This document shows positions 1 through 64,000 of a stretch of 64,000 nt of DNA, piece after piece. The translations under genes were made by a program, and so were the position numbers. The notes beneath the pieces were generated by a model. The model had not been told where the DNA came from. It saw only the letters and a program-made list of their open reading frames with translations, and did not search any database. The stretch comes from Streptomonospora litoralis (lineage in GTDB: Bacteria; Actinomycetota; Actinomycetes; Streptosporangiales; Streptosporangiaceae): the NCBI RefSeq assembly GCF_004323735.1, contig NZ_CP036455.1, positions 5,451,101 to 5,515,100 of the forward strand. The letters are read 5' to 3'. Positions within the stretch are counted from its first letter, which is position 1. The number at the start of each line of letters is the position of its first letter.

Positions 1-2
1 TC

Positions 3-224
3 CACGACAGCAAGATCTACGACGGTGTGGACGAGCGCCAGGTGAAGGAAGCGCTGTCACTCGCGGCGGAAGTCATGGCCGAAGAGGGGATGCAGTACAT
101 CGTGACCATCAACTCCGACGACCTCGACAAGGCCGTGCGCCTCGGCTTCGACCCGGCGCCGTACGAGATCGCCCCCCGATTGAACGATCGTCCCGAAGGC
201 GGCCTCTTCGGCTTCCGCTTCTGA
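3..224 (+). CDS. DUF2326-type protein, C-terminal end (partial)
   Basis: The frame is open from the left edge of the window, and the true start lies outside it. The 73 visible residues begin HDSKIYDGVDERQV and end GGLFGFRF, with a middle segment EEGMQYIVTINSDDL. This looks like the C-terminal part of DUF2326 proteins, coiled-coil ATPase-like proteins of unknown role often found in defence or accessory loci. In that family an aspartate-rich strand followed by QYIVTINSDDL would fit the Walker B and following strand of an SMC-like ATPase head. The family match rests on recall of the motif. The function of the full protein cannot be judged from this fragment. Confidence 0.6.
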   Translation, partial: HDSKIYDGVDERQVKEALSLAAEVMAEEGMQYIVTINSDDLDKAVRLGFDPAPYEIAPRLNDRPEGGLFGFRF

Positions 225-261
225 CACCTTCGAGAGGCGGACGTCATCGGCGGGCACCGCG

Positions 262-1854
262 TCAGGTGCTGTGGGACGGATCTGCGGCTTCCCGCTGTGC
301 GGAGGTTGCATGGGCTGAGCGCCGCGCCGCGCGGACGAGTGCCGCGATACGGGCGGCGACGACCGCCAGGCAGGTAAGGGCGGCGATGCCGAGGAAGGAC
401 AGCTCCGCCGGGACGGCGTAGAAGCGCTGGAGCCACGTGGCGTCGCGGCCTCCCATGAGGAAGTCCACGCCGGGTTGGAAGACCGCCAGCAGGGCCGGGG
501 GGAACGAATAGGGCAGCAGCCGGACGGCGGCCCGCCACATCGGGCGCCGGCGGCGGCGCGTCGCCCAAGTGCCGCTGCGCAGCAGCCCGCGGATACCCAG
601 AGCCGCGGTTGCGGCGGTGAGGGCGCCGAATACGGCGTCGATCTTCCACAGCGAGGAGCCGCCCTGGGGAGGTGTGCGCCCCTCGGTCAGCGCGAGTAGG
701 CCGTCGGCCAGGCCCCAGAGGTCCTCTTCGGTGAGCGTGATCCCGCTGTTGTACAGCACCGCGACGCCGTAGCCGGTGTCGGGCACGAGGAACTGGTAGG
801 CGGAGTAGGTGGACAGCGAACCGCCGTGCCAGATCTGCGGTTGCCGGGCGCGGTCGGCCCCGTCGGGCACGCGCCGCATCCAGCCCAGCGCGTAGCGGCC
901 CTCGTTCGCCGAGGGCGTGTGCATCTCGGCGACGCTGCCCGCGGAGACCACGCGCTCCCGGTTCGCCGCGCGTCCGCCGCTCTGCTGCAGGATCAGCCAC
1001 TTCGCCATGTCCTCGGCCGTGGACACGATCCCTCCGGAACCGGCGCTGAAGTGGTCGGGTTCGGGCATGGGGATGTTCATCCCGTAGGCGCGTATGTGGC
1101 CGTCGGCGAGGCTGTCGGGGGCGGGCGTGCCCGCCGCCTCGGCAGCGACCGTGTCGTCCATCCCGGCCGGCGCGAAGACCTTTCGCCGCAGGTAGGTGCC
1201 GAACGACTGCCCGCTGACCACCTCCACCAGCCGCGCCGCGACGTGGTAGTTGGGGTTGTGGTAGTTCCAGTCGGTCCCCGGCTCGGCGGCGAGCCCGGCG
1301 GTGCGCAGCTGCGCGACGGCCTCCTTCAGGGAGTCCGGCTGCTCGGGCCGGGAGGCGTCCGGAAACGTCCGGTCCGACATCCCCGAACTCTGGTCGAGCA
1401 GCTGGCGCACGGTGATCCGTGCGCCGCGCGGGTCGTCGATGCGGAACCCGGGGAGGTAGCGCCGCACCGGCCGATTCAGCTCGACCTCGCCCGCCTCCAC
1501 CAGCTGCATAACGGCCAGGGCGGTGAACGACTTGCTCAGCGAGGCGATCCGCATCGGCGAGCGGGCCGTCAGCGCCTCGCCGTCGCCGGCATGGCCGTAG
1601 CCGGCGGTGAGCACCACCTCCTGACCCTTGGTGACCGCGACGGTCGCGCCCGGCAGGCCGGTGCGTTCCACGTAGCGCTCGGCGAAGCGGTCCAGCTCGG
1701 CGGCAGTCGCGCCCGTCTCGTCCGCGACGGCGGCCGGGCAGAGCCCCGTCAGGACGGTGAGCGCGGTGACCGCGCACGCCGCGAGGGCGCCCAGGGCCCC
1801 GCGGCGGCGCGGAGAGAGTGTGTGCGGTGGCGGTGAGGGTCCAACAGCCCGCAT
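262..1854 (-). CDS. Secreted beta-lactamase-family serine hydrolase with C-terminal membrane domain
   Basis: This 530-residue protein belongs to the class C beta-lactamase / D-alanyl-D-alanine carboxypeptidase fold (penicillin-binding-like esterases and peptidases). A signal peptide or anchor lies at residues 15-44. The active-site triad is visible: S105-L-S-K108, Y198-H-N200, and H343-G-G in the place of KTG. The last ~130 residues hold several hydrophobic segments, so the catalytic domain is probably exported and tethered to the membrane. The ATG at 1854 was chosen because it directly precedes the signal sequence; upstream extension reads as non-coding. It is divergent from the two-component system that starts 206 bp away. 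The substrate is unknown. Confidence 0.88.
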   Translation of the reverse strand: MRAVGPSPPPHTLSPRRRGALGALAACAVTALTVLTGLCPAAVADETGATAAELDRFAERYVERTGLPGATVAVTKGQEVVLTAGYGHAGDGEALTARSPMRIASLSKSFTALAVMQLVEAGEVELNRPVRRYLPGFRIDDPRGARITVRQLLDQSSGMSDRTFPDASRPEQPDSLKEAVAQLRTAGLAAEPGTDWNYHNPNYHVAARLVEVVSGQSFGTYLRRKVFAPAGMDDTVAAEAAGTPAPDSLADGHIRAYGMNIPMPEPDHFSAGSGGIVSTAEDMAKWLILQQSGGRAANRERVVSAGSVAEMHTPSANEGRYALGWMRRVPDGADRARQPQIWHGGSLSTYSAYQFLVPDTGYGVAVLYNSGITLTEEDLWGLADGLLALTEGRTPPQGGSSLWKIDAVFGALTAATAALGIRGLLRSGTWATRRRRRPMWRAAVRLLPYSFPPALLAVFQPGVDFLMGGRDATWLQRFYAVPAELSFLGIAALTCLAVVAARIAALVRAARRSAHATSAQREAADPSHST

Positions 1855-2059
1855 CGGTCGCCTCCCAGATCGTCGGGATGTACTGCCGGAAAACGCTAGG
1901 GAGCGGGCGCCCGGCCGGGCATCGCGCGTCGGTGCCCGCCCGGGTGCCGCCTTCGTGGCCGCGTGCACGGCACCACCCCCCCTTTCGTGGCGCCCGGCAG
2001 CGGCCGACCCCCCACTGACGGGCGAAGATAGGGTCGCCCCGGTTCTGTAGCGTTGGGCC

Positions 2060-3547
2060 GTGCAGCCGCTCGACGAAACATCCCGCCGCTCGTCCGTCGG
2101 CCCGCGGGCCGACGGCGCCGTCGTACGCGGCGCCGCGCTGTGGGCGGCGTTCGCGCTTTTCGGGACCCTGTCCGCGGTGTCCGTCGCCGTGCCGGTCGGC
2201 AGCGCGGGTGCCGTGTCGGTCCTCGCGCCCGCCATGGGCGCGGCGGCGTTCGTGATCGGCCGCGCGGAGGGCCGGGAGCCGGCCATGGTGGGCGCGCTCG
2301 CGGTGCTGATGGGGGCTCACTCCGCGGCAGCGGCGCTCGGCGGGGGCACGGTGACACACGCCTTCCTCGCTGCGGCGGCCGTCGTGGTCTGCGCCGTCCT
2401 GCCGTGGCTGCTCGGCCGCTACCTGCGGCGCCGCGCCGAGGCCGCCTCCTTCGGCTGGCGGCGCGCCGAACTGCTTGAACGCGAGCGCGACCTGGTGGCC
2501 GAGCGCGAGCGGCTGCGCGAACGCGCCCGCATCGCCGAGGAGATGCACGACTCCCTCGGCCACGAACTCAGCCTGGTCGTGGTGCGCGCCGGTGCGATGC
2601 AGGTCGCGCCGGACTACGGCGAGGACGAGCTGCGCCGCGCCGCCGGAGAGGTGCGGGACGGCGCCGCCGGTGCGGTCGAGCGGCTGCAGGAGGTCATCGG
2701 GATACTGCGGAAGACCGGCGACCCGCTGGCCGGGGAACCGCTGGGCCAGAGCCCCGGCGAACTGGTCGAACGGGCGCGCGGCGCGGGCATGGACGTCGAG
2801 GTGCACGGCGCCGGACTGCTCGACGGGCAGCCCGAGGCGGTGCAGCGGACGCTGTACCGCGTGGTACAGGAGGCGCTGACCAACGCGGCCAAGCACGCGC
2901 CGGGCGCGGCGGTGGCCGTCCGCGCCGAGGACGGCGCGCACGGCGGTCGCGTGGTGCGGGTGCGCAACGGACCGGCGCGGCGGGCCGGGCCGACGGTGCC
3001 GGCGGCGGTCTCCGGAGGACGCGGATTGTGCGGGCTGGCGGAGCGGCTGCGGCAGCTGGGTGGCGAGGTCGAGGCCGGGGCCCGCGACGACGGCGGATTC
3101 GAGGTGGTCGCACAGCTGCCACCGGGCGCCGCCGCGCCCGCGGCGGGCGGCGCGGGCGGCGGGCGGTCGGCGGAGCAGGCGTCCCGCTTCGCCGCTTCGC
3201 AGCGGCGCGCGCTGGGCGCGGCCCTCGCGGCGCCGGTCGCGCTGCTCGCCGTGCTGGCGGCGGCATGGCTGGGATATTACGGCTACGTCTCCGCGCGGTC
3301 GGTGCTGGAGCCCGAGGAGTTCGCACGGCTGCACGTCGGCCAGGAGCAGCGCCGAGTCGAGGCGGTCCTCCCGGCGATGCGGATGCTCGACCCGCCGTCC
3401 GAGCGCGGCGGCGCGCCCGGCGGTGAGGCGCGGTGCCGGTACTACCGCTCCGAAGTCACACTGCCGGGTGCGGCCGCCACCGCGTACCGGTTGTGCTTCT
3501 CCGAAGGCCGGCTCGTCGCCAAGGAGGCCGTGCCCGTCGGCACCTGA
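2060..3547 (+). CDS. NarL/DesK-type sensor histidine kinase with C-terminal membrane tail
   Basis: The 495-residue membrane kinase has hydrophobic segments from about residue 20 to 120, a coiled linker, then a HisKA_3 phosphoacceptor motif EMHDSLGHEL with H163. The HATPase domain spans about 260-355 (N box ALTNAAKHAP). Unusually, another membrane helix (about 388-410) and an ~80-residue tail follow the ATPase domain. This tail has two cysteines and a short VGQEQRRVEAVLP stretch reminiscent of SmpA/BamE-like folds. It starts with GTG. The response regulator begins 17 bp downstream, so the two form one operon. It presumably autophosphorylates and passes phosphate to that regulator. The signal is unknown; the tail could be a second sensor. 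Confidence 0.9.
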   Translation: MQPLDETSRRSSVGPRADGAVVRGAALWAAFALFGTLSAVSVAVPVGSAGAVSVLAPAMGAAAFVIGRAEGREPAMVGALAVLMGAHSAAAALGGGTVTHAFLAAAAVVVCAVLPWLLGRYLRRRAEAASFGWRRAELLERERDLVAERERLRERARIAEEMHDSLGHELSLVVVRAGAMQVAPDYGEDELRRAAGEVRDGAAGAVERLQEVIGILRKTGDPLAGEPLGQSPGELVERARGAGMDVEVHGAGLLDGQPEAVQRTLYRVVQEALTNAAKHAPGAAVAVRAEDGAHGGRVVRVRNGPARRAGPTVPAAVSGGRGLCGLAERLRQLGGEVEAGARDDGGFEVVAQLPPGAAAPAAGGAGGGRSAEQASRFAASQRRALGAALAAPVALLAVLAAAWLGYYGYVSARSVLEPEEFARLHVGQEQRRVEAVLPAMRMLDPPSERGGAPGGEARCRYYRSEVTLPGAAATAYRLCFSEGRLVAKEAVPVGT

Positions 3548-3564
3548 GCAGAAAGGGGGACCCG

Positions 3565-4221
3565 GTGATCCGGATCCTGCTGGCCGACGACGAACCCCTG
3601 ATGCGGGTCGGCATCCGCACGATCCTCTCCGCCGACTCCGGTATCGAGGTGGTCGCCGAGGCCGGGACAGGACGCGAAACCGTCGACCTGGCCCGGCGGT
3701 ACCGCCCCGACGTCGCGCTCGTCGACATCCAGATGCCCGACACCGACGGGTTGACCGCCATCGGGGGGATTCTGGAGGCGTCGCCGCGAACGGCGGTCGC
3801 GATGCTGACGACGTTCGGTCAGGACGACTACATCACCCGCGCGCTGGACGGCGGCGCGAGCGGCTTCCTGCTCAAGACCGCCGAACCGCAGGAGCTGATG
3901 GCCGGGGTGCGCGCGGTCGCCGACGGCGGCGCGTTCCTCTCGCCGAAGGTGGCCCGGCGGGTGATCTCCCACCTCAGGGACCGCCCGGCGTCCCCGGCCC
4001 ACGCCGCACGCGAGCGCGTCGCCGCGCTCAGCCGCCGGGAGAAGGACGTCCTGGCCTCGCTGGGGACGGGCCGCTCCAACGCGGAGATCGCACGGGACCT
4101 GCACCTGGCGGAGGACACCGTCAAGGCCCACGTCAGCGCCATCCTCACCCGACTGGACCTGCAGAACAGGGTGCAGGCGGCCATCCTGGCGCATGAGGCG
4201 GGGATGTCCCGCAGGGAGTGA
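3565..4221 (+). CDS. LuxR/NarL-family response regulator
   Basis: The 218-residue regulator has an N-terminal receiver domain (acidic pair D8-D9, phospho-acceptor D54 in LVDIQMPDTDG, conserved K near 105) and a C-terminal LuxR-type helix-turn-helix at about residues 150-210 (LSRREKDVLASLGTGRSNAEIARDL). The GTG at 3565 was chosen because it follows an AGAAAGGGGGA ribosome-binding site and directly starts the receiver domain; the longer open frame overlaps the kinase and reads as non-coding. It is the cognate partner of the upstream kinase. Its targets are unknown; the divergent serine hydrolase is an obvious candidate. Confidence 0.93.
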   Translation: MIRILLADDEPLMRVGIRTILSADSGIEVVAEAGTGRETVDLARRYRPDVALVDIQMPDTDGLTAIGGILEASPRTAVAMLTTFGQDDYITRALDGGASGFLLKTAEPQELMAGVRAVADGGAFLSPKVARRVISHLRDRPASPAHAARERVAALSRREKDVLASLGTGRSNAEIARDLHLAEDTVKAHVSAILTRLDLQNRVQAAILAHEAGMSRRE

Positions 4222-4282
4222 GGCGGGTGTGGGCGCCGCGGGACAGGCCGGCCGCCGGTCGCACGGATGAACGGCCGGCGCC

Positions 4283-4413
4283 GCGCGACGGCCGTCCGCA
4301 GGATTCAGGCTCCCGGTGAATCCGGGTTCTCCGGGTCGGGCCGGGTCCGGATCTCGTGCAGGGTGACCTGGAGGTGGTGCTCCATCGCCTCGACGGCGCG
4401 GGCGGGCTCGCCG
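4283..4413. repeat. 131-bp direct repeat, left copy (3' end of the FadR-type gene)
   Basis: This stretch contains the final codons of the FadR-type regulator and about 20 bases beyond its stop. The same stretch, in the same orientation and differing at only a few bases, recurs at 9111-9241. The two copies bracket about 4.7 kb holding most of the regulator, the PLP enzyme, the antiporter and decayed DNA. Confidence 0.9.
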
Positions 4414-5129
4414 GTGAGGACGGCGTCCAGCACCACCTCGTGCTCGGTGGCGGAGACGGCGGGGTCCTCGGCGGTGGTGAGGAAGCGGCGGTGGCTCTCC
4501 TCGCGGCTGGCGGCGAGGGACTGTTCGAGCGCGCCGAGGATCTGCGCGAGGCTGCGGTTGCCGGAGGCTTCGGCGAGGGCCTGGTGGAAGTCGAAGTCGG
4601 TGCGCACCCGCGTGGGCATGTCGAGCGGGTCGGCGCGCATCTCGGCGATGGACCGGCGGGCCCGCTCGATGTGCGGGCGGGTGCCCTCCTCGTCGGGACC
4701 GGCGATCCGCTGCGCGGCCAGACGGGCGCCGTGCACCTCCAGTGCCTTGCGGATCTCGGTGAACTCCATCAGCGCCCGGCGGTCGCGCAGCACCGACAGC
4801 GCCACGAAGCTCTCCACGGGCAGCGCGTTCGGCGAGGCGATGACCGCGGGCTTGCCCTGGCGGCGGTGCACCAGACCCTTGGTCTCCAGGGTCTTCATGG
4901 CCTCGCGGAGCACGACCCGGCTGACGCCGAAGCGCTCGGCCAGCTCCTTCTCAGAGGGCAGTTGGCGGCCGGGCTTGGCGTCGGGGCCGACGCACAACTC
5001 CTCGACGAAGGCGACGACCTGCGCGGTCAGCGAGTGCGGCCGTGCGCGCTGGGGGCGGGCCGTCTCCGCGGAGCGGTCCGCGGCGCCCGTTGGCTGCGGC
5101 TCCGACGGCTCCGGGGACGCTGCTCCCAT
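4305..5129 (-). CDS. FadR-subfamily GntR transcriptional regulator
   Basis: The 274-residue protein has a winged helix-turn-helix at about residues 55-100 (PSEKELAERFGVSRVVLREAMKTLETKGLV) and a C-terminal FCD ligand-binding domain with the histidines expected to hold a metal (DFHQAL, EHEVV, MEHH). Such regulators bind a small acid or amino acid and repress a neighbouring operon. It is divergent from the PLP-enzyme/NhaC operon, which is its likely target. The last ~37 codons and the bases after the stop are duplicated almost exactly at about 9111-9241, on the far side of that operon. Confidence 0.92.
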   Translation of the reverse strand: MGAASPEPSEPQPTGAADRSAETARPQRARPHSLTAQVVAFVEELCVGPDAKPGRQLPSEKELAERFGVSRVVLREAMKTLETKGLVHRRQGKPAVIASPNALPVESFVALSVLRDRRALMEFTEIRKALEVHGARLAAQRIAGPDEEGTRPHIERARRSIAEMRADPLDMPTRVRTDFDFHQALAEASGNRSLAQILGALEQSLAASREESHRRFLTTAEDPAVSATEHEVVLDAVLTGEPARAVEAMEHHLQVTLHEIRTRPDPENPDSPGA

Positions 5130-5302
5130 TCTGCTTCGCCTCGCCCTTCGCTGAGTGGATGTTCCGGCGCCATCAGCCTACAGACGCCCGCGCGGCGCCC
5201 CTTCCCGTTGATTGTGCCCCGGTAGTCACGCAATGCGATTTCCATTGACTACAGGGACAAGAACGACGCCGACGAACCGACAGATCTGGACAAACAGGAC
5301 TA

Positions 5303-5332
5303 TTGACTGCTTAGCAGCTTGTATTACAGGAT
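5303..5332 (+). promoter_or_regulatory. Putative promoter and FadR-type operator upstream of the PLP-enzyme operon
   Basis: TTGACT (5303-5308) is followed 18 bases later by CAGGAT (5327-5332), which fits a sigma-70-like promoter. The -10 region overlaps TTGTATTACAG (5319-5329), which differs by one base from the TNGTNNNACNA consensus of FadR-subfamily regulators. The 306-bp gap between the two divergent genes is notably AT-rich here. Assignment of this site to the neighbouring regulator is inference. Confidence 0.4.
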
Positions 5333-5435
5333 AGACCGATCAGTCGCGGGCTGCGCGTCGTGCCAGGTCGCAGGGGTTACGGTCGCGTCGGCGGCGCGGC
5401 TTAGCCCGTATCTCCGCCGAAAGGGAGCGCTCGGG

Positions 5436-6611
5436 GTGAACAGGTCCGACAGGGAAATCTGCATGGGCGCGTGGGACGGCCCCGAGAGCGGGCACGGGTC
5501 GATCTCTCCCCCCGTGTTCCAGACCAGCCTGTTCGCCAAGCCGTCCTTCCGCTCGTTCGTGGAGCAGCAGGCGCAGGAGGACGAGTACTTCGTCTACAGC
5601 CGCGGCACCAATCCCACGGTCGCGTTCCTGGAGGAGCGGCTCGCGCTGCTGGAGGGCGGGGCGGCCGCAAAGTGTTTCGCGTCGGGGATGGGCGCGATCA
5701 GCGCGCTGCTGACGAGCCGGCTGCGGCAGGGCGACCACGTGCTGTTCGTCAACCACGTCTACGGCCCGACGCTGGAGCTCGCGGAACACCTGGGCGGTTT
5801 CGGCATCGAGCACTCCGTCGTCACGGGCGAGGCGATCGGGGCCGACGCCTCCGGGATCGAGGAGCACATCCGCGCGAACACGGCACTGATCTACGCCGAG
5901 AGCCCGGGGACCATGCGGATGCAGGTACTGGACCTCGCCGCGATCGCGCGCATCGCGCGGCGGCACGGCATCGCGACCGCGGTCGACAATACGTGGTCGA
6001 CTCCGCTCTTCCAGAAGCCGATGGCGGCCGGGATCGACATCGTCGTCCATTCGCTGACCAAGTACATCGGCGGGCACAGCGACGTCGTCGGCGGGGTGGT
6101 CGTCGCCTCGAAGCCCGTCGTCCGGGACCTGTTCTACAAGGGGCACCAACTGCTGGGCGCGGTGATGTCGGCACTGGAGGCGTCGATGGTGCTGCGCGGG
6201 CTGCGGACGCTGCCGGTGCGGATGGCCGAGCATCAGCGCAGCGCGGAACAGGTGATCGACTTTCTGACCACGCGGCCCGAGGTGGAGGCGGTGCACCACC
6301 CGTACCACGATCACCGGCCGGATGAACCGGTCGTCCGCGATCAGTTCAGCGGGTTCTCCGGACTGCTCAGCTTCGACCTGAAGGACGGCACGTTCGACCG
6401 CGTCGCCCGCTTCCTCGACAGCCTGTCGCTTTTCCGGATCGGGGTCAGCTGGGGCGGTTACGAAAGCCTCGCCACCTCGCCGCTGCGGCCGGGCAACGAG
6501 GACGACCTGCGCGCCAAGGGCTTCTCCACCGGCCTGATCCGCCTCTCCGTGGGGCTGGAAGGCGCGGAGAACCAGATCGACGACCTCGAAAGGGCCTTCG
6601 ACAAGTTGTAG
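5436..6611 (+). CDS. Cys/Met-metabolism PLP-dependent enzyme, cystathionine beta-lyase-like
   Basis: The 391-residue protein is a trans-sulfuration family enzyme (cystathionine beta- or gamma-lyase, methionine gamma-lyase, O-acetylhomoserine sulfhydrylase). The PLP lysine is K209 in HSLTKYIGGH, and the phosphate-binding tyrosine motif Y109-G-P-T resembles cystathionine beta-lyases rather than the YGCT of methionine gamma-lyase. The GTG at 5436 was chosen because AAGGGAG precedes it and the further-upstream frame is promoter DNA. An NhaC-type transporter follows 36 bp downstream and a FadR-type regulator is divergent, so this looks like a regulated catabolic or detoxifying unit for a sulfur amino acid. 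The exact reaction is not certain. Confidence 0.88.
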   Translation: MNRSDREICMGAWDGPESGHGSISPPVFQTSLFAKPSFRSFVEQQAQEDEYFVYSRGTNPTVAFLEERLALLEGGAAAKCFASGMGAISALLTSRLRQGDHVLFVNHVYGPTLELAEHLGGFGIEHSVVTGEAIGADASGIEEHIRANTALIYAESPGTMRMQVLDLAAIARIARRHGIATAVDNTWSTPLFQKPMAAGIDIVVHSLTKYIGGHSDVVGGVVVASKPVVRDLFYKGHQLLGAVMSALEASMVLRGLRTLPVRMAEHQRSAEQVIDFLTTRPEVEAVHHPYHDHRPDEPVVRDQFSGFSGLLSFDLKDGTFDRVARFLDSLSLFRIGVSWGGYESLATSPLRPGNEDDLRAKGFSTGLIRLSVGLEGAENQIDDLERAFDKL

Positions 6612-6647
6612 CCGACTGGTCATCCGGTCGAAGACGAAAGGAATCGC

Positions 6648-8207
6648 ATGACCGCCCCCCACGAGCAAGCCGGTCCCGAAGCCGAGACCGACACCGGGAC
6701 CGCCGACGGCACAGCGGCCGCGGACCTGCCGCAACCCAACGTGGCGACCGCCTTGGTCCCGGTGGTGGCCACCGTGGCGATCTTCGTCGGCGGGATCGGC
6801 ATCATGGAGTACCCCGCGGAGCTGATGCTCATCTTCGCGGGGGTGGTGTTCGCGCTGTTCGCCGTCTGGCACGGCCGGAGCATGGGCCAGATCGTCACCG
6901 GCATGGGCGAGAAGATCAAGCGCGCCCTGCCCGCCATCCTGATCCTGCTCAGCATCGGCATGCTCATCGGGACGTGGATGATCTCCGGAACGATCCCGCT
7001 GATGGTGCACTACGGCCTGGAGCTGATCGATCCGGCCTACCTGTACGTCCTCGCGTTCATCGTCACCGCGATCGTCGCGACTTTCACGGGGACCTCGTGG
7101 GGCGCCGGCGGGACGATCGGCGTCGCCCTGATCGGTGTCGCCGAAACCATGGACGTATCACTGGCGATCACGGCCGGCGCGGTGGTCTCCGGGGCCTACT
7201 TCGGCGACAAGCTCTCGCCGCTCTCCGACACCACCAACATGAGCGCCCTGGCTGCCGGCGCCAACCTGTACGAGCACATCCGCCACATGCTCTACACGGC
7301 CGTGCCCTCCTCGCTGCTGGCGATCACCGTGTTCCTCATCGCCGGGTCGTCGATCGGCGCCTCCTCGGTCGATCTGAACGTCCTCGATCAGACGAGCGCC
7401 GAGCTGAACAGGCTGTTCACCCTGAACCCGCTGCTGCTGCTCCCGCCGGCGGTCGTGCTGATCGGTTCGATCATGAAAAAGCCGCCGCTCGTCGTGCTGT
7501 TCGTGTCGTCGATCAGCGCGCTGCTGCTGGGTGTGCTGGTGCAGGGGTTCAGCCTCGGCAACCTGTTCGCCGCCGCCACCTCCGGGTTCACGACCGACAT
7601 GCTGCCGGGCGGCGACGTGTCGGAGACGCTGACGAGCCTGCTGGAGCGGGGCGGGCTGTACTCGATGTACTCCTCGGCCTTCTTCGTCTTCTGCGCGTTC
7701 TTCTTCGCCTCGGCGCTGGAGAACTCCAACGTGCTGCGCATCCTGCTCGGGCGCCTGATCCGCAAGCTCAGGTCCACCGGCGGCCTGGTGGCGACGACCC
7801 TGCTGTCCGGATTCGCCATCATCAACGGCACGTCCAACGCCCTGGTTACGTTCTTCCTGGTCAACGACCTGTACCGGGAGCCCTACCGACGGCAGCGGCT
7901 CCACCCCGTCAACCTGTCGCGCAGCATGGAGGACTCGGTGACGATCACCGAGGTGCTGATGCCGTGGACGGTCTCCGGCGTGTTCTTCGCGACCACGCTG
8001 GGCGTCGGCAACTTCGACTTCCTGCCGTGGGCGGTCTTCAACTGGAGCGGCTTCCTGTTCTCGGCGCTGCTGGCCTTCCTGGCGCCGCTGACCCGGGACT
8101 TCGGCATCCGCCGAATCGAGCGGGAGCCAAAGGGGGACGCCGCGGACGCCGCGGACGACGGGCGCGCCGCGGCCGACGACGCGGGCGAGGCGAGCACGGC
8201 GCGCTGA
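6648..8207 (+). CDS. NhaC-family Na+/H+ antiporter-type transporter
   Basis: The 519-residue integral membrane protein has about 11-12 hydrophobic segments and the conserved core of the NhaC family (FTGTSWGAGGTIG at about 145, and SGAYFGDKLSPLSDTTN at about 185). Both termini are hydrophilic. Family members exchange sodium for protons, and some exchange organic acids or amines (for example malate/lactate antiport). It lies 36 bp behind the PLP-dependent lyase, preceded by GAAAGGAA, so co-transcription is likely. It may import the lyase substrate or export its product, which is an inference from context. Confidence 0.87.
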   Translation: MTAPHEQAGPEAETDTGTADGTAAADLPQPNVATALVPVVATVAIFVGGIGIMEYPAELMLIFAGVVFALFAVWHGRSMGQIVTGMGEKIKRALPAILILLSIGMLIGTWMISGTIPLMVHYGLELIDPAYLYVLAFIVTAIVATFTGTSWGAGGTIGVALIGVAETMDVSLAITAGAVVSGAYFGDKLSPLSDTTNMSALAAGANLYEHIRHMLYTAVPSSLLAITVFLIAGSSIGASSVDLNVLDQTSAELNRLFTLNPLLLLPPAVVLIGSIMKKPPLVVLFVSSISALLLGVLVQGFSLGNLFAAATSGFTTDMLPGGDVSETLTSLLERGGLYSMYSSAFFVFCAFFFASALENSNVLRILLGRLIRKLRSTGGLVATTLLSGFAIINGTSNALVTFFLVNDLYREPYRRQRLHPVNLSRSMEDSVTITEVLMPWTVSGVFFATTLGVGNFDFLPWAVFNWSGFLFSALLAFLAPLTRDFGIRRIEREPKGDAADAADDGRAAADDAGEASTAR

Positions 8208-8313
8208 GCCGCGCGGCCGTCGGCCCGCCGGCGCGGACCGGCGGCCCGAGGAGGAGGGGCGACGGGGCCTCCCCGCCTCCTCGGGCGCCGGGACGGGCCG
8301 GCGCCGCGACCGC

Positions 8314-8487
8314 TCAGAGGCTCCACCAGTAGGAATCCGCGACCGTTTGGAAACCCAGTGAGCGGTACAGCGGTGCTCCGGCGGGCGCCGCGCACAGCAC
8401 CGTCGGCAATTCCGGGGCGAGGCGCAGGACCGCCCGCTCCGCGAACACGTCGAGCAGCACCTTCTTGAACGCGGCCGCGGCGCCGCA
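8314..8487 (-). pseudogene. GNAT acetyltransferase remnant (C-terminal end only)
   Basis: Read on the minus strand, about 50 residues end in APLYRSLGFQTVADSYWWSL, the typical last strands of a GNAT N-acetyltransferase (LYRSLGF motif). No start or acetyl-CoA loop lies upstream; instead the frame runs into an unrelated small open frame whose stop is at 8491. It appears to be the surviving 3' end of a lost gene. The exact left limit of the homologous part is uncertain. Confidence 0.55.
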
Positions 8488-8490
8488 CCG

Positions 8491-8697
8491 TCAGAACGTC
8501 GCCATCAGGTACACGATCGACAGACCCAGCGCCGCGAAGCAGATACGGATGATCACCCAGTCCCGGGAGGTCGGGACCGCCTCGGGGTCCTCGAAACGTG
8601 CGGAGACATAGCGCGCCAACGCTCGGCGCGGGGTGAACACGAAAAGCGCGCACATCAACAGCACTCCTGTGCTGAGGGCGATCATCAATCCGGGCAT
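8491..8697 (-). CDS. Small membrane protein of unknown function
   Basis: The 68-residue frame (start MPGLMIALSTG) contains two hydrophobic segments separated by a charged loop (TPRRALARYVSARFEDPEAVPTSRDW) and ends AALGLSIVYLMATF. A longer in-frame start exists at 8844, but the added 49 residues do not resemble a membrane protein. Codon use fits the genome. It lies in an area of gene debris, so it may itself be a truncated gene. No family is recognised with confidence. Confidence 0.45.
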   Translation of the reverse strand: MPGLMIALSTGVLLMCALFVFTPRRALARYVSARFEDPEAVPTSRDWVIIRICFAALGLSIVYLMATF

Positions 8698-9110
8698 GGA
8701 ACCTACGACGTGCGGCCGCCATCGACGGTTCCGGCGGCACCGCCCGACGACGCCGTCGGCGGTGGACGGCTTGCCGTCCAGCTCGATGCAGCCGTCGGCG
8801 ACGCCGATCATGTTGATCCAGACGTAGCCGCCGGGGCACGCCATCCGCTGTCGGCATCCAATCGGCGCACGGCGCGGCGGAGGCGGCCGGCAGGCGGCGC
8901 GACATCTCCCCGCGCCACCCCTCGGGCACGGTGCCCGTGACCCACAGCGGCGGCGCGGCGTCGGCGGCGACCGGCCGTCCAGCCCTCCGGTTCGAGGAGG
9001 GCAACCTGGCTCATGCGCCGGGCGCGGCGCATCGTCGCCTCCGAGGTGTCCCCGGGCGTCGCGCCGCCCACCATGCCGATCATGGCGGTGCCGGCGATCG
9101 ACGCGCGGTC
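8698..9110 (-). other. Degenerate coding DNA
   Basis: On the minus strand, protein-like segments appear to jump between frames (SEATMRRARRMSQVALLEPEGW in one, LWVTGTVPEGWRGEMSRRLP in a second, GGYVWINMIGVADGCIELDGK in a third). No single open frame with a ribosome-binding site spans them. The simplest reading is a decayed gene next to the repeat copy at 9111. The family is not recognised. Confidence 0.35.
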
Positions 9111-9241
9111 GCGCGACGGTCGGCCGCAGGATTCAGGCTCCCGGCGAATCCGGGTTCTCCGGGTCGGGCCGGGTCCGGATCTCGTGCAGGGTGACCTGGA
9201 GGTGGTGCTCCATCGCCTCGACGGCGCGGGCGGGTCGCCGG
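9111..9241. repeat. 131-bp direct repeat, right copy (orphan FadR-gene 3' end)
   Basis: This stretch is nearly identical to 4283-4413 and encodes, on the minus strand, the last ~37 residues of the FadR-type regulator, with no body of that gene attached. The flanking DNA is unrelated on both sides. It marks a duplication or insertion boundary. Confidence 0.9.
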
Positions 9242-9326
9242 CGGCCGCGGCGAAACGCCTGCCATCACCGCGTTTGCCCAGCCGCCACCTCGGTACGCCC
9301 TAGACAGGTCGGTTGAAGGGAGCGGG

Positions 9327-9572
9327 ATGCGTGCGAGCGGCAGGGACGCGGATTCGGAGATGCGGGTGCAGCTCATCGCCGGCCTGTCCCTCGGTGTGTT
9401 CGGCCTCGCTGCCCTGGCCACCGCGGTGACGCGGTCGGAGGCAGGACTGGGCGCGGCCGGGGCGGCGGCGGCGGTGTTCGCGCTGGCCTTCGTCCTCACG
9501 GCGTCGGTGCGCCTGCACCGCCTGCATCGGCGCAGCGGCGCGGACAGCGAACAGGCCGACGAGGAGAGCTGA
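9327..9572 (+). CDS. Small two-helix membrane protein
   Basis: The 81-residue protein has a charged start, hydrophobic segments at about residues 13-34 and 40-62, and a hydrophilic acidic end (RSGADSEQADEES). A good ribosome-binding site (GAAGGGAG) precedes the ATG at correct spacing, which supports it as a real gene. No family is recognised. It lies just after the decayed region and 320 bp before the sulfotransferase. Confidence 0.6.
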   Translation: MRASGRDADSEMRVQLIAGLSLGVFGLAALATAVTRSEAGLGAAGAAAAVFALAFVLTASVRLHRLHRRSGADSEQADEES

Positions 9573-9892
9573 GCCGGCGTCGCCGGCGGGTGCATCGCTC
9601 CGCGTTCCTCAGTACCGGGCTCGGCCACCGGCCTGGCGCCCCGCCTGCGTACGCGGTGGCGCCGCCGGAGTGATCGAAGCACCGGGCGCCCGTCACCGCG
9701 CGTACCGCTATATGCCTTTTGAGTAAGTCGCGCGTTTACGCCCGTTATGATCTTTTTATTTAATATTTACTTTCCTCTCATCCCTGAGACATATCTTCCT
9801 GCGTTGGCGAATCCCCCGCGCCTGTCACGCTCCCCCGTGCGGCCGGGCCGCTGAGTGTTTCCGACCCGGTCGAGAAAGGGTGGCGAGGGCTG
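9573..9892. other. Intergenic region with AT-rich island
   Basis: No gene is seen. From about 9706 to 9795 the base composition changes sharply: the core 9745-9780 is nearly all A and T in a genome otherwise around 70% GC. The island sits about 100 bp before the sulfotransferase start and probably carries its promoter. Such islands are typical binding places for Lsr2-type silencers. Confidence 0.6.
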
Positions 9893-10864
9893 ATGAACGG
9901 CATGCACACGGGTTTCAAGCGCAGGGCGCGACTTCTCGGCGAGGCTCTGCGACCGCCCAGGTCCGTCCTGCCCGAGCGCGGCAAGGCCGAGCGGGTGGCG
10001 GCGCCGCACGCGAAGGCCGAGGCGCCGGGCGAGCCGACTGCGACCGCGGCGAAGCCGGTCCCCGCGAAGCCGACCGCCGCCAAAGCGGCAAAGCGACCGC
10101 CGAAGGAGACCGTCGAGTTCGAGTTCGGCGTGCCGATCGTGGCGCGGCACGTCACCTCGCCGGTCTTCGTGCTCAGTCCGATCCGCTCGGGTTCCACGCT
10201 GCTGCGGATGCTGCTGAACAGCCACTCCCGGATCCGCGCCCCGCACGAGTTGCATCTGCGCACGTTGGAGGTGCAGCTCCTCGAAGGCTTCTCCACCACG
10301 TCGATGCGCGAACTCGGCCTGGACAGGCTGGAGCTCGAACACGTGCTGTGGGACCGGCTGCTGCATCTGGAGATGGGCCGCAGCGGCAAGGACGTCATCG
10401 TCGACAAGACGCCCGGCAACGTCTGGGTCTGGGAGCGGCTGCGCCACGCCTGGCCGCAGGCCCGGTTCATCTTCCTGGTGCGCCACCCCGAGGGGATCAT
10501 CGCCTCGCTGGCCGACCGCAAATCCAACAAGAGCGCCAGGGAGCAACTGGAGGCCAACGTCCTGAAGTACCTGGAGCCGCTGGAGAAGGCCCGCACAACG
10601 CTGGAGGGCCACTTCATGCGGTACGAGGACCTCACCGCGGACCCCGAGGCGGCCATGCAGAAGCTCTGCATGTACCTGGACGTGGACTGGGAACCGGGCA
10701 TGCTCGACTACGGCGAGCACGACCACGGGAAGATCGCCCCCAACCTCGGCGACCGCAGCACCAACATCAAAACCGGCCGCATCCAGGCGCCGCGCGAGCT
10801 CGACAGCACTCAGGAGCTGCCGCCCGAGCTGGCACGCTACGCCGAGCTGTGGGGCTACGCCTGA
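9893..10864 (+). CDS. PAPS-dependent sulfotransferase family protein
   Basis: The 323-residue cytoplasmic enzyme is expected to move a sulfuryl group from PAPS to an unknown acceptor. The 5'-phosphosulfate loop is S95-PIRSGSTLL, and the 3'-phosphate motif is FLVRHPEGIIAS at about 194-205. Before the catalytic domain is a ~70-residue Ala/Lys/Pro-rich stretch of low complexity. ATG 9893 follows GAGGG. It stands alone behind an AT-rich island, which suggests acquisition or silencing. Bacterial members of this group modify carbohydrates, lipids or secondary metabolites; nothing nearby identifies the acceptor. Confidence 0.88.
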   Translation: MNGMHTGFKRRARLLGEALRPPRSVLPERGKAERVAAPHAKAEAPGEPTATAAKPVPAKPTAAKAAKRPPKETVEFEFGVPIVARHVTSPVFVLSPIRSGSTLLRMLLNSHSRIRAPHELHLRTLEVQLLEGFSTTSMRELGLDRLELEHVLWDRLLHLEMGRSGKDVIVDKTPGNVWVWERLRHAWPQARFIFLVRHPEGIIASLADRKSNKSAREQLEANVLKYLEPLEKARTTLEGHFMRYEDLTADPEAAMQKLCMYLDVDWEPGMLDYGEHDHGKIAPNLGDRSTNIKTGRIQAPRELDSTQELPPELARYAELWGYA

Positions 10865-10889
10865 CCGGATCGCGAAAGGGCCGGTGCCC

Positions 10890-11351
10890 TCATGCGGCGG
10901 CCGCGGCGGATCCGGGACCGGTCCGGTCTGCTCGCCGCGGCCCGGCACGCCATCCCCGGCAGAGGATGTAGGCGGCCACGACGACCACCGAGAGCACGCC
11001 GTCGGCGATCGCGGCCGCCGCCGCGCCGACCACGCCCTGCCCGCCGAGGACGAACGCCCCGGCGGTGACGGACAGCAGCACCTTGTTGGCGATGACGATC
11101 TCCCACACCCAGCGGTAGTGCAGCGGACGCAGCGCCAGCAGGCCGAAGAGCGCTGCGAAGACGAGGAAGCCGTAGAGGCGCCAGGTCTGGGCCATCAGCT
11201 GCTCGGGGCCGGCCGCCAGCACGGTCGGCAGCGCGCCCGCGGCGGCGACCAGTGCGCTCACGGCCGCCGCCACCATCAGCAGGCGCCCTACCGTCGTGCG
11301 CCAGGGCGGCTGCGGATCGGCCGCGGCGGGCGAAGACGTGCCGTTGTTCAT
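10890..11351 (-). CDS. Four-helix membrane protein of unknown function
   Basis: The 153-residue protein has four predicted membrane helices (about 22-48, 58-75, 85-105, 112-132), a short hydrophilic N terminus and a basic, alanine-rich C terminus. ATG 11351 was chosen because AGGGG precedes it; upstream sequence in frame reads as non-coding. It converges with the sulfotransferase, their stops about 26 bp apart. It resembles small actinobacterial membrane proteins annotated only as hypothetical, so no function is offered. Confidence 0.7.
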   Translation of the reverse strand: MNNGTSSPAAADPQPPWRTTVGRLLMVAAAVSALVAAAGALPTVLAAGPEQLMAQTWRLYGFLVFAALFGLLALRPLHYRWVWEIVIANKVLLSVTAGAFVLGGQGVVGAAAAAIADGVLSVVVVAAYILCRGWRAGPRRADRTGPGSAAAAA

Positions 11352-11615
11352 AGGACCCCTGTGATATCCCGGCCGATCCGGCTTATCCGGTTTCACGCAG
11401 AGATTAGCCGCGGTCCGCGGCCCCGGCCGAACCGGTGTCCGTATGGCGTCGCTCTCAGCCGGGGCGAAAGATTCGGTCAGGGCGCAGGCCCTTCGCCACG
11501 CGCCGAAACCGCCGACCACTGCGCGCACCACCCGCCGAGCCGCGGCCCGGCACGTATCGCCACCTCGGCGGGCGGGCAGTAGTGGCTATACCGGGAATCG
11601 GGGGAGGTGGACGCG

Positions 11616-11936
11616 ATGGCGGAGTCCAAGCCGGGCGCGGATCTCGTGCTCCGGATCGGACGCGAGGAACTGGTGGTCCGCCGCCGGTACGAGGCGGTCA
11701 GCATCGTCAACGACGCTCTGATCGCACTGTGGTTCATCGTCGGCAGCGTCATGTTCTTTTCCCCCGCCTGGGAGTACTGGGGCACCTGGTGCTTCGTCGC
11801 GGGCAGTGTGGAGTTGCTCATCCGCCCGCTCATCCGCATGTCGCGGCACATGCACGTACAGGGAGTGCGCTCGCGGACGGCCGCGGGCAGCACGGTCGGC
11901 CCGGCCGCCTCGCCGGAGTCGTCGCAGGACTTCTGA
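11616..11936 (+). CDS. YrhK-family small membrane protein
   Basis: The 106-residue protein fits the YrhK domain: an N-terminal RIGREELVVRRRYE stretch, two membrane segments separated by a short loop (PAWEYWGTW), and the ending VELLIRPLIRMSRHMH. ATG 11616 lies 8 bases after GGGGAGG, which makes it preferable to the in-frame GTG at 11607. The family is widespread, of unknown role, and sometimes near stress genes. It is a single gene with no clear partner. Confidence 0.75.
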   Translation: MAESKPGADLVLRIGREELVVRRRYEAVSIVNDALIALWFIVGSVMFFSPAWEYWGTWCFVAGSVELLIRPLIRMSRHMHVQGVRSRTAAGSTVGPAASPESSQDF

Positions 11937-11957
11937 CGCCGACGGGGCGCGTGGCGG

Positions 11958-12422
11958 TCAGGCGGCGGGTTCGCCGAAGACGCTGGTGTAGGTGACGGGG
12001 TTGCCGTACTCGTCGACGTGCGCGAGGAGCCCCTCCCGCCAGTCCAGGCGCATGACGTAGACGTTGTTGTAGGGCCGCCCGTCCGCAGTGGTGAAAGCGC
12101 CCGTGGTCTGCACGAACGTCGTGTCGCCTGCCGCGGTGGCGCTGACGCGGACGTCCGTGAAGGCGATGCGGTCCATGCCCTCGGTGATCCCCCGCAGATA
12201 GCCCAAGACCTCCGCCTTGCCCGCGAAGTGCCCGGCGGCCTCCGGCGCGCCCGTGAGGGAGAGCGCGATGGTGAGCGTGGCCTGCGGGTGGAGGGAGCGC
12301 TCCAGCTCCGCGACGTCCTTGCGTTCAAGCGCTGCGAGGAACGCCCGAGTGCGGGCCTCTGCCGCGTGCGCACCGCCGAGGGCCGAACCGTCCGCGACCG
12401 GGTGGGCGCTGCTGTCCGTCAT
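11958..12422 (-). CDS. NTF2-like / SnoaL-type domain protein
   Basis: The 154-residue protein has the NTF2-like fold pattern: an N-terminal helix (RTRAFLAALERKDVAELERSLHPQATL), the central GKAEVLGYLRGI, and strands ending in YVMRLDWREGLLAHVDEYGNPVTYTSVFGE. Such small alpha+beta barrel proteins act as isomerases, cyclases or simple binding proteins. It is divergent from a TetR regulator across a 90-bp AT-rich gap with inverted repeats, so the regulator very probably controls it. The substrate is unknown. Confidence 0.82.
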   Translation of the reverse strand: MTDSSAHPVADGSALGGAHAAEARTRAFLAALERKDVAELERSLHPQATLTIALSLTGAPEAAGHFAGKAEVLGYLRGITEGMDRIAFTDVRVSATAAGDTTFVQTTGAFTTADGRPYNNVYVMRLDWREGLLAHVDEYGNPVTYTSVFGEPAA

Positions 12423-12442
12423 AACCGGACCTCCGTCGTGAA

Positions 12443-12478
12443 TATGATACTGCGTATCGTTTGATGCTTAGTATCATA
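12443..12478. promoter_or_regulatory. Inverted-repeat operators between NTF2-like and TetR genes
   Basis: TATGATACT (12443-12451) and AGTATCATA (12470-12478) form a perfect 9-bp inverted repeat with an 18-bp spacer. Inside it GATACTGCGTATC (12446-12458) is a second palindrome sharing the same half-site. The spacing and the location between two divergent genes suggest binding by the TetR protein encoded next door, probably with autoregulation. Confidence 0.6.
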
Positions 12479-12511
12479 AGAGACGGAGTGCCCGGTGTCT
12501 AGAATGGCTTC

Positions 12512-13108
12512 ATGGACCGGCCCAGCCCTGTGGAGGACTCGCTGCGCGAGCGCAAGCGGCGGCGTGCGCGCGAGTCGATCGTCGAGGCCGCCTTCGAGCT
12601 GTTCACCGAACACGGCTTCGAGGGCGTGACCGTCGCCGACATCGCCGAACGCGCCGAGGTCGGGCGGGCGACGTTCTTCCGCCACTTCGGCGACAAGCAG
12701 GAGGTGGTCTTCGGCGACGACCCCGACATCGAGACCGCGGTCGCCGAGGAGGCGCGCCGTCTCCCCGCCCCGGATCCGATCGGAGACTCACTGCCCGACG
12801 CGCTGGCGTACCTGCGGCGGTTCGCGGCACTGCTGGTCGCACGGATGACCGAGAACCCGGCCGCCTACCGGTTGCACGAGCGCATCGTCGCCGAGACACC
12901 GGAACTGCGGGCCCGCAGCCTGCTCAAGCAGCGCCGCTACGCGGAGGCCATGACCACCCTGCTCGTCGAGCGAGGGGCCGACGTACGCACCGCACGGCTG
13001 GCCGCCGAAACCGCCCTGGCCTGCTACTACGCGGGCCACGCCACCGCCGGCGGCGATCCCGCCCGCCTCGCCGCCGACGTCGACGCCGCCTTCGCCCGCC
13101 TGGTGTGA
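12512..13108 (+). CDS. TetR-family transcriptional regulator
   Basis: The 198-residue protein has a typical TetR helix-turn-helix at about residues 15-60 (RARESIVEAAFELFTEHGFEGVTVADIAERAEVGRATFFRHFGDKQEVVF) and an all-helical ligand domain. It is divergent from an NTF2-like gene; the shared gap holds repeated GATAC/GTATC half-sites that are its probable operator. The inducer is unknown. Confidence 0.92.
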   Translation: MDRPSPVEDSLRERKRRRARESIVEAAFELFTEHGFEGVTVADIAERAEVGRATFFRHFGDKQEVVFGDDPDIETAVAEEARRLPAPDPIGDSLPDALAYLRRFAALLVARMTENPAAYRLHERIVAETPELRARSLLKQRRYAEAMTTLLVERGADVRTARLAAETALACYYAGHATAGGDPARLAADVDAAFARLV

Positions 13109-13269
13109 CGCCCCGCGGCACCGTGCCAGGCCGCCGAGCCCGATCGAACCGATTCACCGCGCAACCCCGCGACCACGGCAAACACCCGGCGGCGCGGCGG
13201 TTGCGGGCGATCGACACGGGAAAAACGACACGGACGGTTTACATGCCGAATTGATCTGGCTACTGTAAT

Positions 13270-13283
13270 TGGGAGCGCTCCCA
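13270..13283. promoter_or_regulatory. CelR operator, distal copy
   Basis: TGGGAGCGCTCCCA, a perfect 14-bp palindrome. It is the binding site known for the LacI-family repressor CelR of Thermobifida fusca (CebR in Streptomyces), which is released by cellobiose. It lies about 430 bp before the GH48 start. Confidence 0.92.
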
Positions 13284-13356
13284 AGAGTGACTCAGATCAT
13301 GGCGATCGACGACAACCAGACCCGGCCGGGCGTATTCCCACGGTATCCAGGTACTT

Positions 13357-13370
13357 TGGGAGCGCTCCCA
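13357..13370. promoter_or_regulatory. CelR operator, proximal copy
   Basis: A second perfect TGGGAGCGCTCCCA, 87 bp (about eight helical turns) after the first. Two same-face sites upstream of GH48 would allow looping or cooperative repression. Cellobiose-responsive control of GH48 and perhaps GH6 is inferred from the known system. Confidence 0.92.
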
Positions 13371-13703
13371 GCCCATACAACATCCCCCATACGACATCCC
13401 CCGCGACCCCCTTTCGCCATCCCCCTGTCCCCGTCCCGGCATCCGTCCCCGGCATCCCCCATCCCGGGCGCGGCGCCCGCCCCGCGGACCGCACCGCGCC
13501 ATAATTCCGCCCGATCCGTCTGCACCGCCGGCCCCCGGCGACCGACAGCACGGACCACACGCGTCGGCTGAGGCGACTACGCAGCGTCGCCGCGCCTACG
13601 CACCATGCCCACCGCCAGGTTCGACCGCCCTCCCCGGGCGCATCCCCCACGTCCCCGCCGCCCCGGCGGGGTCTTGCAAAGAAACTGGAGGTACTCCATC
13701 ACC

Positions 13704-16631
13704 ATGGGTTCCCGGCTCTTGACCCGATGGCCGCTCGGGCGGCTGTTAGCGGGCGGGCTGGCGGCAGGGCTCGTAGCGGCCCTGGCGCCCACCTCACCCG
13801 CGTTCGCGGCGACGGAGTGTTCCGTCGACTACGAGATCACCAACGAGTGGGGCAGCGGGTTCACCGCGAACGTCACGCTCAACAACGAGGGCGACCCCGT
13901 CCCCGGCTGGACGCTGGGCTGGGCGTTCCCCGACGGCCAGCAGGTCACCAACGGCTGGAGCGGCGACTTCAGCCAGAGCGGCGCCGACGTCACCGTCACC
14001 GGCCCCGGCTGGAATCCCGACCTGGAGAGCGGCGAGTCCGTGACGGTCGGCTTCCAGGGCAGCCTCAGCGGCGGTAACGGGGAGCCCGCGGAGTTCACCC
14101 TCAACGGCTCCGTCTGCGGCGGAGGCGGCACCCCGGAGAACCAGCCTCCCGAGGTGAGTCTGACCTCGCCCGCGGACGGCTCGACGTTCCTGTCCGGCGA
14201 GGACATCGAACTCGCGGCCGACGCCTCGGACGGCGACGGCTCCGTGGAGCAGGTGGTCTTCGAGGCCGACGGCACCGAGATCGGCACCGACTCCTCCGCG
14301 CCTTACACCGCCACCTGGTCGGGTGCCGAGACCGGCCCCTACTCGGTGACGGCCACCGCGGTCGACGACGCCGGTGCGGAGACCACCTCCGACCCGACCG
14401 CCGTCGAGGTCATCGACGAGCCCGAGATCGTGGCCACCCCCGCCAACGTGAGCGTCCGCCAGGGCGGCGAGGTCACCTTCGACGTCACGCTGTCCAACGC
14501 GCCCGACTCCGCGGTGGACGTCGGCGTCTCGCGCACCGGCGGCAGCTCCGACCTCAGTGTCTCCTCCGGCGGTTCGCTGACCTTCACCGCCGACAACTAT
14601 GACACCGAGCAGGAGGTCACCGTCTCCTCGGCCGACAACGGCGGCTCGCTGGCCTCCGCGGTCTTCACCGCCTCCGGCGACGGCTACGGCTCGACCGAGG
14701 TCGAGGTCACCGAGATCGACGCCTCCACCTCGGACTACGAGGCGGCGTTCCTGGAGCAGTACGAGAAGATCAAGGACCCCGCCAGCGGCTACTTCCGCGA
14801 GTTCGAGAACGGGCTGGTGCCCTACCACTCGGTGGAGACCCTGATCGTGGAGGCGCCCGACCACGGGCACAACACCACCTCCGAGGCGTTCAGCTACTAC
14901 CTGTGGCTGGAGGCCAGCTACGGGCGCGTCACCGGCGAGTGGGGCCCCTTCAACGACGCCTGGACGTCGCTGGAGGAGTACATCATCCCGGGCACGGAGG
15001 ACCAGCCCACCAACGGCTCCTACGACCCGTCGTCGCCGGCGACCTACATCCCCGAGCAGGACACGCCGCAGGGCTACCCCTCGCCGCTGGACGACAGCGT
15101 GCCGGTCGGTGAGGACCCGCTGGCCGAGGAGCTGAGCAGCACGTACGGGACCGACGAGGTCTACGGCATGCACTGGCTGCTCGACGTCGACAACACCTAC
15201 GGCTACGGCTTCTGCGGCGACGGCACCGACGACGCCCCCGCCTACATCAACACCTTCCAGCGCGGGTCGCAGGAGTCGGTGTGGGAGACCGTGCCGCACC
15301 CCTCGTGCGAGACGTTCGACCACGGCGGTGAGAACGGGTTCCTCGACCTGTACACCGACGACGACTCCTACGCTCAGCAGTGGCGCTACACCAACGCACC
15401 CGACGCCGACGCGCGCGCGGTGCAGGTGGCCTACCTGGCCAACAAGTGGGCCGAGGAGCAGGGCAACGCCGACGCCATTTCCGGTGTCGTCGACGACGCC
15501 GCCAAGATGGGCGACTACCTGCGCTACTCCATGTACGACAAGTACTTCAAGGAGATCGGGGACTGCGTCGGCGCCCAGGACTGCGCCGCCGGTCAGGGCA
15601 AGAACAGCGCCCACTACCTGATGTCCTGGTACTACGCGTGGGGCGGCGCGATGGAGTCCGCGGAGTACCCGTGGGCCTGGCGCATCGGCGGCAGCTCCTC
15701 CCACCAGGGCTATCAGAACCCGATGGCGGCCTACGCGCTCTCGGAGAGCGAGGCGCTGCAACCGGACTCGCCCACGGCAGCCGAGGACTGGTCGACCAGC
15801 ATGGACCGGCAGCTGGAGTTCATGCAGTGGCTGCAGTCCTCCGAAGGCGGTCTCGCCGGCGGCGCGACCAACAGCTGGGCGGGCAGCTACGAGCAGCCGC
15901 CGTCCGACGTCCAGCAGTCGCAGTTCTACGGCATGTACTACGACTGGCAGCCGGTCTGGCACGACCCGCCGTCCAACAACTGGTTCGGCTTCCAGGTGTG
16001 GGGCATGGAGCGCGTCGCCCAGCTCTACTACGAGACCGGCAACGAGCGCGCCGGGCAGATCCTGGAAAAATGGGTGCCCTGGGCCATCGAGCACACCGAC
16101 GTCGGTTCGGGCGGCGAGTTCGCTGTCCCCGGCGACATGGAGTGGTCCGGCCAGCCCGACACCTGGGACGGCAGCTACACCGGCAACCCCGACCTGCACG
16201 TCGAGGTGGTCAGCCAGAACCAGGACGTCGGCGTCGCGGCCTCGCTGTCCAAGACGCTGCTGTACTACGCGGCGGCGTCGGGCGACACCGATGCCCGCAC
16301 CACCGGTGAGGGCCTGCTGGACGCCCTGATCGCCAACGAGGACGACATCGGCATCACCGTCCCCGAGCAGCGGGGCGACTACGAACGCTTCGACGACGAG
16401 GTCTACGTTCCCGAGGGCTTCTCGGGCACGATGCCCAACGGCGACGCGGTCGAGCCGGGCGCCACCTTCACCTCCATCCGCTCCTTCTACCGGGACGACC
16501 CGCAGTGGCCCAAGGTCCAGGAATACCTGGAGAACCCTGACGGGGAAGCGCCCACGTTCACCTATCACCGGTTCTGGTCGCAGGCGGAGATCGCAACCGC
16601 CTTCGCCACGCACGACAACCTGTTCGGCTGA
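13704..16631 (+). CDS. Secreted GH48 exocellulase with N-terminal CBM2
   Basis: The 975-residue protein starts with a signal peptide (cleavage near A35). A family 2 cellulose-binding module follows (about 37-135, flanked by the usual two cysteines), then two beta-sandwich linker domains (an Ig-like one beginning QPPEVSLTSPADG, then VSVRQGGEVTFDV), then a GH48 catalytic domain from about 345 to the end. The general acid is probably E394 in TTSEAFSYYLWLEA. GH48 enzymes release cellobiose processively from reducing ends. ATG 13704 was chosen as the signal-peptide start, behind GGAGG. A GH6 enzyme follows on the same strand, the classic complementary pair, and two CelR operators lie upstream. Confidence 0.95.
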   Translation: MGSRLLTRWPLGRLLAGGLAAGLVAALAPTSPAFAATECSVDYEITNEWGSGFTANVTLNNEGDPVPGWTLGWAFPDGQQVTNGWSGDFSQSGADVTVTGPGWNPDLESGESVTVGFQGSLSGGNGEPAEFTLNGSVCGGGGTPENQPPEVSLTSPADGSTFLSGEDIELAADASDGDGSVEQVVFEADGTEIGTDSSAPYTATWSGAETGPYSVTATAVDDAGAETTSDPTAVEVIDEPEIVATPANVSVRQGGEVTFDVTLSNAPDSAVDVGVSRTGGSSDLSVSSGGSLTFTADNYDTEQEVTVSSADNGGSLASAVFTASGDGYGSTEVEVTEIDASTSDYEAAFLEQYEKIKDPASGYFREFENGLVPYHSVETLIVEAPDHGHNTTSEAFSYYLWLEASYGRVTGEWGPFNDAWTSLEEYIIPGTEDQPTNGSYDPSSPATYIPEQDTPQGYPSPLDDSVPVGEDPLAEELSSTYGTDEVYGMHWLLDVDNTYGYGFCGDGTDDAPAYINTFQRGSQESVWETVPHPSCETFDHGGENGFLDLYTDDDSYAQQWRYTNAPDADARAVQVAYLANKWAEEQGNADAISGVVDDAAKMGDYLRYSMYDKYFKEIGDCVGAQDCAAGQGKNSAHYLMSWYYAWGGAMESAEYPWAWRIGGSSSHQGYQNPMAAYALSESEALQPDSPTAAEDWSTSMDRQLEFMQWLQSSEGGLAGGATNSWAGSYEQPPSDVQQSQFYGMYYDWQPVWHDPPSNNWFGFQVWGMERVAQLYYETGNERAGQILEKWVPWAIEHTDVGSGGEFAVPGDMEWSGQPDTWDGSYTGNPDLHVEVVSQNQDVGVAASLSKTLLYYAAASGDTDARTTGEGLLDALIANEDDIGITVPEQRGDYERFDDEVYVPEGFSGTMPNGDAVEPGATFTSIRSFYRDDPQWPKVQEYLENPDGEAPTFTYHRFWSQAEIATAFATHDNLFG

Positions 16632-16886
16632 CGCCGGCAGGCGGGTGCCGCGGCGGCCCACGCCTCCGCGGCACCCGGTCCGATGACCTCCGGATCGGCG
16701 GGGCCTCGTGTTCCGCGTCACAACGGCGCTGAGCATTGAACGCCGACCCGGACCGGCCGCCGGGCGCCGAAGTCCCGGCGGCCACCGTGCCGGGGTCCAC
16801 CCGGGCCCCGGTGCACCACCTCCCCATCCCCATACGGCCCGCCGTTCCGGCCCGCTCCGGTCGGGGGTCACGAACAAGGAGGATCA

Positions 16887-18689
16887 ATGAGTCCACAGCC
16901 CCCCAGCGGGCGTTCCCGATGGCTCTCGGCCAAGACCGTGGCGGGCGTATCCGCGCTCGCGATGAGCGCGGGACTGCTCGGCGTGGCTGCCCCCGCCTAT
17001 GCGGCCGAAGGCTGCGAGGTGGACTACTCGGTGGCCAACGAGTGGAACTCCGGATTCACGGCCAACGTCACGATCACCAACCTCGGTGACCCGATCGAGG
17101 GCGGCTGGGATCTGGAGTGGGACTTCCCCGGAGACCAGCAGGTCACCAACGGCTGGAACGCCGATCTCAGCCAGTCGGGGCAGACCGTCACGGCGACGGG
17201 CTCCGGGTGGAACGGTTCCATCGGCACCGACGGCACCGCCCAGTTCGGATTCAACGGATCCGGTAGCGGCGACGCCCCCGCGGAGTTCACGCTCAACGGT
17301 GTGACCTGTGACGGCAGCACCGGCGGCGGCGACCCCGACCCGGACCCCACTCCGGACCCGGATCCCACCCCGGACCCGGATCCCACCCCGGACCCGGACC
17401 CCACCCCGGACCCGGATCCGGGTGAGCGGGTCGACAACCCGTTCGTGGGTGCCGACCTGTACGTCAACCCGGTGTGGTCGGACAACGCGGCCAGCGAGCC
17501 CGGCGGCGAAGCCATCGCCGACGAGTCCACCGCCGTCTGGCTGGACCGGATCAGCGCGATCGAGGGCAACAACAGCGAGACCACCGGTAGCTACGGTCTG
17601 CGCGACCACCTCGACGAGGCCGTCGCCCAGGCCGGCGACCAGCCGATGACCATCCAGGTGGTCATCTACAACCTGCCCGGCCGCGACTGCGCCGCCCTGG
17701 CCTCCAACGGCACGCTCGGCCAGGAGGAGATCGGCAAGTACAAGTCGGACTACATCGACGTCATCGCAAACATCATGGATGACGAGAAGTACTCCAACCT
17801 GCGGATCGCCACCATCATCGAGCCGGACTCGCTGCCGAACCTGGTGACCAACGTCGGCAGCCGCGAGACGGCCACCGAGAACTGCGACATCATGAAGGAG
17901 AACGGCAACTACGTCGAGGGCGTCGGCTACGCGCTGAGCGAGCTGGGCGAGATCCCCAACGTGTACAACTACGTCGACGCCGGCCACCACGGCTGGATCG
18001 GCTGGGACAACAACCTGGGCGCCTCCGTCGAGGTGTTCATGGACGCGGCGACCACGGCCGGCGCCACGGTGGACGACGTCCACGGCTTCGCCGTCAACAC
18101 CGCCAACTACTCGGCGCTGGTCGAGGAGCACTTCGACGTCGGCGACACGGTCGGCGGCCAGCAGGTGCGCCAGTCCGACTGGGTGGACTGGAACCAGTAC
18201 GTCGACGAGCAGTCCTTCGCGCAGGGGCTGCGCTCCGAGGCGGTGTCGCAGGGCTTCAACTCCGACATCGGCATGCTCATCGACACCTCCCGCAACGGCT
18301 GGGGCGGCGACCAGCGGCCGACCGCGCCCAGCTCGTCGAGCGACCTGAACACGTTCATCGAGGAGAGCCGGATCGACCGGCGCATCCACGCCGGCAACTG
18401 GTGCAACCAGTCCGGCGCGGGCCTGGGCGAGCGTCCGCAGGCTGCTCCCGCTTCGGGCATCGACGCCTACACCTGGATCAAGCCGCCCGGCGAGTCCGAC
18501 GGCTCCAGCGAGGAGATCCCGAACGACGAGGGCAAGGGCTTCGACCGGATGTGCGACCCCACCTACGAGGGCAACGTCCGCAACGGCAACAGCGCCTCCG
18601 GCGCGCTGCCGAACGCCCCGATCGCCGGCCACTGGTTCTCCGCGCAGTTCCAGGAGCTGCTGGCCAACGCCCACCCGCCCGTCCAGTGA
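16887..18689 (+). CDS. Secreted GH6 exocellulase (Cel6B-like) with N-terminal CBM2
   Basis: The 600-residue protein has a signal peptide (cleavage near A39), a CBM2 (about 40-140), a linker of five Asp-Pro-Asp-Pro-Thr-Pro-type repeats (about 147-177), and a GH6 catalytic domain. The probable general acid is D314 in IIEPDSLPNL. The length and the loop-rich catalytic domain match processive cellobiohydrolases acting from non-reducing ends, such as Thermobifida Cel6B. AAGGAGG precedes the ATG. It lies 255 bp after GH48 without its own CelR box, so it is either co-transcribed or separately promoted. A strong terminator follows. Confidence 0.95.
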   Translation: MSPQPPSGRSRWLSAKTVAGVSALAMSAGLLGVAAPAYAAEGCEVDYSVANEWNSGFTANVTITNLGDPIEGGWDLEWDFPGDQQVTNGWNADLSQSGQTVTATGSGWNGSIGTDGTAQFGFNGSGSGDAPAEFTLNGVTCDGSTGGGDPDPDPTPDPDPTPDPDPTPDPDPTPDPDPGERVDNPFVGADLYVNPVWSDNAASEPGGEAIADESTAVWLDRISAIEGNNSETTGSYGLRDHLDEAVAQAGDQPMTIQVVIYNLPGRDCAALASNGTLGQEEIGKYKSDYIDVIANIMDDEKYSNLRIATIIEPDSLPNLVTNVGSRETATENCDIMKENGNYVEGVGYALSELGEIPNVYNYVDAGHHGWIGWDNNLGASVEVFMDAATTAGATVDDVHGFAVNTANYSALVEEHFDVGDTVGGQQVRQSDWVDWNQYVDEQSFAQGLRSEAVSQGFNSDIGMLIDTSRNGWGGDQRPTAPSSSSDLNTFIEESRIDRRIHAGNWCNQSGAGLGERPQAAPASGIDAYTWIKPPGESDGSSEEIPNDEGKGFDRMCDPTYEGNVRNGNSASGALPNAPIAGHWFSAQFQELLANAHPPVQ

Positions 18690-18732
18690 GAGGATGACGC
18701 GTAACTAGCAAAACCCGCTGTTCGCACAGCGA

Positions 18733-18768
18733 GCCGTGCCCCCGGGTGGTGCCACCCGGGGGCACGGC
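18733..18768 (+). terminator. Intrinsic terminator after the GH6 gene
   Basis: A perfect 17-bp stem (GCCGTGCCCCCGGGTGG with its complement), a 2-base loop, and then GTTTTC. It lies 44 bp after the GH6 stop and ends the cellulase unit. Confidence 0.85.
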
Positions 18769-18890
18769 GTTTTCATGTGCACGGCGGGACCACCACGAAA
18801 GTCGCGCTACGGGGCGGGCGCGCAGCGCCGACGCCGGCTCGCCGCCAAGCGAGCCTGCTCAGTGCGAGCCCCCTCGTACACGCGGCGTCG

Positions 18891-18927
18891 GGGAGGAACC
18901 CTCGCGATCACGCGGAGGGTTCCTCCC
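18891..18927 (-). terminator. Hairpin after the DivIVA-like gene
   Basis: GGGAGGAACCCTC and its exact complement are separated by 11 bases, about 34 bp beyond the stop of the minus-strand DivIVA-like gene. There is no T tract, so it may act as a Rho-independent terminator of the actinobacterial type or protect mRNA ends. Confidence 0.55.
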
Positions 18928-18960
18928 TAAGACCTGGCGGAGAGGCCGGAAGCCCCGGTA

Positions 18961-19749
18961 TCAGTGCTGCGGCCAGGCGGCGTAGGTGGTGCCCTCGGCG
19001 CCGCTGCGACGCTCCTGCCCGGCGGGCGCCCCGTGGCGCTGCTGGTAGACGGCGTCGGCCTCCGGCCCGATCCCGCCGTGGGGCTGGGGCTCCTGCCGAC
19101 GGCCGTGGCGCGCTTGGCCGGCGCCCGCGTCGCCGTCGTCGCGGGCCGCGGTCTCGGCGGAGAAGTCGCTGAGCCGCGCGATCTCCTTGGAGAAGGCGTC
19201 GCTGGCCGCCTGCATCTGGATCTGCACCGCGCGGCAGAACGTCTGGATCCAGGCGACGCGGCGCTCCATCTCCTCCAGGTCCGCGTCATAGGAGGAGCCC
19301 GACCTCGCCCGGTAGCCGCGCGCGGCCTCCTCGGCGGCGGCGCCGGCCTGGTCGCGGGCCTCCACCAGGATGTCGTCGGCCTGCTGGCGGGCCTGGTCGG
19401 TGAGCTGGCGGCAGTACTCCTGCGCCTGTGCGACGTAGGCGTCGGCCTGCTGCTGGGCGGCCGAGAGAAGGTTGACCGCGTCGGCCGGAGGGCCCTCGGT
19501 GGCGGCGGCGGAGTTGTTCTGCTCGCGGTAGCGCCTGCGCAGCCGGTCGATCTCGGCGCGCAGGCTGGCCTTCTCGGCGTCGCTGGCTGCGATGTCCTCG
19601 GCGACTCGGCCGATGAACCCGCGCACCTCCTCCTCGTTGTACCCGCGCCGCCCCAGCGAGGTCCGCGAGAACTCCTGGGCACGGATGCGTTCGGGACTCA
19701 GCCGTTGGTGGGACCGGTTCATCGGGCCCGTGTCCTCGCGTGCGGTCAC
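18961..19749 (-). CDS. DivIVA-domain coiled-coil protein
   Basis: The 262-residue protein has a DivIVA-type N-terminal segment (PERIRAQEFSRTSLGRRGYNEEEVRGFIGRV, about 18-50), a long Gln/Ala-rich coiled coil (to about 160), then a flexible Gly/Arg-rich tail. DivIVA-like proteins bind curved membrane and organise polar growth or division. The GTG at 19749 was chosen because GGAGG precedes it and it overlaps the stop of the globin-reductase gene as GTGA, indicating translational coupling. Such coupling of a DivIVA-like scaffold to a flavohaemoglobin-like enzyme is unexpected. An ATG at 19722 is the alternative start. Confidence 0.82.
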   Translation of the reverse strand: MTAREDTGPMNRSHQRLSPERIRAQEFSRTSLGRRGYNEEEVRGFIGRVAEDIAASDAEKASLRAEIDRLRRRYREQNNSAAATEGPPADAVNLLSAAQQQADAYVAQAQEYCRQLTDQARQQADDILVEARDQAGAAAEEAARGYRARSGSSYDADLEEMERRVAWIQTFCRAVQIQMQAASDAFSKEIARLSDFSAETAARDDGDAGAGQARHGRRQEPQPHGGIGPEADAVYQQRHGAPAGQERRSGAEGTTYAAWPQH

Positions 19750-20888
19750 GGATTTCCTCCGCTCGTGCTGGTGCTGTCGAAGTCCTCGTAACGGATGCGG
19801 TCCCGGGCGACGCCCGCCTCGGCGAGGCGCTGCAGGCTGCCGGAGACCATCTCGGGCGAACCGCAGACGTAGACGTCCTCCGCCGACCAGGGGCCGTAGC
19901 GCACGGCGACGTCGACGGCGTCGCCGGCCTCGGCTCCAGGCCGCGCCGCCTCCCGTGACACGCACGGCACGACGCGCAGCCACGGGCACTCCCTGGTCAT
20001 CTCGTGCAGCGCAGGGTAATCGTAGTGGTCGCGGGCGTAGGGGGCGCCGACGAACAGGTGCGCCCGGCGGCGCGGTCCGCCCTCGGCCGCCTCGGTGCGC
20101 ATGCGCTCCAAGACGGCCTTGAACGGCGCCAGCCCGGTTCCGCCGGCGACCATGAGCACGTCGCGGTCGCGGCCGGGGGTGAGCCGGTCACCCACCGGGG
20201 AGCCCAGCCGCAGCACGTCGCCGGGCTGCACGCCCTGGACCAGGGCTGTGCTGAGCGGGCCGCCGCCGACCAGGCGGACGTGGAAGTCGAGGGTGCCGTT
20301 GCGGCGCGGTGCGTTGGCGGGGGTGTAGTAGCGCCACACGTTGGGCCGCAGGCGCGACTCCACGGCCACACTCTGGCCCGGGATGAAGTCGAGCTCGTAC
20401 TCCGGCTGCACGCTGAGCACCGCGACGTCGGCTGTGCGCCGCTCGTGCTTGATGATGCGCGCGTCCCACCAGGGCGGGGTGGTCTGCGCCGCCTCGTCGG
20501 CGGCCTCGGTCATGACCTTGGCGACCAGGCCGTAGGCTTCGCTCCAGTCCTCGGCCAGTTCCGGTTTCCAGTCGGGGCCAAGGAAATGCGCCAGCGTGTG
20601 CAGGAGGGCCTGGCCGACAGCGGGGTAATGCTCCGCTACGACGGCGAACTTGCGGTGGTCGCGCCCCAACTGCTGGAGGAAGGGCGCGAGCTCGTCGACC
20701 CGGTCGACGTCGGAGACGATCCGGCCGAGCGCCCCGACGAGCCGGTCGCGCTGGGCGGACATGCTCACCGGGAACAGCCGTCTGGTCTCGGGGTGGGTCA
20801 GGAACAGTGTGGAGTAGAAGAACAGCGGTACCTCGTCACCGTAGGCCGCGACCTTCTTCCAGCTGTCCTTCAGCCGCGTGACATCCAC
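19746..20888 (-). CDS. Flavohaemoglobin-like globin/FAD-NAD(P)H reductase
   Basis: The 380-residue protein has a globin domain (about 1-130; proximal haem histidine probably H78 in RDHRKFAVVAEHYP), an FAD-binding domain with RYYTPANAP (about 190), and an NAD(P)H-binding domain with MVAGGTGLAPFKAVLERM. This layout matches flavohaemoglobins, which oxidise nitric oxide to nitrate using NAD(P)H. The standard RxYS flavin motif reads RYYT here, as in the actinobacterial type II group. Its stop overlaps the DivIVA-like start, and a truncated haemoglobin lies upstream on the same strand, so this is a haem-protein cluster. Confidence 0.9.
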   Translation of the reverse strand: MDVTRLKDSWKKVAAYGDEVPLFFYSTLFLTHPETRRLFPVSMSAQRDRLVGALGRIVSDVDRVDELAPFLQQLGRDHRKFAVVAEHYPAVGQALLHTLAHFLGPDWKPELAEDWSEAYGLVAKVMTEAADEAAQTTPPWWDARIIKHERRTADVAVLSVQPEYELDFIPGQSVAVESRLRPNVWRYYTPANAPRRNGTLDFHVRLVGGGPLSTALVQGVQPGDVLRLGSPVGDRLTPGRDRDVLMVAGGTGLAPFKAVLERMRTEAAEGGPRRRAHLFVGAPYARDHYDYPALHEMTRECPWLRVVPCVSREAARPGAEAGDAVDVAVRYGPWSAEDVYVCGSPEMVSGSLQRLAEAGVARDRIRYEDFDSTSTSGGNP

Positions 20889-21148
20889 GTATCAGATCCT
20901 TACGGAGTGCTCCGGGCGCTGCGGGGCTTTGCGGTGCCTCGCCGGCGGCGCACCGTATGTGCCCGGGCATGTGGCAGGAGTGGTCAGCGCACCGCGCGGT
21001 CGCGGCACGCAGGCGCCGCGAGGCGAGCAGGGCCGCGGGCGCGGACGGCGTCGCGGTGCTCGCGCGGTGGTGCGTCGGGACCTCTGCGGGAGGGCGGCGC
21101 CGCTGAGCGCACCGCGGGCGGTCGCCGCCCGGAGGGTCCGTGCGGGGG

Positions 21149-21544
21149 TCAGTCCGCTGCGGAGCGGGCGGTGTCGGAGCCGCCGACGATGTCGTCGGAG
21201 AGCGGCGCCACGACCCCGACGATCTCGTCGACGGTCTCGCCGGGCACGCCGGCCGCCTTGAGCGCGTCGATGAGGTGGGCCGCCACCAGGTCGAAGTGGG
21301 CCTGCTCGATGCCGCGGCCGCGGTGCACGGCGCCCATGGGGCCGCCGTCGTAGACGTCCGGGCCGCCGAGCGCGGCGCTGAAGAACTCGACCTGCCGGCC
21401 CTTGAGCTTGGCCAGGTTCGTTCCTGTAAAGAAACCGGCGAGTTTCGGGTCGTCCATGATGCGCACGTAAAGGTCGTCGACGACGACGGTAAGGGCGTCG
21501 TGGCCGCCAATGCGTTCGTAAATGCTGACGGAATCGTTCGTCAC
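21149..21544 (-). CDS. Group I truncated haemoglobin (trHbN-like)
   Basis: The 131-residue protein matches the 2-on-2 globin fold: [32 protein letters not shown] at the start, FFSAALGGP in the middle, and the proximal-histidine region [19 protein letters not shown]. Family members bind oxygen and detoxify nitric oxide. The GTG at 21544 was chosen by the upstream TTGAGG at 8-base spacing; the longer frame adds a proline-rich non-coding stretch. It lies about 260 bp upstream of the flavohaemoglobin-like gene on the same strand. Confidence 0.88.
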
Positions 21545-22164
21545 GTTAGGCACCTCAACAGGAGAGGGGGGAGGGAAGGGAGATGCGCGAGAGAACTCGG
21601 TGGGGAACACTACAGACGCCGTTACCGAATCGTCAAAACCTGGGGGGATTGTGAGCGTTTTCGGTGTTCAAAGCACCTTCTCGGGAGTACATGCGTTTGC
21701 ACGTATACCTGGCGCAGACTGACGACTTGGGGGCGTCTGGTGCTTTCGGGACCTTAGGTCTTATCCCACCTCACCCCGTCGTCGGCGCCGTGGCAGCAGG
21801 CGGCTGCGGGGGCGTGTGACGGGGCGCAGAGCGCGGCACTTTGCCCGGAAATGCGGCATTGGGTGTCCGCACGGCAGTGGGCTCGACATGCGAATGGGAT
21901 TAGTCCGGAATGTCGGACACATCGGGTTGCAAGGGTGGCGGTGGAGACGGCGGAGGGCCCGGATGTCGAATCAGAAGGCGATATCGACATCACAGACACA
22001 GACACAGCACCTCATTGCCGTATCAGCGACTTATCTGACATCCGACGGTCGGACCTCCGACTCGGTGCGGGCCGTCGCAGGCGCGTGGCCGCTCCGGTGC
22101 CGGTGCCGACCGGCGTTCCCCCTACGGCCACCAGTCACCCTGGGCCGGCGGGATGCGGCATACG
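21545..22164. other. Intergenic region, no gene seen
   Basis: These 620 bp separate the truncated haemoglobin from the stop of the DUF2625 gene. They include an AT-richer stretch around 21600-21730, which probably holds the haemoglobin promoter, with GGTGTTCAAAGCACC as a short inverted repeat. The open frames here have no ribosome-binding sites and no recognisable product. Confidence 0.5.
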
Positions 22165-22950
22165 CTAGCCACCGTCCGCGAAGCGGTCGGCCGGCTCGCG
22201 GGTGTGGCCCTGATGGCAACCGAGGAAGCCCGGCGGGGCCACCCCGATCCGGGCGGTGGACTCGCTGTTCAGGCCGATCAGCTCGGCCATCGGGACCGGG
22301 CGCCGCGACGTCGCGGCGATGTCCTCCTGCGCTTGGGCCGACCAGAGATAGGGGTACACGGAGATCCCGTGGGAAGGTGACAGTCCGCCGACCTCTTCGC
22401 GCCAGCCGGGCCAGCGCAGTCCGCTGTAGAACCGCTCCAGGCCACCGGAGAGCGCCCACGACAGCCAGGCGCCGTGGCCCATCTTCAACGGCTCCCACTC
22501 CAGGGTGTCAGGGGCGAAGTAGGACATCTCGCCCGGATCTCCGGGGCGTCCGACGTCCTCGGCGTCGGGGCCGTTGATGGCGAACACGCCGCCGAGCACA
22601 TCGTGGGCGACGACGAGCCCGCCCTCGGGCCGCCAGCCGGATTCCGCTTCGGCGGGGAAGCCGTTGACCTGGGCCAGGCCGGGTAGACCTTGGTCAGCTT
22701 CGTCGGAGTGCGCGCCGGCGCCGCCGAAGACGCGCAGCCAACCGCAGTCCACCAGCAGTCCGCCGGAGTGCAGCGCGATGGCGCCGAGCGCCGAGCGCAC
22801 GGTGACCTGCAGCTGAAGCAGGCACGAGCGCCCGCGCCGCGGCCGGTCGGCAGGCAGGACCCGCACGGGCACGGAACTGCTCGCGATCTCCGCTTCGAGA
22901 GCGGGCCAGGCCGACTCCGGGACATCGATCAGCTCTCCGAGCGCGCGCAT
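22165..22950 (-). CDS. DUF2625 family protein
   Basis: The 261-residue protein opens MRALGELIDVPESAWPALEAEI and contains LLQLQVTVRSALGAIALHSGGLLVDCGWLRVFG, the hallmark of DUF2625, then GLVVAHDVLGGVFAINGP and FYSGLRWPGW. It appears soluble and cytoplasmic. Family function is unknown; a tie to polymorphic-toxin immunity of the SUKH/SMI1 type has been proposed for similar folds, but nothing here tests it. ATG 22950 fits the family start. It is a single gene, divergent from the kinase. Confidence 0.85.
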   Translation of the reverse strand: MRALGELIDVPESAWPALEAEIASSSVPVRVLPADRPRRGRSCLLQLQVTVRSALGAIALHSGGLLVDCGWLRVFGGAGAHSDEADQGLPGLAQVNGFPAEAESGWRPEGGLVVAHDVLGGVFAINGPDAEDVGRPGDPGEMSYFAPDTLEWEPLKMGHGAWLSWALSGGLERFYSGLRWPGWREEVGGLSPSHGISVYPYLWSAQAQEDIAATSRRPVPMAELIGLNSESTARIGVAPPGFLGCHQGHTREPADRFADGG

Positions 22951-23358
22951 GCCTCCATCGTCGCATCGCACACCGCAACACGGCAGGGGTGGACAGCGTA
23001 CGCACGGCGATGACCGGTGGAAACGACAACCGGGCTGGCCGGTTGCGGCCGCCACCGCCGAGCGCCCCGTGAAACGTCGAACCGGGAAGTCCCGACCGAC
23101 GTCCTAGCCGGTGAACGTGCAAGGAGGGCATCCGGGCAGGGCACGGGCCGCGGCAGGGGCCGCCCGTCCCGGTTCCCCGCGGCGCCGACGGCGCGGTAGG
23201 GAGCAAGGCCCGTCCGCTCACGGGCAAGGGTTGTGTGGCGGGCAGGTCAGGGCGCGGTGTGGTTCTCTGTCAGCAGGGCCGCGAGCCCGGCGTCGCCGTC
23301 CCGGCGCGGTTCCGGCGAATGCGCGGCACCGCCGCGCCGCGTGGAGGGGAGCACGCGC
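22951..23358. other. Intergenic region between DUF2625 and kinase genes
   Basis: No gene or strong signal is seen. The final bases (GGAGGGGA at 23343-23350) are the kinase ribosome-binding site. Confidence 0.5.
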
Positions 23359-25665
23359 TTGACCAGTCCACTGCGTCCCGACGACCCCGACCGCATCGGC
23401 GACTACACCCTGCGCGAGCGCCTCGGCCAAGGCGGCCAGGGAGTGGTCTACCTGGGCGAGTCCCCCGACGGCGACCGGGCGGCCGTCAAAGTCCTCAGCG
23501 GCGAGTGGGCCGCGGCCGACCACCGCGTGCGCGCCCGTCTGGCGAAAGAGGTCGCGGCCACCCGCAAGGTCGCGGCGTTCTGCACCGCGGCGGTGCTGGC
23601 CTGCGACCTCGACTCCGACCCGCCCTACGTCGCCAGCGAGTACGTGGCAGGGCCGACCCTGCGCCAGTCCGTCAAACGCGACGGCCCGCACCGCGGCAGC
23701 GCCCTGGACCGACTCGCCATCGCGTCGGCCACCGCCCTGGTGGCCGTCCACGAGGCCGGCGTCGTCCACCGCGACTTCAAACCGGCCAACATCCTGCTGG
23801 GACCCGACGGCCCGCGGGTCATCGACTTCGGCATAGCGCGCTCCACCGACGCCACCCTCACTCAGACCGGTTCGATATCGGGGACCCCGGCCTACATGGC
23901 TCCCGAGCAGATCCGCGGCCGCCGGGTCGAGGCCGCCACCGACGTGTTCGCGTGGGCGGGGGTGATGGTCTACGCGGCGACCGGGGCGTCACCGTTCGGC
24001 GGCGGAAGCGTCTCGGAAGTCATCCACAGCGTGCTGCACGCCCCTCCCGGACTGGAGGGCGTGAACGAGCGGCTGCGCCCGCTGCTGGAGGTGTGCCTGG
24101 ACAAGGCCCCCGACCGGCGGCCGACTGCACTGGAGGTGCTGGGCGCCCTGATCGGCCGCGACGTCGCGGCGCACGGCGGAACCGAGGCCACCGCGGTCCT
24201 TCGGGACGGCTATACAGCGGCCACGCGGGCGCAGCCCCGCATCGCCGACACCGCGGCGCTGGCGGCACTGCCGGGTGCGGGGGCCGGCGCCGCGGCAGGT
24301 GGAGCGGGGGCGACGGCGCTCGGCGGCGGGGAGGCGCCGTCGGACGGCGCCGGTGCGGCGGGCGAGCCGTCCGCGGCCCCGCCCGGCCGGATGGAGGCCG
24401 CGGCGCGGTCCGATGCCGGGGCGTCCCAGGGCCAAAACCGGCAGGTGCGTGCGGCGGACGCGACGGACGCCGCTCGCGAAGCGTCGGGGCCCGGCGATTC
24501 CGGCACGCGTGCGGCGGAAGGTGCCCGCGGCGATCGCGGAGCGGCCCGCTCGGGCGCGGGACCGGCGGAGCCGGGGTTCCCCGACCCCGCGGCCGGAGTC
24601 CGAGCGGCAAGCGGGCCGGCCGAACACGGTCAGGCGACCGGCGGAGACAGCACCGCCCATCGCGGCGCGACCGACGGCGGCGGCTCCGGGGGCGGCGGCG
24701 GTCACCCGATCGCGGGCACCGCTGCAGGCGAACCGGGGACACCGCATCGGGGGACGCGCTCCGCGGACGGCCCTCCATACGGCGGCACCCGCCGCGACTC
24801 CTCGGCGAGGCACGGACCCGGCCGCCGCCGGGCCGAGTGGAGCGTCGCCGCCGCACTGCTGCTGTTCGCGCTCGTCCTGGGCGGCAGGCTCGCCTGGGAC
24901 ACGCTGTCCGGCCCGGGCCCGGAAACCGCGGATCCGGCGGGCGAGGTGGCACCGACGGTCTCTCCTTCGGGTTTCCGCGTCCTCCGGTACGGATCCCGTG
25001 CCGGAGTGGACACCCGCGGACACCGGCGAGACCGCTCCCGCCACCGCCGCGCCGCCCGGCGAAACTCCAGGCTGGGCCTCCGAACCCGCGCCGACCGGCC
25101 ATCCCGAACCCACTGGCCACCAGACTGCCGACCCGCACGGCACCGACTCCCCCGATCCAGGCGAGCCGGCCGACCCGGCCGAAGACGACGCCGGATACAC
25201 ACCGTCACCGCAGCAGCGGCAGCCGACCGGCCGACCGGCTGCCACCCACGGCGGGTAGGGCCGAACGAGTCGGCGATACCGCTCGCACACGAACCTGGAA
25301 CACGAACGGGGATGCCGTATCCGGGCGAGCCCGCCCCCGCCGACCGGAGACGCCAGGCACCGTCGGACGAACCGGGTTATGCCGTCACCCTCAAGCCCCG
25401 CGATCCGCCGACCGATTCGTCCGCATGTGCCCTAATAACCCGCGAATCCGGTCGTCCCGCCGACCCGTGCCACGTTTTCCGCGGCTTCTCCCGGGCACTT
25501 GTCCTCAGCAAGAGAACCACATATACGGGACGAAAAGACCTCGCGTCGGATGGGTCCGCGGGTCGAGGCTACGCGCGTTCATTCGTCCTTTCGGCGCACC
25601 CACGGCATATGCTCCCCTCGCTCCGACGCGCGGGTGTGGAAAGGCCCGACCCGGTCCGCTGCTGA
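23359..25665 (+). CDS. Membrane Ser/Thr protein kinase, C-terminal tail frameshifted
   Basis: The kinase domain (about 15-275) has the glycine loop GQGGQG, the ATP lysine in AAVK, the catalytic HRDFKPANIL, DFG, and MAPEQ. A ~200-residue Gly/Ala-rich linker and one membrane helix (WSVAAALLLFALVLGGRLAW) follow. TTG 23359 was chosen because GGAGGGGA precedes it and MTSPLRPDDP is the usual opening. Soon after the helix, near 24975-24990, the frame turns Arg-rich and non-protein-like. The adjacent frame meanwhile becomes typical Pro/Thr-rich extracellular sequence and stops at 25258. One extra base, a mutation or sequencing error, would explain this. The kinase half is intact. Confidence 0.8.
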   Translation: MTSPLRPDDPDRIGDYTLRERLGQGGQGVVYLGESPDGDRAAVKVLSGEWAAADHRVRARLAKEVAATRKVAAFCTAAVLACDLDSDPPYVASEYVAGPTLRQSVKRDGPHRGSALDRLAIASATALVAVHEAGVVHRDFKPANILLGPDGPRVIDFGIARSTDATLTQTGSISGTPAYMAPEQIRGRRVEAATDVFAWAGVMVYAATGASPFGGGSVSEVIHSVLHAPPGLEGVNERLRPLLEVCLDKAPDRRPTALEVLGALIGRDVAAHGGTEATAVLRDGYTAATRAQPRIADTAALAALPGAGAGAAAGGAGATALGGGEAPSDGAGAAGEPSAAPPGRMEAAARSDAGASQGQNRQVRAADATDAAREASGPGDSGTRAAEGARGDRGAARSGAGPAEPGFPDPAAGVRAASGPAEHGQATGGDSTAHRGATDGGGSGGGGGHPIAGTAAGEPGTPHRGTRSADGPPYGGTRRDSSARHGPGRRRAEWSVAAALLLFALVLGGRLAWDTLSGPGPETADPAGEVAPTVSPSGFRVLRYGSRAGVDTRGHRRDRSRHRRAARRNSRLGLRTRADRPSRTHWPPDCRPARHRLPRSRRAGRPGRRRRRIHTVTAAAAADRPTGCHPRRVGPNESAIPLAHEPGTRTGMPYPGEPAPADRRRQAPSDEPGYAVTLKPRDPPTDSSACALITRESGRPADPCHVFRGFSRALVLSKRTTYTGRKDLASDGSAGRGYARSFVLSAHPRHMLPSLRRAGVERPDPVRC

Positions 25666-25813
25666 TATGCCATGATCTCAACGGATGCCAGCGAGGATCG
25701 GTGCGAGCAGGCTGAAACAGGCCGGCGGAGTCCAGCGCGATCCCTCCGTTCGCCCCGGCCGTGCGGCACAGACGGGGCGGCGCCCACCGGCGGCCCGTTG
25801 AAAGGACAATCCG

Positions 25814-27367
25814 ATGGTGCAGCAACTAAGCCGCAGGCTCGGGCTCGTCACCAACCCGGTCATCTTTTCGGTGTCGGCGGGTTTGACCGTGCTCTTCGTC
25901 GCCGCCTCGATCCTCTTCACCGACACCATCGACGCCCTTTTCGGTGCCGCATCGGCCTGGATTCTCGTCAATCTCGGCTGGTTCTACATCCTGGGCGTGA
26001 CGACGTTCCTCATCTTCCTGCTCGGCCTGGCGTGCACCCGGTACGGGCGTGTGCGGCTGGGCGGCCAGGACGAGCGCCCCGAGTACGGCACCATGTCGTG
26101 GTTCGCCATGCTGTTCGCCGCCGGCATCGGCACGATCCTGATGTTCTGGGGCGTGGCCGAGCCCATCAGCCACTTCGCGAACCCGCCGCAGGGCGACGTC
26201 GAGCCGCAGTCGGTCCAGGCGGCAGAGCAGGCCATGGGCTACACGCTGTACCACTTCGGACTGCACACCTGGACCATCTTCTGCCTGCCGGCACTGGCGT
26301 TCGCCTACTTCATCTACAAGCGCGGGCTGCCCGTGCGGGTCAGCTCGATCTTCCAACCGTTCCTCGGCGACCGCATCAACGGTCCCATCGGCAGGATCAT
26401 CGACATCACCGCGGTCATGGGCACGCTGTTCGGCGTCGCCGTCTCGCTCGGCCTGGGCACGCTGCAGATCAACAGCGGCCTGTCCGCCCTCTTCGGCATT
26501 ACCGAGTCGAAGACCGCCCAGGTGGTGATCATCGCCGTCATCACCGCCGTCGCGGTGACCTCGGTGGCCCTGGGCCTCGACCGGGGTGTGCGCCGGCTGT
26601 CCAACATCAACATCGTCATGGCCATCGGCCTGCTGCTGTTCATCATGTTCACCGGGTCGCCGCTGTTCCTGGTCCGGGGCATCATCGAGAGCGTCGGCAC
26701 CTACGCCAGTTGGCTGGTCCCGCTGTCCTTCTGGAACGACACCTTCGGCCACACCGGCTGGCAGGGCAACTGGACCGTGTTCTACTGGGCCTGGACCATC
26801 ACCTGGTCGCCGTTCGTGGGCATCTTCATCGCCCGCATCTCCAAGGGACGCACCATCCGGCAGTTCATCCTGGGTGTCCTCGGCTTGCCCACGGCCTTCA
26901 CCATCATCTGGTTCAGCGTCTTCGGGCTGTCGGCCATGAACATCCAACTGAACGGCCCCGGCGGACTGGTGCGGGCGGTGGTCGAGCAGAACGACATCCC
27001 CGGCGCCCTCTTCGCGTTCCTGGAGAACTACCCGCTCACCACGCTGATCTCCGGCCTCGCCGTGGTGATCGTGGCGATCTTCTTCACGACGTCGTCGGAC
27101 TCGGCGTCGCTTGTGGTCGACATGCTCTGCTCGGGCACCGAGGAGGCCGGGCCGGTGCGCCAGCGCGTGTTCTGGGCCGTGACCGAAGGCGTGGTGGCGG
27201 CTACCCTGCTGGCGGCCACCGGGCAGAGCGGGCTGGACGCCCTCACCGAAGTGATCATCGTAGTGGGGCTGCCGTTCTTCGTATTCGGCTTTTTGATGAT
27301 GGTCGCGCTGGTGCGCGCGCTGACGGCCGACTGCCGTCAGCCGCGGAGCCCGGAGATCACCACGTGA
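25814..27367 (+). CDS. BCCT-family betaine/choline/carnitine transporter
   Basis: The 517-residue protein has about 12 membrane helices and the BCCT signature (MSWFAMLFAAGIGTILMFWGVAEPISHF, then NNW-like WNDTFGHTGWQGNWTVFYWAWTITWSPFVGIFIARISKGRTIRQF). These are sodium- or proton-coupled carriers of glycine betaine and related compounds, usually for osmoprotection. AAAGGA lies upstream of the ATG. The gene stands alone behind the kinase. With the PutP-type carrier near 31 kb it suggests adaptation to salt or drought. Confidence 0.93.
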   Translation: MVQQLSRRLGLVTNPVIFSVSAGLTVLFVAASILFTDTIDALFGAASAWILVNLGWFYILGVTTFLIFLLGLACTRYGRVRLGGQDERPEYGTMSWFAMLFAAGIGTILMFWGVAEPISHFANPPQGDVEPQSVQAAEQAMGYTLYHFGLHTWTIFCLPALAFAYFIYKRGLPVRVSSIFQPFLGDRINGPIGRIIDITAVMGTLFGVAVSLGLGTLQINSGLSALFGITESKTAQVVIIAVITAVAVTSVALGLDRGVRRLSNINIVMAIGLLLFIMFTGSPLFLVRGIIESVGTYASWLVPLSFWNDTFGHTGWQGNWTVFYWAWTITWSPFVGIFIARISKGRTIRQFILGVLGLPTAFTIIWFSVFGLSAMNIQLNGPGGLVRAVVEQNDIPGALFAFLENYPLTTLISGLAVVIVAIFFTTSSDSASLVVDMLCSGTEEAGPVRQRVFWAVTEGVVAATLLAATGQSGLDALTEVIIVVGLPFFVFGFLMMVALVRALTADCRQPRSPEITT

Positions 27368-27442
27368 GGAAGCACGGCCGCCGGCGGGTGGGCGCGCGTA
27401 GGCGGCGTGCGCGGCGGTGGCGGTGCGCCGCCACGGCCGGTG

Positions 27443-27988
27443 TCAGGCCGACCAGCGGTGCTCCCGCACCGCGGTAGTGAAGTCGGCCCAGGTCACCATG
27501 GGACCGCAGTACTCGCCGTCGTCCTGCTCGCAGACGGCGTCGAAGATGCTGGTGTAGCCGCGCTCGGCGTAGCCGGGACCGCCCTTACCGGGCAGCCGTC
27601 CCCACTCCTTGGTCAGGGCCGCGGCCAGGAAAAGCCCGCGTCCGTCCGGCCGCTCAAGGTCGGGGGTGACCACGCGCGCCGCGGTGCGCGGCGCGTCGGT
27701 GCGGGGGCCGTCGTCGTGCACCTCCAGGTGCAGTGCCCCGGAGACCAGGCCCACGAGGCTCACGAAGACCATTCCGCCGGACTCGCCGGATGCGCTGTGG
27801 CGGATGGCGTTGCCGAAGAACTCACTCACGACGAGTTCGACAGCGTCGGCGACATCGGGAAAGGGGCGCATATGCACTCGCGCCCACAGCCGGGCTTCAC
27901 GGCATTCGTCAGGCGTGCCGGGGAAAGTACGGAACGCCTGCAGCGTGTAGATTCCGACGTCGTCGTCCACTCCGTCGCACTGGGCCAT
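27443..27988 (-). CDS. ATP-binding anti-sigma-type regulatory protein (HATPase_c_2)
   Basis: The 181-residue protein contains the GHKL ATP-binding pattern of RsbW/SpoIIAB-like proteins: VELVVSEFFGNAIRHS (N box), LEVHDDGPR, and GRGLFLAAALTKEWG. Actinobacteria carry many stand-alone copies that bind sigma or anti-anti-sigma factors. ATG 27988 begins a compact domain; the frame extends upstream but reads as non-coding. A near-perfect CelR-type palindrome lies about 283 bp upstream. Its partner is unknown. Confidence 0.8.
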   Translation of the reverse strand: MAQCDGVDDDVGIYTLQAFRTFPGTPDECREARLWARVHMRPFPDVADAVELVVSEFFGNAIRHSASGESGGMVFVSLVGLVSGALHLEVHDDGPRTDAPRTAARVVTPDLERPDGRGLFLAAALTKEWGRLPGKGGPGYAERGYTSIFDAVCEQDDGEYCGPMVTWADFTTAVREHRWSA

Positions 27989-28270
27989 GTCGGGCCACCG
28001 CCTTAGTGCCTGTCGATCCCCGGGCCGGGTAGCCGCACCACGTGCGATCAGGACACCGCGACCGCCGCGCCGGCAACAGGTCTCCACCCGCTCCCACCAC
28101 GGCTGCGAACCGGCCGCACCCGCCCCAGAGGAACCACCATCCATCGCCGAATTCTGCCGCAACAGCGGCCCTTCGACAACCTTCTCCCCCGATTGTATAC
28201 AGAATTGCATCGGTTAACGATCTTCGTCGAGATTGGCGTCAATCGTCTTCCGGACACCTTCCAGTGTACG

Positions 28271-28284
28271 CGGGAGCGCTCCCA
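28271..28284. promoter_or_regulatory. CelR-type operator away from the cellulases
   Basis: CGGGAGCGCTCCCA matches 13 of 14 bases of the CelR palindrome. It lies upstream of the minus-strand HATPase gene and at the edge of a repeat locus, about 10 kb from the cellulase genes. No glycoside hydrolase or sugar transporter is adjacent. Confidence 0.65.
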
Positions 28285-28384
28285 TACGGCAGACCATGAC
28301 AGCAAGATTTACCTGATGTCGGACATGCAATCCTTTCGCCGTTTTCCGTAACGGAAACTCGACAGGGCCGCCCACCACCCGGCG

Positions 28385-29862
28385 GGGTCGGCGGATGGCC
28401 GGGCCCGCGCCCATCGGGTCGGGTGCTCGCCGGTGGCGGCGGGCGGCGGGGGCGGCGGGTCGGGACCGCTGGGCGGCCTTGTTGGTCTGCCGGGCGGTGG
28501 GTGGTCTTCACTGGAAAAGCGGCGCCGAGGGCGGTGGAGGGCCGGGCTCGTGCCCATCGGGTCGGGTGCCCGCCGGTGGCGGTGGTCGGCGGAGGGCGGC
28601 CCCGGTCTGCTGGGCGGCCTTGTTGGTCTGCCGGGGTGCGGGTGGTCTTGACTGAAAAGCGGAGCGGCGCCGAGGGCGGTGGAGGGCCGGGCTCGTGCCC
28701 ATCGGGTCGGGTGCCCGCCGGTGACGGCGGCCGACGAAGGGCGGCGAGGACGCCGGGGAGCCGGGAGGCGCTCGCGGGCCCGTTATGTCGCAGGGCGGCG
28801 CGGCGATCGTGCCCGTATGACGAGATCCAGCGGCGTTTCTTGGGAATTCGGCCACGATCGCCACGACCTCCGCGGCCGGCTCCGGCACGTCGGACATAGC
28901 GGGCGCGGGTGGACAGGCACCGCCGCCGTGTTCCGGCCGGGCCCGCACCGGCCGCAGGCCGCGCGGTGTGGCGCGGTTGCGGGTGCCCGCACGGCCCGGT
29001 GGTGCGCCGACTCGGGGGCCGGGGGCGACGACACGTCGCTCGTGGTGCCCGGGCGTCGCCGCCGGGAGCTCCACCGCCCGATGGGGTGGACTTTTGGGGG
29101 CCTATGCCCGTTTTGCGGGCGGCCTCGGCGGGCGCCGTGGTCACGAGACGCACGAAAAGTTGACCCCCGGGGCTGTTTTCGCGCCATTCGGTGCGCCTCG
29201 TGCGCCACCGCCGCGGCGGCGCGGCCGCGGACCCACCGGCAACTCGGGCATTGGTGGGCAAAACACCCCGTTTGTTTCCGTATCGCGGAATGGCGGTGCG
29301 CGGGTGGCGCCTCGGGGTGGCGCCGAGGCCGATACCGCCGCACATACGTGCATCTCGTGCCCCCGACCCGGCTCCATGACCGCCGCCGACCGCCCCGCGC
29401 CGGGGCCCGCCGACAACCGGGCGGCGACCCCCGGGGCTTGACCACCCGCCGCCGGGGCCGGTGACCGCCGCCCCGACCACGCCGTGCCCGGCCCCGCCAG
29501 AGTCGCCGCCACCGGCGGGCACCCGAACCGATGGGCACAGGCGCCACCACCCACCATCCTCGCCGCCCCGTCGCGCGCGCCACCGGCGAGCACCCGACCC
29601 GTCAACCGCAGGCCCAGCCATCCGCCACCGTCGCCGCCGCTTTTCAGTCAAGTCCACCCGTCGCCCGGCAGACCAACAAGGCCGCCCAGCGGACCCGACC
29701 CGCCCCGTCGCACGCGCCACCGGCGGGCACCCGGCCCGTTGGGCGCGGGCCCGGCCATCCGCCCTCCTCGCCGCCGCTTCTCAGTCAAGTCCACCCGTCG
29801 CCCGGTAGACCAACAAGGCCCCAACAAGGCCGCACAGCAGACCGGCGTTCTTGAACACGGCC
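28385..29862. repeat. Complex intergenic repeat locus 1
   Basis: About 1.5 kb without a convincing gene. The left arm (28385-28750) has about three direct units of 137-145 bp, each with CATCGGGTCGGGTGC near its middle; the first two carry the CTTGTTGGTCTGCCGG anchor (near 28479 and 28619). The right arm (29500-29862) has similar units in the opposite orientation (anchors near 29671 and 29808). Between them is a unique-looking core whose block 29321-29480 is conserved in inverted form at locus 2 (39369-39523). Every arm contains the word GGCCTTGTTGG or its complement. It is not CRISPR: units are long, imperfect and without spacers. Confidence 0.8.
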
Positions 29863-29903
29863 TAAGCCACCCCGGCCGCCCTGTGCCCGCGTCGGTGGTG
29901 TCC

Positions 29904-30476
29904 TCAGTGCACCCGCACCGCCAGGCCCTCGTAGTCGACCACCAGGCCGTCACGGTCCACCGTGAGCACGTAGGGCCCGTCCGGGCAGCCGCTGTACTCG
30001 TAGCGCTCCCGGCCGTCCGCCGCGCACATGCGGGTGTAACGCCGACTCGCCCGCTGCACGCGCAGGCTCGGCACATCGACGCGCACCACGGAAATGTCGC
30101 GGTACTCCCCCGTCCTCAGCCCGAGCCGGCGGATCGGCAGGGTGTTGGTCAGCGGAGTGGCGGCGACCTCCACGTCCAGACAGCCGTCCAGCTCGGGCAG
30201 GCGCAGGCCGCCGACCAGCCAGCCGCCGGCTTCCCGGTCCAGTGCGACCGCGCTCGACCCCGCGGCGGCGAGCACCTCCACCCGCGCCTGGATGCTGGCC
30301 CAGGCGAGATCGGCGCGGACGGTGGTGCGGCTGGAGAAGCGGCCGCGGGCGTCGGCGACCGTCTCGCTCGCCTCCAGGCGGACCCCGCCCGGCTCGGCGA
30401 GCAGGGCGCCCACCCCCAGTCCGGCCGAGACGTCGATCCGCGACCAGGCGATGGGATCCGCGGGCGAGGAGGACAT
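29904..30476 (-). CDS. Putative glycolipid-binding domain protein
   Basis: The 190-residue protein matches the bacterial putative glycolipid-binding family (beta-barrel): WSRIDVSAGLGVGALLAE, DLAWASIQARVEV, GGWLVGGLRLPELDGCLDVEVAATPLTNTLPIRRL (the diagnostic stretch), and RYTRM followed by a YEYSG pattern. It looks soluble. The family has a fold like lipoprotein-localisation barrels, but its role in actinobacteria is not settled. It stands just outside repeat locus 1. Confidence 0.85.
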   Translation of the reverse strand: MSSSPADPIAWSRIDVSAGLGVGALLAEPGGVRLEASETVADARGRFSSRTTVRADLAWASIQARVEVLAAAGSSAVALDREAGGWLVGGLRLPELDGCLDVEVAATPLTNTLPIRRLGLRTGEYRDISVVRVDVPSLRVQRASRRYTRMCAADGRERYEYSGCPDGPYVLTVDRDGLVVDYEGLAVRVH

Positions 30477-30780
30477 GGAACCGTTTTACCGGTACGTCCG
30501 GTTACACGCCAGAGGCTGCGTGTGATCATCGGGCGACCGCCGCGCGGTACACAGCCCGCCCGGCGCCGGGATCCGTGCACGCGGGCCGACGTCAGCACGG
30601 ACAAGTGCATCGAGGCCCCCGGGGCACGGCGGTTTCCCGTAGCCGGCTCGGGACTCTACAACGATTCACCCACACCGCCCGCAGCGGACGCAATGGACTC
30701 AGCGGACGCAGTGCTGAAGCGAAGGCGGCCGCACGCACCGTCCGGGCGCGTGCGGCCGCCTTCCGCGCGGCGCGGGCGGG
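30477..30780. other. Intergenic region with symporter terminator
   Basis: No gene is seen. Apart from the hairpin at 30721-30763, the stretch holds repeated GCAGCGGACGCA-like words around 30680-30710 and nothing else of note. Confidence 0.5.
30721..30763 (-). terminator. Terminator of the PutP-type gene
   Basis: GAAGGCGGCCGCACGC and its exact complement form a 16-bp stem with an 11-base loop, 18 bp beyond the symporter stop. Confidence 0.75.
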
Positions 30781-32334
30781 TCAGCGTTTCAGCACGCCCG
30801 GCGAACCGGTGAACTCGCGCTCCACGCGGTCGAAGTCGTCATGCATCTGCAGCGTCGCGCGGCCCGCGAACCGGAAGACGACGATGCCCAGCAGGCTGAC
30901 CGCGACCGCCGGCACCATCGCGTAGAGGCCGGTCTCCAACGGCCCGACGGCGATCGGGCCGAGGCTGATACCGGTGTTGTCCAGGATGTCCCAGAGGACG
31001 GCGGTCGCGCCGCCGCCGACCATGCCGGCGAGCGCGGCGGCCCGGTTCATGTTGCGCCAGTAGAGGGACAGCAGGATTACCGGGCCGAACCCAGCGCCGA
31101 AACCGGCCCAGGCGTAGCCGACCAGACCCATGATGGTGTTGTTGCCCGACAGCGCGATCCAGGCGGCCACCACCGCGATCGCGATGACGGCGCCGCGGCT
31201 GATCCACACCAGCGACGTCGCCGAGGCGTCGCGCTTGACGAACGCGCGGTAGCCGTCCTCGGTGATGGCGGAGGCGCCCACCAGCAGCTGGGAGTCCGCG
31301 GTGCTCATCACCGCGGCGAGGATCGCCGCCAGCAGCAGTCCGGCCACCCACGGGCTGAGCACCGCCTGGATCAGCTGGGCGAAGACCTGCTCGGGGTTGT
31401 CGAGGGGGGACTGGAAGTAGACGGCGCCGGTGAATCCGAGCACCACCGCCATGACCATCGCGGTGATGGCCCAGGTGACGCTGATGGCGCCGGCCTGCCG
31501 CACGTCGGTGGCCGAGCGGATGCCCATGAACCGGGCGAGGATGTGCGGCTGGCCGAGGTAGCCGATACCCCAGGCCAGGCCGGAGATGACGACCATCGGC
31601 GCGAGCGCGTCGCCCACGCTGCCCTCGACGCCGCCCAGGATGTCGGAGAGGCCGGCGGCGTTGCGGTCGGGGTCGGCGTTGATGGCGAGGATGCCCACGA
31701 CCGGAACGATGAGCAGCGCGATCCACATCATCGCGGCCTGCAGGACGTCGGTCAGGCTCACTGCGAGGAAGCCGCCGAGGAAGGTGTAGAGGACCACGAT
31801 GGAGACCCCGACGAGGATGGCGGCGGAGCTGGGCATGCCGAACACCTGGTTGAACAGCCCGCCCATGGCGACCAGACCGGAGGCCACGTAGAACAGGTAG
31901 AACAGCAGGATCAGCACCGCCGACACCAGGCGCAGCACGCCGCTGCGGTCGGCGAAGCGGTTCTCCAGGTAGGAGGAGAGCGTCAGCGAGTCGGAGTCGC
32001 CCCCGCTGCGGGCGTCGGTGACCCGCTCGGTGTAGACCCGCAGCCGCCCGGCGACCAGCCACCAGCTCGCCGCGAATCCGATGCCAAGGCCGACGGCGAT
32101 CCACGCTTCGCCCAGACCGGAGAGGTAGATCGCGCCGGGCAGGCCCAGCAGCAGCCACGCGCTGAAGTCACTGGCGTTGGCACTGAGCGCGGCCACCCAG
32201 CTGTTCAGCCTCCGGCCGCCCAGGACGAAGTCCGATAGCGACTTCGTGCGGTTGTATACGCCGATACCGATCGCGATCATGACGATGAAGTAAGCGGCGA
32301 AGGTGGCGATCGACGCCAGTGTCGACGTATCCAA
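30781..32334 (-). CDS. PutP-type sodium:solute (proline) symporter
   Basis: The 517-residue protein has about 13 membrane helices and the sodium/solute symporter signature: DFVLGGRRLNSWVAALSANASDFSAWLLLGLPGAIY near the start, GYLGQPHILARFMGI, and AAVMSTADSQLLVGASAITEDGYRAF. This is closest to PutP, which takes up proline with sodium. The start is a TTG at 32334 with AAAGGGGAG just before it and MDTSTLASIATF as the N terminus; the longer frame is non-coding. Three similar TGTCsGAT motifs lie upstream. It may serve proline use or osmoprotection. Confidence 0.93.
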   Translation of the reverse strand: MDTSTLASIATFAAYFIVMIAIGIGVYNRTKSLSDFVLGGRRLNSWVAALSANASDFSAWLLLGLPGAIYLSGLGEAWIAVGLGIGFAASWWLVAGRLRVYTERVTDARSGGDSDSLTLSSYLENRFADRSGVLRLVSAVLILLFYLFYVASGLVAMGGLFNQVFGMPSSAAILVGVSIVVLYTFLGGFLAVSLTDVLQAAMMWIALLIVPVVGILAINADPDRNAAGLSDILGGVEGSVGDALAPMVVISGLAWGIGYLGQPHILARFMGIRSATDVRQAGAISVTWAITAMVMAVVLGFTGAVYFQSPLDNPEQVFAQLIQAVLSPWVAGLLLAAILAAVMSTADSQLLVGASAITEDGYRAFVKRDASATSLVWISRGAVIAIAVVAAWIALSGNNTIMGLVGYAWAGFGAGFGPVILLSLYWRNMNRAAALAGMVGGGATAVLWDILDNTGISLGPIAVGPLETGLYAMVPAVAVSLLGIVVFRFAGRATLQMHDDFDRVEREFTGSPGVLKR

Positions 32335-32406
32335 TCGGCTCCCCTTTCCGAGCTGGTCGGTCGTCGTGCGATGCATGGATACTGACGCCCGCCCCAGCCC
32401 CGGGGC

Positions 32407-32518
32407 AATGTCCGATACACAAGTGAGGCCGCCTTCGATACCTCGCCGAGTTGTTCGGCCGCGACACTTGTCCGATCGCCGCACCCGGGTCACCGCTGCT
32501 TGTCGGATCGGACATAGT
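32407..32518. promoter_or_regulatory. Three repeated TGTCsGAT motifs upstream of the symporter
   Basis: TGTCCGATACACA (near 32409), TTGTCCGATCG (near 32467) and TTGTCGGATCGGACAT (near 32501) share a TGTCsGAT half-site. The last is a nearly perfect palindrome, TGTCsGATCsGACA. They lie 70-180 bp before the symporter start and about 200-310 bp before the HAD gene. A dedicated regulator is likely but not visible nearby. Confidence 0.5.
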
Positions 32519-32719
32519 CGAGCCCGGCACCGACCGAGGCGCCGCCCGGAAGCCCGGCGGACCGTCGAAGCTCCCGGCCACCCTGCCCTGCGGCCTGCTC
32601 ACCTGGTAAGCGACGACCGGCCCCACCGTTCGACCGGCGGCCGCGAAAGCGCCGGGACGCTCGCCGGGCGCAGGAAAATCCCGCGACGCCGCAGGGCCGC
32701 CGGTGGTAGGACCGGTGGC

Positions 32720-33370
32720 ATGAGCCTCCTACACGTCTTCGACATGGACGGCACCCTCATCAACGGCACCAGCGCGGCGGTGGAGATCGCCCGCACCTGC
32801 GGGACCGAGGCGGAACTACTGGATTTGGAGCGGGCGTTCAGCGTCGGCGAGATCGACACGAAGACGTTCTCCGCGACGCTGCACGCCCTGTGGACGGAGC
32901 TGACCGAGGAGCACATCGACCGGGCGTTCGCCGCGTGCCCCTTCCTGGAGGAGATCGCCGAGGTCTGCGCCGACATCCGCGCCCGCGGGGAGCTCTCGCT
33001 CGTCGTCACCATGTCCGCGGACTTCTTCGCCCGGCGGCTGCTCGACTTCGGCTTCGACGACGTCGTCGCCTCCCGGTTCCCCTCACTCCCCTTCCCGGCG
33101 CATTCGCTCGACCCCGCCGCCGTCCTGGTACCCGAGGACAAGGTGCGCATCGTCGAAGACGCCCGCGAGCACGCCGGCATCGCGCTGCGGAAGTGCGTGG
33201 CCTACGGCGACTCGATGTCGGACGCACCGCTGTTCCGCCACCTCGACCACAGCGTGGCGGTCAACGCCGACCACCACCTGGCCGGGATCGCACGGGCGGA
33301 GTACCGCGGCCCCAGCCTGATGGCGGCCTACGAGCGCGGCCGTGCGCTGCTCGCCGACGAGGCGGGGTGA
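32720..33370 (+). CDS. HAD-superfamily phosphatase (SerB-like, IB subfamily)
   Basis: The 216-residue protein carries the HAD motifs: FDMDGTL at residues 7-13 (nucleophile D8, acid D10), a threonine-containing motif II (VVTMSADF), a lysine before motif III (VPEDKVRIV), and GDSMSDAPLF. The helical cap between motifs I and II puts it in the phosphoserine-phosphatase-like group, though it lacks the full SerB pattern. ATG 32720 directly precedes the first motif strand. The substrate is unknown. Confidence 0.88.
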   Translation: MSLLHVFDMDGTLINGTSAAVEIARTCGTEAELLDLERAFSVGEIDTKTFSATLHALWTELTEEHIDRAFAACPFLEEIAEVCADIRARGELSLVVTMSADFFARRLLDFGFDDVVASRFPSLPFPAHSLDPAAVLVPEDKVRIVEDAREHAGIALRKCVAYGDSMSDAPLFRHLDHSVAVNADHHLAGIARAEYRGPSLMAAYERGRALLADEAG

Positions 33371-33433
33371 GCTGACCCGTTCCGGCGCCCGACGAGCAGC
33401 GCACCCGCTGTATCGGGCCTTACGGGCGGGGCG

Positions 33434-34024
33434 TCAGGGTCCGTTCGGGTGGCCGTGCTGGTTCCAGTCGTCGAGCAGGCGGTCGAACTCGTCCTCGCCC
33501 AGACCCAGATCCATGCGGATGCGGAATCGGGCGCGCAGTAGCTCCAGGAGCAGGTCGTGCACGTAGGGCGAGACGTCCTGGTGGCGGAAGCACTCGATGC
33601 CGAGGGTGGCCCAGGTGTGCGCGCCCCGCAGGTCGCCGTGGGCCTGGAGGGTCTCGGCGATGTGGATGAACGTCGGCAGGTTGCGCGGGCCCTCGGCGCG
33701 CAGGCGCTCCAGCCGGCCGTAGGCCGCGTCGATCAGATCCAGCTCCAGCAGGGCTCCGGCCTGCAGTGCGCGGGCGTCGACGATGGTGACGCCGCCGTCG
33801 TCGATGGCGCGCTGGTAGGCGGCCGACGCCCGCTCGAACTCCTGGGCCATCTCCCACTGCTCGCCGGCGCGTACGAAGATCTCCGCGCGAGAGATCTCGC
33901 TGTCGGCGTCGACGGCGTTGGCCAGGCCGAGGAGTTCCACGGCGACGGCGACATGGTCGCCGGACTGGACGGCACGGAATTCCAGCCGGTCGAGATCGGC
34001 CGTCGTCACGCGGGTCACTGCCAC
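33434..34024 (-). CDS. TPR-like helical repeat protein
   Basis: The 196-residue protein is all-helical with tetratricopeptide-like pairs (ISRAEIFVRAGEQWEMAQEFERASAAYQRAI, LLELDLIDAAYGRLERLRAEG, HIAETLQAHGDLRGAHTWATLGIECFRH). Such proteins scaffold other proteins. It lies 73 bp after the stop of the NYN-domain gene on the same strand, so they are probably co-transcribed. Similar proteins are conserved in actinobacteria without assigned function. Confidence 0.75.
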   Translation of the reverse strand: MAVTRVTTADLDRLEFRAVQSGDHVAVAVELLGLANAVDADSEISRAEIFVRAGEQWEMAQEFERASAAYQRAIDDGGVTIVDARALQAGALLELDLIDAAYGRLERLRAEGPRNLPTFIHIAETLQAHGDLRGAHTWATLGIECFRHQDVSPYVHDLLLELLRARFRIRMDLGLGEDEFDRLLDDWNQHGHPNGP

Positions 34025-34097
34025 CCTCCCTCACTCCCCAACATCGTCGCTCCGCGGTAGGCGCCTGCGCCCCTCTCCCTCCGGCCGCATGCTCCGC

Positions 34098-35870
34098 TCA
34101 CCCTCTGGCCGCGCGTTCCAACGCGCCCCAGAAACCCTGCCGCAGGGCCTCGCGGACCTCGTCGCGGAGCAGGTAGTCGATCGGCAGCGCCGACCCCTGT
34201 AGAAGGCGTGCCTCCAGGTCGGAGGGCATGCGCGGGCGGCGCACCAGAACCGCCTCCATCCACAGCGCGGGGGCGTCGCGGGCGATCGACTCGGCGAAAT
34301 CGTTCCCCTCTCGGCGCGCGACATGCACCGCGTCGTCGACGGTGCCCGCCGGCACTGCACCGGCGGCACCGTGAGGTCCCACGCTGGGGGTGGGATCTGT
34401 GTAGGGACCGTGCTGTAGGCGGTGTTCGGGCTGGGGGCCAGTACCAACGGCGGAACCTGACCGGCCTCCGCCGTGACTCCCGAAGGGGGAGTCATCTTCC
34501 GTACTGGCCCCAAAAGTAGGGTTTGGCCCGGTATTACCTCCGAACCCCGGGTTCTCGCCGGTATTCGTCCCGTACCGGGGGTCCGGTCCGGGAGGTGGCG
34601 TGTTCCGGGATGGTGGGTTCTCGCGCTCGTACTGGTGCCCGCCCGGCGCCGGGTGTCCGCCCGCGGGGTGGCCCTGTGCCGGATGGCCACCGGTGTGGTG
34701 CCCGGGCGCGGGGTACCCGCCGCTGGGGTGGCCCTGCGCCGGATAACCGCCACTCGGGGGACCCTGCGCCGGATAACCGCCACTCGGGGGACCCTGCGCG
34801 GGGTGGCCGCCGGTGTGGTGGCCCGGCTGGGGCTGCGGAGCCGCCTGGGGGCCCTGCTGCTGGCCGTAGGGGTTCTGCACACCGCGCATGCCCGGGTGCG
34901 GCCCGGTGTTGCCCGTCATGCCGTAGCCGGGCTCGGCCGGCGGCTGGGCTCCGGACATCCCGGTGTGGGCACCGGTGCCGCTGACGGGCGGAGGAGTCTG
35001 CCCGCCGGAGGGGAAGCCGTTGGCGTCGATGGGGCCGGACGGCGATCCGCGCTGCGGGTCGCCGCCGCCCTGCGGGGCCAGTGCGTCGCCGCCCCGCTGC
35101 TGGGCGATGCTCTGCTGCATCGCGCGCAACTGGTCCATCGCGCTGCCGCTCATCGCCGACTGCCCGCCGGTGTTGGCGAAGACCGGCTCGTAGCCGCCCG
35201 AGGGGGCGGCCGCCGGTTCGACGCGGCCCGGCGCGGGGTTGGCGGCAACCGGCCTTCGCGGCATCTCCGGCGCGCTGTGCGAGCGGCCGTTGCTCAACGG
35301 CGTGGTGGTCTCGACCGCGTCTTCGTCGCCCACCCCCGACAGCAGGGTGACATGCGGGCGCAGGTGGCCCGCCCCGATCTCGATCAGGTCGTCGCACTCG
35401 CGGCGCAGGGCCCGCGAGATGGTCCAGTTCCCCTCGACCGAGATGTGCACGACGGTCACGCGGACACCGAGGTCCTGGACGTCGGACACGACCTGAGCCA
35501 TGTCCTCGTCGCCGCTGACGAGCACCGCCTCGCAGAGCACGCCAGTGCGCGCCAGGGTGGTCAGGTCCCGCTGGACATAACTCTCGACACCCTCCCGTCT
35601 GCCGGGACGAATGCGCGCGGCTCTGAACTTGATGCCGGGAATGTCCGCGATTCCGTCCTGCTCCTGGGTGCGGCGGCCGTCGGAGGTCGCCTCGTACCAG
35701 TAGCAGCGCAACAGCGGGAGTCGTGTGCGGTCACGCGCCACTTCGTTGAGGAGTTGCACGAGACCGGCGTAGTCCCATGACACGGAATCGCGGTTGCGGG
35801 TTCCGTGCACTGCCATCGCACCGTCGGCGAGGAGGTAGCCGGCGTCTACGAATAGCGCGCAGCGATCCAC
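34098..35870 (-). CDS. NYN-domain protein with Gly/Pro/His repeat tail
   Basis: The 590-residue protein has an N-terminal NYN/PIN-like nuclease domain (about 1-160): CALFVDAGYLLADG, then AVLVSGDEDMAQVVSDVQDLGVRVTVV with the acidic residues expected to bind metal. A long low-complexity region follows, including near-perfect tandem units of the type GHHTGGHPAQGPPSGGYPA (residues about 345-420), then N/G/P-rich stretches, and a conserved helical C terminus (PSDLEARLLQGSALPIDYLLRDEVREALRQGFWGAL). The NYN family contains RNA nucleases. GTG 35870 follows GGGGCGG. It is followed by the TPR-like gene. Confidence 0.85.
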   Translation of the reverse strand: MDRCALFVDAGYLLADGAMAVHGTRNRDSVSWDYAGLVQLLNEVARDRTRLPLLRCYWYEATSDGRRTQEQDGIADIPGIKFRAARIRPGRREGVESYVQRDLTTLARTGVLCEAVLVSGDEDMAQVVSDVQDLGVRVTVVHISVEGNWTISRALRRECDDLIEIGAGHLRPHVTLLSGVGDEDAVETTTPLSNGRSHSAPEMPRRPVAANPAPGRVEPAAAPSGGYEPVFANTGGQSAMSGSAMDQLRAMQQSIAQQRGGDALAPQGGGDPQRGSPSGPIDANGFPSGGQTPPPVSGTGAHTGMSGAQPPAEPGYGMTGNTGPHPGMRGVQNPYGQQQGPQAAPQPQPGHHTGGHPAQGPPSGGYPAQGPPSGGYPAQGHPSGGYPAPGHHTGGHPAQGHPAGGHPAPGGHQYERENPPSRNTPPPGPDPRYGTNTGENPGFGGNTGPNPTFGASTEDDSPFGSHGGGRSGSAVGTGPQPEHRLQHGPYTDPTPSVGPHGAAGAVPAGTVDDAVHVARREGNDFAESIARDAPALWMEAVLVRRPRMPSDLEARLLQGSALPIDYLLRDEVREALRQGFWGALERAARG

Positions 35871-37720
35871 GCGACACCGCCCCTTCCCGTTGGTTCGTAG
35901 CCCGGGGCGAGAATCACGCACCGGGTCCTGCCGGTGTTCGGCACTGGGCCTGTAGACAGGACGCGCCACAGCCTAACCAAGTCTGCCGGGGTTTGTATGC
36001 CGCCTCGCCACCCGCGGTCGCTCGGCGAATACGAATCGCGCCAGGCCACAAGCGCTGCGCCGAACCGCCGGGCGGGCCCCGGCAGGGCCGCGGAGGGACG
36101 CGCAGACGCGGCGTGTGCGCGGCGGCCGCGGGCTCGGACCGGGCCGCCCGCGGACGAACGGATACGGCGGCGCCGGCGGCCGCGGGAGGGCGGCGCGGAA
36201 CCCGGCCGCGAGCGGACTTCCGCGGCCGCGGCGCCGCCGCCGGGCGCATCAGTCGCTAGCTCGGGCGTCGGTTGCGGGGACGCGCCGGCGCCCCCGGCCT
36301 CGCTCGGGAGGGGCACCGACACCCCGCCGGCGCCGACCTGAACGTCTGCGCCCGGTCCCCGCACCGAGACGCCGCCGTGGCCGACCTGGACACCACCGTC
36401 CGCGTCCCGCACCGACACCCCGCCGGCGCCGACCCGGACGTCTGTGCTCGGTCCCCGCACCGACACGCCTTGCGGACCGACGCTGATCTCCACCTCGGGT
36501 TCGGGCCGCGGTTCAGGCGGCGGTTCAGTGGGCGGCTCCGGAGGGCGGGGCGACGGCGGTGGCTCAGACGGCGAGGCCGACTGCCGCTCGGGCGGCGGGG
36601 GTGCCTCGGGTGCGGGCTCGTCTGAGCGCGGCTCCGGCTCCGGGGCCGGTGCTGATGCCGCCCGTTCGACGGCAGGCGGAGCGGCGGGAGCGGGCGGTTC
36701 CGGCTCGGAGGGCGGCTGTTCGGGGGCGGCGGGAGGAGGGGGCTGGGCGGGCTGGGCGGCAGCCGCCGGAGGCGCCTCCGGCCGCGGCGGTGCCGGTGTC
36801 TCGTTGCTCACCAGCGCGAACGCGACGGCCGCCGCGACCGCCGCAGCCGCGGTGCCGCCCGCCGCGGCCTGCTGGCCGCGCTTGGGCAGCCGCTGCCACC
36901 AGCCGCCGATGCCGAACGGCACGGCCCCGGCCGCTGCGAGGTAGGCCGCCGCGGCCGGACCCGCGACCAGCGGGAGCACGATCCCGCGCAGCCCGGCGTT
37001 GACGTCCGTCAGCTCGGCGCAGACCTCGCGGCAGTCGCCGCACTGGTCGAGGTGGCGGTCGACGGCCGCGGTGTCGCGCTTGGCCAGACCGCCGCGGATG
37101 TAGGCGCCGAGCCTGCTCACAGCCGGACGGCAGGACTCCGCCGCGCCGTCGGCCAGGTGCATCTGCAGATACGCCTGGCGAAGTCCCTCGCGAGCCCGGT
37201 AGGCCAGCGCCGCCACGCTGTTGGGATTCATCCCCAGGCCGGGCGCCGCCTCGGCGGGCTTGGCCCCTTCGATCTCGGTGTACCAGAGCACCGCCTGCCA
37301 GCGCTCGGGCAGAGAGAGGTAGGCGCGCGCGATGAGCGAGCGCTCCAGGCCGGCCAAGGCCGGGTCGACGAAGGGTTCGCCGGAGTCGAAACTCTCCATG
37401 TCGTCGGTGACGACCTGACGCTTCTCGCCGCGGTACCGGTCGTAGACGACGTGGCGCAGCGCGGTCAGCAGATAGGGACGGAAACCGTCCACGGGACCGC
37501 CGCCGCGGCCTAGCACCCCGAGCACGCGCGCGAACGTCTCGGCGACGGCGTCGTCCACCTCGCTCTCGCTGCGGACCAGCTGGCGGGCCAGCCCGCGGGC
37601 CGAGCCGGCGTGGCGGGTGTAGAGCTCGGCGAATGCTCCGCTGTCGCCTTCGCGGACCCGCGCGAGCAGCTCGTTGTCACCGACGAGTCGCTCTTCGTAG
37701 TCGACATGGGGTTCGGTCAT
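35846..37720 (-). CDS. ECF sigma factor fused to zinc-binding anti-sigma and membrane segments
   Basis: In order: sigma region 2 (about 20-90), region 4 (about 130-185), a zf-HC2-type anti-sigma motif H213-LDQC217-GDC220, two hydrophobic segments (235-260, 273-294), a Pro/Glu-rich linker, and a repeat domain (about 415-480) with four VSVRG/VRVGAGG-type units that probably folds as beta structure outside the cell. A sigma factor with its own ZAS domain and membrane anchor is known in the ECF52/53-like groups. Beyond about 36250 the frame looks non-coding (rare CTA codon, Arg-rich) and finally overlaps the NYN gene start. The true C terminus may therefore lie near 36250, with a frameshift or assembly error. 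Confidence 0.75.
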   Translation of the reverse strand: MTEPHVDYEERLVGDNELLARVREGDSGAFAELYTRHAGSARGLARQLVRSESEVDDAVAETFARVLGVLGRGGGPVDGFRPYLLTALRHVVYDRYRGEKRQVVTDDMESFDSGEPFVDPALAGLERSLIARAYLSLPERWQAVLWYTEIEGAKPAEAAPGLGMNPNSVAALAYRAREGLRQAYLQMHLADGAAESCRPAVSRLGAYIRGGLAKRDTAAVDRHLDQCGDCREVCAELTDVNAGLRGIVLPLVAGPAAAAYLAAAGAVPFGIGGWWQRLPKRGQQAAAGGTAAAAVAAAVAFALVSNETPAPPRPEAPPAAAAQPAQPPPPAAPEQPPSEPEPPAPAAPPAVERAASAPAPEPEPRSDEPAPEAPPPPERQSASPSEPPPSPRPPEPPTEPPPEPRPEPEVEISVGPQGVSVRGPSTDVRVGAGGVSVRDADGGVQVGHGGVSVRGPGADVQVGAGGVSVPLPSEAGGAGASPQPTPELATDAPGGGAAAAEVRSRPGSAPPSRGRRRRRIRSSAGGPVRARGRRAHAASARPSAALPGPARRFGAALVAWRDSYSPSDRGWRGGIQTPADLVRLWRVLSTGPVPNTGRTRCVILAPGYEPTGRGGVAWIAARYS

Positions 37721-37964
37721 GCGCCGCCTTTCCGATGGGGCGAGTACGCCTGCGTGCCGGGGCCTACTGCGTGACGGGGGCCGCGGCCGGTTCGGTGTCC
37801 CCGCAGCCGGTGCCGCTCGGCGGCCGGATCGTGCCGCAGCAGGGGCGGGACACCGCCCGCAGAAAAATGTTCCCGTACTCGCGTCATGACCGCCACCGGA
37901 GTCCGTGAATAAGGGTGGAGGCGCCGCGGCGCCGGACACCGCCGACGACGGGAGCCGAGTGGAC

Positions 37965-38729
37965 ATGTGGGGACGCGACACCGGCGGCTCCGAGCTCGCA
38001 GACAGCGTTGCTGCGCAACGCCGGCTGCGGGAGACGTGGGGCCGACGCAGCCGCGGGCGGCGCGGCGGGCTGCAGGAGGACTGGTGGAGTCCGGCGGTCG
38101 ACGCCGTGTGCACCGCTGCCGTGCGCGGAAGCGGCCTGGCCGAGGCGTGTGGGCGGCTCGGCCAGGCGCGGGCCCGCGCCGGCATGCCCGTCGGCGAGGC
38201 GCTGGACGACCTCGCGGCGCTGTGCGACGCGCTGGGCCGCCCGCAGCCTCCGATCGAACTGGTGACGGCTTTGGCCGAAGGGTGGGTTGACGGCGGCCGC
38301 TGCCGCGAGGACTGCCGCGACCCGCTGACCGGCCTGACCACGGCGGCCTACCTGCGCACCCGGCTCACCGAGCTGTACCGCGGCGGCGGTCCGGGCGGCC
38401 CGCACGGTGGCGCGCTCGGCCATCGGTTCGTCGTCGTCGCGCTGCCCGCGGGCCTGGACCCGTGGCGGCGCACCGCCCGGCTCATCGTCCTCGGCCACGA
38501 GCTGGGCCGGTTCTTCTCCCGCGGCGAGACACTGGCGCTGCTGAGCCGCAGCCGACTGGCAGTGCTGGCGCCCGCCGCCACGAATCTGCAGGAGCGGCTG
38601 CGGCGGCTGGAGGACGACGTGTGCGCCGAACACGGCGCCTGCGTGCGGAGCCGGGCGCTGCCGTCGAGCTGCGCCGAGGCGCTGGCCCTTATCGACGACC
38701 CGGGGAGGGCGCCGATGTCCGGCGAGTAG
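37965..38729 (+). CDS. Degenerate GGDEF-like protein divergent from the fused sigma factor
   Basis: The 254-residue protein contains DPLTGLTTAAYLRTRLTELYR, which is how GGDEF domains begin, then strands (HRFVVVALPAG, RSRLAVLAPAA) arranged as in a cyclase fold. The GGDEF signature itself is absent, so diguanylate cyclase activity is not expected. The N-terminal ~100 residues are helical. ATG 37965 follows GGGAG; an in-frame GTG at 37905 behind GGAG is an alternative. It is divergent from the membrane-linked sigma factor, suggesting a shared regulatory role. Confidence 0.65.
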   Translation: MWGRDTGGSELADSVAAQRRLRETWGRRSRGRRGGLQEDWWSPAVDAVCTAAVRGSGLAEACGRLGQARARAGMPVGEALDDLAALCDALGRPQPPIELVTALAEGWVDGGRCREDCRDPLTGLTTAAYLRTRLTELYRGGGPGGPHGGALGHRFVVVALPAGLDPWRRTARLIVLGHELGRFFSRGETLALLSRSRLAVLAPAATNLQERLRRLEDDVCAEHGACVRSRALPSSCAEALALIDDPGRAPMSGE

Positions 38730-39059
38730 AGGCTTTGCGACGCCGCCCGCACCGTGGCGCCCAGCAGAGGGGGCTGGGCCCGGTGCAGGCGGCTCGCCGG
38801 TCGGCGGAGCCCGTTGAGGGGCGGGCGCGCTCGACCGGCCGCCGGAGCCCTGCTCCGGCGCAACCACCGGCCAGGCGCGGCCTTCTGGCCCCGAGTGGGC
38901 GGCCGCAGGCACCGGCCGGTGGCACGGGCGCTACGGCGCCCCGGGAGGCGCGTCCGCATGGGGAGGCGGGCGCGCCTCCGCCTTCTCATGAGGCGCCGCG
39001 ACTGCTCCGGAACGCGCATCAGGCGGGGGATGCAGCGGGGGAGGCATCCGGACGGCTCG

Positions 39060-40185
39060 GGTCCGCTGAGCGGCCTTGTTGGTCTACCGGGTAACGGGCG
39101 ACCGCACGAGGAACGGCGGCGGCGACGGCGGCGGATGGCCGGGCCCGCGCCCACCGGACCGGGTGCCCGCCGGTGGCGGCGGCCGACGAGGGGCGGCGAG
39201 GACAGCGAAGGGCTGGGCCCGTGCCCAACAGGCCGGGTGCCCGCCGGTGACGGCAGTCGGCGAGGCGGCGAGGGCACCGCGGGGATGGCGCCTGCGCCCA
39301 ACGGGCCGGGTGCTCGCCGGTGACGGCGGCCGGCGGGGCAGCGGCGCCGGCGGGGCCGGGCCTGCGGTGGTCGGGGCGGCGGTCACCGGCCCCGGCCGCG
39401 GGTAGTCAAGCCCCGAGGGCCGCCCGATTGTCGACGCCGGGCGGTCGGCGGCGGTCATGGAGCCGGGTCGCGGCCACGAGATGCACGCATGTGCGACGGT
39501 ATCCGCCTCGGCGTCGCCACCGCGCCGTGCGAGCACCCGCAACCGCGCCCCGCCGTGCGGCCTCTGCCGGTTCGGGCCGGGTCGGACCACGGCGACACCC
39601 AGCCGGCGAACCGGCGCCGGTATGTCCGGTATGCCGGTTCATCCGGCGATGATCGTGAACTTATGGCCGCGGAATGCGCTTTCCGGCGACCATAAGTTCA
39701 CGATAGACAGACTCGGCGGGACCGGTGCCGCCCAACGCAGGGTTTTAACCAGACAGCGGCCCCGGAGTTTGGCAAAAACCACGTGTTCGATGCACCGACC
39801 GGCCTGCGGCGGCCGAAGGCCGCCCTCCGCCGCCCCCGTCGCGCGCGCCACCCGCGGGCACCCGAACCGACAACCACAGGCCCGACCCACCGCCGACCTC
39901 GCCGCCGCTTTTCCCGAAGACCACCCGCACCCCGGCAGACCAACAAGGCCGCCCAGCCAACCCGAGCCGCCGCCACCGGCGAGCACCTGACCCGATCACC
40001 GCAGGCCCCGCCCACCGCCGACCTCGCCGCCGCTTTTCCCGAAGACCACCCCCACCACGGCAGCCCAACAAGGCCGCCCAGCAAACCCGAGCCGCCGCCC
40101 CCGCCGCAACCGCCACCGGCGAGCACCCGAACCGATGGGCACGGGGCACGGGCCCATCCATCCGCCCTCGTCGCCACCCCCGCCC
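39060..40185. repeat. Complex intergenic repeat locus 2
   Basis: This is the counterpart of locus 1, in the opposite chromosomal orientation. The left arm (39060-39330) has units with GGCCTTGTTGGTCTACCGG and CGGGTGCCCGCCGGTG repeated at about 75-80 bp. The block 39369-39523 matches 29321-29480 of locus 1 in inverted form. A 15-bp perfect hairpin stem lies at 39652-39704. The right arm (about 39830-40185) has units in inverted orientation with CAACAAGGCCGCCCAGC (near 39940 and 40066). No convincing gene exists between 38730 and 40269. Compared with locus 1 the core lacks about 300-400 bp. Confidence 0.8.
39652..39704. repeat. Long hairpin inside repeat locus 2
   Basis: ATCGTGAACTTATGG (39652-39666) pairs exactly with CCATAAGTTCACGAT (39690-39704), with a 23-base centre that contains a further short GGAA/TTCC pairing. 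The stem is AT-richer than its surroundings. It has no counterpart in locus 1, so it may be a small insertion or the core of a structured RNA/DNA element. Confidence 0.65.
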
Positions 40186-40269
40186 CCGCCGCGAGACGGC
40201 CGCCCGCCGTGGACGCGGTGGCCCGCAGGCTGGTGTTTCCGCAGGCTGGTGGTTCCGCTTCGCCTGCGC

Positions 40270-40899
40270 TCACAGCATGCCGACCAGCTCCAGCAGGTCG
40301 TCCGCCAGCGCGGCGGCTCCCGCACCGCCGGTGCGGGGGGCTGCCTCCGAGCGGTCGAGCACGGGCCAGCCGCGCATCCGTGCCAGGCGCGCGCACGCCG
40401 CCGGTCCGGCGCCGGTGTTCAGGTAGCCGCAGGGGGCGTCCGGCCAGTCCGCGGCCATGGGCAACTGCTCGGTGTAGAACTCCGGGGGGCTCTCACGTGC
40501 GGGCGGTGCCGCGTCGCGCTCCGCCGCTTCGTCGCCGAGTTGAGCGGCGCGCAGGTCCTCGCGGGTGCGTGAACCCGGCTGGGGCAGCAGCGAGTCCACC
40601 AGCAGGTACCCGGCCACCGGCCGGTGCGCCGCCCGCCGGGCGGCGCCGATCTGGGGCAGTAGCGGCCCGGCCGCGCCCCAAGCGGCCAGCACGACGGGAT
40701 CGGGCGGGTCGTGGCGGCGTATCTCCAGCGCGGCGCGGGCGATGTAGCGCGCCGCGTACGGCGGGCCGTCGTCGTCGGTGATCTCGGCCAGGTCCGTTTG
40801 CGTGCCGCGGCTGCGCAGTTCGTCGCGCAGACCGGCGTATTCCCCCGGCTCTTGCAGAGGGCTGTGCAGCAGGACCAGGCCGGGCTGCCGCGGGATCAG
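40270..40899 (-). CDS. Alpha/beta-hydrolase-like protein lacking the nucleophile motif
   Basis: About 209 residues resemble an alpha/beta-hydrolase core: a first strand GLVLLHSPLQEPGEYAGLRDELRSRG, then VVLAAWGAAGPLLPQIGAARRA in the place of the nucleophile elbow (G-x-S-x-G is replaced by A-W-G-A-A-G), and GYLLVDSLLPQPGS. A C-terminal stretch CGYLNTGAGPAACARLARMRGWPVL matches the last strand. The start is uncertain: no ATG, GTG or TTG is well placed, and a CTG overlapping the CutA stop (CTGA) is most consistent with translational coupling. Enzyme activity is doubtful. A binding or regulatory role is possible. Confidence 0.6.
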   Translation of the reverse strand: MIPRQPGLVLLHSPLQEPGEYAGLRDELRSRGTQTDLAEITDDDGPPYAARYIARAALEIRRHDPPDPVVLAAWGAAGPLLPQIGAARRAAHRPVAGYLLVDSLLPQPGSRTREDLRAAQLGDEAAERDAAPPARESPPEFYTEQLPMAADWPDAPCGYLNTGAGPAACARLARMRGWPVLDRSEAAPRTGGAGAAALADDLLELVGML

Positions 40900-41237
40900 G
40901 GCCGGGTCTCCTCGACGAGCCAGTCGAGGTAGGCGGGGTTTCCGCCGTCGACGGGCACGGCGATGATCTCGGGCACGTCGTAGGAGTGCACGGACCGCAG
41001 GTGCTCGACCAGGTCGCCGAGGCGGTCGCGGGCGGTCTTCATCACCACCCGCCACTCCTGGTCGGCACAGATCTCGCCCTCCCAGCGGTAGTAGCTGGTG
41101 ACGGCCGCCTCGACCTGGGCGCAGGCGACCAGGCGCCGGTCGACGACCGAGCGCGCGAGGTCGTCGGCGGACTCGCGGGTGTCGCTGGTGGTCTCGACGC
41201 GCACGTGCGCGCCCGCGTCGTCGCGCTCATCGGCCAT
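40896..41237 (-). CDS. cutA: CutA-like divalent-ion tolerance protein
   Basis: The 113-residue protein has the CutA1 pattern: VETTSDTRESADDLARSVVDRRLVACAQVEAAVTSYYRWEGEI, EWRVVMKTARDRLGDLVEHLRSVHSYDVPEIIAVPV, and the ending YLDWLVEETRP. CutA forms a very stable trimer with a ferredoxin-like fold; its link to copper tolerance is historical and the physiological role is unclear. ATG 41237 follows GGAG. Its stop overlaps the next gene's probable start. Confidence 0.92.
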   Translation of the reverse strand: MADERDDAGAHVRVETTSDTRESADDLARSVVDRRLVACAQVEAAVTSYYRWEGEICADQEWRVVMKTARDRLGDLVEHLRSVHSYDVPEIIAVPVDGGNPAYLDWLVEETRP

Positions 41238-41343
41238 CTCGGCCCAACTCCGATCTGCTGCTCGGCACACCGCCTCCGCCGCGTCGGTTCCGCACGGCCC
41301 GCACGCTCCGAGCGGTGGCCGGAGCGCTCTAGGCTCGGTGATC

Positions 41344-41877
41344 ATGAGCGACCGCGACGAACTCCTTCGACACATCAACGATAAGGCCGTCGTCCGCGGC
41401 CGGGTGACCCTCTCCTCGGGCCGGGAGGCCGACTACTACGTGGACCTGCGGCGGGTGACCCTGGACGGCGCCGCCGCGCCGCTGGTGGGCCGGGCGGTGC
41501 TGGAGGCCACCGCGGATCTGGACTACGAGGCGGTGGGCGGGCTGACCCTGGGCGCGGACCCGGTGGCGGCGGCCGTGCTGCACTCCGCGGCCGCACAGGG
41601 CCGTCGGATGGACGCGTTCGTGGTGCGCAAGGAGGGCAAGGCGCACGGTCTGCAGCGGCGGATCGAGGGGCCGGACGTGGCCGGGCGCCGGGTGCTGGCG
41701 GTGGAGGACACCTCGACGACGGGTGGTTCGGTGATGACCGCGGTGGCGGCGCTGCGCGAGGCCGGCGCGGAGGTGGCGGGGGTCGCCGTCATCCTGGACC
41801 GCGGAGCCGGGGAGCAGGTGGCCGCGGAAGGCCTGGACTACCGCGCGGTGTTCCAGCCGGAGGAACTGCGGATCTGA
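41344..41877 (+). CDS. pyrE: Orotate phosphoribosyltransferase
   Basis: The 177-residue enzyme makes orotidine 5'-monophosphate from orotate and PRPP in pyrimidine synthesis. The PRPP-binding motif VLAVEDTSTTGGSVMTAV and the substrate loop region VRKEGKAHGLQRRIEG are intact. Length and motifs fit actinobacterial PyrE. ATG 41344 was chosen; an in-frame GTG lies just before it. The other pyr genes are not in this window. Confidence 0.93.
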   Translation: MSDRDELLRHINDKAVVRGRVTLSSGREADYYVDLRRVTLDGAAAPLVGRAVLEATADLDYEAVGGLTLGADPVAAAVLHSAAAQGRRMDAFVVRKEGKAHGLQRRIEGPDVAGRRVLAVEDTSTTGGSVMTAVAALREAGAEVAGVAVILDRGAGEQVAAEGLDYRAVFQPEELRI

Positions 41878-41936
41878 CCGCGCGACGGGAACGGAGTACG
41901 GGCGGCCAGGGGCCGCGGGGCCCCGCGGCAGGGGGG

Positions 41937-42362
41937 TCAGGGCTCGACGGTGAAGCTGTATCCGGGGTTCTCACCGGAGACGTCCTGGCGGTCTCCGTGG
42001 ACGTAGACCTCGACCTCTCCCGGGCTGCCGATCGTGACGTTGAGCGTCTGGGACTCGTCGAAGCTGACGTACTCGTCGGTCCTGAGGGTGGTGTCCGCCA
42101 GCACGTCTCCGCCGGGCACCCGGACGACCACGTCGCTCGCGTCCCCGATCACCCGGATGTAGAGGGTGCCCGTCCGCACGTCGTCGGCCTGCTGGTCCGC
42201 GGAGGTACCGGCGTTCTCGGGTACGGCGGCCGCCCCGTCGGAGGGCAGCGACCTGTAGAGGAAGTAGCCGCCGAGGACCACCAGGGTGATGAAGAGCACG
42301 ATCACTCCGCCGATGGCCAGCATCTGGCCGATGCCCCGCGGATCGTTGCGATGTCGTCCCAC
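41937..42362 (-). CDS. Single-pass membrane protein with extracytoplasmic domain
   Basis: The 141-residue protein has a short basic N terminus, one membrane helix (LAIGGVIVLFITLVVLGGYFLY), and a ~95-residue outer domain rich in beta strands ending PGYSFTVEP. The start is probably the GTG at 42362. TACATT lies 7-12 bases upstream with no ribosome-binding site, which fits a leaderless transcript. No family is recognised; the outer domain resembles small DUF4115/RodZ-type beta domains in pattern (GDASDVVVRVPGGDVLADTTLRTDEYVSF). Confidence 0.65.
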   Translation of the reverse strand: MGRHRNDPRGIGQMLAIGGVIVLFITLVVLGGYFLYRSLPSDGAAAVPENAGTSADQQADDVRTGTLYIRVIGDASDVVVRVPGGDVLADTTLRTDEYVSFDESQTLNVTIGSPGEVEVYVHGDRQDVSGENPGYSFTVEP

Positions 42363-42682
42363 GATGCGAATGTAGCGTGTATCACGGGCGACATTCGACG
42401 GTAGGAGCCCACATACCTGACCGAACCCGGCCCTTCCGGCCGTTTCGGCCTGGTAAAAGCACAAGGAGTGACGTCGGGCGACAGACCGCGCCCGCCCGGG
42501 CGCATCCGGCCCGCGGTGCGGGGGCACCGCTCCCCCGATTTGGTCTAGACCTTTCGTTCCGCCGCGGACTTCGCGATACTTGCTCGGGCACCCCAATGGG
42601 TATTTCCGCATAAGAGAAGCGGTTCCGCGGAGACCGGCGGGACCGCCGCAAGACACTCCAGGCCAACCAGGGAGTCATCACC
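42363..42682. other. Intergenic region upstream of the aldolase gene
   Basis: No gene is seen. It holds the divergent promoters of the membrane protein and the aldolase; no operator is recognised. Confidence 0.5.
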
Positions 42683-43705
<1,023 letters not shown>

Positions 43706-43724
43706 TCCCGCACGCCATGCCGGT

Positions 43725-43747
43725 CCCCGGTTCCCCACGAACCGGGG
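43725..43747 (+). terminator. Hairpin after the aldolase gene
   Basis: CCCCGGTTC and GAACCGGGG form a 9-bp stem with a 5-base loop, 20 bp after the aldolase stop. There is no T tract. Confidence 0.55.
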
Positions 43748-43850
43748 GCCTGCGCGTGCCCGGTCGCCGAACATCCTTGGGCGGACGCGGCGGCCGGGCA
43801 CGCCCCGGCACCCCCCGGTGGCGCGGGCGCGCCGCTGGCAGGATGGGGGC

Positions 43851-44267
43851 ATGGATCCGCATCAGAACCTGCTCGGCGAACCGCCCGCCACCCACCTGCC
43901 CGAGGCCCCCCAGGCCGACGGGGCGCTGGCCGAGGCCGGCGACCCGGCCGAGGCCGCCGCCCGCTTCCCCGCCCATTCGGCGGCGTGGGCCGCGCTGGCC
44001 GAGCGCGCCTTCGCATCCGGCGACGCCGTCGCCGCCTACGCCTACGCGCGCACCGGCTACCACCGCGGCCTGGACCAGCTGCGCCGCTCCGGCTGGAAGG
44101 GACACGGGCCCGTCCCCTGGGAGCACGCGCCCAACCGCGGCTTCCTGCGCTGCCTGCACATGCTCGCCACCGCGGCCGCCGCCATCGGCGAGACCGACGA
44201 GGCGGAGCGCTGCTCGACGTTCCTGCGCGACAGCAGCCCGACGGCGGCCGAGGAGCTGAACGCCTGA
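43851..44267 (+). CDS. DUF3151 family protein
   Basis: The 138-residue protein matches DUF3151: MDPHQNLLGEPPATHLPE, AARFPAHSAAWAALAERAF, AYAYARTGYHRGLDQLRRSGWKGHGPVPWEHAPNRGFLR, and the end STFLRDSSPTAAEEL. The family is confined mostly to actinobacteria, lies next to class II aldolase genes as here, and has no known function. The helical content resembles TPR. ATG 43851 matches the family start. Confidence 0.9.
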   Translation: MDPHQNLLGEPPATHLPEAPQADGALAEAGDPAEAAARFPAHSAAWAALAERAFASGDAVAAYAYARTGYHRGLDQLRRSGWKGHGPVPWEHAPNRGFLRCLHMLATAAAAIGETDEAERCSTFLRDSSPTAAEELNA

Positions 44268-44390
44268 GGCTTCACGCGGGGCCGGTACCCCGCCGGACCA
44301 GCCGCGCTGCAACACCGCAGCTCAGCGGCACCGGCGGGGAATCGTCCGCTTAACGCCCGCAACCGCGTCGTGTACGCTCAATGCGCAAGG

Positions 44391-44418
44391 GCCCCTGTCG
44401 CTTGCTTGCGCCAGGGGC
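44391..44418. other. Hairpin in the purA leader
   Basis: GCCCCTG (44391-44397) pairs with CAGGGGC (44412-44418), extended by CGC/GCG inside with one mismatch. It lies 66 bp before purA and 124 bp after the DUF3151 stop. It could end the upstream transcript or act in the purA leader; no known purine riboswitch pattern is recognised. Confidence 0.5.
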
Positions 44419-44483
44419 TTGCTCATGTGCGGCGCACCGCGACCATCCACGGTCGGATCGAACGAATGAAGAGGTAGACCCGG

Positions 44484-45767
44484 ATGCCGGCGATCACGCT
44501 CGTTGGAGCCCAGTGGGGAGACGAGGGCAAGGGGAAGGCCACCGACCTGGTCGGCAACCGCGTCGACTACGTGGTGCGCTACCAGGGCGGCAACAACGCC
44601 GGGCACACCGTGGTGATCGGCGACCAGAAGTACGCGCTGCACCTGCTGCCCTCCGGCATCCTCTCCCCCGACGTGGTGCCGGTTATCGCCAACGGGGTGG
44701 TGATCGACCCGGCGGTGCTGTTCGAGGAGCTGCGCGGCCTGCGCGAGCGAGGTGTGAGCACCGAGCGGCTGCTCGTCTCGGCCAACGCCCACATGATCAT
44801 GCCCTATCACCGGGCGTTGGACAAGGTGACCGAGCGCTTCCTGGGCAAGGGCCGCATCGGCACCACCGGACGCGGCATCGGCCCCACCTACGCCGACAAG
44901 ATCTCCCGCACCGGCATCCGCGTGCAGGACATGTTCGACGCCAAGATCCTGCGGCAGAAGCTCGAACTCGCGCTGCACGACAAGAACCAGGTGCTGACCA
45001 AGGTCTTCAACCGGCGCGGGTTGGACGTCGAGCAGGTCTTCGACGAGTACACGGGCTACGCCGAGGAGTTGCGCCCCTTCGTCGCCGACACCTCGTTGGA
45101 GCTGAACCGCGCGCTGGACGCCGGCAAGACCGTCTACCTGGAGGGCTCACAGGGCACCCTGCTGGACATCGACCACGGCACCTACCCGTTCGTGACCTCC
45201 TCCTCGCCCACCGCGGGCGGCGCCTGCGCGGGCGCGGGGCTCGGCCCGACACGCATCACCAAGGTCGTGGGCATCGTGAAGGCCTACACCACCCGCGTGG
45301 GTTCGGGCCCCTTCCCCACCGAGCTGCACGACGAGTGGGGGGACTGGCTGCGCCAGAAGGGCGGCGAGTACGGCGTCACCACGGGCCGCAACCGGCGCTG
45401 CGGTTGGTTCGACGCGCCCATCGCCCGCTACTCCACCCGCGTCAACGGCATCACCGACTTCTTCCTGACCAAGCTCGACGTGCTCTCGGGACTGGAGCGC
45501 ATCCCGGTGTGCGTCGGCTACCAGGCCAACGGCACCCGCTACGACGAGATCCCGATGACGCAGACGGAGTTCCACCACGCCGTGCCCGTCTACGAGTACC
45601 TTGACGGCTGGAACGAGGACATCTCCCACGCCCGCAGCTTCGAGGAGCTTCCCAAGACCGCCCAGGCCTACGTGCGTACCCTTGAGGAGATGGCCGGAGC
45701 CCCGATCTCGGCGATCGGGGTCGGACCCGGGCGCGACCAGACCCTCGAACTGCGCTCCCTGGTCTGA
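44484..45767 (+). CDS. purA: Adenylosuccinate synthetase
   Basis: The 427-residue enzyme joins IMP and aspartate using GTP, the first step from IMP to AMP. The GTP loop [11 protein letters not shown] (8-18) and [27 protein letters not shown] and VGSGPFPTE motifs are intact. GAGG precedes the ATG. purD follows 51 bp later and purB after that, so these three probably form a purine unit. Confidence 0.97.
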
Positions 45768-45818
45768 CCACCGCGAAAGTCCCCTGTCCTCCCCACGACA
45801 AACAAAGGGTCGCCTGAA

Positions 45819-47072
45819 GTGAAAGCCCTGGTCCTCGGCGGCGGTGGCCGCGAGCATGCCCTGGTCCGCGCGCTGTCCCTCGACCCCGGGGTGACCGACC
45901 TGCACTGCGCGCCGGGCAACCCCGGCACCTCCGAGCACGCCGACAACCACGTGATCAACCCCGTCGACGGCCTCGCGGTGACCGAGCTCGCCTCGCGCAT
46001 CGGCGCCGAGCTCGTGGTGATCGGCCCCGAGGCGCCGCTGGTGGCCGGCGTCGCCGACGCTCTGCGCGACCGCGGTATCCCCGTCTTCGGCCCCGACCAG
46101 CAGGCCGCCCGCCTGGAGGGCTCGAAGGGCTTCGCCAAGGAGGTCATGGAGGCGGCCGGCGTACCCACCGCCCGCTCCCGGCTGTGCCGCTCACCCGGGC
46201 AGGCCGCCGAGGCTCTCGACGCGCTGGGACCGCCGTACGTGGTCAAGGACGACGGGCTGGCGGCCGGCAAGGGGGTCGTGGTCACCGAGGACCGCGGCGA
46301 GGCCGAGCGCCACGCGCGCGAATGCGGCCGGGTCGTCGTCGAGGAGTACCTGGACGGCCCCGAGGTGTCGCTGTTCGTGATGAGCGACGGCATCCATGCG
46401 CTGCCGATGCTGCCGGCCCAGGACTTCAAGCGCGCCTACGACGGCGACCGCGGGCCCAACACCGGCGGCATGGGCGCCTACACCCCGCTCGCGTGGGCCC
46501 CGGCCGGGATGGTCGACGAGGTCATGGAGTCGGTGGTGCGCCCCACCCTCACCGAGATGGCCCGGCGCGGAATCCGCTACCAGGGGCTGCTGTACGTGGG
46601 TCTGGCGCTGACCTCGCAGGGCCCGCGCGTGGTCGAGTTCAACGCGCGCTTCGGCGACCCGGAATGCCAGGTGCTGCTGGACCGGCTGGCCACACCCATC
46701 GGCGGTCTGCTGCAAGCGGCCGACACCGGCGGCATGGGCGCCAACGCCAAGCTGGAGTGGCGCGGCGGGGCGGCGGTGACGGTCGTGGTCGCCGCCGAGA
46801 ACTACCCGGGCGAACCTGCCAAGGGCGACGTCGTCGGCGGCATCGGCGCCGCCTCCGCGCTGGACGGCGCCTACGTGCTGCACGCCGGCACCGCCTGGAG
46901 CGGAGCGCGCGACCTCGTCTCCGCGGGCGGCCGGGTGCTCGACGTCGTGGGTACCGGCGACACGCTCGCGCGCGCCCGCGAGCGCGCCTACCAGGCCGTG
47001 GGACGCATCGAACTGCGCGGCTCCTTCCACCGCACCGACATCGCCGAGCGGGCGGCGGCCGAGGCCGACTGA
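45819..47072 (+). CDS. purD: Phosphoribosylamine-glycine ligase (GAR synthetase)
   Basis: The 417-residue ATP-grasp enzyme makes glycinamide ribonucleotide from phosphoribosylamine, glycine and ATP, step two of purine synthesis. The start KALVLGGGGREHALV, the ATP-grasp stretch PPYVVKDDGLAAGKGVVV, PNTGGMGAYTP and VVEFNARFGDPECQ are present. GTG start with AAAGGG upstream. It lies between purA and purB in one direction. Confidence 0.97.
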   Translation: MKALVLGGGGREHALVRALSLDPGVTDLHCAPGNPGTSEHADNHVINPVDGLAVTELASRIGAELVVIGPEAPLVAGVADALRDRGIPVFGPDQQAARLEGSKGFAKEVMEAAGVPTARSRLCRSPGQAAEALDALGPPYVVKDDGLAAGKGVVVTEDRGEAERHARECGRVVVEEYLDGPEVSLFVMSDGIHALPMLPAQDFKRAYDGDRGPNTGGMGAYTPLAWAPAGMVDEVMESVVRPTLTEMARRGIRYQGLLYVGLALTSQGPRVVEFNARFGDPECQVLLDRLATPIGGLLQAADTGGMGANAKLEWRGGAAVTVVVAAENYPGEPAKGDVVGGIGAASALDGAYVLHAGTAWSGARDLVSAGGRVLDVVGTGDTLARARERAYQAVGRIELRGSFHRTDIAERAAAEAD

Positions 47073-47149
47073 CCGACCCCCGCGCTCCGGAGGCGGGCGC
47101 CTGTGGACCGCGGAGGCGCCCGTTCCCCGACACCTGCGAAGATGGGCGG

Positions 47150-48457
47150 GTGATCGAGCGCTATACCCTTCCGGAGATGGGCCGGGTCTTCTCCGACGCC
47201 CACAAGTACGAACTCTGGTGCCGGGTCGAGACCCTGGTGCTACAGGCCCACGCCGCCGACGGCACGGTGCCCGCCGACGCGGTCGATCCGGTACGCGCCG
47301 CGCCGCCGCCCACCGCGGAGCGGGTCGCCGAGATCGAGGCCGTCACCCAGCACGACGTCATCGCGTTCTTGACCGCGTGGGCCGACAACACCGAGCCGCG
47401 CGAGGCGGCGGCCTGGGTGCACTTCGGGATGACCTCCTCGGATCTGCTGGACACCGCTCTGGCCGCGCAGCTGGTCGAGGCCACCGACATCCTGCTGGCC
47501 AAGGCCGACACCCTGGTGGCCGCGCTGCGCGACCACGCCCTGGAGCACCGGGGCACGCTGCGCGTCGGCCGCACGCACGGCATCCACGGCGAGCCCGACG
47601 TGTGGGGCCACCGCGTCGCCGACTTCGCGTTCGGGCTGGCCCGCTCGCGCGACCGGCTGCGCCGCGCCCGCGAGGCCGTGGGGGTGATGGCGATCTCCGG
47701 GCCGGTGGGCACCTACTCCAACATCGACCCGCGCGTGGAGTCCTACGTCGCCGAGCACATGGGGCTGCGCCCGGCTGAGGTATCGACGCAGGTGGTGCTG
47801 CGCGACGGCATATCCGAGTGGGTCTCGTGCCTGGCGATCACGGCCACCGTGTGCGAGGCGATCGCCCTGGAGGTGCGCCACGGCCAGCGCACGGAGGTGC
47901 GCGAGCTGTGGGAGCCCTTCGGCAAGGGGCAGAAGGGCTCCAGCGCGATGCCGCACAAGAAGAACCCCATCCTCTCGGAGCGCATCTGCGGCATGGCGCG
48001 CAACGTGCGGGCCCAGATCGTGCCGGTGATGGAGGGCATCCCGCTGTGGCACGAGCGCGACATCTCCCACTCGTCCACCGAGCGGATCTCGCTGCCCGAC
48101 GCCGCCGTCGGCACGGATTACCTGCTGCATCTGACCACGCGGCTGGTGACCGGCCTGGTGGTGGATACGGACCGGATGCGCGCCAACCTCGACTCCACCC
48201 ACGGCCTGATCTACTCCTCCACCGTTGTCTCGGAGCTGATCGAGACCGGGGCCTCGCGCGAGGACGTGTACGCGCTCGTACAGGCCGCCGCGATGCGCAC
48301 CTGGGACTCGGGCACGCCGTTCCGCGAGACGCTGCGTGAGGAGGCCGCGCAGCGCGGCGTCGCGCTCGACGAGGGACGCCTGGACGAAGTGTGCCGTCCC
48401 GAGCGGTTCGTGCGGCGGCTCGATCCCGTCTTCGACCGCCTGGCGAAGCTGAGCTGA
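47150..48457 (+). CDS. purB: Adenylosuccinate lyase
   Basis: The 435-residue enzyme of the fumarase/aspartase superfamily removes fumarate from SAICAR and from adenylosuccinate. Visible are MTSSDLLDTALA, the catalytic-histidine stretch RTHGIHGEP and the superfamily signature GSSAMPHKKNPI. The GTG at 47150 starts VIERYTLPEMG, the usual N terminus. It is the third gene of the purA-purD-purB run and is followed by a hairpin terminator. Confidence 0.97.
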   Translation: MIERYTLPEMGRVFSDAHKYELWCRVETLVLQAHAADGTVPADAVDPVRAAPPPTAERVAEIEAVTQHDVIAFLTAWADNTEPREAAAWVHFGMTSSDLLDTALAAQLVEATDILLAKADTLVAALRDHALEHRGTLRVGRTHGIHGEPDVWGHRVADFAFGLARSRDRLRRAREAVGVMAISGPVGTYSNIDPRVESYVAEHMGLRPAEVSTQVVLRDGISEWVSCLAITATVCEAIALEVRHGQRTEVRELWEPFGKGQKGSSAMPHKKNPILSERICGMARNVRAQIVPVMEGIPLWHERDISHSSTERISLPDAAVGTDYLLHLTTRLVTGLVVDTDRMRANLDSTHGLIYSSTVVSELIETGASREDVYALVQAAAMRTWDSGTPFRETLREEAAQRGVALDEGRLDEVCRPERFVRRLDPVFDRLAKLS

Positions 48458-48498
48458 GACCGGGCGGGCCGGGCTCGGCGGCTCCTGCCCGCCCGGTC
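48458..48498 (+). terminator. Terminator after purB
   Basis: GACCGGGCGGGC and its exact complement form a 12-bp stem with a 17-base loop, starting at the base after the purB stop codon. There is no strong T tract. Confidence 0.65.
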
Positions 48499-49084
48499 CG
48501 CCCGTCCCCGCTCAGCGGCGCAACTTTTTGTTCGCGCCGCCTTGACCCGCCGTGGCCGCCCGGTCGGCGTGACACGCCCGGGGTGCGCGGATGCGGCACG
48601 TCGCACACTCCCCGGCGGACGGCGCGAAGCGACCGCCGCCGGGCCCGCGTCGGCGCCGGTCACAGCCGCGGCGCGGGCGCGGCCCGCCGCGATCCGCAGC
48701 GGATCGGCAGGTGATCCCGCCCACCTTGTCGGCGAACGCCACGCGCAGGACATACAGTGGTACCCGTCCTTTGCCCGGCCCCCTGGAAGCCCAGCACCCC
48801 GCAAAGGGCGCCTCAACAATCCGCCATCTCCGAAACCGGCACGGCGACCTGGCGAAACGCCCGCATCGCCGCGATCGGCATGATGGTGGCCTCAGCGGGC
48901 ACACGACCCGTAGTGCCACTTGCGCGCCATGAACCCGATTTCGGACACCCTGCGATGGCTACCAGGTTGAGCCCGCCTCGTCGGAACACTCCGCCTGCTA
49001 TCCGCGTCTGAGAACGCACAGAACGTCCGACGAGAACCAAGCCCGACACCTACACCTAAACTGCCTCACGAAGGAGCACAGAGC
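48499..49084. other. Intergenic region, no convincing gene
   Basis: About 585 bp between the purB terminator and the MurA-type gene. Several overlapping open frames exist, but none has both a ribosome-binding site and protein-like composition. The last 20 bases hold AAGGAG for the next gene. Confidence 0.45.
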
Positions 49085-50377
49085 ATGGGCCAGGAGGTTC
49101 GTTACCGCGTCCGTGGCGGCCGCCCCCTCAACGGGACGGCGTTCATCCAGGGCGCGAAGAACGCCGTGCTGCCGATGATCGGCGCCGCCCTGCTCGCGGC
49201 CAAGGGACGCACGGTGCTGCGCAACGTCCCGATAATCGAGGACGTGAAGCGCGCCCTGGAACTCGCCGAGCACATCGGGGCCAAAGTGGAGTTCCACGAG
49301 GCCGAGCGCACGGTGGTGATCGACGCCTCCCGGCTCAACGATCCCGAGCGCGCCGTCCTGCCGGCCGACATCGCCTCGCGCTTCCGCGGCTCGGTGCTGT
49401 TCGTCCCCGCGCTCATGCACCGCATGAGGCAGGCTCGGATCGAGGGCGTCGGCGGCTGCAATCTCGGCAGCCGGAAACTCGACTTCCACTACCGCGGCTT
49501 CGCCCGCCTCGGCGCCGAGGTCACCGAGGACGACGCCCGCAACCACATCAACATCAAGGCGGACAACCTCCGCGGCGGCCACCTCTACCTGGACACCCCC
49601 TCGCACACCGGCACCGAGAACCTCATCATGGCCGCGGTCCTGGCTCCGGGCACCACGGTCATCGAGCACGCGGCGCTGGAGCCCGAGGTGCTCGACGTCA
49701 TCGAGTTCCTGACCCGCATGGGCGCGAAGATCCGCGGCGGCGGCACCGGCTTCATCACCGTCGAGGGCGTCGATGAGCTCACGGCGGTCGAGCACACCAT
49801 CATGTCCGACCGCATCGACTCCGGCGTGTTCGCGATGATGGCGGCGGCCACCGGCGGCGAGGTCAGCCTCGTCGGGGCGCACCTGGAGCACCTGGGCGTC
49901 GCCCGGTGGAAGCTGGAGCAGATGGGCGTGGAGTTCGCCCAGCAGGGCGCCGTGCTGCACGTGCGGCGCGACGCCGGGTCCCCGCTGCGCCCGATCAACG
50001 CCGTGACCTCGCCCTACCCGGGTTTCGCCACCGACCTGCAGTCGCCGCTGATGGCGCTGGCAACCATGGCCGAGGGCGAGAGCTACCTGCACGAGGCCAT
50101 CTACGACGGCCGCTTCGCGCTGGCCGACGAGCTGATCAAGATGGGCGCGAAGATCGAGGTCGACGGCACCCGGGCCATCGTCCACGGCCACACCGCCCTG
50201 CGCGGCACCCCGGTCGTCGCCCACGACCTGCGCACCGGAGCCGCGCTGGTGCTCGCCGCACTCGTCGCCGAAGGCGAGACCGAGGTGGCACCTGGCTACC
50301 TGGTCGACCGCGGGCACGCGCAGTTCGAGAAGCGCCTGCTCGCGCTGGGCGCGGACGTCGTGCGCGAAAACGCCTGA
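49085..50377 (+). CDS. murA: UDP-N-acetylglucosamine 1-carboxyvinyltransferase (MurA-type)
   Basis: The 430-residue enolpyruvyl transferase is expected to add enolpyruvate from PEP to UDP-GlcNAc at the start of peptidoglycan synthesis. The substrate motif GAKNAVLP (K25, N26) and active-site C125 in VGGCNLGSR are present, though this loop usually reads GGCAIGARPVD. The substituted residues after the cysteine suggest a divergent paralogue. AAGGAG precedes the ATG. A regulator with a cyclase-like domain follows in the same direction after a terminator. Whether it is the essential copy cannot be told from this window. Confidence 0.88.
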   Translation: MGQEVRYRVRGGRPLNGTAFIQGAKNAVLPMIGAALLAAKGRTVLRNVPIIEDVKRALELAEHIGAKVEFHEAERTVVIDASRLNDPERAVLPADIASRFRGSVLFVPALMHRMRQARIEGVGGCNLGSRKLDFHYRGFARLGAEVTEDDARNHINIKADNLRGGHLYLDTPSHTGTENLIMAAVLAPGTTVIEHAALEPEVLDVIEFLTRMGAKIRGGGTGFITVEGVDELTAVEHTIMSDRIDSGVFAMMAAATGGEVSLVGAHLEHLGVARWKLEQMGVEFAQQGAVLHVRRDAGSPLRPINAVTSPYPGFATDLQSPLMALATMAEGESYLHEAIYDGRFALADELIKMGAKIEVDGTRAIVHGHTALRGTPVVAHDLRTGAALVLAALVAEGETEVAPGYLVDRGHAQFEKRLLALGADVVRENA

Positions 50378-50401
50378 TTACAGACTGAATTCCCAGTTCG
50401 A

Positions 50402-50433
50402 GCCGGGGTGGGAGCACCGCCTCCCACCCCGGC
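50402..50433 (+). terminator. Terminator after the MurA-type gene
   Basis: GCCGGGGTGGGAG and its exact complement form a 13-bp stem with a 6-base loop, followed by CTTTC. It lies 25 bp after the stop. Confidence 0.8.
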
Positions 50434-50580
50434 CTTTCAGCGTTCTGTGTGAAACGATCTTCATTGGCCCCGCACAATGGGTACGATCTCGGCAACCATG
50501 CCGTGACAGGGAACAGGTTCGGGAAAACCAGTGGGCGCACATAGTGAAGAGCGTGGAATGGTAGCGGGGAGCAGCCCGAG

Positions 50581-51900
50581 GTGAGTGCGCAGCGTACTGG
50601 CGATCTGACGATTGGCGTCATCGGGCCCCATGAGGTGGTGGAGCGCGTCATGCTCATGGGACCGGGGTCCACGGGACCACTCAACGCCAGACTGATCGCC
50701 GCCGCGTATCGAGACGAGCAAGAGGCGACCGACAAGGTGCTGCGCCTGGGGTCGGCGATCGACGCGTATCTGTTCGCCAGCCCCGTCCCTTATGAGTTCG
50801 CACGGAAAGCGGGCGTGCTGACCATGCCTGCCACTTACGTGCCTCTCGGCGGCGCCAGCCTGCACGAGGCCCTGCTGCGGGCCACGCTGGACGAGCGGCT
50901 CGACCCCACCCGCGCGAGCCTCGACGTCCTCAGCCGCACCGATGTCGTCGAGGCGTACTCCGAGGTGGACCTGCCCGTCGACGGCATCCACGTCCACGAG
51001 GAACTCACCAGCACGGCCCAGCTCACTTCCTTCCACGAAGGACTCTGGCGGCGCAAGTCCACACGCATGGCCATCACCTGCGTGCGCGGGGTCGCCGAGC
51101 GGCTGGAGGCCATGGGCGTGCCGGTGACCCGGCTGCGGCCCACCAACGCGGGTGTGCGCAGCGCGCTGCAGACCGCCGGGCTGCTGGGTGCCCACCACAG
51201 GCTGGAGGAGGCGCAGCTGGGTGTGGTCATCGTCGACGTGCCCACCCTCCGCGACTCCACGCGGCGCTCGACGCCCCGCTACTGGCGCGACGAGCTGCGC
51301 CTGTCGCTGCAGCGGCTGCTGCTGCAGGAGGCGCACCGCATCAACGCCACAGCGCACCCGGTCGACGACCACACGTTCATGGTCACCGCTACCCGCGGGT
51401 CGCTGGTGAGCGCGACCGAGGGGTTCCGCCAGCCGCCGTTCGTGGAGCGGATCAAGGCCGAGCTGGGCATCGCGATCGAGGTGGGGATCGGCATGGGCCG
51501 CACCACTCAGGACGCCGAGACCCACGCGCGCGCCGCGCTGAGCCGCGCTCAGGCCACGCGGCAGAGCTTCGCGGTCGACCGCGAGGGCCGATCGCTGGTT
51601 CCCGCGCAGCGGGCGCCTCAGCGCCAGTCGCCGGAGCCGCTGCGCACGAAGGGCCGCGAGACCCTGCTGCGGCTCTCGGAGAAGATCGCCGAGGAGGACG
51701 GCCCGCTCGTGGTCGACGCGGAGAACGCCGGGCGGATGCTCGGTGTCACGCCGCGCACGGCGCGCAGGCTGCTGCGCACGCTGGTCGAGGAGGGGCTGGC
51801 GTGGCCCCTGCCGCCCAACCGCACGCTGCAGCCGGGGCGCCCGCGCCAGCTCTACCGGCTCATCCTGGAGAAGCTGGACAAGGACAAGGCCGGCAAGTAG
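50581..51900 (+). CDS. Transcriptional regulator with cyclase-fold sensory domain
   Basis: The 439-residue protein begins TGDLTIGVIGPHEVVERVMLMG, a Rossmann-like opening with a regulatory domain to about 200. A domain follows that ends in AELGIAIEVGIGMGRTTQDAETHARAALSRA, the pattern of GTP cyclohydrolase III / GGDEF-like cyclase folds. The C-terminal ~70 residues form a winged helix (AENAGRMLGVTPRTARRLLRTLVEEGLAWPL). It probably reads a nucleotide and controls transcription. Similar proteins occur in firmicutes and actinobacteria without a settled name. Its ligand and targets are unknown. Confidence 0.72.
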   Translation: MSAQRTGDLTIGVIGPHEVVERVMLMGPGSTGPLNARLIAAAYRDEQEATDKVLRLGSAIDAYLFASPVPYEFARKAGVLTMPATYVPLGGASLHEALLRATLDERLDPTRASLDVLSRTDVVEAYSEVDLPVDGIHVHEELTSTAQLTSFHEGLWRRKSTRMAITCVRGVAERLEAMGVPVTRLRPTNAGVRSALQTAGLLGAHHRLEEAQLGVVIVDVPTLRDSTRRSTPRYWRDELRLSLQRLLLQEAHRINATAHPVDDHTFMVTATRGSLVSATEGFRQPPFVERIKAELGIAIEVGIGMGRTTQDAETHARAALSRAQATRQSFAVDREGRSLVPAQRAPQRQSPEPLRTKGRETLLRLSEKIAEEDGPLVVDAENAGRMLGVTPRTARRLLRTLVEEGLAWPLPPNRTLQPGRPRQLYRLILEKLDKDKAGK

Positions 51901-51995
51901 CGGGGGACCGGCCGGCGGCCGGTCCCCCGTCGTCGATCTCGTACCCGTTGCCAGGTCGGAGGCCGGCGAGCACGGGTACGAGACCGACGCGCCGC

Positions 51996-53087
51996 TCAGT
52001 CGCGGTTGCGGCGCGGGAACTCGCGGGCGACGTCGAGGAAGGCGTCGTTCTCGTCGGGCGCGCCGACGCTGATCCGCAGGCCCTCCCCCGGGAACGCGCG
52101 CACGGCCACCCCGGCGTCCTCGGCCGCCGCGGCGAAGGCGGCGGTGTCCTCGCCCATCCGCAGCCACACGAAGTTGGCCTCGGTCGGCGGCACTTCCCAG
52201 CCGTCGGCGAGCAGCGCGTCGCGCACCCGCTCGCGCTCCTTGGCGGTCGTGGCCACGCGCTCCAGCAGCTCGTCCTCGGCGGCCAGCGAGGCCACGGCCG
52301 CGGCCTGGGCGACGTGGTTGACCGCGAAGGGGACCATGGTCTTGCGCACCGCGGCGGCGATGTGCGGCCGGGCGACGAGGAAGCCCACGCGCAGCGCGGC
52401 CAGACCGTAGGCCTTGGAGAACGTGCGCAGCACCGCGACGTTGGGCCGGTCGCCGAAGCGGGTGATGCCGTCGGGCACCTGCGGGTCGCGGACGTATTCG
52501 CGGTAGGCCTCGTCGAGCACCACCAGCACGTGCTCGGGCACCCGGTCCAGGAACGCGGCCAGCTCGGACTCGCGCACGGCGGTGCCGGTGGGGTTGTTCG
52601 GGTTGCACACGAATACGGCCCGGGTCCGGTCGGTGACGGCCTCGGCCAGGGCGTCGAGGTCGTGGGTCTCGCCGCGCAGCGGGACGGTCACCGCGGTCGC
52701 GCCGGACAGCTCCACCAGGAGGGGGTACGCCTCGAAGGACCGCCACGCGTAGACGACCTCGGTACCGGGTTCGGCGACGGCCTCCAGCACCTGCTGCAGC
52801 AGGCCGACCGAGCCGGCGCCCAGGGCGATGCGGTCCTCGTCCACGCCGAACCGACCGGCCAGCGCCGAGGTGAGCTCGGCCGCCGCCGCGTCGGGGTAGC
52901 GGTTCAGATCGGCCGCCGCGGCCGCCACCGCCTCCAGCACGGACGGCAGAGGGCCGTAGGGGCTTTCGTTCGACGAAAGCTTGACCGACCTGCCGCTCGG
53001 CGCGACGACCTTGCGCCCCGGCTTGTAGGCGGGGATCGTGCCGAGCACGTCCCGCAGATATGGCGAATTCGGCTCGGACACCAACAC
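51996..53087 (-). CDS. hisC: Histidinol-phosphate / aromatic aminotransferase
   Basis: The 363-residue class I/II PLP aminotransferase has [17 protein letters not shown], the NPNNPTGT stretch, DEAYREYV, and [16 protein letters not shown] with the PLP lysine near 223. It fits HisC or the closely related phenylalanine/aromatic aminotransferase (Pat); these cannot be separated here since no other his gene is nearby. GTG 53087 follows AGGAAGG. Confidence 0.88.
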
Positions 53088-53201
53088 CGCCGTCCTTCCT
53101 CGATACTCTGTGCAAGATCCAGGCTACTTTCGGCGACAAACGCCCGGGAGGAGCGCCTGCGGACCTCAGCGGCAATATCGCACAGAAGAGGAAACGGCAC
53201 C

Positions 53202-53918
53202 ATGGAGTACCCCCTGACCGCACGAAGGGTGGCGCTTTCGGCACTGGCCGTATGCGCCGTCGCCGCGGCGACCGCCTGCGGCGGCGCCCAAGGCGACGAG
53301 GCCGCACAGCAGGACCCCAACGCCGAGGAGGCCCAGCGGCTGCACAGCGCCCAACTGGCGCAGTTCGGCGACGCCAAGGTGGCCCCCGACCGCAGCGAGA
53401 CGGGCACCTACTCCCAGCTGAGCACCACCCGCCAGACCGACAAGCTGCGCAAGACCGCGGAGCTCGACAAGCCCCGGTGCATGGAGGCGGCCAACCAGTG
53501 GGCGGAGCTGCCCGAGGTGCGCAAGGCGCCGACCTCGCTGGCCACCTACGCGCGCGGCGACGACACCATCACCCACACCCTGATCAAGGTGTCCGAGGAG
53601 ACGGCTGCAGAGGTCGTCGGCGCCGCGCCCCCTGAGGGGTGCGACGAATACTCGGCAACCATGGAGGACGGGTCGACGACCTCGTACTCGCTGCAGGAGG
53701 TCGAACTGGAGCAGGAGGTCGCCGACGGCTCGCGCGCGTTCGCCGTCGAGACCGCGCTCGGCGGCGAGACCGTATGGCTCTACAGCCTGGTCTACCGCAA
53801 CGGCGGCCTGCTGGGCACCACGTCGATGCTGGGGCCCAACGCCGAGGACGACTACCGCGAGACCATCACCGCCTTCACGGAGAAGGCCGTGGAACGCGAG
53901 GAAGAGGTGCTGGCGTAG
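53202..53918 (+). CDS. Putative lipoprotein
   Basis: The 238-residue protein has a short signal sequence ending ALAVCAVAAATAC26, a lipobox with the lipid-modified cysteine, then a hydrophilic mixed alpha/beta domain of about 200 residues (KPRCMEAANQWAELPEVRKAP, GGETVWLYSLVYRNGGLLGTTSM). It is likely anchored to the outer face of the membrane. The domain resembles sensor-type lipoproteins of actinobacteria, of unknown function. It is divergent from the aminotransferase. Confidence 0.75.
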   Translation: MEYPLTARRVALSALAVCAVAAATACGGAQGDEAAQQDPNAEEAQRLHSAQLAQFGDAKVAPDRSETGTYSQLSTTRQTDKLRKTAELDKPRCMEAANQWAELPEVRKAPTSLATYARGDDTITHTLIKVSEETAAEVVGAAPPEGCDEYSATMEDGSTTSYSLQEVELEQEVADGSRAFAVETALGGETVWLYSLVYRNGGLLGTTSMLGPNAEDDYRETITAFTEKAVEREEEVLA

Positions 53919-54070
53919 TCGCGGCGCGGCGGTGCGGGGGCGAGACCGGCACGTCGGGCACAGGGACACGAGGGGCGAAAGCGAACGCTTGCGGCCCCGG
54001 CCCCGGAGCGCGCGGGGCGGTTGTACACAACCCGCCGTGAGACGGGTGGCGCACGCGTCCACCCATCCAC

Positions 54071-54109
54071 TAGAGTACCGGTTGATCGAACACAAGTTCG
54101 AGAAAGGAG
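54071..54109 (+). promoter_or_regulatory. Promoter, LexA (SOS) box and ribosome-binding site of the AAA ATPase gene
   Basis: TAGAGT (54071-54076) fits an actinobacterial -10. TCGAACACAAGTTCGA (54086-54101) is a perfect TCGAAC-N4-GTTCGA palindrome, the LexA operator of actinobacteria. AAGGAG (54104-54109) lies 8 bases before the ATG at 54118. LexA bound here would block early transcription, so the gene should be induced by DNA damage. Confidence 0.8.
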
Positions 54110-54117
54110 TGGGGGGC

Positions 54118-55500
54118 ATGACCACGGCAGCGCACGTCCCAGGTCGGACCGCGCCTCGGCCCGGCGGGGTCGGGCGCGCCCCCCACTCCCCTTTCGACGA
54201 CCGCATGGCGCTGCGCCGTGTCGACTGGGACGCCCCGTCGTCTGCGGCTTTCTACCGCTCTCTAGAAGCCGCGCTAGAACCGCGTATAGAGTCCGATGGC
54301 ATGGACCCCGTGCGCAACCCTTACGCCCCCGGCGCCGGCCAGCGTCCCCCCGAACTCGCGGGCCGCGAGCGCGAACTCCGCCAGTTCGAGGTCGTGCTCG
54401 AACGCGTGGCGCGGGGGCGCCCGGAGCGCAGCACGGTGCTGACCGGCCTGCGCGGCGTCGGGAAGACGGTCCTGCTGAACGCCTTCCGGTCGATGGCCAT
54501 CCAGCGCCTCTGGGGCACCGGCAAAATCGAGGCACGCCCCGAGCAGTCCATCCGGCGCCCGGTGGCGGCCGCGCTGCACATGGCCCTGCGCGAGCTCGCA
54601 CCCCGCCACCGCGCGCCCGACCGCATCGAGCACGTACTTGGCGTGCTGAAGGCGTTCGCGCAGGCCAAGTCCGACGACGGCGCGGGGGCGAAGGCCGCCA
54701 AGGGCGGCCCGCGCTGGCAGCCGGGCATCGACGTCCCCGCGGTACGCGGCCGGGCGGACTCCGGCGACCTCGAAATCGACCTGATGGAGCTGTTCGTCGA
54801 CGCCGCCTCGATCGCCACCGACCTCGGGGTGGGGATCGCGCTGTTCATCGACGAGATGCAGGACATCACGCCCGACGACATCTCGGCGCTGTGCACGGCC
54901 TGCCATGAACTCTCGCAGAACGGCGGCCCGCTGATCGTGGTCGGCGCCGGACTGCCGCACCTGCCCGCGGTGCTGTCGGCCGGCAAAAGCTACTCCGAGC
55001 GCCTCTTCAGCTACACCCGCATCGACCGGCTGAGCCGCAGCGCCGCCGACTACGCGCTCACCGCACCGGCCGACGAGGAGGGGGTCGACTTCGGACCGGA
55101 GGCGCTTGAGGCGCTCTACCGGGTCTCCGACGGCTTTCCGTTCTTCGTGCAGGCCTACGGCAAGGTCACCTGGGACCACGCGCTGCGCAGCCCCATAACC
55201 GCCGAAGACGTCGAGATCGCCGCCCCCGAGGCGGAGGAGGAACTCGCCGTCGGCTTCTTCGGCAGCCGCTACGAGCGCGCCACCCCGGCGGAACGCGACT
55301 ACATGCGTGCCATGGCCTCGCTCGGCGACGAGCCGGTGCAGACCACAGACGTCGCCACCTCACTGGGCCGCCGCCCGTCGAGCCTTTCCCCCGCCCGCGA
55401 CAGCCTGATCAAGAAGGGGCTCGTCTACAGCGCCGAACGCGGCACGATCGCGTTCACCGTTCCCCACTTCGGCAGGTTCCTGCGCCGTCAGCCGGACTGA
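54118..55500 (+). CDS. AAA/STAND-like ATPase under a LexA box
   Basis: The 460-residue protein has Walker A GLRGVGKT (110-117), Walker B IALFIDEMQD (about 243), an SVGA-like sensor strand LIVVGAGLPHLP, and a C-terminal winged-helix region (ERDYMRAMASLGDEPVQTTDVATSLGRRPSSLSPARDSLIKKGLVY). This layout resembles Orc1/Cdc6-like archaeal-type ATPases. ATG 54118 is supported by AAGGAG and the LexA box. The first 61 residues contain rare CTA and ATA codons, and the usual family start MDPVRNPYAPG begins at 54301, just after TAGAGT (54287-54292), so a second, leaderless start is possible. The role is unknown. Confidence 0.82.
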   Translation: MTTAAHVPGRTAPRPGGVGRAPHSPFDDRMALRRVDWDAPSSAAFYRSLEAALEPRIESDGMDPVRNPYAPGAGQRPPELAGRERELRQFEVVLERVARGRPERSTVLTGLRGVGKTVLLNAFRSMAIQRLWGTGKIEARPEQSIRRPVAAALHMALRELAPRHRAPDRIEHVLGVLKAFAQAKSDDGAGAKAAKGGPRWQPGIDVPAVRGRADSGDLEIDLMELFVDAASIATDLGVGIALFIDEMQDITPDDISALCTACHELSQNGGPLIVVGAGLPHLPAVLSAGKSYSERLFSYTRIDRLSRSAADYALTAPADEEGVDFGPEALEALYRVSDGFPFFVQAYGKVTWDHALRSPITAEDVEIAAPEAEEELAVGFFGSRYERATPAERDYMRAMASLGDEPVQTTDVATSLGRRPSSLSPARDSLIKKGLVYSAERGTIAFTVPHFGRFLRRQPD

Positions 55501-55766
55501 CAGAGGTCAGGTGAGGTCGCTCTTGCCCCGTATCAACACATCTAACATTTTCACTATAAACAGCTAGACAACGCGAGACAGGCGCCGGACTCGCGCTCTC
55601 TATGGACGTCTAGAAAATCATCTAGAAACTGCTATACGGAACCATAGTCCACTGTCCACGGGCATCACGCGGTATGGGAAACGGTGGCTGGACGGAGAGG
55701 AGCGCACCCGCCAGCCAGGCGGGCGGCTACCTCCAAGCCCGGTCCTTTAGGGCCTCTAGGGCCGGG
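55501..55766. other. AT-rich intergenic stretch with CTAGA words
   Basis: No gene is seen. The composition drops well below the genome's GC. GCTAGACA, GTCTAGAAAA and ATCTAGAAAC occur within 60 bp (about 55565-55630). It separates the convergent ATPase and MauE-like genes, so promoters are not expected here. Confidence 0.5.
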
Positions 55767-56705
55767 TCAAGTTGACGTGGGAACCTGGGAGTCGGCCGCC
55801 GTACCGCGGCCCTGTTTGCGGGTGCCGCCAACCTGCCAACCGTCGGACGGGAGGGACACCTTCACGCCGCTTCCACCGGCTCCACCGCGGCGGCCGGTGT
55901 CGGCGGGACCGCCCAGCACCGACAGCACCGCGCCCGTGTCGGGGGCGGTGATCACCGCACGGACAGCCGGGTGTCGGCCCTCCAGCGGGACACCGAACAC
56001 CACGTCGACCACCCGGCCGTTGCGGTGCCCGGTGAACAGCGCGAACCTCCAGCAGCCCTGGCGCCACACGTCGACGGGTTCGGCCCGGGTCACGACCGCG
56101 GTGTTGGCGCGCCAGACGTCGCTGGCCCGCAGCCGCGACAAGGTCCGCTTCACCGGTACCTCCCGCACGGCGCAGGGGACGCGGCGCGTGGCGCGGCGGG
56201 CCAGTTCTACCAGTTCCGGGGAGAGCGCGCCGATGAGCAGCGCCTCGACCGCGATTACCGCCGCGTGGCCGGGCGTCGCCCCGGAAACCACGCCGACCGC
56301 CGTCGTCGGCAGTCCCACAGTCGCGAGGGCGGCCGCACCGAGCAGCGCGCTGCGGGCGATGCTCCGCCAGTCGACGGGAGTCGTACTGAGGCCGCCGAAG
56401 CAGCCGCACCCGGTCTCCGGCGCCGTGCGCCGCAGTGCCGCCAGCGCCGCGACTCCGCCGGCGAACAGCACGGCGGCCGCGATCCGGGCGGCCCCGCCCA
56501 CCGCCCCCGCGGCGCCGATCAGCGCGAGCGCGATCACCGCTTCGGCGGTGCCCTGAACCGGCGTGGCCACGCGGCGCCACCGGACGGGCAGGAGCACCGC
56601 CGGTCCCTGGCCGCGCGGTGAGCGGTCGGCGAGTTTCGCCGCCGCGCCCAGCAGCAGCATCACCGCCAGAACGGGCAGTTGGGATTCGCGGACTACATCG
56701 AGCAC
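55767..56705 (-). CDS. MauE/DoxX-like redox membrane protein
   Basis: The 312-residue protein has an N-terminal four-helix membrane domain (about 1-165) with a paired cysteine motif ETGCGCFGG (C100, C102), typical of MauE-like proteins that assist disulfide formation in methylamine dehydrogenase and other exported Cys-rich proteins. A soluble ~145-residue C-terminal domain follows (VWRQGCWRFALFTGHRNGRVVDVVFGVPL), not usual for the family. It starts 6 bp after the stop of a Cys-rich protein gene, so the two are co-expressed and probably work together. Confidence 0.82.
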   Translation of the reverse strand: MLDVVRESQLPVLAVMLLLGAAAKLADRSPRGQGPAVLLPVRWRRVATPVQGTAEAVIALALIGAAGAVGGAARIAAAVLFAGGVAALAALRRTAPETGCGCFGGLSTTPVDWRSIARSALLGAAALATVGLPTTAVGVVSGATPGHAAVIAVEALLIGALSPELVELARRATRRVPCAVREVPVKRTLSRLRASDVWRANTAVVTRAEPVDVWRQGCWRFALFTGHRNGRVVDVVFGVPLEGRHPAVRAVITAPDTGAVLSVLGGPADTGRRGGAGGSGVKVSLPSDGWQVGGTRKQGRGTAADSQVPTST

Positions 56706-56711
56706 GGGTCA

Positions 56712-57686
56712 TCACCCCACGGTCAAGGTCGCGTTGAAGCAGCCGGACTCCGGCCGCCCGCCGAGCGCCAGAAAGCTCGCCAGCGTCAGTTGCGCGATGC
56801 GGCCGTCCCCGCCGGAGTCGCAGGTCGCGCAGCGGTCGCAGAAATGCGCGGTCACCGAGGCGCAGTCGACCACCGGCAGAACGGCGGAATCGCCGGTGCA
56901 GTCGTTGTCCAGGGTGACCGCGGTCCCCCGGGACAGCAGCGGCAGCGGTCGGCAACTTCGCACGCGGTCGCACGCGTCGCCGCAGTCGCTCCCGCCGTCC
57001 AGCGCCGGGTAGGCCGCCCCGCGCAGACCGGAAAGCGCGGTATCGCCGACGGCGGGGTCGTACCAGGCGACCGACCCGTGTACCCGGTTGCCGACGTTGC
57101 GCGGCACCTGCGGCGGCGCCGCGTCCCACACCGGGAACGGCGGCTGAGTCGCCGCCGGGAGCGAGGCGTGGACGACGCCGTCCTCCCACATACCGATGGC
57201 GTCGAACAGGTAGCCGGGTCGCAGAGCGGGCAGCCGGACGCCCATCCGCCCGGAGGAGCGGTACGGGATCACCACGGGGCGGCGCGCGCCCGTGTGGCCG
57301 GTGTCGATCTCCAGCGTGTCCCCGGAACGGGAGGCGATCACGCCGGTCACGCGGGCTATGCGCACCCAGATCCGCTCGGCGACCCAGCGGCCCGCGCGGC
57401 ACTTCACGACCACGTCGTCGCCGATGCGCAGCCCCGACAGGCCGACCTCGCGGCCGCGCCAGAACGTCGTCGCCGCCTCGAAGAGGAACTTCTCTTCGCC
57501 GCGGTCGGTGGCGACGCCGATCACGTGGGGTGAGACGTCGGTGATCACACCGCGGGCGACCGGGTCCGGGTCCGGCACCGCAGTGGGCTCGGGTGCGGCG
57601 TGTTCTCCCAGCACAGCGGCGGTATAGCGCCGCCGCGCACGCGTATCGGCCGGCACGGGCCCTCCTCCCACCGGGTACCCGACCAT
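56712..57686 (-). CDS. Cys-rich protein partner of the MauE-like gene
   Basis: The 324-residue protein has two parts: an N-terminal beta-rich region (repeated small barrels, GVITDVSPHVIGVATDRGEEKF, RIWVRIARVTGVIASRSGDTLEI), and a C-terminal ~110 residues with nine cysteines (SDCGDACDRVRSC, NDCTGDS, DCASVTAHFCDRCATCDSG, SGCFN). No clear signal peptide is seen. The family is not recognised. Linkage to a MauE-like protein suggests that the cysteines are oxidised to disulfides or crosslinked. ATG 57686 follows GGAGGG. Confidence 0.72.
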   Translation of the reverse strand: MVGYPVGGGPVPADTRARRRYTAAVLGEHAAPEPTAVPDPDPVARGVITDVSPHVIGVATDRGEEKFLFEAATTFWRGREVGLSGLRIGDDVVVKCRAGRWVAERIWVRIARVTGVIASRSGDTLEIDTGHTGARRPVVIPYRSSGRMGVRLPALRPGYLFDAIGMWEDGVVHASLPAATQPPFPVWDAAPPQVPRNVGNRVHGSVAWYDPAVGDTALSGLRGAAYPALDGGSDCGDACDRVRSCRPLPLLSRGTAVTLDNDCTGDSAVLPVVDCASVTAHFCDRCATCDSGGDGRIAQLTLASFLALGGRPESGCFNATLTVG

Positions 57687-57992
57687 TGTCGCCCTCCGCG
57701 GTCCGCTCACCGCGCCACACGCCGAGGCGGGGTGCAGTCGGGCGGCGTTTTCCCCGCTCAGCCGTGGTTCGGAAGCTCCTCGTCGCGAAACGCCCGAAGC
57801 ACCACATCCCCCTCGTTCCGACACGCCGTGCCACACAGGCGTCGAACACCCCATTTGTGCAGAGATGGGGTCGGAAAGAGCTGGCGATTACCGCCACCGT
57901 GACACAGTGAGATCACGAGGGCGATGTGCGTCGGGGATGCGCGCCGGGCCGGGCGACGGGGCGCGCTCCAGCGGATCCGGGTCGGTGATCGC
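57687..57992. other. Intergenic region before the SigE-family gene
   Basis: No gene is seen. ACCCCAT (57848-57854) and ATGGGGT (57865-57871) form a short inverted repeat in the probable promoter area of the sigma gene. Confidence 0.45.
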
Positions 57993-58511
57993 GTGACGGG
58001 AACAGCACGGAAGACCAGGTACGAGGAATTCTCCGCCTACGTCAGCGACCGCGGTCCGGCTCTGCTGCGCATGGCACGGTCGCTGGCCAACAACCGCTCC
58101 GACGCCGAGGACCTGCTGCAGGCCGCGCTCATCAAGACCTTCTTCGCCTGGGACAGGATCTCCAGCCCCAACGCCCGCGACGGCTATGTGCGCCGTGCGA
58201 TGGTCAACACGCAGATCTCCGAGTGGCGCCGCCAGCGCGTGGCCGTCTACCCGACGGACGAAATCCCCGACCAGCGCGTCGACGACCCCACCTGGAAGAC
58301 CGACCTGGCCGACACCGTCCACCGCGCCATCGGCCGCCTGCCCGATCGCCAGCGGACCGTGGTGGTGCTGCGGTACTACGAGGACATGACCGAGGCGCAG
58401 ATCGCCGCCCGGCTGGGGGTCACGCTCGGCACCGTCAAGAGCACCCTCTCGCGCGCCGTCACCAAGCTCCGCCAGGACGCCGACCTCACCATCGACCGCG
58501 CCACGTCCTGA
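57993..58511 (+). CDS. SigE-family ECF sigma factor
   Basis: The 172-residue protein has sigma region 2 (EEFSAYVSDRGPALLRMARSLANNRSDAEDLLQAALIKTFFAW) and region 4 (AIGRLPDRQRTVVVLRYYEDMTEAQIAARLGVTLGTVKSTLSRAVTKLR). The compact length and sequence place it in the actinobacterial SigE family of ECF factors. GTG 57993 fits the family start; an upstream ATG at 57924 is an alternative. No anti-sigma gene is adjacent, so control is not visible. Confidence 0.88.
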   Translation: MTGTARKTRYEEFSAYVSDRGPALLRMARSLANNRSDAEDLLQAALIKTFFAWDRISSPNARDGYVRRAMVNTQISEWRRQRVAVYPTDEIPDQRVDDPTWKTDLADTVHRAIGRLPDRQRTVVVLRYYEDMTEAQIAARLGVTLGTVKSTLSRAVTKLRQDADLTIDRATS

Positions 58512-58589
58512 CCCCCGCGCCCGCCCACCGCGCCACCAGGCGCTCGTTTTGCACCAAGGGGCACGCGCTCGGTACTCTTATCCCAGCCA

Positions 58590-58678
58590 GGAGGCTTCGC
58601 CTAGTCCGGTCTATGGCGCCGCACTGCTAATGCGGTTAGGGTTCACGCCCTTCCGGGGTTCAAATCCCCGAGCCTCCG
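58590..58678 (+). tRNA. tRNA-Ser(GCT)
   Basis: An 89-base tRNA: acceptor stem GGAGGCT/AGCCTCC, anticodon stem CCGCA/TGCGG with loop CTGCTAA (anticodon GCT, reading AGC and AGU), the long variable arm of class II tRNAs, and GGTTCAAATCC in the T arm. CCA is not encoded. A T-tailed terminator follows. Confidence 0.96.
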
Positions 58679-58690
58679 CAGGTGAGAGAA

Positions 58691-58719
58691 GGCCCGTCGC
58701 GCAAGCGGCGGGCCTTTTT
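58691..58719 (+). terminator. Terminator after tRNA-Ser
   Basis: GGCCCGTCGC and GCGGCGGGCC form a 10-bp stem (one G-U pair), with loop GCAA and tail TTTTT. Confidence 0.85.
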
Positions 58720-58930
58720 CGTGGGCCGACGGCGGCCGGGCGAGGCAGACGCGCCTCCGACGGGTCCGCGTCGCAAACTCGAAGCCGATGCGCGCGCGGA
58801 CGGAGGGCTCCCACCGCCCTCCTGCGCCTGGTGGCCAGGTCGCGACCTGGTGGCCTGGCTGCAGTCGGCGCCACCTGGACATTCCGCTCGACGGCGGCGC
58901 GGGGCCCGGATCGGATGCGACGGTCGTCCC

Positions 58931-59674
58931 ATGTCGGGAGGACGAAACGAGGTCCATGTCATCGACCGGTCCGAGTGGGGCGCCAGGCCCCCGCGGAACC
59001 GGCAGTACGTCTCGTGGGACGCCCGGGTCGAGTTCATCGTGCACCACTCCGCCGGCCCCACCGACCAGTCTGTCCGCTCCATCCAGGATTTCCACCTCGA
59101 CGAGCGCGGGTGGGCGGACATCGGCTACAACCTCCTCGTGGACGACGCCGGAAACGCCTACGAAGGCCGCGGCTGGCTCGTTGTCGGCGCACACGCGGTC
59201 GGCCACAACGTCTCCGGGATCGGAGTCTGCTACATCGGCCGAAACAACCCCACGTCGGCGGCGAAGGCCGCCATCCGCGCCCTGTACGAGGAGGCGTGCG
59301 AGCGGGCCGGCCGGAGGTTGGCGGCCAAGGGGCACCGCGATGTCAACGAGACGACCTGCCCCGGCGACGAACTGTACGCCTGGGTGCACGACGGCATGCC
59401 CGCGAACGGTTTCAGAAACGGAGGTCACGACGTGATCGGTCTGCAGATGGGCGACAGGGGCGAGGGGGTCGAGGCGCTGCAGGCCCTCATCCTCTACGCC
59501 GGCGGTGAACTGCCCCGCTACGGTGTCGATAGCCGATACGGCGAGGAGACCGCCGAGGCCCTGCGCCAGGTGCGCAAGTCGGTGGGCTCGGAAGCGGCGG
59601 AGGGCTACGGCGACAGGGTCACCGGCTACGCCTACGCCCAACTGATCCAGGCGGTCGCCCGTCATCAGGACTGA
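58931..59674 (+). CDS. Peptidoglycan amidase (PGRP/amidase_2 type), endolysin-like
   Basis: The 247-residue protein has an N-acetylmuramoyl-L-alanine amidase domain (about 10-150): IDRSEWGARPP, zinc-binding FIVHHSAGPTDQSVRSIQDFH, GYNLLVDDAGNAYEGRGW, and GHRDVNETTCPGD with the second His and Cys. A helical ~90-residue C-terminal domain with a peptidoglycan-binding-like pattern follows (LQMGDRGEGVEALQALILYAGG). No signal peptide is present, unlike cellular autolysins, so it resembles a phage endolysin. It starts 250 bp after a tRNA-Ser gene, a common phage integration place. Confidence 0.86.
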   Translation: MSGGRNEVHVIDRSEWGARPPRNRQYVSWDARVEFIVHHSAGPTDQSVRSIQDFHLDERGWADIGYNLLVDDAGNAYEGRGWLVVGAHAVGHNVSGIGVCYIGRNNPTSAAKAAIRALYEEACERAGRRLAAKGHRDVNETTCPGDELYAWVHDGMPANGFRNGGHDVIGLQMGDRGEGVEALQALILYAGGELPRYGVDSRYGEETAEALRQVRKSVGSEAAEGYGDRVTGYAYAQLIQAVARHQD

Positions 59675-59818
59675 CGGGGCGCGGTATCCGGTCCGCCCCG
59701 GCCGAGCGCGCCCCGGGCCGAGCTCGCCAGGATGCCTCAGCTCGCGCCGTGCGATGGCCGAACGGACCCCGGGCGGCCCCGGCGGACAGCATCGCCGTTG
59801 CACGGCGTGCCCGCCGCC

Positions 59819-60121
59819 TCACCGCGGGGCGGTCGACACGCGGACCGAGCCGGTTCCGCCGAGGATCTGCCAGGAATTGGCGAGGACCTGCGGTAGCGGG
59901 AGGAAGTCGCGTTCGGCGGGGGTGGTGATCTCGCCGACGGGATCCAGGGCGGCGAAGACGCACCAGCCCTTGCCGGCGACCCTGCAGGACCAGGGGAGGA
60001 GTTCGGCGGGCATGTCGCCGGGCCGCGCGGCGTCGGTCTCCGGTTCCAGCGCGATTCCGCGCCGCTCGGCTTCGCGCTGCATCACGCGTGCGGCGTGTTC
60101 GCCCGCGTTCAGGTGCGTCAC
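59819..60121 (-). CDS. Small protein of unknown function
   Basis: The 100-residue soluble protein starts with a charged helix (THLNAGEHAARVMQREAERRGIALEPET) and continues with strands (CRVAGKGWCVFAALDPVGEITTPAERDFLPLPQVLANSWQILGG). GTG 60121 follows GGGAG at 7-base spacing, and codon use fits a real gene. No family is recognised. Confidence 0.65.
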   Translation of the reverse strand: MTHLNAGEHAARVMQREAERRGIALEPETDAARPGDMPAELLPWSCRVAGKGWCVFAALDPVGEITTPAERDFLPLPQVLANSWQILGGTGSVRVSTAPR

Positions 60122-60351
60122 GTGTGACTCCCATCGAGGATCGCCGCCGACGCCGCCGCCGGGGATGCGGACGGGTTCCGTCGTGGCACGACGATAGTGG
60201 GTCGGTCGCCGTTCGGGAGCCGCGGACGCGAAGGTTTCTGCCTCTGCCCCTGAGTCGGCGGGTGGAGGGGGCGGGGCACGCCGGCCGCCTCCGGACCGCC
60301 GGCGTCGGGAGGCGGCCGCGCGGGCCGAGCGGCAGGGCGGCCGGGCGGCGG

Positions 60352-60927
60352 CTATCCGCCCTTCGCCCCCTCCTGCAGCAGGCGGCTGGTGAGGGCGCGC
60401 ACCCGCTGCATGCGTGTGCCGCCCTCGTCGACCGCGGTGTGCGAGATCGCGCCCTCGAGCAGCAGGAACACGTGCTCGGCCAGGTCTTCGGCGTCGGCGC
60501 GCGGAACGTCCGCCCTGATCAGCTCCGCCAGGCGGGCGCGCACCGCGCGCTTGTGCTCCCTGATGACCGACCACCCGGCGTGGTCCGGCGGCAGCTCGGC
60601 GGCGGCGTTGAGGAACGCGCAGCCGCGGCCGGCCTCCAGCCGCGGGTGTGCGATGTAGGCGTCGACCAGGGTGAGCGTGCGCGGCGGCGGCGCCTCGGCC
60701 AGGCGCTCTTCGAGGTAGGCCCACCAGCTCTCGTGGCGCCGGCGCAGGTAGTGCACCACCAGCTCGTCCTTGGAGCCGAAGCGGTCGTAGAGGGTCTTCT
60801 TCGTCACCCCCGCCGTGTCGGCGACCAGTGCCACACCCACCGCGTTGATGCCCTCGCGGTAGAACAACCCGCCCGCGGCGTCGAGGATGCGCCGCCCCGC
60901 GGGTGTCATGTCCGCTCGTTTCGTCAT
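60352..60927 (-). CDS. TetR-family regulator of the adjacent MFS transporter
   Basis: About 191 residues: TetR helix-turn-helix (GRRILDAAGGLFYREGINAVGVALVADTAGVTKKTLYDRFGSKDELVVHYL), then an all-helical domain with conserved CAFLNAAAELPP as in the TetR_C group. ATG 60927 was chosen over the GTG three codons upstream. It is divergent from the MFS gene; a perfect 18-bp palindrome lies in the gap. Confidence 0.9.
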   Translation of the reverse strand: MTKRADMTPAGRRILDAAGGLFYREGINAVGVALVADTAGVTKKTLYDRFGSKDELVVHYLRRRHESWWAYLEERLAEAPPPRTLTLVDAYIAHPRLEAGRGCAFLNAAAELPPDHAGWSVIREHKRAVRARLAELIRADVPRADAEDLAEHVFLLLEGAISHTAVDEGGTRMQRVRALTSRLLQEGAKGG

Positions 60928-60986
60928 ACAGGTCACTATACCTACCGGTGGGTTGACTGTGCCCTATTCAGCGAGCACGCTGGAAA

Positions 60987-61004
60987 GTATACCGATCGGT
61001 ATAC
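60987..61004. promoter_or_regulatory. TetR-type operator between TetR and MFS genes
   Basis: GTATACCGATCGGTATAC is a perfect 18-bp palindrome 15 bp before the MFS ATG. A related TATACCTACCGGT lies nearer the TetR gene (about 60937-60949). Confidence 0.75.
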
Positions 61005-61019
61005 AGAAGGGGGTCGACC

Positions 61020-62363
61020 ATGGTCGGGCAGCGGACGGACGGCGGCGCCTCGCCGACAGCAGCAAGCACCGGAGCGGCGGGCGTGCCCGCGGCCGGGCTG
61101 GCCGCCGCCGGCCTCGCGCTCATCGCCGCCTGCTACGGGCTCGCGCGGTTCGCCTACGGGCTGTTCGTGCCCGCGTTCAGCATCGAATTCGGTCTCGGAG
61201 CCGCCCAGGCGGGCGCCATCGCGTCCGCCGGCTACACGGGCTACTGCGCCGCCGTCGTCACCGCGTCGATCGCCACCGCGCGCCTGGGTCCGCGCGCCGT
61301 GGCCGCCGCGGCAGGGGCGGCGGCCACGGCGGGAACGGCGCTGATCGCCGCCGCGCCGGGTGCCGGGGTGCTCTGCGCGGGGGTGGTGCTCGCGGGCGTG
61401 AGCAGCGGTGCGGCGTCGCCGCCGCTGGCCCAAGCGGTGGCGCGCTGGGTGGCGGCGGAGCGGTCCGACCGGGTGCAGAGCGTCGTCAACTCCGGGACCG
61501 GACTGGGCGTCATGGTCTCCGGTCCGCTCGCGCTGCTCTTCGCCGAGGAGTGGCGGCTGTCGTGGGCGGCGTTCGCGGTCGCGTCGGCCGCCGCCGCGGT
61601 GTGGACGGCCGCCGTGATCCCGTCGCACCGCTTCGGCGGCCCGGTCGGGCGCGGCGGGCCCCGCGGCGATCCGAGAACCGTGCGCGCCCCGGTGCCGCGG
61701 CGGTTCTCCGTGCCGCGCCTCGCGCCCGGGGCCGTGCGGCTGCTCGCCGCCGCGGCCGCGATGGGCGCGGCCAGCTCGGCGGTGTGGACTTTCGGCCGCG
61801 ACGTCGCCGTCAGCCAGGGCGCGAGCGCTTCGGCGTCCACGGTCATGTGGATCGTGCTCGGCGGCGCCGGCCTCCTCGGCGCGCTGACCGGCGACGCCGG
61901 CGCCCGCATCGGCCTCGGCCGCGCCTGGGCGATCGGCATGGCGGGCCTGGCGGCGGCGACCTTCGGCCTGGCGCTGGCCTCGGGCGGTGTCCCCGCCATC
62001 TACGTCGCGGGCGGCCTGTTCGGCGCCGTCTACATCGCACTGAGCGGACTGCTGCTGCTCTGGGGCACCTACGTCTACTCCGACGCGCCCGCGTTCGGGG
62101 TCGGTGCCGCGTTCCTGCTGATCGCCGCCGGGCAAGCCGCCGCATCCCCGGTCATCGGCATGCTCAAGGAGGCGTTCGGCCCGACGGCCGCCTTCGCCGC
62201 CGCGGCGGCCCTTGCGGTCGCGGGCGCCGTGCTCGGTCCGCCGCGCAAGGCCCCATCGGGCGGCGGGCTCTCCGGAGGAACGCGGCGACCGGGCGCGGCC
62301 TCCACCCGGTGTCCGGCGGGCGATAAGTCGCGCTCCCGCATCCGGGGGCACCGTCGCGGGTAG
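61020..62363 (+). CDS. MFS transporter (YbfB/YjiJ type)
   Basis: The 447-residue protein has 12 predicted membrane helices. CYGLARFAYGLFVPAFSIEFGL in the first helix region and SGAASPPLAQAVARWV match the YbfB/YjiJ group of major facilitator proteins, thought to export small compounds. The Arg/Gly-rich C-terminal tail is unusually long. GAAGGGGG precedes the ATG. Its divergent TetR neighbour and palindromic operator make it a likely inducible exporter. Confidence 0.88.
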   Translation: MVGQRTDGGASPTAASTGAAGVPAAGLAAAGLALIAACYGLARFAYGLFVPAFSIEFGLGAAQAGAIASAGYTGYCAAVVTASIATARLGPRAVAAAAGAAATAGTALIAAAPGAGVLCAGVVLAGVSSGAASPPLAQAVARWVAAERSDRVQSVVNSGTGLGVMVSGPLALLFAEEWRLSWAAFAVASAAAAVWTAAVIPSHRFGGPVGRGGPRGDPRTVRAPVPRRFSVPRLAPGAVRLLAAAAAMGAASSAVWTFGRDVAVSQGASASASTVMWIVLGGAGLLGALTGDAGARIGLGRAWAIGMAGLAAATFGLALASGGVPAIYVAGGLFGAVYIALSGLLLLWGTYVYSDAPAFGVGAAFLLIAAGQAAASPVIGMLKEAFGPTAAFAAAAALAVAGAVLGPPRKAPSGGGLSGGTRRPGAASTRCPAGDKSRSRIRGHRRG

Positions 62364-62419
62364 CAGTGACGAACCGCGGCACCTGGTCCACAGCCGTGTG
62401 GAGGAAAGGGGGAGGCGCC

Positions 62420-62704
62420 GTGTCCGAGCCGCTCGGCCATGAGCCGGAAGAGACGCGTGACCGCGAGTTCGCGCCCGTGCTGCGGGAGGACGAGGAGGCC
62501 CTCAGCCGGGAGGAGGCCGCCGAGCAGGGCCGCAAGGTGACCGGTACCGGGGTCGCGACGTCGGTGCCCGCCGAACGGGACCCGCAAGAGAGCGCCGACC
62601 GCGACGCCACGGAGACCCGCTCGGAGCTGGAGGCGCCGGAGGTGAACGAGGAGTCCGAGCACCTCACCGACGCCCATGAGCGGCGCGGCGGCGACCGGAG
62701 CTGA
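62420..62704 (+). CDS. Small acidic hydrophilic protein
   Basis: The 94-residue protein is rich in Glu, Arg, Asp and Ser without hydrophobic core segments, so it is probably disordered. GGGGGAGG lies before the GTG. It follows the MFS gene by 56 bp. No family is recognised; similar acidic small proteins in actinobacteria are of unknown function. Confidence 0.6.
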   Translation: MSEPLGHEPEETRDREFAPVLREDEEALSREEAAEQGRKVTGTGVATSVPAERDPQESADRDATETRSELEAPEVNEESEHLTDAHERRGGDRS

Positions 62705-62771
62705 TCGGACGCGGGCGTCCGCCGGTTCTATACCGGCCTGCCGCAGACCCGCCGCACTCGTTCCGGCGCCT

Positions 62772-63650
62772 TCAACCGCCTGTCGCCCGGTCGTCGCGGG
62801 CAGTGCGCCGGTCCGCCCGGTGCCCGTAGTGCCGACCGGAACCGCCGTCCCGCAGCAGCCAGAGGGTGTCGCGGCCGAAGGACCACACCAGCAACCCCAG
62901 AGCCGCAGCCACGGCCGCCGTGGCGACGGGAACGGGCAGCAGGGTCGACGCCGCGGCGGTCAGCGCGATCCCCTGCAGCGCGGCCACGAACCTGCGCGCG
63001 TCGGACGGGGGCAGCGGCGCGCGCAGCCGCGGAACGAAACGCCCCGCCGCAGCGAACACGTAGCGCATCGCCCCGATCGCCACCGCCCACCAGCCCAGCG
63101 CTGCGCCCACGTGCAGGCTGAGGACCAGGATGAGCAGCGCGTCGGCCTCCATGTCGAGCCGCGCGCCCAATTCCGAAGCCGTGCCGGTGCGACGCGCCAC
63201 CGCGCCGTCCACCGCATCCAGCACCAAGGCGAGTACCGCCAAGACCACCAGGATGCCGCTGGACACCGGCTCGCCGGCGGTCAGCCCCTCGGCCACCAGC
63301 GCAGCAACGGAGGCGATCAGCGCCGCGCGCGCCAGCGTCACCGCGTCAGCCGGCCGCACCGGGCTCTGCCCCCGGCGCCCCCGCGCAGCGGTGTAGGCCG
63401 TCCAGGTGCCCGCGACGCAGACCGCACCGGTCGTCCACCCCGCCGCGCCCAGTCCGGCGGCCGGAGTAAGGGCGGCGAGCAGGGCCAGCGCTCCCAGCGC
63501 GGCGGGCGTCTGTGCGTCCCGCAGCGCGGCGCGTGCCGCGGCGGCCGCAGGGGGCCGACTCACCGTGGTGCTCCCGCGGCAGCGCGAAGGGCGCACCGCA
63601 CCGAGGCCGTCCCGGTCCCCGCCGCCTCCGGTATCCCCCGCAGTCCCCAT
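62772..63650 (-). CDS. CDP-alcohol phosphatidyltransferase family enzyme
   Basis: The 292-residue membrane enzyme has the signature [23 protein letters not shown], fitting DG-x2-AR-x8-G-x3-D-x3-D, and about 6 membrane helices. The family transfers a phosphatidyl group from CDP-diacylglycerol, or a similar donor, to an alcohol in phospholipid synthesis. ATG 63650 follows GGGAG; GTG 63563, also behind GGGAG, is a good alternative, since the residues between look unstructured. It is divergent from a zinc-type dehydrogenase, an arrangement I recall from actinobacterial lipid or cofactor clusters. Confidence 0.85.
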
Positions 63651-63754
63651 CAGCGCAGCTCCCGCTTCATCGCCGGGCCCCGCGCCGCCACCGGAGCGGG
63701 GCACCGCGCACCGGGTATCGTACCCCGCGTCGCCGACGCCACAGGAGAGGCAAC

Positions 63755-64000
63755 GTGCCCCGTTCCGCATCCGCCTTCTGGATCCGTGAGCCGGGCGCCG
63801 GCGAGATCCGGCCGGCCGAGCCGGCGGCACCCGGGCCCGACGACGTGCTGGTGCGCACCCGCTACTCCGCGGTCAGCCGCGGCACCGAGGCCCTGGTCTT
63901 CCGCGGCGGTGTGCCCGAGAGCCAGTCCGAGGTCATGCGGGCCCCCTTCCAGGAGGGCCGGTTCCCGGGGCCGGTGAAGTACGGCTACCTCAACGTCGGA
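63755..64000 (+). CDS. Zinc-type alcohol dehydrogenase, N-terminal part (runs off the window)
   Basis: The 82 residues visible open [20 protein letters not shown] (GTG start behind AGGAGAGG) and continue [40 protein letters not shown]. This is the N-terminal domain of medium-chain dehydrogenases related to the zinc-binding alcohol dehydrogenases; the SRGTE stretch is typical of a subgroup in biosynthetic clusters. The NAD(P)-binding part lies outside. Confidence 0.82.

Follow-up and report, generated by a model that had tools for sequence, protein, structure and literature searches.

A high-copy, modular intergenic repeat family seen at two loci of the Streptomonospora litoralis chromosome

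Two related repeat loci in the window

The window analysed here is a stretch of 64,000 nucleotides of S. litoralis DNA (NZ_CP036455.1, positions 5,451,101 to 5,515,100). It contains two repeat loci, element 1 (28387-29847) and element 2 (39050-40173), on either side of an 11-kb segment in which the initial annotation had placed PutP, HAD, NYN, a fused sigma factor and a GGDEF-like gene. Element 1 opens with a left arm (U+, 28387..28745, plus strand) of modules A-B, A-B, A, matched by nhmmer with a 133-nt arm-unit model at 28387-28517, 28526-28659 and 28671-28745 (E 1e-9 to 1e-27). Its non-coding centre (28746..29318, plus strand) was matched end to end and unbroken by the inner-region model, over 28671-29562 (E 4e-219), and includes motif M (29229..29308, plus strand; M model E 5e-23), of the form GGGCATT..GGGCAAAACACCCCG..TTCCGTATCGCGGAA. 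Core block C follows (29319..29503, plus strand; core model E 5e-39) and contains GCACATACGTGCATCTCGTG. The right arm (U-, 29502..29847, minus strand) reads A, A, A-B, B, with arm-unit matches at 29502-29562, 29562-29633, 29640-29770 and 29777-29847. The H model gave no match in element 1 to the hairpin, H, that usually lies near the left end of the centre.

Element 2 starts with a U+ left arm (39050..39340, plus strand) of modules B, A, A, A (39050-39113, 39123-39196, 39197-39270 and 39272-39340), followed by core block C on the minus strand (39346..39515; core model E 6e-36). The centre (39516..39824, minus strand) is shortened: it matches the inner model at 1-375 and 688-952 only, and is without positions 376-687, including motif M. 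It carries an intact hairpin H (39646..39705, unstranded; H model E 1.5e-19), a near-perfect palindrome ATCGTGAACTTATGG(n23)CCATAAGTTCACGAT that is bordered on one side by a CGTC/TGTC-like sequence. The U- right arm (39825..40173, minus strand) consists of A, A-B, A-B (39825-39901, 39909-40026 and 40034-40173). Element 1 had no match in the one plasmid collection searched with it, and element 2 none in the one phage collection searched with it.

A repeat search of the window found inverted matches between 29405-29510 and 39337-39442 (81%) and between 29316-29402 and 39432-39518 (90%), as well as many arm-unit matches beyond these. Profile HMMs agreed, placing arm units on both flanks of each locus and a core copy in each (E 1e-36 to 1e-40). 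The initial proposal of two related loci with shared arms and a core block was confirmed, and the relationship is far beyond chance: the chromosome contains at least 40 copies of the core by itself at E<=1e-31. Their description as inverted, colinear copies stands in part. The cores are in opposite orientations, but each locus is already arm, core and inverted arm, so that the inversion of one relative to the other rests on the core while the arms keep their orientation; element 2 moreover is without about 310 nt of centre and carries an H unseen in element 1. The reported absence of transposase, integrase and CRISPR features was borne out, with 0 Pfam matches in the ORFs of either element.

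A genome-wide family of fixed polarity

The two loci belong to a family of which 107 elements, counted as intergenic gaps and comprising 405 arm-unit and 56 core matches, were found in the 2.8 Mb surveyed. This is 49% of the chromosome, and extrapolation gives about 220 elements for the whole. Elements occupy about 2.7% of the surveyed DNA, at a modestly variable density of 12 to 19 per 400 kb, and reach 2 kb in size. Each combines tandem 133-nt arm units, made up of modules A and B, with a centre that does not code, and hairpin H, of approximately 54 nt, is often present as well. In every one of the 61 two-armed elements the left arm is U+ and the right arm U- (0 violations), and solo arms are common (46/107). 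Cores are divided about evenly between the two orientations (28 plus, 26 minus and 1 element with both). The outer ends are variable, with unit start positions scattered over the arm-unit model.

Identity is 0.838 between units of the same arm and 0.730 between units that are unrelated or come from opposite arms; units are homogenised within one arm and opposite arms are not co-homogenised. We rejected the idea that the arms are kept complementary as one long hairpin, as the resemblance between opposite arms does not exceed that between random units; arm-arm pairing is therefore not what preserves the layout.

All but 2 of the 461 arm and core matches lay outside called genes, genes being called with a home-made codon-usage caller. 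Convergent gaps were enriched: they account for 43 of the 107 gaps with elements, compared to 185 of 1247 other gaps longer than 100 nt (odds ratio 3.9, p 2.6e-9), and divergent gaps were depleted (p 2e-4). The median distance of elements was 55 nt to a gene 3' end versus 275 nt to a 5' end. Instead of function, this closeness to 3' ends could result from elements avoiding promoters. The first 1.6 Mb had hinted that single arms always lie in the sense direction downstream of a gene; this was not upheld in the full 2.8 Mb, where solo arms in co-directional gaps showed no sense preference (11 sense vs 8 antisense). Of the 61 places in the 2.8 Mb where hairpin H occurs, 58 coincide with elements; about half of the elements lack H or have none that is recognised. 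The stem of H is about 24 bp and in most copies inspected is adjoined by CGTC or TGTC, short tags of a kind that GC-rich DNA often contains by chance. As a hairpin, H would probably mark transcript 3' ends or terminate transcription in both directions.

Searched in its own and in related genomes, the core was very abundant in the former and was not detected in the other genomes sampled from the taxonomic family. The refuting condition set by the initial annotation, a core block absent elsewhere in Nocardiopsaceae, thus gave a mixed outcome. One congener, G005, has the layout: all 24 of its two-armed clusters show the U+..U- order around centres of 0.8-1.7 kb. One whole element was read there (L046), in which the inner model finds a match at 2034-2099 (E 4e-4). 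Relative to S. litoralis (G000), the arms in G005 have diverged and the centre is nearly unrecognisable, while the layout is kept. Motif M, which includes the palindrome TTCCGnATCnCGGAA, is the sole clearly conserved part of the centre common to both, and among 343 family genomes scanned its pattern occurs in these two only. By the arm and centre models, the other four congeners lack the family.

Hairpins following stop codons, GAACTTATGG(n23)CCATAAGTTC, were found in Catellatospora, to which all 19 matches of a scan of 84,980 species belong. Their spacing is identical to that of H, but they occur in a different order of bacteria and, unlike family elements, at loci without arm units; common origin and convergence are both possible.

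Origin, function and recombination

We consider it probable that both loci belong to an interspersed repeat family, non-coding, modular and present in many copies, that works like REP/BIME, BOX and MIRU repeats. The family may be of mobile or recombinational origin and would have been copied around the genome within this lineage, probably as a non-autonomous element, because no coding capacity was found: the centre has no codon periodicity across family copies, its indels are mostly of 1 nt and element ORFs gave no Pfam match, and a coding region was accordingly rejected. The elements would be tolerated downstream of genes, and present-day change may consist mainly of gain and loss of tandem units and exchange between nearby elements.

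Alternatively, the elements could be functional chromosomal sites in which selection for putative protein binding maintains the polarity, motif M and H, for instance with a role in chromosome organisation, arrest of converging transcription or DNA repair. The layout is invariant in 61/61 and 24/24 two-armed elements of two species despite diverged arms and unrecognisable centres, which share motif M with its palindrome and not the rest, and the lack of co-homogenisation leaves the polarity unexplained by arm-arm pairing. We nevertheless think such sites unlikely, though worth keeping in view: the family cannot be essential, given its absence from four congeners, its density varies only modestly, the fixed polarity could be founder inheritance and no binding protein is known. 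A bolder form of this proposal, to which we give similarly limited credence, is a new class of bipolar chromosomal site, in which inward tandem arrays at gene 3' ends would flank a putative protein-binding centre, the layout being selected across species while the sequence turns over; the targets of such sites would be converging transcription or the structure of the chromosome.

Several traits also recall a classical non-autonomous DNA transposon (a foldback element or MITE) with long subrepeat inverted termini and a transposase acting in trans: the arms are inverted, consist of several units and enclose a centre that does not code, copies are numerous, and the expansion is restricted to a lineage. 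This origin seems improbable, as the outer ends have no fixed terminus, nearly half of the elements are solo arms and no transposase with matching ends was found in a search covering the Y1 family. The genome has three Y1_Tnp matches, of which the full-length one adjoins a TnpB-like ORF; neither H nor significant arm sequence was detected at these loci (within about 1.5 kb for the full-length one), so that a Y1/RAYT transposase carrying H was not found among them. With variable outer ends and Y1 transposases free of family sequence, no mobility mechanism was found.

That the elements form a structured non-coding RNA family is very unlikely. H is strongly palindromic and shows little covariation, and some centre windows were more stably folded than column-shuffled alignments (z -3.4 and -3.6), but compensatory changes in the centre were no commoner than in shuffled alignments, arm units folded no better than shuffled ones and had no excess of compensatory changes, and Rfam matched a tRNA alone in the window. 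Covarying RNA structure in arms and centre is thus unsupported.

The preferred reading of a dispersed repeat family also bears on the 11-kb segment, which the initial annotation expected to be inverted by recombination between the two loci. Recombination among family members is plausible, because neighbouring elements can be 97-99.6% identical and mostly inverted (pairs 21-93 kb apart, all within 100 kb, 4/5 inverted); inversion would be only a candidate outcome. Near-identical inverted elements lie at 4.76/4.78 Mb, 4.50/4.54 Mb and 0.61/0.65/0.70 Mb. The identity tracts of the near-identical pairs mostly stop inside the elements. A general fall of identity with distance was rejected (Spearman 0.03, with a few close pairs standing out; a misaligned element, S5_146335, depresses the mean identity of the nearer distance classes). 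In the window pair, the longest stretch matching exactly in inverted orientation is 41 nt (28609-28649 and 39917-39957), which makes an inversion of the segment by homologous recombination physically possible, but the pair's 83% identity in the core search is close to the family mean of about 82% (centre) and thus gives no sign of recent exchange. Their reading as a flanking pair is not supported: the loci are 2 of the 107 elements in half of the chromosome, with core orientations about evenly divided. An invertible genetic switch bounded by this pair is therefore extremely improbable, despite the opposite cores and the exact match: very many pairs among the approximately 220 dispersed elements stand in the same relation, a Pfam scan of the element ORFs showed no recombinase family that could be a dedicated one, and the two inverted sites are neither unique nor near-identical.

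The mirrored modular design is unusually strict and older than its own sequence, the polarity being kept in two species while arms and centre diverge. It opens a direct question, whether bacterial intergenic repeats are merely tolerated parasites or are kept for function. Elements separated by a few tens of kb, frequently in inverted orientation and in some cases almost the same in sequence, also offer natural substrates for chromosome rearrangement.

Comparison with known repeat families

The nearest known kind is the interspersed mosaic repeats (REP/BIME, BOX and MIRU). BOX elements of Streptococcus and MIRU of mycobacteria are, like this family, modular, intergenic and built of tandem units in variable copy number. 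Compared by layout rather than sequence, the family differs from them in that its centre is flanked by two arms of fixed inward polarity. Foldback transposons and MITEs share the inverted subrepeat arms around a non-coding centre; unlike them, the family has no fixed terminal inverted repeats and the arms of one element are not co-homogenised.

REPs are reported to lie mainly between convergent and co-directional ORFs, near 3' ends, and to fall into GTAG- and CGTC-tagged superfamilies, the latter with a stem of 8-9 bp, a loop of 4-5 nt and no dedicated transposase (PMC3733652). The family resembles REP/BIME in its high copy number, intergenic position, palindromic unit and inverted arrangements, and in its preference for convergent ORFs and for the vicinity of gene 3' ends. 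The CGTC/TGTC-like sequence beside H in most copies may correspond to the REP tag or may be a chance occurrence in such DNA. It differs in its size, its tandem 133-nt arms and large centre, in the many elements without a recognised H and, from the GTAG class, in that no RAYT was flanked by H at the three Y1_Tnp loci examined. The stem of H, about 24 bp vs 8-9 bp in CGTC REPs, is too long for REP membership, and H is therefore REP-like but outside that group. A stem-loop survey of 40 bacterial genomes, whose text does not mention Streptomyces, described intergenic non-coding repeats, some of them novel and longer than 2,000 bp (PMC2267715). Compared by description, these systematically found, intergenic and non-coding families are like the one reported here.

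Anatomy and number of the elements

A repeat search recovered the inverted similarity that the initial annotation had described between the two loci flanking the 11-kb gene segment (29405-29510 with 39337-39442 at 81% identity, 29316-29402 with 39432-39518 at 90%), together with many matches between their arm units, every one of which was located with profile models. Locus 1 (28387-29847) and locus 2 (39050-40173) do share sequence in inverted orientation, but each reads as a plus arm, a core and a minus arm, and they look like inverted copies because their cores lie in opposite orientations. By the profile models, some 310 nt of the centre is missing from locus 2, which carries an intact hairpin, H, that was unrecognised in locus 1. 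The pair is not a special one: this genome holds the locus 1 core in at least 40 copies, which are 75-100% identical.

Iterated nhmmer models of arm units and cores were run over six segments totalling 2.8 Mb, or 49% of the chromosome (5.72 Mb), and yielded 405 arm-unit and 56 core matches spread over 107 intergenic gaps. Extrapolating from these 107 gives about 220 elements for the whole chromosome. Density was 12 to 19 elements per 400 kb (34 in an 800-kb segment), the median length of two-armed elements was 1.1 kb and all elements together made up about 2.7% of the surveyed DNA.

The 133-nt arm unit comprises module A (about 1-73) and module B (about 60/73-133, including GGCCTTGTTGG); A usually terminates the innermost unit, whilst the outer ends of arms vary. 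All 61 two-armed elements in the 2.8 Mb had U+ (left) units followed by U- (right) units, a polarity that may have been inherited from a founder, and solo arms were found in 46 gaps. Core orientation was plus in 28 elements, minus in 26 and both in one. Hairpin H is a near-perfect palindrome of about 54 nt, ATCG[T/C]GAACTTATGG..CCATAAGTTC[A/G]CGAT, seen at 61 places in the surveyed DNA. Of these places, 58 were at elements, and 58 of the 107 elements carried it.

Two other tandem repeats in the window lie within predicted genes: 48-nt repeats in the sigma-factor fusion gene (36313-36469), encoding a repeated GVSVRGP..V.VGAGGVSVR segment, and a 30-nt repeat in the NYN-domain gene (34642-34862), which gives the product a glycine/proline-rich stretch of low complexity.

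Genomic location and coding capacity

By gene calls from a codon-usage caller written for this analysis, 43 of the 107 elements lay in convergent gaps; among the 1247 other gaps >100 nt, 185 were convergent (odds ratio 3.9 by Fisher's test, p 2.6e-9). Elements were rarer in divergent gaps (p 2e-4), and their median distance was 55 nt to a gene 3' end and 275 nt to a 5' end. Promoter avoidance alone could be the source of part of this bias. H probably acts as a hairpin at transcript 3' ends; in actinomycetes such ends often have hairpins lacking a U-tract, and the ends can serve both directions (Streptomyces clavuligerus, PMC8269248).

The elements are non-coding. Across 41 aligned centres, variation was independent of codon position and indels were mostly of single nucleotides, and none of six ORFs tested from the two window elements matched Pfam. 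Compensatory changes in the centre showed no excess over column-shuffled alignments, and arm units folded no better than shuffled units.

Homogenization and possible exchange

Units of the same arm had a mean identity of 0.838, whereas opposite-arm units of one element were 0.730 identical, equal to unrelated elements (permutation 0.730 ± 0.0085); tandem exchange therefore operates within arms, and the arms are not kept complementary. Mean identity between centre pairs was 0.82. Five pairs exceeded 0.97, formed by five elements in two regions, with a direct comparison in addition; the members of each pair lay 21-93 kb from one another, and four pairs were inverted. Their tracts of identity start or stop mostly inside the elements. 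Gene conversion or recombination between neighbours would fit these tracts, with local duplication a possible alternative. The window pair has the identity of the family average, and recent exchange between its members is not apparent.

Relatives, origin and known systems

Core DNA gave only background-level matches in other genomes of the bacterial family, and the centre model matched strongly to S. litoralis only, among 71 genomes of that family, with nothing convincing in five congeners. The arm model gave 159 matches in one congener, G005, and one weak match each in two others, G001 and G004. The layout is kept in G005: the 150 of 159 matches listed form 36 clusters, 24 of them two-armed, and among these listed matches U+ preceded U- in 24/24, around centres of 783-1668 nt. 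A whole G005 element, in stretch L046, has A-type arms and a strong hairpin whose sequence differs from H. A single short part of its centre, motif M (29229-29308 in locus 1), is homologous to the S. litoralis centre. The exact M pattern was limited to S. litoralis (3) and G005 (2) among 343 genomes of the family. The centre of this G005 element holds two inverted repeats (L046:1698-1763 and 1951-2000) where S. litoralis elements have H: a strong one, CGCGTCGAGGGTGTCG..CGACACCCTCGACGCG, and another around GCGTTTGGA..TCCAAACGC. H itself gave 22 rows in G001, several being both strands of one palindrome, a weak signal in G004 and no convincing match in G005. The modules can thus occur separately. 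For the single G005 locus that was read, the neighboring gene has an 89% identical S. litoralis orthologue at 4.996 Mb, with no arm match adjoining its 3' end among the matches listed.

Most likely, the elements form an interspersed mosaic family that is non-autonomous and has its origin in mobility or recombination; present-day change in it would proceed by gain and loss of units and by exchange. At an IS605-like locus at about 2.618 Mb, where a Y1-type TnpA adjoins a TnpB-like ORF pair, there was no H and no significant arm sequence alongside. Literature found on comparable families comprised general REP, stem-loop and typing papers in which this family is undescribed; with subscription journals mostly outside the search, this is weak evidence that the family is new.

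The pattern GAACTTATGG(n20-26)CCATAAGTTC had no match in viral contigs, and a scan of 84,980 species (a collection that may omit records close to the window's own genome) returned 19 stretches, in Catellatospora only, with uniform spacing. These 19 loci (L199-L217) carry a dispersed hairpin, TTGATCATGAACTTATGG..CCATAAGTTCATGATCAA, often directly after apparent stop codons. Its 43-nt core spacing is identical to that of H, but the loci are without arm units, unlike the S. litoralis elements. In their placement, between convergent genes and near 3' ends, the elements resemble REPs, whose reported location pattern agrees with ours (PMC3733652).

Follow-up and report, generated by a model that had tools for sequence, protein, structure and literature searches.

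A STAND-type ATPase gene flanked by its own dyad arrays and carrying a conserved LexA box in Streptosporangiales: a candidate self-regulating system with added SOS control

The window analyzed here, a stretch of 64,000 nucleotides from Streptomonospora litoralis, contains an ATPase gene on the plus strand whose long form (54118–55500, 460 aa) is an open frame with a Pfam AAA_16 match, running from an ATG at 54118 to a stop codon that ends at 55500. This form would be read from an SOS promoter just upstream, which we call P1. A previous reading of the sequence alone had described a perfect SOS operator at 54086–54101 between a TAGAGT −10 and a ribosome-binding site, and this was borne out: TCGAACACAAGTTCGA at 54086–54101 has zero mismatches to TCGAACN4GTTCGA, with TAGAGT at 54071–54076 (plus strand) and the ribosome-binding site GAAAGGAG at 54102–54109 (plus strand), the latter identified from the sequence. 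The remaining LexA-type sites in the window (n = 9) each carry two mismatches, and the 5.8 Mb Streptomonospora genome holds two perfect boxes, of which this is one, compared with 0.27 expected from the dinucleotide content of the window. The closest named proteins, at 90–95% identity, come from Streptomonospora. The other perfect box (G000:C1:323274-323289, positions 1501–1516 of locus L001) is followed by a gene on the minus strand, with a GTG 12 bp downstream of the box and a product of 90 residues that matches DUF6504. Upstream of P1, we also observed a palindrome, TTGTACACAA, at 54021–54030, which is partly retained in other Streptomonospora as TGTGCACAAC.

The gene is flanked on both sides by dyad arrays built on phased TA steps, which, along with a second promoter, had been missed in the sequence-only reading, leaving its layout incomplete. 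The upstream array, a candidate operator at 54241–54297 (model match of 35.3 bits, E 5.2e-10, together with a pattern match), has TA steps at 54253, 54263, 54275, and 54285, a 10-12-10 spacing, and a core dyad, TCTAGAAGCCGCGCTAGA, at 54261–54278 that follows the pattern TCTAG-N8-CTAGA. It sits inside the annotated frame (54241–54300) and overlaps a second, presumably leaderless −10. Downstream of the gene, a first TA-phased cluster at 55531–55566 (TA at 55531, 55543, 55555, and 55565; weak model match at 55560–55574) is followed by a candidate operator at 55589–55646 (TA at 55601, 55611, 55623, 55633, and 55645; model match of 15.1 bits, E 0.0011 in the window), the core dyad of which, TCTAGAAAATCATCTAGA, occupies 55609–55626.

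We compiled TA-step and dyad statistics over 130 non-redundant loci and found that the dominant distances between TA steps were 10 and 12, and never 11 (downstream counts of 251, 201, and 0, respectively). Matches to the pattern TCTA[GC]-N8-[GC]TAGA numbered 33 in the upstream arrays and 115 in the 250 bp downstream, whereas 154 kb of gene bodies contained 0 and 525 kb of flanks 7; 102 of the 130 loci had the pattern downstream. Over the 100 bp that follow the gene, CTAG density reached 0.0225 per bp vs. 0.00018 within the gene, and G+C content downstream dropped to 0.48–0.53, compared with 0.72 in the window. Most Streptosporangiales loci have a convergent neighbor gene downstream, which makes it unlikely that the downstream array serves as that neighbor's promoter. 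In the window, two minus-strand neighbors occupy 55767–57854, and their protein clusters are common to 46/81 and 71/81 loci. CTAG is rare in the window (18 observed vs. 80 expected), 7 of the 18 falling between 54070 and 55759. A known RNA element at the locus is not supported, as an Rfam search returned chance matches only.

Judging by their distribution, the dyad sites are dedicated to this one gene. In the 5.8 Mb genome, TCTAG-N(7-9)-CTAGA has exactly two occurrences, namely the core dyads at 54261–54278 and 55609–55626 on either side of the gene. A genome search with a model of the upstream array recovered the upstream copy at E 4.8e-8, the one downstream at 0.10, and a single marginal site in another place at 0.94; this search scores the best candidates only and may miss weak arrays, and the pattern search is independent of the model. 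When this genome was compared with 36 relatives, 23 of the 37 had the array and all 23 have the gene, while none of the searched genomes lacking the gene yielded an array, and G041 and G050, which encode distant homologues only, had no array of this sequence. Apart from one weak match (G016:C43, E 0.049), all array matches across the 37 genomes were at the gene. G005, a member of the same genus, has neither gene nor array. These large palindromic sites, confined to the two sides of this gene, appear to belong to a second control system that has not been seen before, and we found no description of a comparable autoregulated ATPase in the open-access literature.

The position at which the sequence-only reading had begun the gene, 54118, is the start of the extended frame of the SOS transcript, and the original (ancestral) start of the ATPase is probably codon 62, at 54301. 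Counted from Met62 (MDPVRNPYAPGAG), the ATPase would have a short form of 399 aa (54301–55500, plus strand), as indicated by upstream stops in unboxed loci and by the dyad distance in distant homologues; homologues outside the SOS lineage mostly start at this codon of the window protein. Nearly all chromosomal orthologues carry a CTA/ATA-step array directly 5′ of codon 62 that ends in TANNNT, and this TANNNT, about 6–8 nt before the codon, is conserved over families and resembles the −10 of a leaderless transcript. In the window, a TAGAGT at 54287–54292 (plus strand), within the right arm of the upstream operator, was assigned from its sequence as the −10 of a presumed leaderless promoter, P2. 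The window dyad is centered 31.5 bp before codon 62, and because the dyads of distant homologues sit similarly far from their own starts, this distance supports Met62 as the ancestral start.

The 61 codons between the two starts (54118–54300, plus strand) constitute an N-terminal extension found in boxed lineages. Upstream of codon 62, 103/103 boxed loci have no stop in this frame for 25 codons or more, and in 83 of them it remains open past the box; of the unboxed loci, 57/79 have a stop in the 20 codons preceding codon 62, often a TAG of the array itself. Within Streptomonospora, the extension shows the excess of third-position changes typical of coding sequence, and between genera its amino acids are little constrained and poorly conserved. 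Residues 1–34 are predicted to be disordered and have low confidence in the AlphaFold2 model. Since the extension stays in frame in boxed loci, translation of the SOS transcript most likely runs through the operator and yields a longer form of the ATPase.

That the product is an AAA ATPase, as already proposed, was confirmed by its match to AAA_16 (E 8.8e-20; 72.3 bits against that model's own cut-off of 32.6). Its score against ATPase_2 (PF01637) was 16.7 bits, below the curated cut-off of 33.2, and that against the Orc1/Cdc6 model TIGR02928 was 16.4 bits, far under the cut-off of 181.3. The AlphaFold2 model (mean pLDDT of 83.6, with the core mostly >90) is consistent with the C-terminal winged helix that had been suggested. 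In a fold search with this model, the best matches were the archaeal STAND/ATPase_2-like proteins PABY2304 (2qen; Z 24.2, 324 residues aligned, rmsd 4.1) and SSO1545 (2fna; Z 22.1), which align over residues 66–457, covering the ATPase core and winged helix, at 16–18% identity to the window ATPase; next came Orc2 (1w5t; Z 20.5), and then NLR-type STAND proteins and TnsC, with NLR and CED-4 ATPases at Z 16–19. STAND NTPases are marked by an hhGRExE motif before Walker A and a GxP motif farther along the chain. We identified LAGRERE at 80–86 (G82 and R83 invariant) and GFP at 339–341 (P341 invariant) in alignments A1 and A3, so that the ATPase has both motifs; it also has the fold of solved STAND members. 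“STAND-type ATPase with a winged helix” is a better name for the protein than Orc1/Cdc6: at the sequence level, the earlier label “Orc1/Cdc6-like” is only weakly supported by the TIGR02928 score, and in the fold search 2qen and 2fna score above Orc2, the STAND and archaeal ATPases being closer. A phmmer search against PDB sequences gave nothing meaningful, and the anti-phage models of PADLOC gave no clear match (best mad8, E 0.0023). The NCBIfam anti-phage model DS41_1 matched 6 of 42 homologues (best E 2e-4). We found neither an effector domain in the protein nor a conserved partner gene in plasmid neighborhoods that would hint at a biochemical role.

Homologues of 25–44% identity were present on plasmids of Actinomycetota and Pseudomonadota and on viral contigs, and these too have dyads upstream of their starts, of differing sequence, such as TATAGAGGTTTATGG-CATCCTTC-CCATAACCCTCTATA at L293 and GACTGTAGGCATCTGTTG-CGTATTCA-CAACAGGTGCCTACAGTC at L303. 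Such dyads reached p 0.05 at 13/24 loci, with a combined p of 1e-9 vs. 0.32 and 0.04 in two control windows, and the centers of the clearest ones mostly lie 26–31 bp before the start. The dyad sites thus seem to follow the protein: they stay at a similar position while their sequence differs with the protein, which supports binding by the ATPase itself. Downstream of the plasmid homologues, long-arm inverted repeats were at background level and there was no downstream array, suggesting that looping between arrays would not be general. The idea of a mobile operon was dropped, as the plasmid neighborhoods show no conserved partner gene. On the Rhodococcus opacus plasmid pROB01 (L293 1–5767), the homologue is next to genes for a TnsA-like protein, a transposase, TniB, and TniQ, and on two viral contigs (L313 1308–5185 and L330 1479–7947), translations inspected by eye pointed to apparent repressor, DnaC-like loader, or terminase genes nearby. 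MT837995, the one match to a phage record, is a 5.9 kb faecal-sample scaffold that is unverified and unannotated, and it was not taken as an argument for a phage origin.

Scanning the promoters of orthologues, we found the box upstream of nearly all those from Streptosporangiales, with the promoter layout kept. At 94 orthologue loci read forward, the box was perfect in 21, had one mismatch in 64 and two in 6, and was absent from 3, such that 85/94 loci have a box with at most one mismatch adjoining a conserved −10. To describe the layout, we used the 86 distinct promoters whose box has at most one mismatch. A TANNNT precedes the box in 85 of these, at a distance of 8–14 bp in 81 and 1–7 bp in 4, its commonest forms being TACAGT (58), TACTGT (12), TAGAGT (7), and TAGTGT (5), and an in-frame start follows within 44 nt of the box in 78/86. 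In many Streptosporangiaceae, a further box, weaker than the first, lies about 43 bp upstream. The recA gene of the genomes that carry these orthologues has TCGAAC-N4-GTTCGG, and their lexA has several perfect or near-perfect boxes (a one-mismatch site at lexA is TCGAACGTTTGTTTGA); because recA and lexA carry the same motif, a one-mismatch box at the ATPase gene is an ordinary form of LexA site there. The motif also agrees with the Streptomyces venezuelae LexA consensus obtained by ChIP-seq, tCGAAC-N4-GNNCGa, as given in the text of PMC9380542. With box and promoter layout conserved, the motif shared with recA and lexA, and the ChIP-seq consensus in agreement, LexA control of the ATPase gene in Streptosporangiales is, on sequence grounds, well supported.

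A homologue was detected in 98/296 genomes sampled across the class. Among orthologues beyond Streptosporangiales (about 60–85% identity over the matched stretch), we found no box except for an isolated one with one mismatch at L252. The SOS control put forward in the sequence-only reading therefore holds for Streptosporangiales but not for the other families, making it a trait of one order and not of the ATPase as such. Mapped onto an 81-row protein tree, the box requires 4 changes (3 forced) vs. 27 with shuffled labels; the named boxed rows belong to Nocardiopsidaceae, Thermomonosporaceae, and Streptosporangiaceae, the sister group is unboxed, and Herbidospora retains a box with two mismatches. 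The fork that would contain all boxed rows has moderate support (83/72). The simplest reading is that the box was gained once within Streptosporangiales, with few losses. The candidate shares its box sequence and the position of the box in the promoter with the actinobacterial LexA (SOS) regulon, for example that of S. venezuelae as described in the main text of PMC9380542; an ATPase of this kind is not mentioned in that main text, where the terms “ATPase” and “AAA” occur 0 times. Our search of the open-access literature found no description of an ATPase of this kind under LexA.

The reading we favor, with a probability of roughly 0.68, is that of a self-regulating STAND ATPase that binds its own dyads and has come under SOS induction by acquiring a further promoter upstream, which encodes an extended form. 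On this view, the protein would be an AAA+ ATPase of the STAND type that stands alone, ends in a winged helix, and binds dyad operators reserved for it, as the co-occurrence and co-divergence of gene and dyads suggest; it would also repress its own leaderless promoter P2, possibly with looping between the upstream and downstream arrays. The Streptosporangiales would have acquired a second promoter upstream, P1, that carries one or two LexA boxes, such that DNA damage, through cleavage of LexA, would induce P1, and its message would be translated straight through the operator into the N-terminally extended form. With less confidence, and because homologues sit on plasmids and prophages, we infer that the ATPase is a mobile-element-related switch that acts upon DNA damage or the activity of foreign replicons; it may have a role in DNA damage or phage response.

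The dyads could instead be bound by a different transcription factor, with the ATPase merely its target and SOS control via P1 unaffected. SARP-like activators recognize repeats of about 11 bp that end shortly before a −10, and the upstream array, with its roughly 11 bp repeats ending just before one, would suit such a factor. We nevertheless regard this as rather unlikely, given that the array is found only in genomes that have the gene and essentially only beside it, that plasmid contexts contain no conserved neighboring regulator gene, and that the dyads of distant homologues differ yet keep a similar position, as if the site followed the protein. An even smaller likelihood attaches to the proposal that the 54086–54101 palindrome serves some repressor other than LexA, or belongs to the promoter but has no role in SOS. 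The support for LexA comes from sequence, which leaves some room for this proposal, but recA in the same families has the same TCGAAC-N4-GTTCGG, lexA has perfect or near-perfect boxes, and the motif fits the consensus in the text of PMC9380542.

It is also improbable, in our estimation, that gene and arrays form an initiator-origin module, in which a damage-inducible Orc/STAND-type initiator would act on the flanking arrays in replication, restart, or recombination once SOS derepresses the extended form. Archaeal initiator genes that have binding repeats beside them present a similar picture, the archaeal Orc1/Cdc6 and Orc2 initiators (1w5t, 2qby, and 2v1u) share the AAA+ core with winged helix and are among the best fold matches (Z 17.5–20.5), and arrays on both sides, the low G+C downstream, and the SOS promoter would all be in keeping with such a module. 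The window protein differs from these initiators, however, in its STAND-type motifs and in a site that overlaps the promoter of its own gene, and the plasmid homologues lack a downstream array, while the score against the Orc1/Cdc6 model is far from its cut-off. Returning to the self-regulating STAND ATPase, a further parallel is offered by MalT-type STAND regulators, in which a STAND ATPase binds repeated DNA sites; the fold search also returned the maltose-system entry 8bob (Z 15.8). In MalT, DNA binding falls to a separate domain and there are sensor repeats, whereas the window protein consists of ATPase and winged helix only. We know of no autoregulatory dyads or SOS control for PABY2304 or SSO1545.

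Across a whole actinobacterial order, the SOS regulon gains a candidate member that is strongly conserved. The ATPase gene and its dedicated dyads, with their strict 10–12 bp TA phasing, would make up a self-contained regulatory device, and the open frame through the operator would represent a clear case of SOS control grafted onto an existing gene. Plasmid and prophage homologues carry dyads at a similar place. With such a device, the DNA target of this uncharacterised ATPase family is directly testable.

As a separate observation outside the window, the recA gene (G000:C1:1700324-1703692) contains three pieces matching RecA in one long open frame, which cover model positions 1–72, 66–202, and 196–321. 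This looks like two inteins, and the same arrangement is seen in several relatives.
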